Part shown: one piece after another, positions 1 through 6,401 of the stretch
Numbering within the stretch: position 1 is the first letter of the stretch
Layout: each line of letters begins with the position of its first letter
Assembly: GCA_016212295.1 (NCBI GenBank)
Contig: JACRGO010000198.1
Coordinates: forward strand, 1 to 6,401
DNA length: 6,401 nucleotides
Source of the DNA: Nitrospinota bacterium
GTDB lineage: Bacteria; Nitrospinota; Nitrospinia; JACRGO01
Direction of reading: 5' to 3'
Translations under genes and position numbers: made by a program
Notes under the pieces: generated by a model
The model's input: the letters and a program-made list of their open reading frames with translations, nothing else
The model's database searches: none
Told to the model about the DNA's origin: nothing

Positions 1-1
1 C

Positions 2-112
2 AAAGGTGTCTCCAATGTCGCGCAAAAGATGAGGCAACTACACCGTAGCGCCAGGTTGGTCTTCGATTACCTGCGCATGACAAAAAACTCCTGCACCCTT
101 AATGGCGTGTGA
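2..112 (+). CDS. possible C-terminal end of an upstream protein (5' end outside window)
   Basis: A reading frame is open from the window edge to a TGA at 110-112 and would encode the last 36 residues of a protein, including SARLVFDYLRMTK. The other two forward frames hit stops early, at 46-48 (TAG) and 28-30 (TGA). Many third codon positions are G or C, as in the real genes of this window, and the helix-like mix of charged and hydrophobic residues looks protein-like. The stop lies 36 bp before the -35 box of the next gene, a sensible gap. I do not recognise the family. A 36-codon open stretch can also arise by chance, so this is tentative. Confidence 0.35.
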   Translation, partial: KGVSNVAQKMRQLHRSARLVFDYLRMTKNSCTLNGV

Positions 113-148
113 GATATGGTAGAACAAATTTACCGTGCGGAAAAAATA

Positions 149-177
149 TTGACTATGGCGTATTATTTAAATATAAT
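149..177 (+). promoter_or_regulatory. strong sigma70-type promoter for the exported Gly-rich protein
   Basis: TTGACT at 149-154 (5 of 6 consensus) and a perfect TATAAT at 172-177 are separated by exactly 17 bp inside an AT-rich stretch. Predicted transcription start is near 184, giving a leader of about 45 nt before the ATG at 229. The promoter lies inside the longer open frame that begins at 109, which argues that the frame upstream of 229 is not translated. Confidence 0.8.
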
Positions 178-215
178 TTTAGCATCGTGCTGATTGTTGT
201 TTATCAACCTTTTTT

Positions 216-220
216 GGAGG
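216..220 (+). promoter_or_regulatory. Shine-Dalgarno GGAGG that fixes the start at 229
   Basis: GGAGG sits 8 nt before the ATG at 229, ideal spacing, and follows a run of six T (210-215). The ATG at 109 in the same frame precedes the promoter. The translation from 229 begins directly with a signal peptide, so 229 is the start. Confidence 0.85.
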
Positions 221-228
221 TGGAAAGT

Positions 229-1002
229 ATGGACAGGCGGCTTTTTATAACAAAGCTGGCGGCGATACCAGCCGGTCTGATGGCGCTTGGCTCAGGCGAA
301 GCCTTTGCGGCGACCGATACGACTGGAGCTACGGATACGACCACAAGCGGCGCTGGAGTTACTGTTTACGGAAACGTGGCCAGCAGATTTTCAAGGGCTC
401 CGGTCGCGGATGTAACAGTGACCGTACGCGATAGCGCCGGTGAACTGGGTTCAGCAAAAACGGACGCCAAGGGACTGTATAGTATTTCCGGCCTTAATCT
501 GAGCAGTGGGGACAAAATCAGGGTTGAATGCTCCGCTAAGGGAGCCAATGTCGTTCCCATACCCAAGGTCAGGAGCGACATGCTCATTGTCAATTTTGAC
601 AGCCAGGAAAAAGGGGACCCGGGCAACATGGGCGACCAGGGCAAGGGTAAAGGCGGAAAAGGTGGGGCCTCTGGAACAACTACCACTGATGGCGGCGGCA
701 AAGGCGGTGACATGGGCGGGAAGGATAAAGGAGGCGACCAAGGAAAAGGCAAAGGCGGCGACCAAGGAAAAGGCAAAGGCGGCGATATGGGTGGAGGCGA
801 CCAAGGAAAAGGCAAAGGCGGCGATATGGGTGGAAAGGATAAAGGCGGCACTGGCGGCAAAGATAGTGGTGGCGCAGGTGGCGGTTCAACGGGCGGCACG
901 ACCGGAGGGACTACTGGTGGAACGTCTGGTGGGACTACTGGCGGTTCAACTGGTGGGACTACTGGCGGTTCAACTGGTGGAACTACAGGCGGCATGCAGT
1001 AA
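229..1002 (+). CDS. Exported Gly-rich repeat protein with Tat-like signal and carboxypeptidase-regulatory-like domain
   Basis: The product is 257 residues. Residues 1-27 form a signal peptide with a twin-arginine-like motif (DRRLFITK), a modest hydrophobic core and a likely cleavage after EAFA. A Thr-rich linker (28-42) follows. Residues 43-125 look like one carboxypeptidase-regulatory-like / Cna-B-like beta-sandwich, with the typical pattern G-N-V...APVADVTVTVRD...TDAKGLYSISGL. The rest, about 128-255, is low complexity in two blocks: Gly/Lys/Asp/Gln-rich units such as GGDQGKGK, then GG(S/T)T units. There is one Cys (101) and no LPXTG, C-terminal helix or lipobox, so release to periplasm or surroundings is inferred rather than anchoring. 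The gene has its own strong promoter and Shine-Dalgarno and appears monocistronic. Beta-sandwich domains of this type occur in adhesins and extracellular proteins. A matrix, adhesive or surface-coating role is only inference, and I cannot name a known family for the whole protein. Confidence 0.85.
   Translation: MDRRLFITKLAAIPAGLMALGSGEAFAATDTTGATDTTTSGAGVTVYGNVASRFSRAPVADVTVTVRDSAGELGSAKTDAKGLYSISGLNLSSGDKIRVECSAKGANVVPIPKVRSDMLIVNFDSQEKGDPGNMGDQGKGKGGKGGASGTTTTDGGGKGGDMGGKDKGGDQGKGKGGDQGKGKGGDMGGGDQGKGKGGDMGGKDKGGTGGKDSGGAGGGSTGGTTGGTTGGTSGGTTGGSTGGTTGGSTGGTTGGMQ
730..849 (+). repeat. in-frame 18-24 bp tandem repeat encoding GGDQGKGK / GGDMGG units
   Basis: Within the Gly-rich coding region a 24-bp unit occurs at 730-753 and 754-777 with one base difference. 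A 21-bp version lies at 796-816, identical over its length. An 18-bp unit encoding GGDMGG is identical at 778-795 and 817-834. All lengths are multiples of three, so gain or loss of units keeps the frame. The encoded segment alternates Lys with Asp and is a charged, flexible Gly-rich polymer. Confidence 0.9.
880..993 (+). repeat. nine 12-bp tandem units encoding GG(S/T)T, with a perfect 24-bp duplication
   Basis: Nine consecutive 12-bp units (880-987) encode Gly-Gly followed by two Ser/Thr, ending with an extra Gly-Gly before Met-Gln-stop. Bases 928-951 and 952-975 are identical 24-bp blocks, each made of two 12-bp units, which suggests a recent duplication by replication slippage. Earlier units differ at synonymous positions and are older. 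Every length is a multiple of three. Confidence 0.9.
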
Positions 1003-1024
1003 ATTTTGCTTTATGCCCGCTTTC

Positions 1025-1053
1025 TTGACACCGTTGAGTTATTAGAATAGAAT
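1025..1053 (+). promoter_or_regulatory. promoter of the initiator tRNA gene
   Basis: A perfect TTGACA at 1025-1030 is followed after 17 bp by TAGAAT at 1048-1053 (5 of 6 consensus). The predicted start is near 1060, about 8 nt before the first tRNA base. TAGAAT also occurs overlapping at 1043-1048, but with a 12-bp spacer that would not work. The arrangement fits a strong, dedicated tRNA promoter. Confidence 0.8.
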
Positions 1054-1067
1054 AAAATAATAAACGG

Positions 1068-1144
<77 letters not shown>

Positions 1145-1153
1145 AATAAAATC

Positions 1154-1188
1154 AAGGGCTTACGGGAAACCGTAGGCCCTTTTTTATT
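1154..1188 (+). terminator. intrinsic terminator of the tRNA, perhaps weakly bidirectional
   Basis: A 12-bp stem (1154-1165 with 1170-1181, one T·G wobble at 1160/1175) is capped by a GAAA tetraloop, followed by a T-rich tail (run of six T at 1180-1185, then ATT). It begins 9 nt after the tRNA CCA. The minus-strand gene yihY stops at 1200, just beyond. Read from the minus strand, the hairpin has one A·C mismatch and is followed by GATTTTATTT, so it may also end that transcript, less efficiently. Confidence 0.85.
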
Positions 1189-1199
1189 GGGGTGTTAAA

Positions 1200-2537
1200 T
1201 TAACCGCCGGCAAGCAGATCCTTGAAATTCTCATTCTTGAATTCAGAATGCACGGAGCTCCGGTGGCGCTCCAGCATGCGGTCCGCCGCTTTCACGGTCT
1301 CCAAGTCCTCGAATTTCAAGTCATATCCCTCGCCAAAGTTTTTAAAATCAAGAAGGAAGTCCGCTATTTTCAATTGTCCGGTGGGCTTGGAAGGGACGTA
1401 GGTGACGTCCTGATTGTCTTCCACCTGGAGAAGGTATCCCATATGTATTAATTGATCCAATACCTCCCTGGCCAGGGCCAGAGGGAGTCTGATTTTTTCC
1501 GAGATTCCGTTGGCGGTGAGGCGCGATTCCTGTCTTTCGTATTCCTTGCACAACTCCAGCATTATGGATAGAGCCGCCTTTTCCCTTGTGGTATAATTCA
1601 GATTACGGTCAACGTCCAGTCTGTGGAACTGTCTGTAGTTCTGGCACGCGAAACTTATTTCCGCCCCAACGAGCACAATGACCCAGCTTACATAGACCCA
1701 TGCTAAAAATATGGGGACGGTGGCGAAGGTCCCGTATATGGCGTTGTACTTGGCTATACCCACCTGAAAATGTATATAGCCGAATTGGGTGATTTGCCAG
1801 CCGGAACCCGCAATGGTCCCGGCGAGCATGGCCGGCAGGAAGCGCACCTTGGTATTGGGCACAAATATATATAGGAACGTAAGAGCTAAAATAATGCATA
1901 GCCACGGGAGGGTGAGCAGGAAAATTTTCATGAATCCAGCGAAGAGCCCTATTTCCAATAATTTTTGAGTGATGGTGTTACTGCTCAAGGTGGTGGATAG
2001 TCCAACTGCCCCTATGAGCAGGATCGGGCCAATGGTCAGGACGGATAGGTAATCGCTGAACCTCCTGAAAAAGGTCCTAGCCTGGGTCACTCCCCATACT
2101 TTATTGAAGGATTGTTCTATTTTTCCAAGGACATTAAGCGCTGAAAAGACCAGGACCACCAGTCCTATGGAACCCAACGGTTTGACGTCCGTCTTATTCA
2201 CGTACTCGATGATTTTTGGGACCACTTCAGCCGCCGGACCAGTAAGGGCCTGGGAAACTATGATCGGCTGGAGCAGGTCCTGCGCGCCGAATCCCTTGGC
2301 AACGGCAAAGCTCAAGGCAAGAATTGGAACAAGGGACAGGGCGGTGGTGAAGGCCAGGGAAGAGGCGAGGGTCAGGAACTCATTTCGCAGCAGGCCGTTC
2401 CAGGTTATATAAAAAACCTTGGCCATGCCAAGGGAGGCCAGCTTGGGCATGGACTGCGGTTTCTCCGTGGCGTCCCAAAGGTTCCGGTGGAAAAATGCCT
2501 CAATGGATTTTATCGTTTCCTGAATTTTTTTTCGCAT
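1200..2537 (-). CDS. yihY: YihY/BrkB-family inner-membrane protein with C-terminal winged-helix-like domain
   Basis: The product is 445 residues from the ATG at 2537-2535, beginning MRKKIQETIK. About six membrane segments lie near residues 55-80, 119-140, 163-184, 198-225, 231-250 and 270-298. Family features include the SLAFTTALSLVPILALSFAV first helix, IEQSFNKVWGV, and IYGTFATVPIFLAWVYVSW. Residues about 315-376 look like a winged-helix fold with a helical pair ending in REVLDQLIHMGYLL and a short wing; the E. coli member, of about 290 residues, lacks such an extension. The family was once misnamed ribonuclease BN, and its function is still uncertain (envelope or transport roles have been suggested). 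An extension to 2645 is open, but it crosses the heptamer repeat and a promoter-like pair, so I reject it. The Shine-Dalgarno is poor (GGTGG 12 nt upstream). It is convergent with the tRNA and divergent from folC. Confidence 0.9.
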   Translation of the reverse strand: MRKKIQETIKSIEAFFHRNLWDATEKPQSMPKLASLGMAKVFYITWNGLLRNEFLTLASSLAFTTALSLVPILALSFAVAKGFGAQDLLQPIIVSQALTGPAAEVVPKIIEYVNKTDVKPLGSIGLVVLVFSALNVLGKIEQSFNKVWGVTQARTFFRRFSDYLSVLTIGPILLIGAVGLSTTLSSNTITQKLLEIGLFAGFMKIFLLTLPWLCIILALTFLYIFVPNTKVRFLPAMLAGTIAGSGWQITQFGYIHFQVGIAKYNAIYGTFATVPIFLAWVYVSWVIVLVGAEISFACQNYRQFHRLDVDRNLNYTTREKAALSIMLELCKEYERQESRLTANGISEKIRLPLALAREVLDQLIHMGYLLQVEDNQDVTYVPSKPTGQLKIADFLLDFKNFGEGYDLKFEDLETVKAADRMLERHRSSVHSEFKNENFKDLLAGG

Positions 2538-2543
2538 GGCTCG

Positions 2544-2572
2544 ATTGTACCACCAAAATGATATGTCCTCAA
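2544..2572 (-). promoter_or_regulatory. candidate yihY promoter predicting a leaderless transcript
   Basis: On the minus strand TTGAGG (2572-2567, 4 of 6 consensus) and TACAAT (2549-2544, 5 of 6) are separated by 17 bp. With usual spacing the +1 falls on base 2537, the A of the yihY ATG. The match is decent but not perfect, and no alternative pair is better in this region. Confidence 0.45.
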
Positions 2573-2580
2573 GACATAGC

Positions 2581-2593
2581 GCGGCATGGCCGC
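2581..2593. repeat. short GC-rich palindrome upstream of the yihY promoter
   Basis: GCGGC-ATG-GCCGC is a 5-bp perfect inverted repeat with a 3-base centre, a GC island in an AT-rich intergenic region. It lies 8 bp upstream of the candidate yihY -35 box. It could be an operator or chance; no partner site is visible near folC. Confidence 0.25.
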
Positions 2594-2610
2594 TACCAAA
2601 GGGAAAAACA

Positions 2611-2656
2611 CAAATTACAAATAGCAAATTACAAATAAATCCCAAATTACAATTAT
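2611..2656. repeat. degenerate 7-bp tandem repeat (CAAATTA / CAAATAN)
   Basis: Units read CAAATTA, CAAATAG, CAAATTA, CAAATAA, then a 4-bp spacer, CAAATTA and the shortened CAATTA. CAAATTACAAATA occurs perfectly at 2611-2623 and 2625-2637, and a partial third copy lies at 2643-2653. It falls in the divergent yihY-folC intergenic region. On the minus strand it would translate as an ICNL/VIC-type peptide, which explains the spurious N-terminal extension of yihY. No transposase is nearby. Confidence 0.75.
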
Positions 2657-2680
2657 TTAATGTCCAGACCTATTCCATTT

Positions 2681-2701
2681 ACTCGTCACTTGTTACTTTC
2701 A
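2681..2701. repeat. second short heptamer series (ACTCGTC / ACTTGTT / ACTTTCA)
   Basis: Three adjacent 7-mers starting with ACT follow about 25 bp after the CAAATTA array: 2681-2687, 2688-2694 and 2695-2701. The period is the same as the neighbouring array but the sequence differs. With three diverged units the case is weaker, although the shared 7-bp period side by side is suggestive. Confidence 0.4.
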
Positions 2702-2752
2702 TGAATAGTTGTATTAAATTTGCATATTTAACATATTGAAAAATAAGTGTTC

Positions 2753-4033
2753 ATGAACTATACAAACGCATTGGAATTTCTTTATGCCCAGAAGAGTCTC
2801 GGCATCCGGCCGGGACTCCAGGCTGTTCGCGACCTTTTGGGGCGATTGGGAAATCCCCATGAAAAGTTCAAATCAGTTCTCATTGGAGGGACAAACGGCA
2901 AGGGGTCTGTTTCAGCTTATCTCCACTCAATTCTCGTGGAATCAGGGTACAAGGCCGGGTTGTGCACTTCCCCGCATTTTCTGGATTTCAGGGAAAGGAT
3001 CAGACTGAACCGGGACATAATACCAGAGAAGGAAGTGGTGGAAGCGGTGGAAAGGGCCAGGTCGGTCTCTTCGGATATTCGCCCCACTTTTTTTGAGCTG
3101 TCCACAGTATTGGCCATGCTTTACTTCGCCAAGGCGGAGGTGGACATTGCCGTGATGGAGGTGGGAATGGGTGGCAGATGGGACGCCACGAACGTTCTTG
3201 ATCCAACGATTTCCATCCTCACTCCCATAGACCTTGACCACACGGATTTCCTTGGTGACTCCTTGGAGAAGATAGCAGGTGAGAAGGCCGGGATCATACG
3301 GGAAGGCGGGCTGCTCCTTACCTCGGAGCAAGGGCCGGAGGCATTGGAGGTCCTGAGAAAAACCTGCGCGGAGCGAAAGGCGGAGATATGGGAAATAAGC
3401 CGAATTTTTGACGCGGAGGTATTTTCCATGAACTTGACCGGCTCAATGTTCAATTTAGCCTTTAATAATCGAAGGTTAGAGGGGATAAAAATACCTCTTG
3501 CCGGAAGCCATCAGATAAAAAACGCCACTCTATCAATTGCCGCGGCTGAGAGGCTGCGTGGAATGGGTTTTACCGGAATCACGGACCAAGGCATTCTCAG
3601 TGGATTGGAAAAGACTGTTTGGAGGGGTAGATTGGAGACCGTTTCGGCAGCTCCCAAGGTGGTTTTGGACGTGGCCCATAATCCATCAGCGGCGAGGGTC
3701 CTTGTTTCAGAGTTGCGTGAACTATTTGAATTTTCTAAGTTGATTTTCGTTGTGGGGATAATGGCCAATAAAGATATCCCTTTAATAATCAATGAATTAG
3801 CCAAGGTTTCCGACGAAGCCATAGCGGTTTGGCCAAATACTGAAAGGGCGTCTGAGCCTGAAAAAATAGTCAATTGTTTCCTGGAAAGGGGGATTCATGC
3901 TATAGAGATCAGGAATGTCGGGGAAGCGATTTTGGAAGCTAAAAAAAAGGCCGGGAGGGACGGACTGGTGTGCGTTACCGGCTCGTTTTTCACGGTGGCT
4001 GAGGCTTATCTGGCCCTGGGAATCAGGGCATAA
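2753..4033 (+). CDS. folC: FolC, folylpolyglutamate synthase / dihydrofolate synthase
   Basis: The product is 426 residues, the usual length, and adds glutamate to folates (and, in bifunctional members, to dihydropteroate) using ATP in the cytoplasm. Mur-ligase-family motifs are in order: P-loop GGTNGKGS (45-52), TSPHF (72-76) with ERI (81-83), EVGMGGRWDATN (136-147), DHTDFLG (162-168), GEKAGIIR (176-183) with the probable carbamylated Lys178, LAGSHQIKNA (249-258), WRGRLE (290-295), DVAHNP (306-311) and VTGSF near 408-412. Nothing essential is missing. Whether it has both activities cannot be told by eye. An in-frame GTG lies two codons upstream (2747); I prefer the ATG at 2753 because the protein aligns from there. 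The Shine-Dalgarno is very weak (TAAG at 2744-2747). No convincing promoter is seen; TTGTTA (2690) with TATTAA (2712), 16 bp apart, is a weak candidate. lptD follows 56 bp downstream without a terminator, so cotranscription is likely. Confidence 0.95.
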   Translation: MNYTNALEFLYAQKSLGIRPGLQAVRDLLGRLGNPHEKFKSVLIGGTNGKGSVSAYLHSILVESGYKAGLCTSPHFLDFRERIRLNRDIIPEKEVVEAVERARSVSSDIRPTFFELSTVLAMLYFAKAEVDIAVMEVGMGGRWDATNVLDPTISILTPIDLDHTDFLGDSLEKIAGEKAGIIREGGLLLTSEQGPEALEVLRKTCAERKAEIWEISRIFDAEVFSMNLTGSMFNLAFNNRRLEGIKIPLAGSHQIKNATLSIAAAERLRGMGFTGITDQGILSGLEKTVWRGRLETVSAAPKVVLDVAHNPSAARVLVSELRELFEFSKLIFVVGIMANKDIPLIINELAKVSDEAIAVWPNTERASEPEKIVNCFLERGIHAIEIRNVGEAILEAKKKAGRDGLVCVTGSFFTVAEAYLALGIRA

Positions 4034-4077
4034 GATTTGCATTCCCACTTTTGCTTATTCCATAACCGCTTAATTTT

Positions 4078-4083
4078 TATAGT
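4078..4083 (+). promoter_or_regulatory. possible -10 element directly before lptD
   Basis: TATAGT (5 of 6 consensus) would place +1 at 4090, the A of the lptD ATG. The matching -35 position (4055-4060, TTATTC) is poor, so this is weak evidence for an internal promoter; it could equally be AT-rich chance. Confidence 0.2.
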
Positions 4084-4089
4084 ATTTTG

Positions 4090-6258
4090 ATGAAAAAACT
4101 ATTTTTTATCGCCTCCCTGATATGTATCTGGTCCCTGGGACTTTGCCCCTGGTCATGGGCCGAAGTGAAGAAAGTGGAGATGAAGGGGAAAAAGACCGCC
4201 GCTGCGAAGAAGGACGGCCCTGAACTCGTCAATATTATGGCGGATAAAATGGAGCAAATCAAAGGTGAGAACAAGATCATCGGAATCGGGCATGTCAAGA
4301 TCAAATACGAGGAGATGCGGGTCGCGGCGGACCGGATAGAATTAAACACCGAAACCGGCCTTGGCTCAGCCAGGGGAAACGTTGTAATCATCGACGAACC
4401 CAACGGACACAAGATCCATTGCAACTACATGCTTTTCAATACCCGCGGCAAACAGGCCACCCTTTACAACAGCCAGGGGAAGGTCGCCAAGGATTTCTAC
4501 TTTAACGGGAAGAAGGTGGAACGTAAATCGGAAAAGCATTATGTAATTTCAAAGGGCGATGTCACCTCCTGTCTTGGGAACAATCCCGTTTGGAAGTTCA
4601 AATGCTCGAAAGCGGACGCCCACGTGGGTGAATACGCCTTTCTTCACGATCCCACCTTCCTGATCAAGGACATTCCCTTCTTTTATCTGCCTTACGGCTA
4701 TGTGCCATTGGACACGGAAAGGCAGACTGGAATCCTGATTCCGCTCTTCGGGAACAGCGATACGGACGGGCATTTTCTCAATAACGCGTTCTTTTGGGCC
4801 ATCAACGATCAATGGGACGCCACACTGGGCCTGGATTACCTGTCCAAACGGGGAATCAGGCCCACGGGCGAGGTCCGGTATTTTACCTCTCCAACTACCA
4901 GGGGACGATGGTACGCGGACTATCTGAAGGACCGCGAGACGGACGAGGCCTTTTGGAAGATACTTGTGGACCACCAGGAGACCTTTCCCTATGAAGTAGA
5001 AATGAACGCGAAAGTGGAGTGGCTGGAGGGGGCGGATTACGATAAGATTTATTCCGACTCAGTCCAGCAAAGGACCAGAAGGGAGACTGATAATTTTCTC
5101 AGCGTTACCAAGAACTGGGAAAGCAGGTCCTTGTTCCTTGAAACGCGCTACCATAAAAGCCTGGAAAGCTTCAGCAGGAATGAATCCGGGACGCTGCCGG
5201 AATTGCTGTTCGTGAACCAAATGGAGCAAATCGGGAAAACGCCTTTTTTTTTCGATATGAACGCGTCTTACTCCAATTTCGCGAATAAGGACAAACCCGG
5301 CTCAGCGGTGGAGTTCACCCAAAGGGGGGACATCCACCCGCAGTTATCATTGCCTATCAATAAGTGGCCATGGTTGACAATCACCCCAAGGGCAGGGGTG
5401 AGGGAAACCGTCTATGACCACGGTAAAAAAGTGGGGAAAACCACTTACGATGATCCCCTTTACCGCACGGTATATAATTTCGACACAATACTGGAAGGTC
5501 CTTCATTTTCAAGGACCTTTCTTCCCAATGACGGCGATGGGCCTGCTTTTAAACATCTCATAGAACCCAGAATAACCCACACTTACATTCCGGACATGGG
5601 AGACGTCCGCAAGAAGATAAGCGTAAACGATGGGATTGATCTCATCCGGGAGACCAATATGGTCAATTATTCGCTTACGAACCGGCTGTTTGAAAAAATC
5701 ACGGCTGGGGAGTCCTTTTACACCGAGGAAGTCGTGCGGTTCGATATCAGCCAGTCTTATGACATCCTCGCGGCGGAAAGAGGGCCTGGGATCAGGCCAT
5801 TTTCGGATGTCCGGTTCGATTTCGAGAGCCGTCCATCGCGGAAGCTTATGTTCAATTTTGATTCAACAGTCGACGTTTACGATCATTTGATCTCCACTCT
5901 CAATATTGAAACGGTGTTTAAGCCTTGGGATAATTTTGGTTTTTATGTGGAAAGGCGGTACACCAAGGATTTTTCAACGGACCTCATAGGGACGTTCCGT
6001 TGGAAGTTTCTCCCCAAATGGGAACTTGATCTCAGCACCAGGTATGACGAAACCGAGATGCAGTTCAGGGAAAACGACGCCAGCCTCTTGTACCAGGCGC
6101 AGTGCTGGGGTTTCGGGCTTGACGTGATAAAGCGAACCAATTTTTTCCGGGGCCGGCAAATAGACGATACGCGGTTTTTATTCCAGGTTTCCTTGAAAGG
6201 TTTAGGTTCCTATGGCTCGAAAAAGGATGATGGAATGGCGCTACACAGGCGATTTTGA
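4090..6258 (+). CDS. lptD: LptD, outer-membrane LPS translocon barrel (OstA/Imp)
   Basis: The product is 722 residues, somewhat shorter than E. coli LptD (784). LptD with lipoprotein LptE inserts lipopolysaccharide into the outer leaflet. Residues 1-24 are a Sec signal peptide (MKKLFFIASL..., cleavage after SWA). A basic Lys/Ala linker spans about 27-43. The OstA/LptA-like beta-jellyroll spans about 46-140, with NIMADKMEQIKGENKIIGIG and ADRIELNTETG. The barrel begins near 175, with family signatures DIPFFYLPYGYVPLD (194-208) and RQTGILIPLFG (211-221), and runs to a terminal Phe as expected of Bam substrates. Cys are at 111, 161, 172 and 672 after the signal; 161/172 and 672 sit where the N-terminal-to-barrel disulfides form in E. 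coli. An in-frame TTG precedes the ATG by one codon (4087). There is no Shine-Dalgarno. It lies 56 bp after folC and is probably in the same transcript. Confidence 0.95.
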   Translation: MKKLFFIASLICIWSLGLCPWSWAEVKKVEMKGKKTAAAKKDGPELVNIMADKMEQIKGENKIIGIGHVKIKYEEMRVAADRIELNTETGLGSARGNVVIIDEPNGHKIHCNYMLFNTRGKQATLYNSQGKVAKDFYFNGKKVERKSEKHYVISKGDVTSCLGNNPVWKFKCSKADAHVGEYAFLHDPTFLIKDIPFFYLPYGYVPLDTERQTGILIPLFGNSDTDGHFLNNAFFWAINDQWDATLGLDYLSKRGIRPTGEVRYFTSPTTRGRWYADYLKDRETDEAFWKILVDHQETFPYEVEMNAKVEWLEGADYDKIYSDSVQQRTRRETDNFLSVTKNWESRSLFLETRYHKSLESFSRNESGTLPELLFVNQMEQIGKTPFFFDMNASYSNFANKDKPGSAVEFTQRGDIHPQLSLPINKWPWLTITPRAGVRETVYDHGKKVGKTTYDDPLYRTVYNFDTILEGPSFSRTFLPNDGDGPAFKHLIEPRITHTYIPDMGDVRKKISVNDGIDLIRETNMVNYSLTNRLFEKITAGESFYTEEVVRFDISQSYDILAAERGPGIRPFSDVRFDFESRPSRKLMFNFDSTVDVYDHLISTLNIETVFKPWDNFGFYVERRYTKDFSTDLIGTFRWKFLPKWELDLSTRYDETEMQFRENDASLLYQAQCWGFGLDVIKRTNFFRGRQIDDTRFLFQVSLKGLGSYGSKKDDGMALHRRF

Positions 6259-6401
6259 TATCCTATAGAGCCTACGCATAAATAAGAAAAAGTCTTTTAA
6301 ATCAACAAGGTATTCTTTTTTATTGGATAAAAAAATTGTAAAAATTTCACCTTCCATGCTTATGCTCATTTACAGGCATGGCTATTTTACAGGCCGTTAT
6401 G
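6259..6401. other. AT-rich region after lptD; no supported gene
   Basis: No GC-rich hairpin with a T tail is present. AATAAGAAAAAG (6281-6292) can pair imperfectly with CTTTTTTATT (6315-6324) across a 22-nt loop, too AU-only and loose to call a terminator. Short open frames starting at ATG 6356, 6378 or 6399 run off the edge without a ribosome binding site; a new gene may start there, but it cannot be supported. Confidence 0.5.
6361..6394. repeat. two 17-bp direct repeats sharing TTTACAGGC
   Basis: TTTACAGGC occurs at 6369-6377 and 6386-6394, exactly 17 bp apart; the full 17-bp units (6361-6377, 6378-6394) match at 12 of 17 positions. A CCATGC/GCATGG inverted pair (6354-6359, 6376-6381) overlaps. 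Possible operator half-sites or the edge of a longer repeat cut by the window end. Confidence 0.4.

Follow-up and report, generated by a model that had tools for sequence, protein, structure and literature searches.

The open reading frame at positions 229..1002 (+) of the DNA analysed here (6,401 bases, hereafter the window) is confirmed, by comparison with a diverged paralogue in the same genome, as a real gene encoding a small exported protein of 257 amino acids, a putative substrate of the Tat system. In this protein, a conserved Tat-type signal is followed by a predicted prealbumin/CnaB-like beta-sandwich domain and by a variable, predicted-disordered Gly-rich tail; these features, as well as the reality of the gene and its restriction to a single lineage among the genomes searched, are given by computation. 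All of the parts are known from elsewhere; what appears, from the searches reported below, to be lineage-specific is that they occur together in a single exported protein of small size. On balance, we favour the view that this is probably a Tat-exported small envelope or extracellular protein, in which the sandwich would serve as a binding or assembly module and the disordered tail as a spacer or matrix-forming segment.

The gene and its genomic setting

The gene runs from the ATG at 229 to the TAA at 1000-1002. A Shine-Dalgarno region with GGAGGT (215..222, +) can be read from the sequence 6-8 bases before the ATG, and a sigma-70-like promoter, TTGACT-17-TATAAT (149..177, +), which matches 11 of the 12 consensus positions, precedes the ATG by 51 bases and lies inside unique sequence and just past the insertion sequence-like end at 137. 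The paralogue (L002, C153:300-1022, – strand) encodes 240 amino acids. When the codons of signal, linker and domain are aligned, the two genes differ at 38, 41 and 82 of 128 first, second and third codon positions, respectively, with a dN of 0.10 against a dS of 2.06 in the signal and of 0.44 against 2.14 in the domain, dS being saturated. This codon-position pattern, together with a dN far below dS, points to purifying selection on the protein-coding frame, and for this reason the open reading frame is not a product of chance. A proline-rich open reading frame on the reverse strand (366-995) was rejected as a mirror image, or by-product, of the Gly repeats.

The remainder of the window has ordinary content. 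Downstream of the gene there are a tRNA-Met (1068-1144), followed by a strong terminator-like site (1154-1181), a gene for a membrane protein of the BrkB/YihY family (1200-2645, –), folC (2747-4033, +) and lptD (4087-6258, +), the last of which indicates a cell with an LPS-type outer membrane, i.e., a Gram-negative one. A short direct repeat, CAAATTACAAATAG, present in 1.9 copies at 2611-2637, is found between brkB and folC. The contig, of 6401 bases, is one of the 237 that make up a 3.74-Mb assembly with a completeness of 90.5%.

The first 137 bases of the window are the terminal part of a repeat present in many copies, which is probably an insertion sequence and at which the assembly is broken. 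Of the 26 matches to this repeat end in the assembly, 22 cover its full length at 100% identity, and many are located at contig ends; its last open frame ends with ...RSARLVFDYLRMTKNSCTLNGV. Both paralogues adjoin this same repeat end, and a link with a mobile element was considered and rejected, since the repeat end occurs at 26 places, its flanks differ among the copies compared, and it is oriented opposite to both genes.

A conserved twin-arginine-type signal

Residues 1-27 (229..309, +) form a twin-arginine-type signal peptide, MDRRLFITKLAAIPAGLMALGSGEAFA, in which an RR-x-F-I motif is accompanied by a core of moderate hydrophobicity and an A-x-A site. Tat signals are defined by an S-R-R-x-F-L-K-like motif, a moderately hydrophobic H-region and an A-x-A site (PMC6708511), and all three can be recognised by sequence in the 257-residue protein: the motif reads D-RR-L-F-I-T-K, with RRLFIT at residues 3-8, the 13-residue hydropathy means lie between 0.8 and 1.7, and the A-x-A site (AFA) occupies residues 25-27, cleavage being predicted after it. 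The genome also encodes TatC, side by side with a TatA/B-type protein on C45, and another protein of the TatA/B type on C180.

Signal peptides usually drift faster than the mature protein that follows them. Here the signal is, unusually, the best-conserved part of the protein, which suggests a constraint on the export route: 22 of its 27 residues are identical in the paralogue, the codons differing at 3, 1 and 16 first, second and third positions, and RRLFIT is unchanged although synonymous sites are saturated. The same first eight residues, MDRRLFIT, open an 84-residue protein encoded elsewhere in the genome (L029:1522-1776, –), a putative Tat lipoprotein whose MDRRLFIT...G.MTFG signal is 55% identical over 22 residues; it differs in its lipobox-like GISC end and has neither beta-sandwich nor Gly tail. 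Taken together, the features of the signal, the TatC and TatA/B genes and the related signal of this small protein make it likely, at the level of sequence, that Tat is used by the 257-residue protein. The Tat-like signal proposed in the first-pass annotation was thus borne out by the near-identical signal of the paralogue and by the TatC and two TatA/B genes; positive evidence for the cofactor or partner that, on that reading, was perhaps bound during export did not emerge.

The beta-sandwich domain and the Gly-rich tail

A Thr/Asp/Ala-rich linker (residues 28-42; 310..354, +), little conserved in the paralogue (3 of 16 aligned residues), leads to the prealbumin/CnaB-like beta-sandwich (residues 43-128; 355..612, +), in which 40 of 85 residues are identical between the two proteins. 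A single-sequence AlphaFold2 model, built with no alignment, folds residues 39-129 into a seven-stranded sandwich (mean pLDDT 75, pTM 0.68) with the seven strands and two sheets by which the prealbumin-like/CnaB fold is recognised. The top Foldseek matches were CnaB2, pilin CnaB, SdrD B and dioxygenase sandwich domains, none with an E-value below 0.001. When these were re-aligned with VIA-align, Z was 8.9 for CnaB2 (8bdw_A, 80 residues, 2.5 A), 8.8 for a UafA domain, 8.5 for SdrD B (10ps, 85 residues, 2.8 A, 25% identity), 8.4-8.5 for carboxypeptidase D domains and about 8 for transthyretin; the top matches span 75-88 of the 91 residues, and a Z of about 8-9 is only moderately above background for so common a fold. 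With a profile made from the two sequences, SdrD ranks first among PDB sequences (E 0.0013).

Family models are less generous. No Pfam match to CarboxypepD_reg (PF13620/PF13715) is found at E ≤ 0.1, bMG3 is matched below threshold (E 2e-4, 21.7 bits vs a cut-off of 34.9), and the matches to NCBIfam PaeY (E 0.0057, 15.3 bits vs a cut-off of 1000) and to PTS-HPr were dismissed as chance-level. The single beta-sandwich expected by the first-pass annotation, which had called for a structure prediction of this region, is therefore recovered in the seven-stranded model and its structural matches, and the carboxypeptidase-regulatory-like character claimed for it holds at the level of fold but not at that of family, no Pfam cut-off having been reached. 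In CnaB isopeptide domains, a first-strand Lys is joined to a last-strand Asn by way of an acidic residue; the window protein has no such strand-A Lys, its first strand reading VTVYGNVAS. Cys 101 is kept in the paralogue. The fold is common and in itself carries no functional information, and the structural matches are mostly to non-catalytic structural or binding domains.

The tail comprises the last 129 residues of the protein (129-257), 63 of which are Gly (49%), with 15 Lys and 12 Asp. Its first 87 residues (129-215; 613..873, +) are polyampholytic Gly-Lys-Asp-Gln repeats, encoded by 24-bp and 39-bp tandem repeats, in which Lys and Asp are nearly balanced (fraction charged 0.31, net about 0.03 per residue), and its last 42 (216-257; 874..999, +) are mostly GGTT/GGST repeats, encoded in part by a 24-bp tandem array at 907-992. 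This is the succession of polyampholyte and GGTT segments that had been noticed at first reading. The DNA repeats of the tail (39 bp × 2 at 100%, 24 bp × 2.5 at 97% and 24 bp × 3.6) show recent tandem duplication. The tail is predicted to be without secondary structure, by a single-sequence model that is weak evidence when taken alone for a low-complexity stretch, and it ends in ...GGTTGGMQ, with no hydrophobic segment and no C-terminal sorting motif or anchor of the LPXTG, PEP-CTERM, GlyGly-CTERM or similar types.

The paralogue shares the signal, the domain, a KDSGG block and the Gly-rich character of the tail, but its linker is longer, its domain has three Cys rather than one, and its tail is built of TTTDTGG repeats with a Lys/Asp end. 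This tail is acidic, with a net negative charge, whereas that of the window protein is near neutral, and it stops at the shared KDSGG block plus GKD, so that the GGTT/GGST part is missing. From this comparison, signal and domain are under purifying selection, and the tail is kept only as a Gly-rich low-complexity class plus the KDSGG block.

The closest known systems are of two kinds. Like the CnaB, SdrD B-like and CarboxypepD_reg (transthyretin-like, prealbumin-like) domains, the window protein has a seven-stranded beta-sandwich with a TDxxGxYxxxGL turn; unlike them, it reaches no Pfam cut-off of the group, lacks the strand-A Lys, and has one domain instead of a stalk of repeats. The MSCRAMM-type adhesins, such as SdrD, in which B domains precede an SD-repeat stalk, resemble it in the order of a prealbumin-like domain and a low-complexity, repetitive, hydrophilic segment, but the window protein has no ligand-binding A region and no LPXTG or other anchor, carries a Tat-type signal and belongs to a Gram-negative cell.

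Export route, possible role and distribution

In the explanation that we favour, the twin-arginine signal would direct the folded 9-kDa beta-sandwich, together with its tail, through TatABC, and signal peptidase I would cleave after AFA-27 to leave a mature form that is soluble and has a mass of about 21 kDa. The prealbumin/CnaB-like domain would then pack or bind, with a role in binding or assembly and no enzymatic one, the disordered tail of 129 residues would form a hydrophilic, hydrated spacer or matrix-forming segment, and the protein would reside in the periplasm or, after a further export step, outside the cell. The use of Tat, the cleavage, the location and the binding or matrix role are what we infer from the computed features. 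The exported matrix, adhesin or surface-polymer role put forward at first reading is possible for this putative product; since it lacks both a C-terminal anchor and a sorting signal, a surface role would require an additional outer-membrane route.

It is rather unlikely, in our judgement, that the protein never leaves the envelope and is instead a periplasmic or inner-membrane-held accessory protein, whose tail is a flexible filler or tether in the periplasm. Tat does deliver into the periplasm, no recognised outer-membrane secretion signal was found in the 257 residues, and no complete GspD, the type II secretin, was found in the 90.5%-complete assembly. Moreover, both genes are near envelope-biogenesis genes: the window gene shares its contig with lptD, and the paralogue ends a cluster (L031:300-8273) that can be read from its translations as bamA-skp-lpxD-fabZ-lpxA-gfo/idh, devoted to outer-membrane biogenesis. 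This neighbourhood, however, is not conserved, a same-genus genome being without the gene at both places, and an obvious periplasmic role is lacking for a Gly-rich tail of 129 residues.

The tail also bears on the route. According to a review (PMC6708511), Tat exported unstructured FG-repeat passengers of 100-120 residues and a 110-residue unstructured linker, whereas it rejected an scFv because of its unstructured tail; the 129-residue tail is at the limit of the unstructured length that Tat is reported to tolerate, and the finding is most useful as a natural test of how long a disordered tail Tat will accept. Sec and Tat signals overlap, a long disordered tail fits Sec better than Tat, and that scFv is one unstructured-tail substrate which Tat did not accept, so that export could be by Sec with an incidental arginine pair. 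We consider this quite unlikely in view of the exact retention of RRLFIT in the paralogue at saturated synonymous sites, the moderate hydrophobicity of the signal and the presence of Tat genes in the genome. A secreted scavenging or biomineral protein, binding metal ions or minerals through the many Asp, Lys and Thr of a tail that is K/D-rich in the window protein and D/T-rich in the paralogue, is very improbable: the window tail has no His, Cys or Glu clusters and a net charge near zero, and no homologue has such a function.

Returning to Tat export, a broader proposal is tentative: the two proteins could represent a lineage-specific family of natural Tat substrates, each with one small folded domain and a disordered tail of about 100-130 residues, which would be exported with the domain folded and the tail disordered and would serve outside the cell as matrix or spacer protein. 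Tails of this size would equal or exceed what Tat has been reported to tolerate in unstructured passengers. Should Tat export prove real, the two paralogues would be naturally occurring substrates with which to test how Tat controls folding quality, since in each a small folded domain carries some 100-130 residues of hydrophilic, disordered tail; should it not, they would illustrate the fast origin and divergence of exported low-complexity proteins.

Beyond generic weak matches, no relatives outside the species were found among 60 related genomes, nor in any of the 76 genomes besides this one by which the phylum, as a single class, is represented in the collection. Plasmids, phages and PHROGs likewise gave no relative, and GTDB and viral contigs gave none to short, strict peptide patterns, which could miss distant relatives. 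In the one same-genus genome, BrkB is 62% identical, the gene is absent at the places corresponding to both the window locus and the paralogue locus, and a purB-like gene follows gfo/idh where the paralogue sits here. On these sequence searches, the family appears to consist of two paralogues, confined to this species within the set of genomes examined, and the lack of relatives suggests that it is recent, fast-diverging or lost elsewhere. The family foreseen by the first-pass annotation, with a common signal and domain and a variable Gly tail, does exist, but it amounts to just two paralogues in one genome; as had been thought, no named family for the combination was present in the libraries searched, and no Pfam family of the group reaches its cut-off. 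A search of titles and abstracts on Tat together with Gly-rich or CarboxypepD_reg proteins returned no matching protein.

Elsewhere in this genome, CarboxypepD_reg, BACON or Fn3-associated domains are connected by GGS/GGT linkers, and these, with the GGTTGG spacers of a Cys-rich repeat protein, suggest that Gly-Thr/Ser spacers are a habit of the lineage. Two related exported proteins (L003:2-754 and L005:131-1837) have a CarboxypepD_reg-like N-terminus, a GGS/GGT linker and a BACON domain, the second extending into chitobiase C-terminal/Fn3-associated repeats. A long open reading frame (L004, G000:C93), which resembles that of a large protein either exported or exposed at the surface, carries Cys-rich units of the form C..YxTMATCNxMxGCxWDxxxNxC between GGTTGG spacers, and these repeats come after a chitobiase-like YYTTDG domain.
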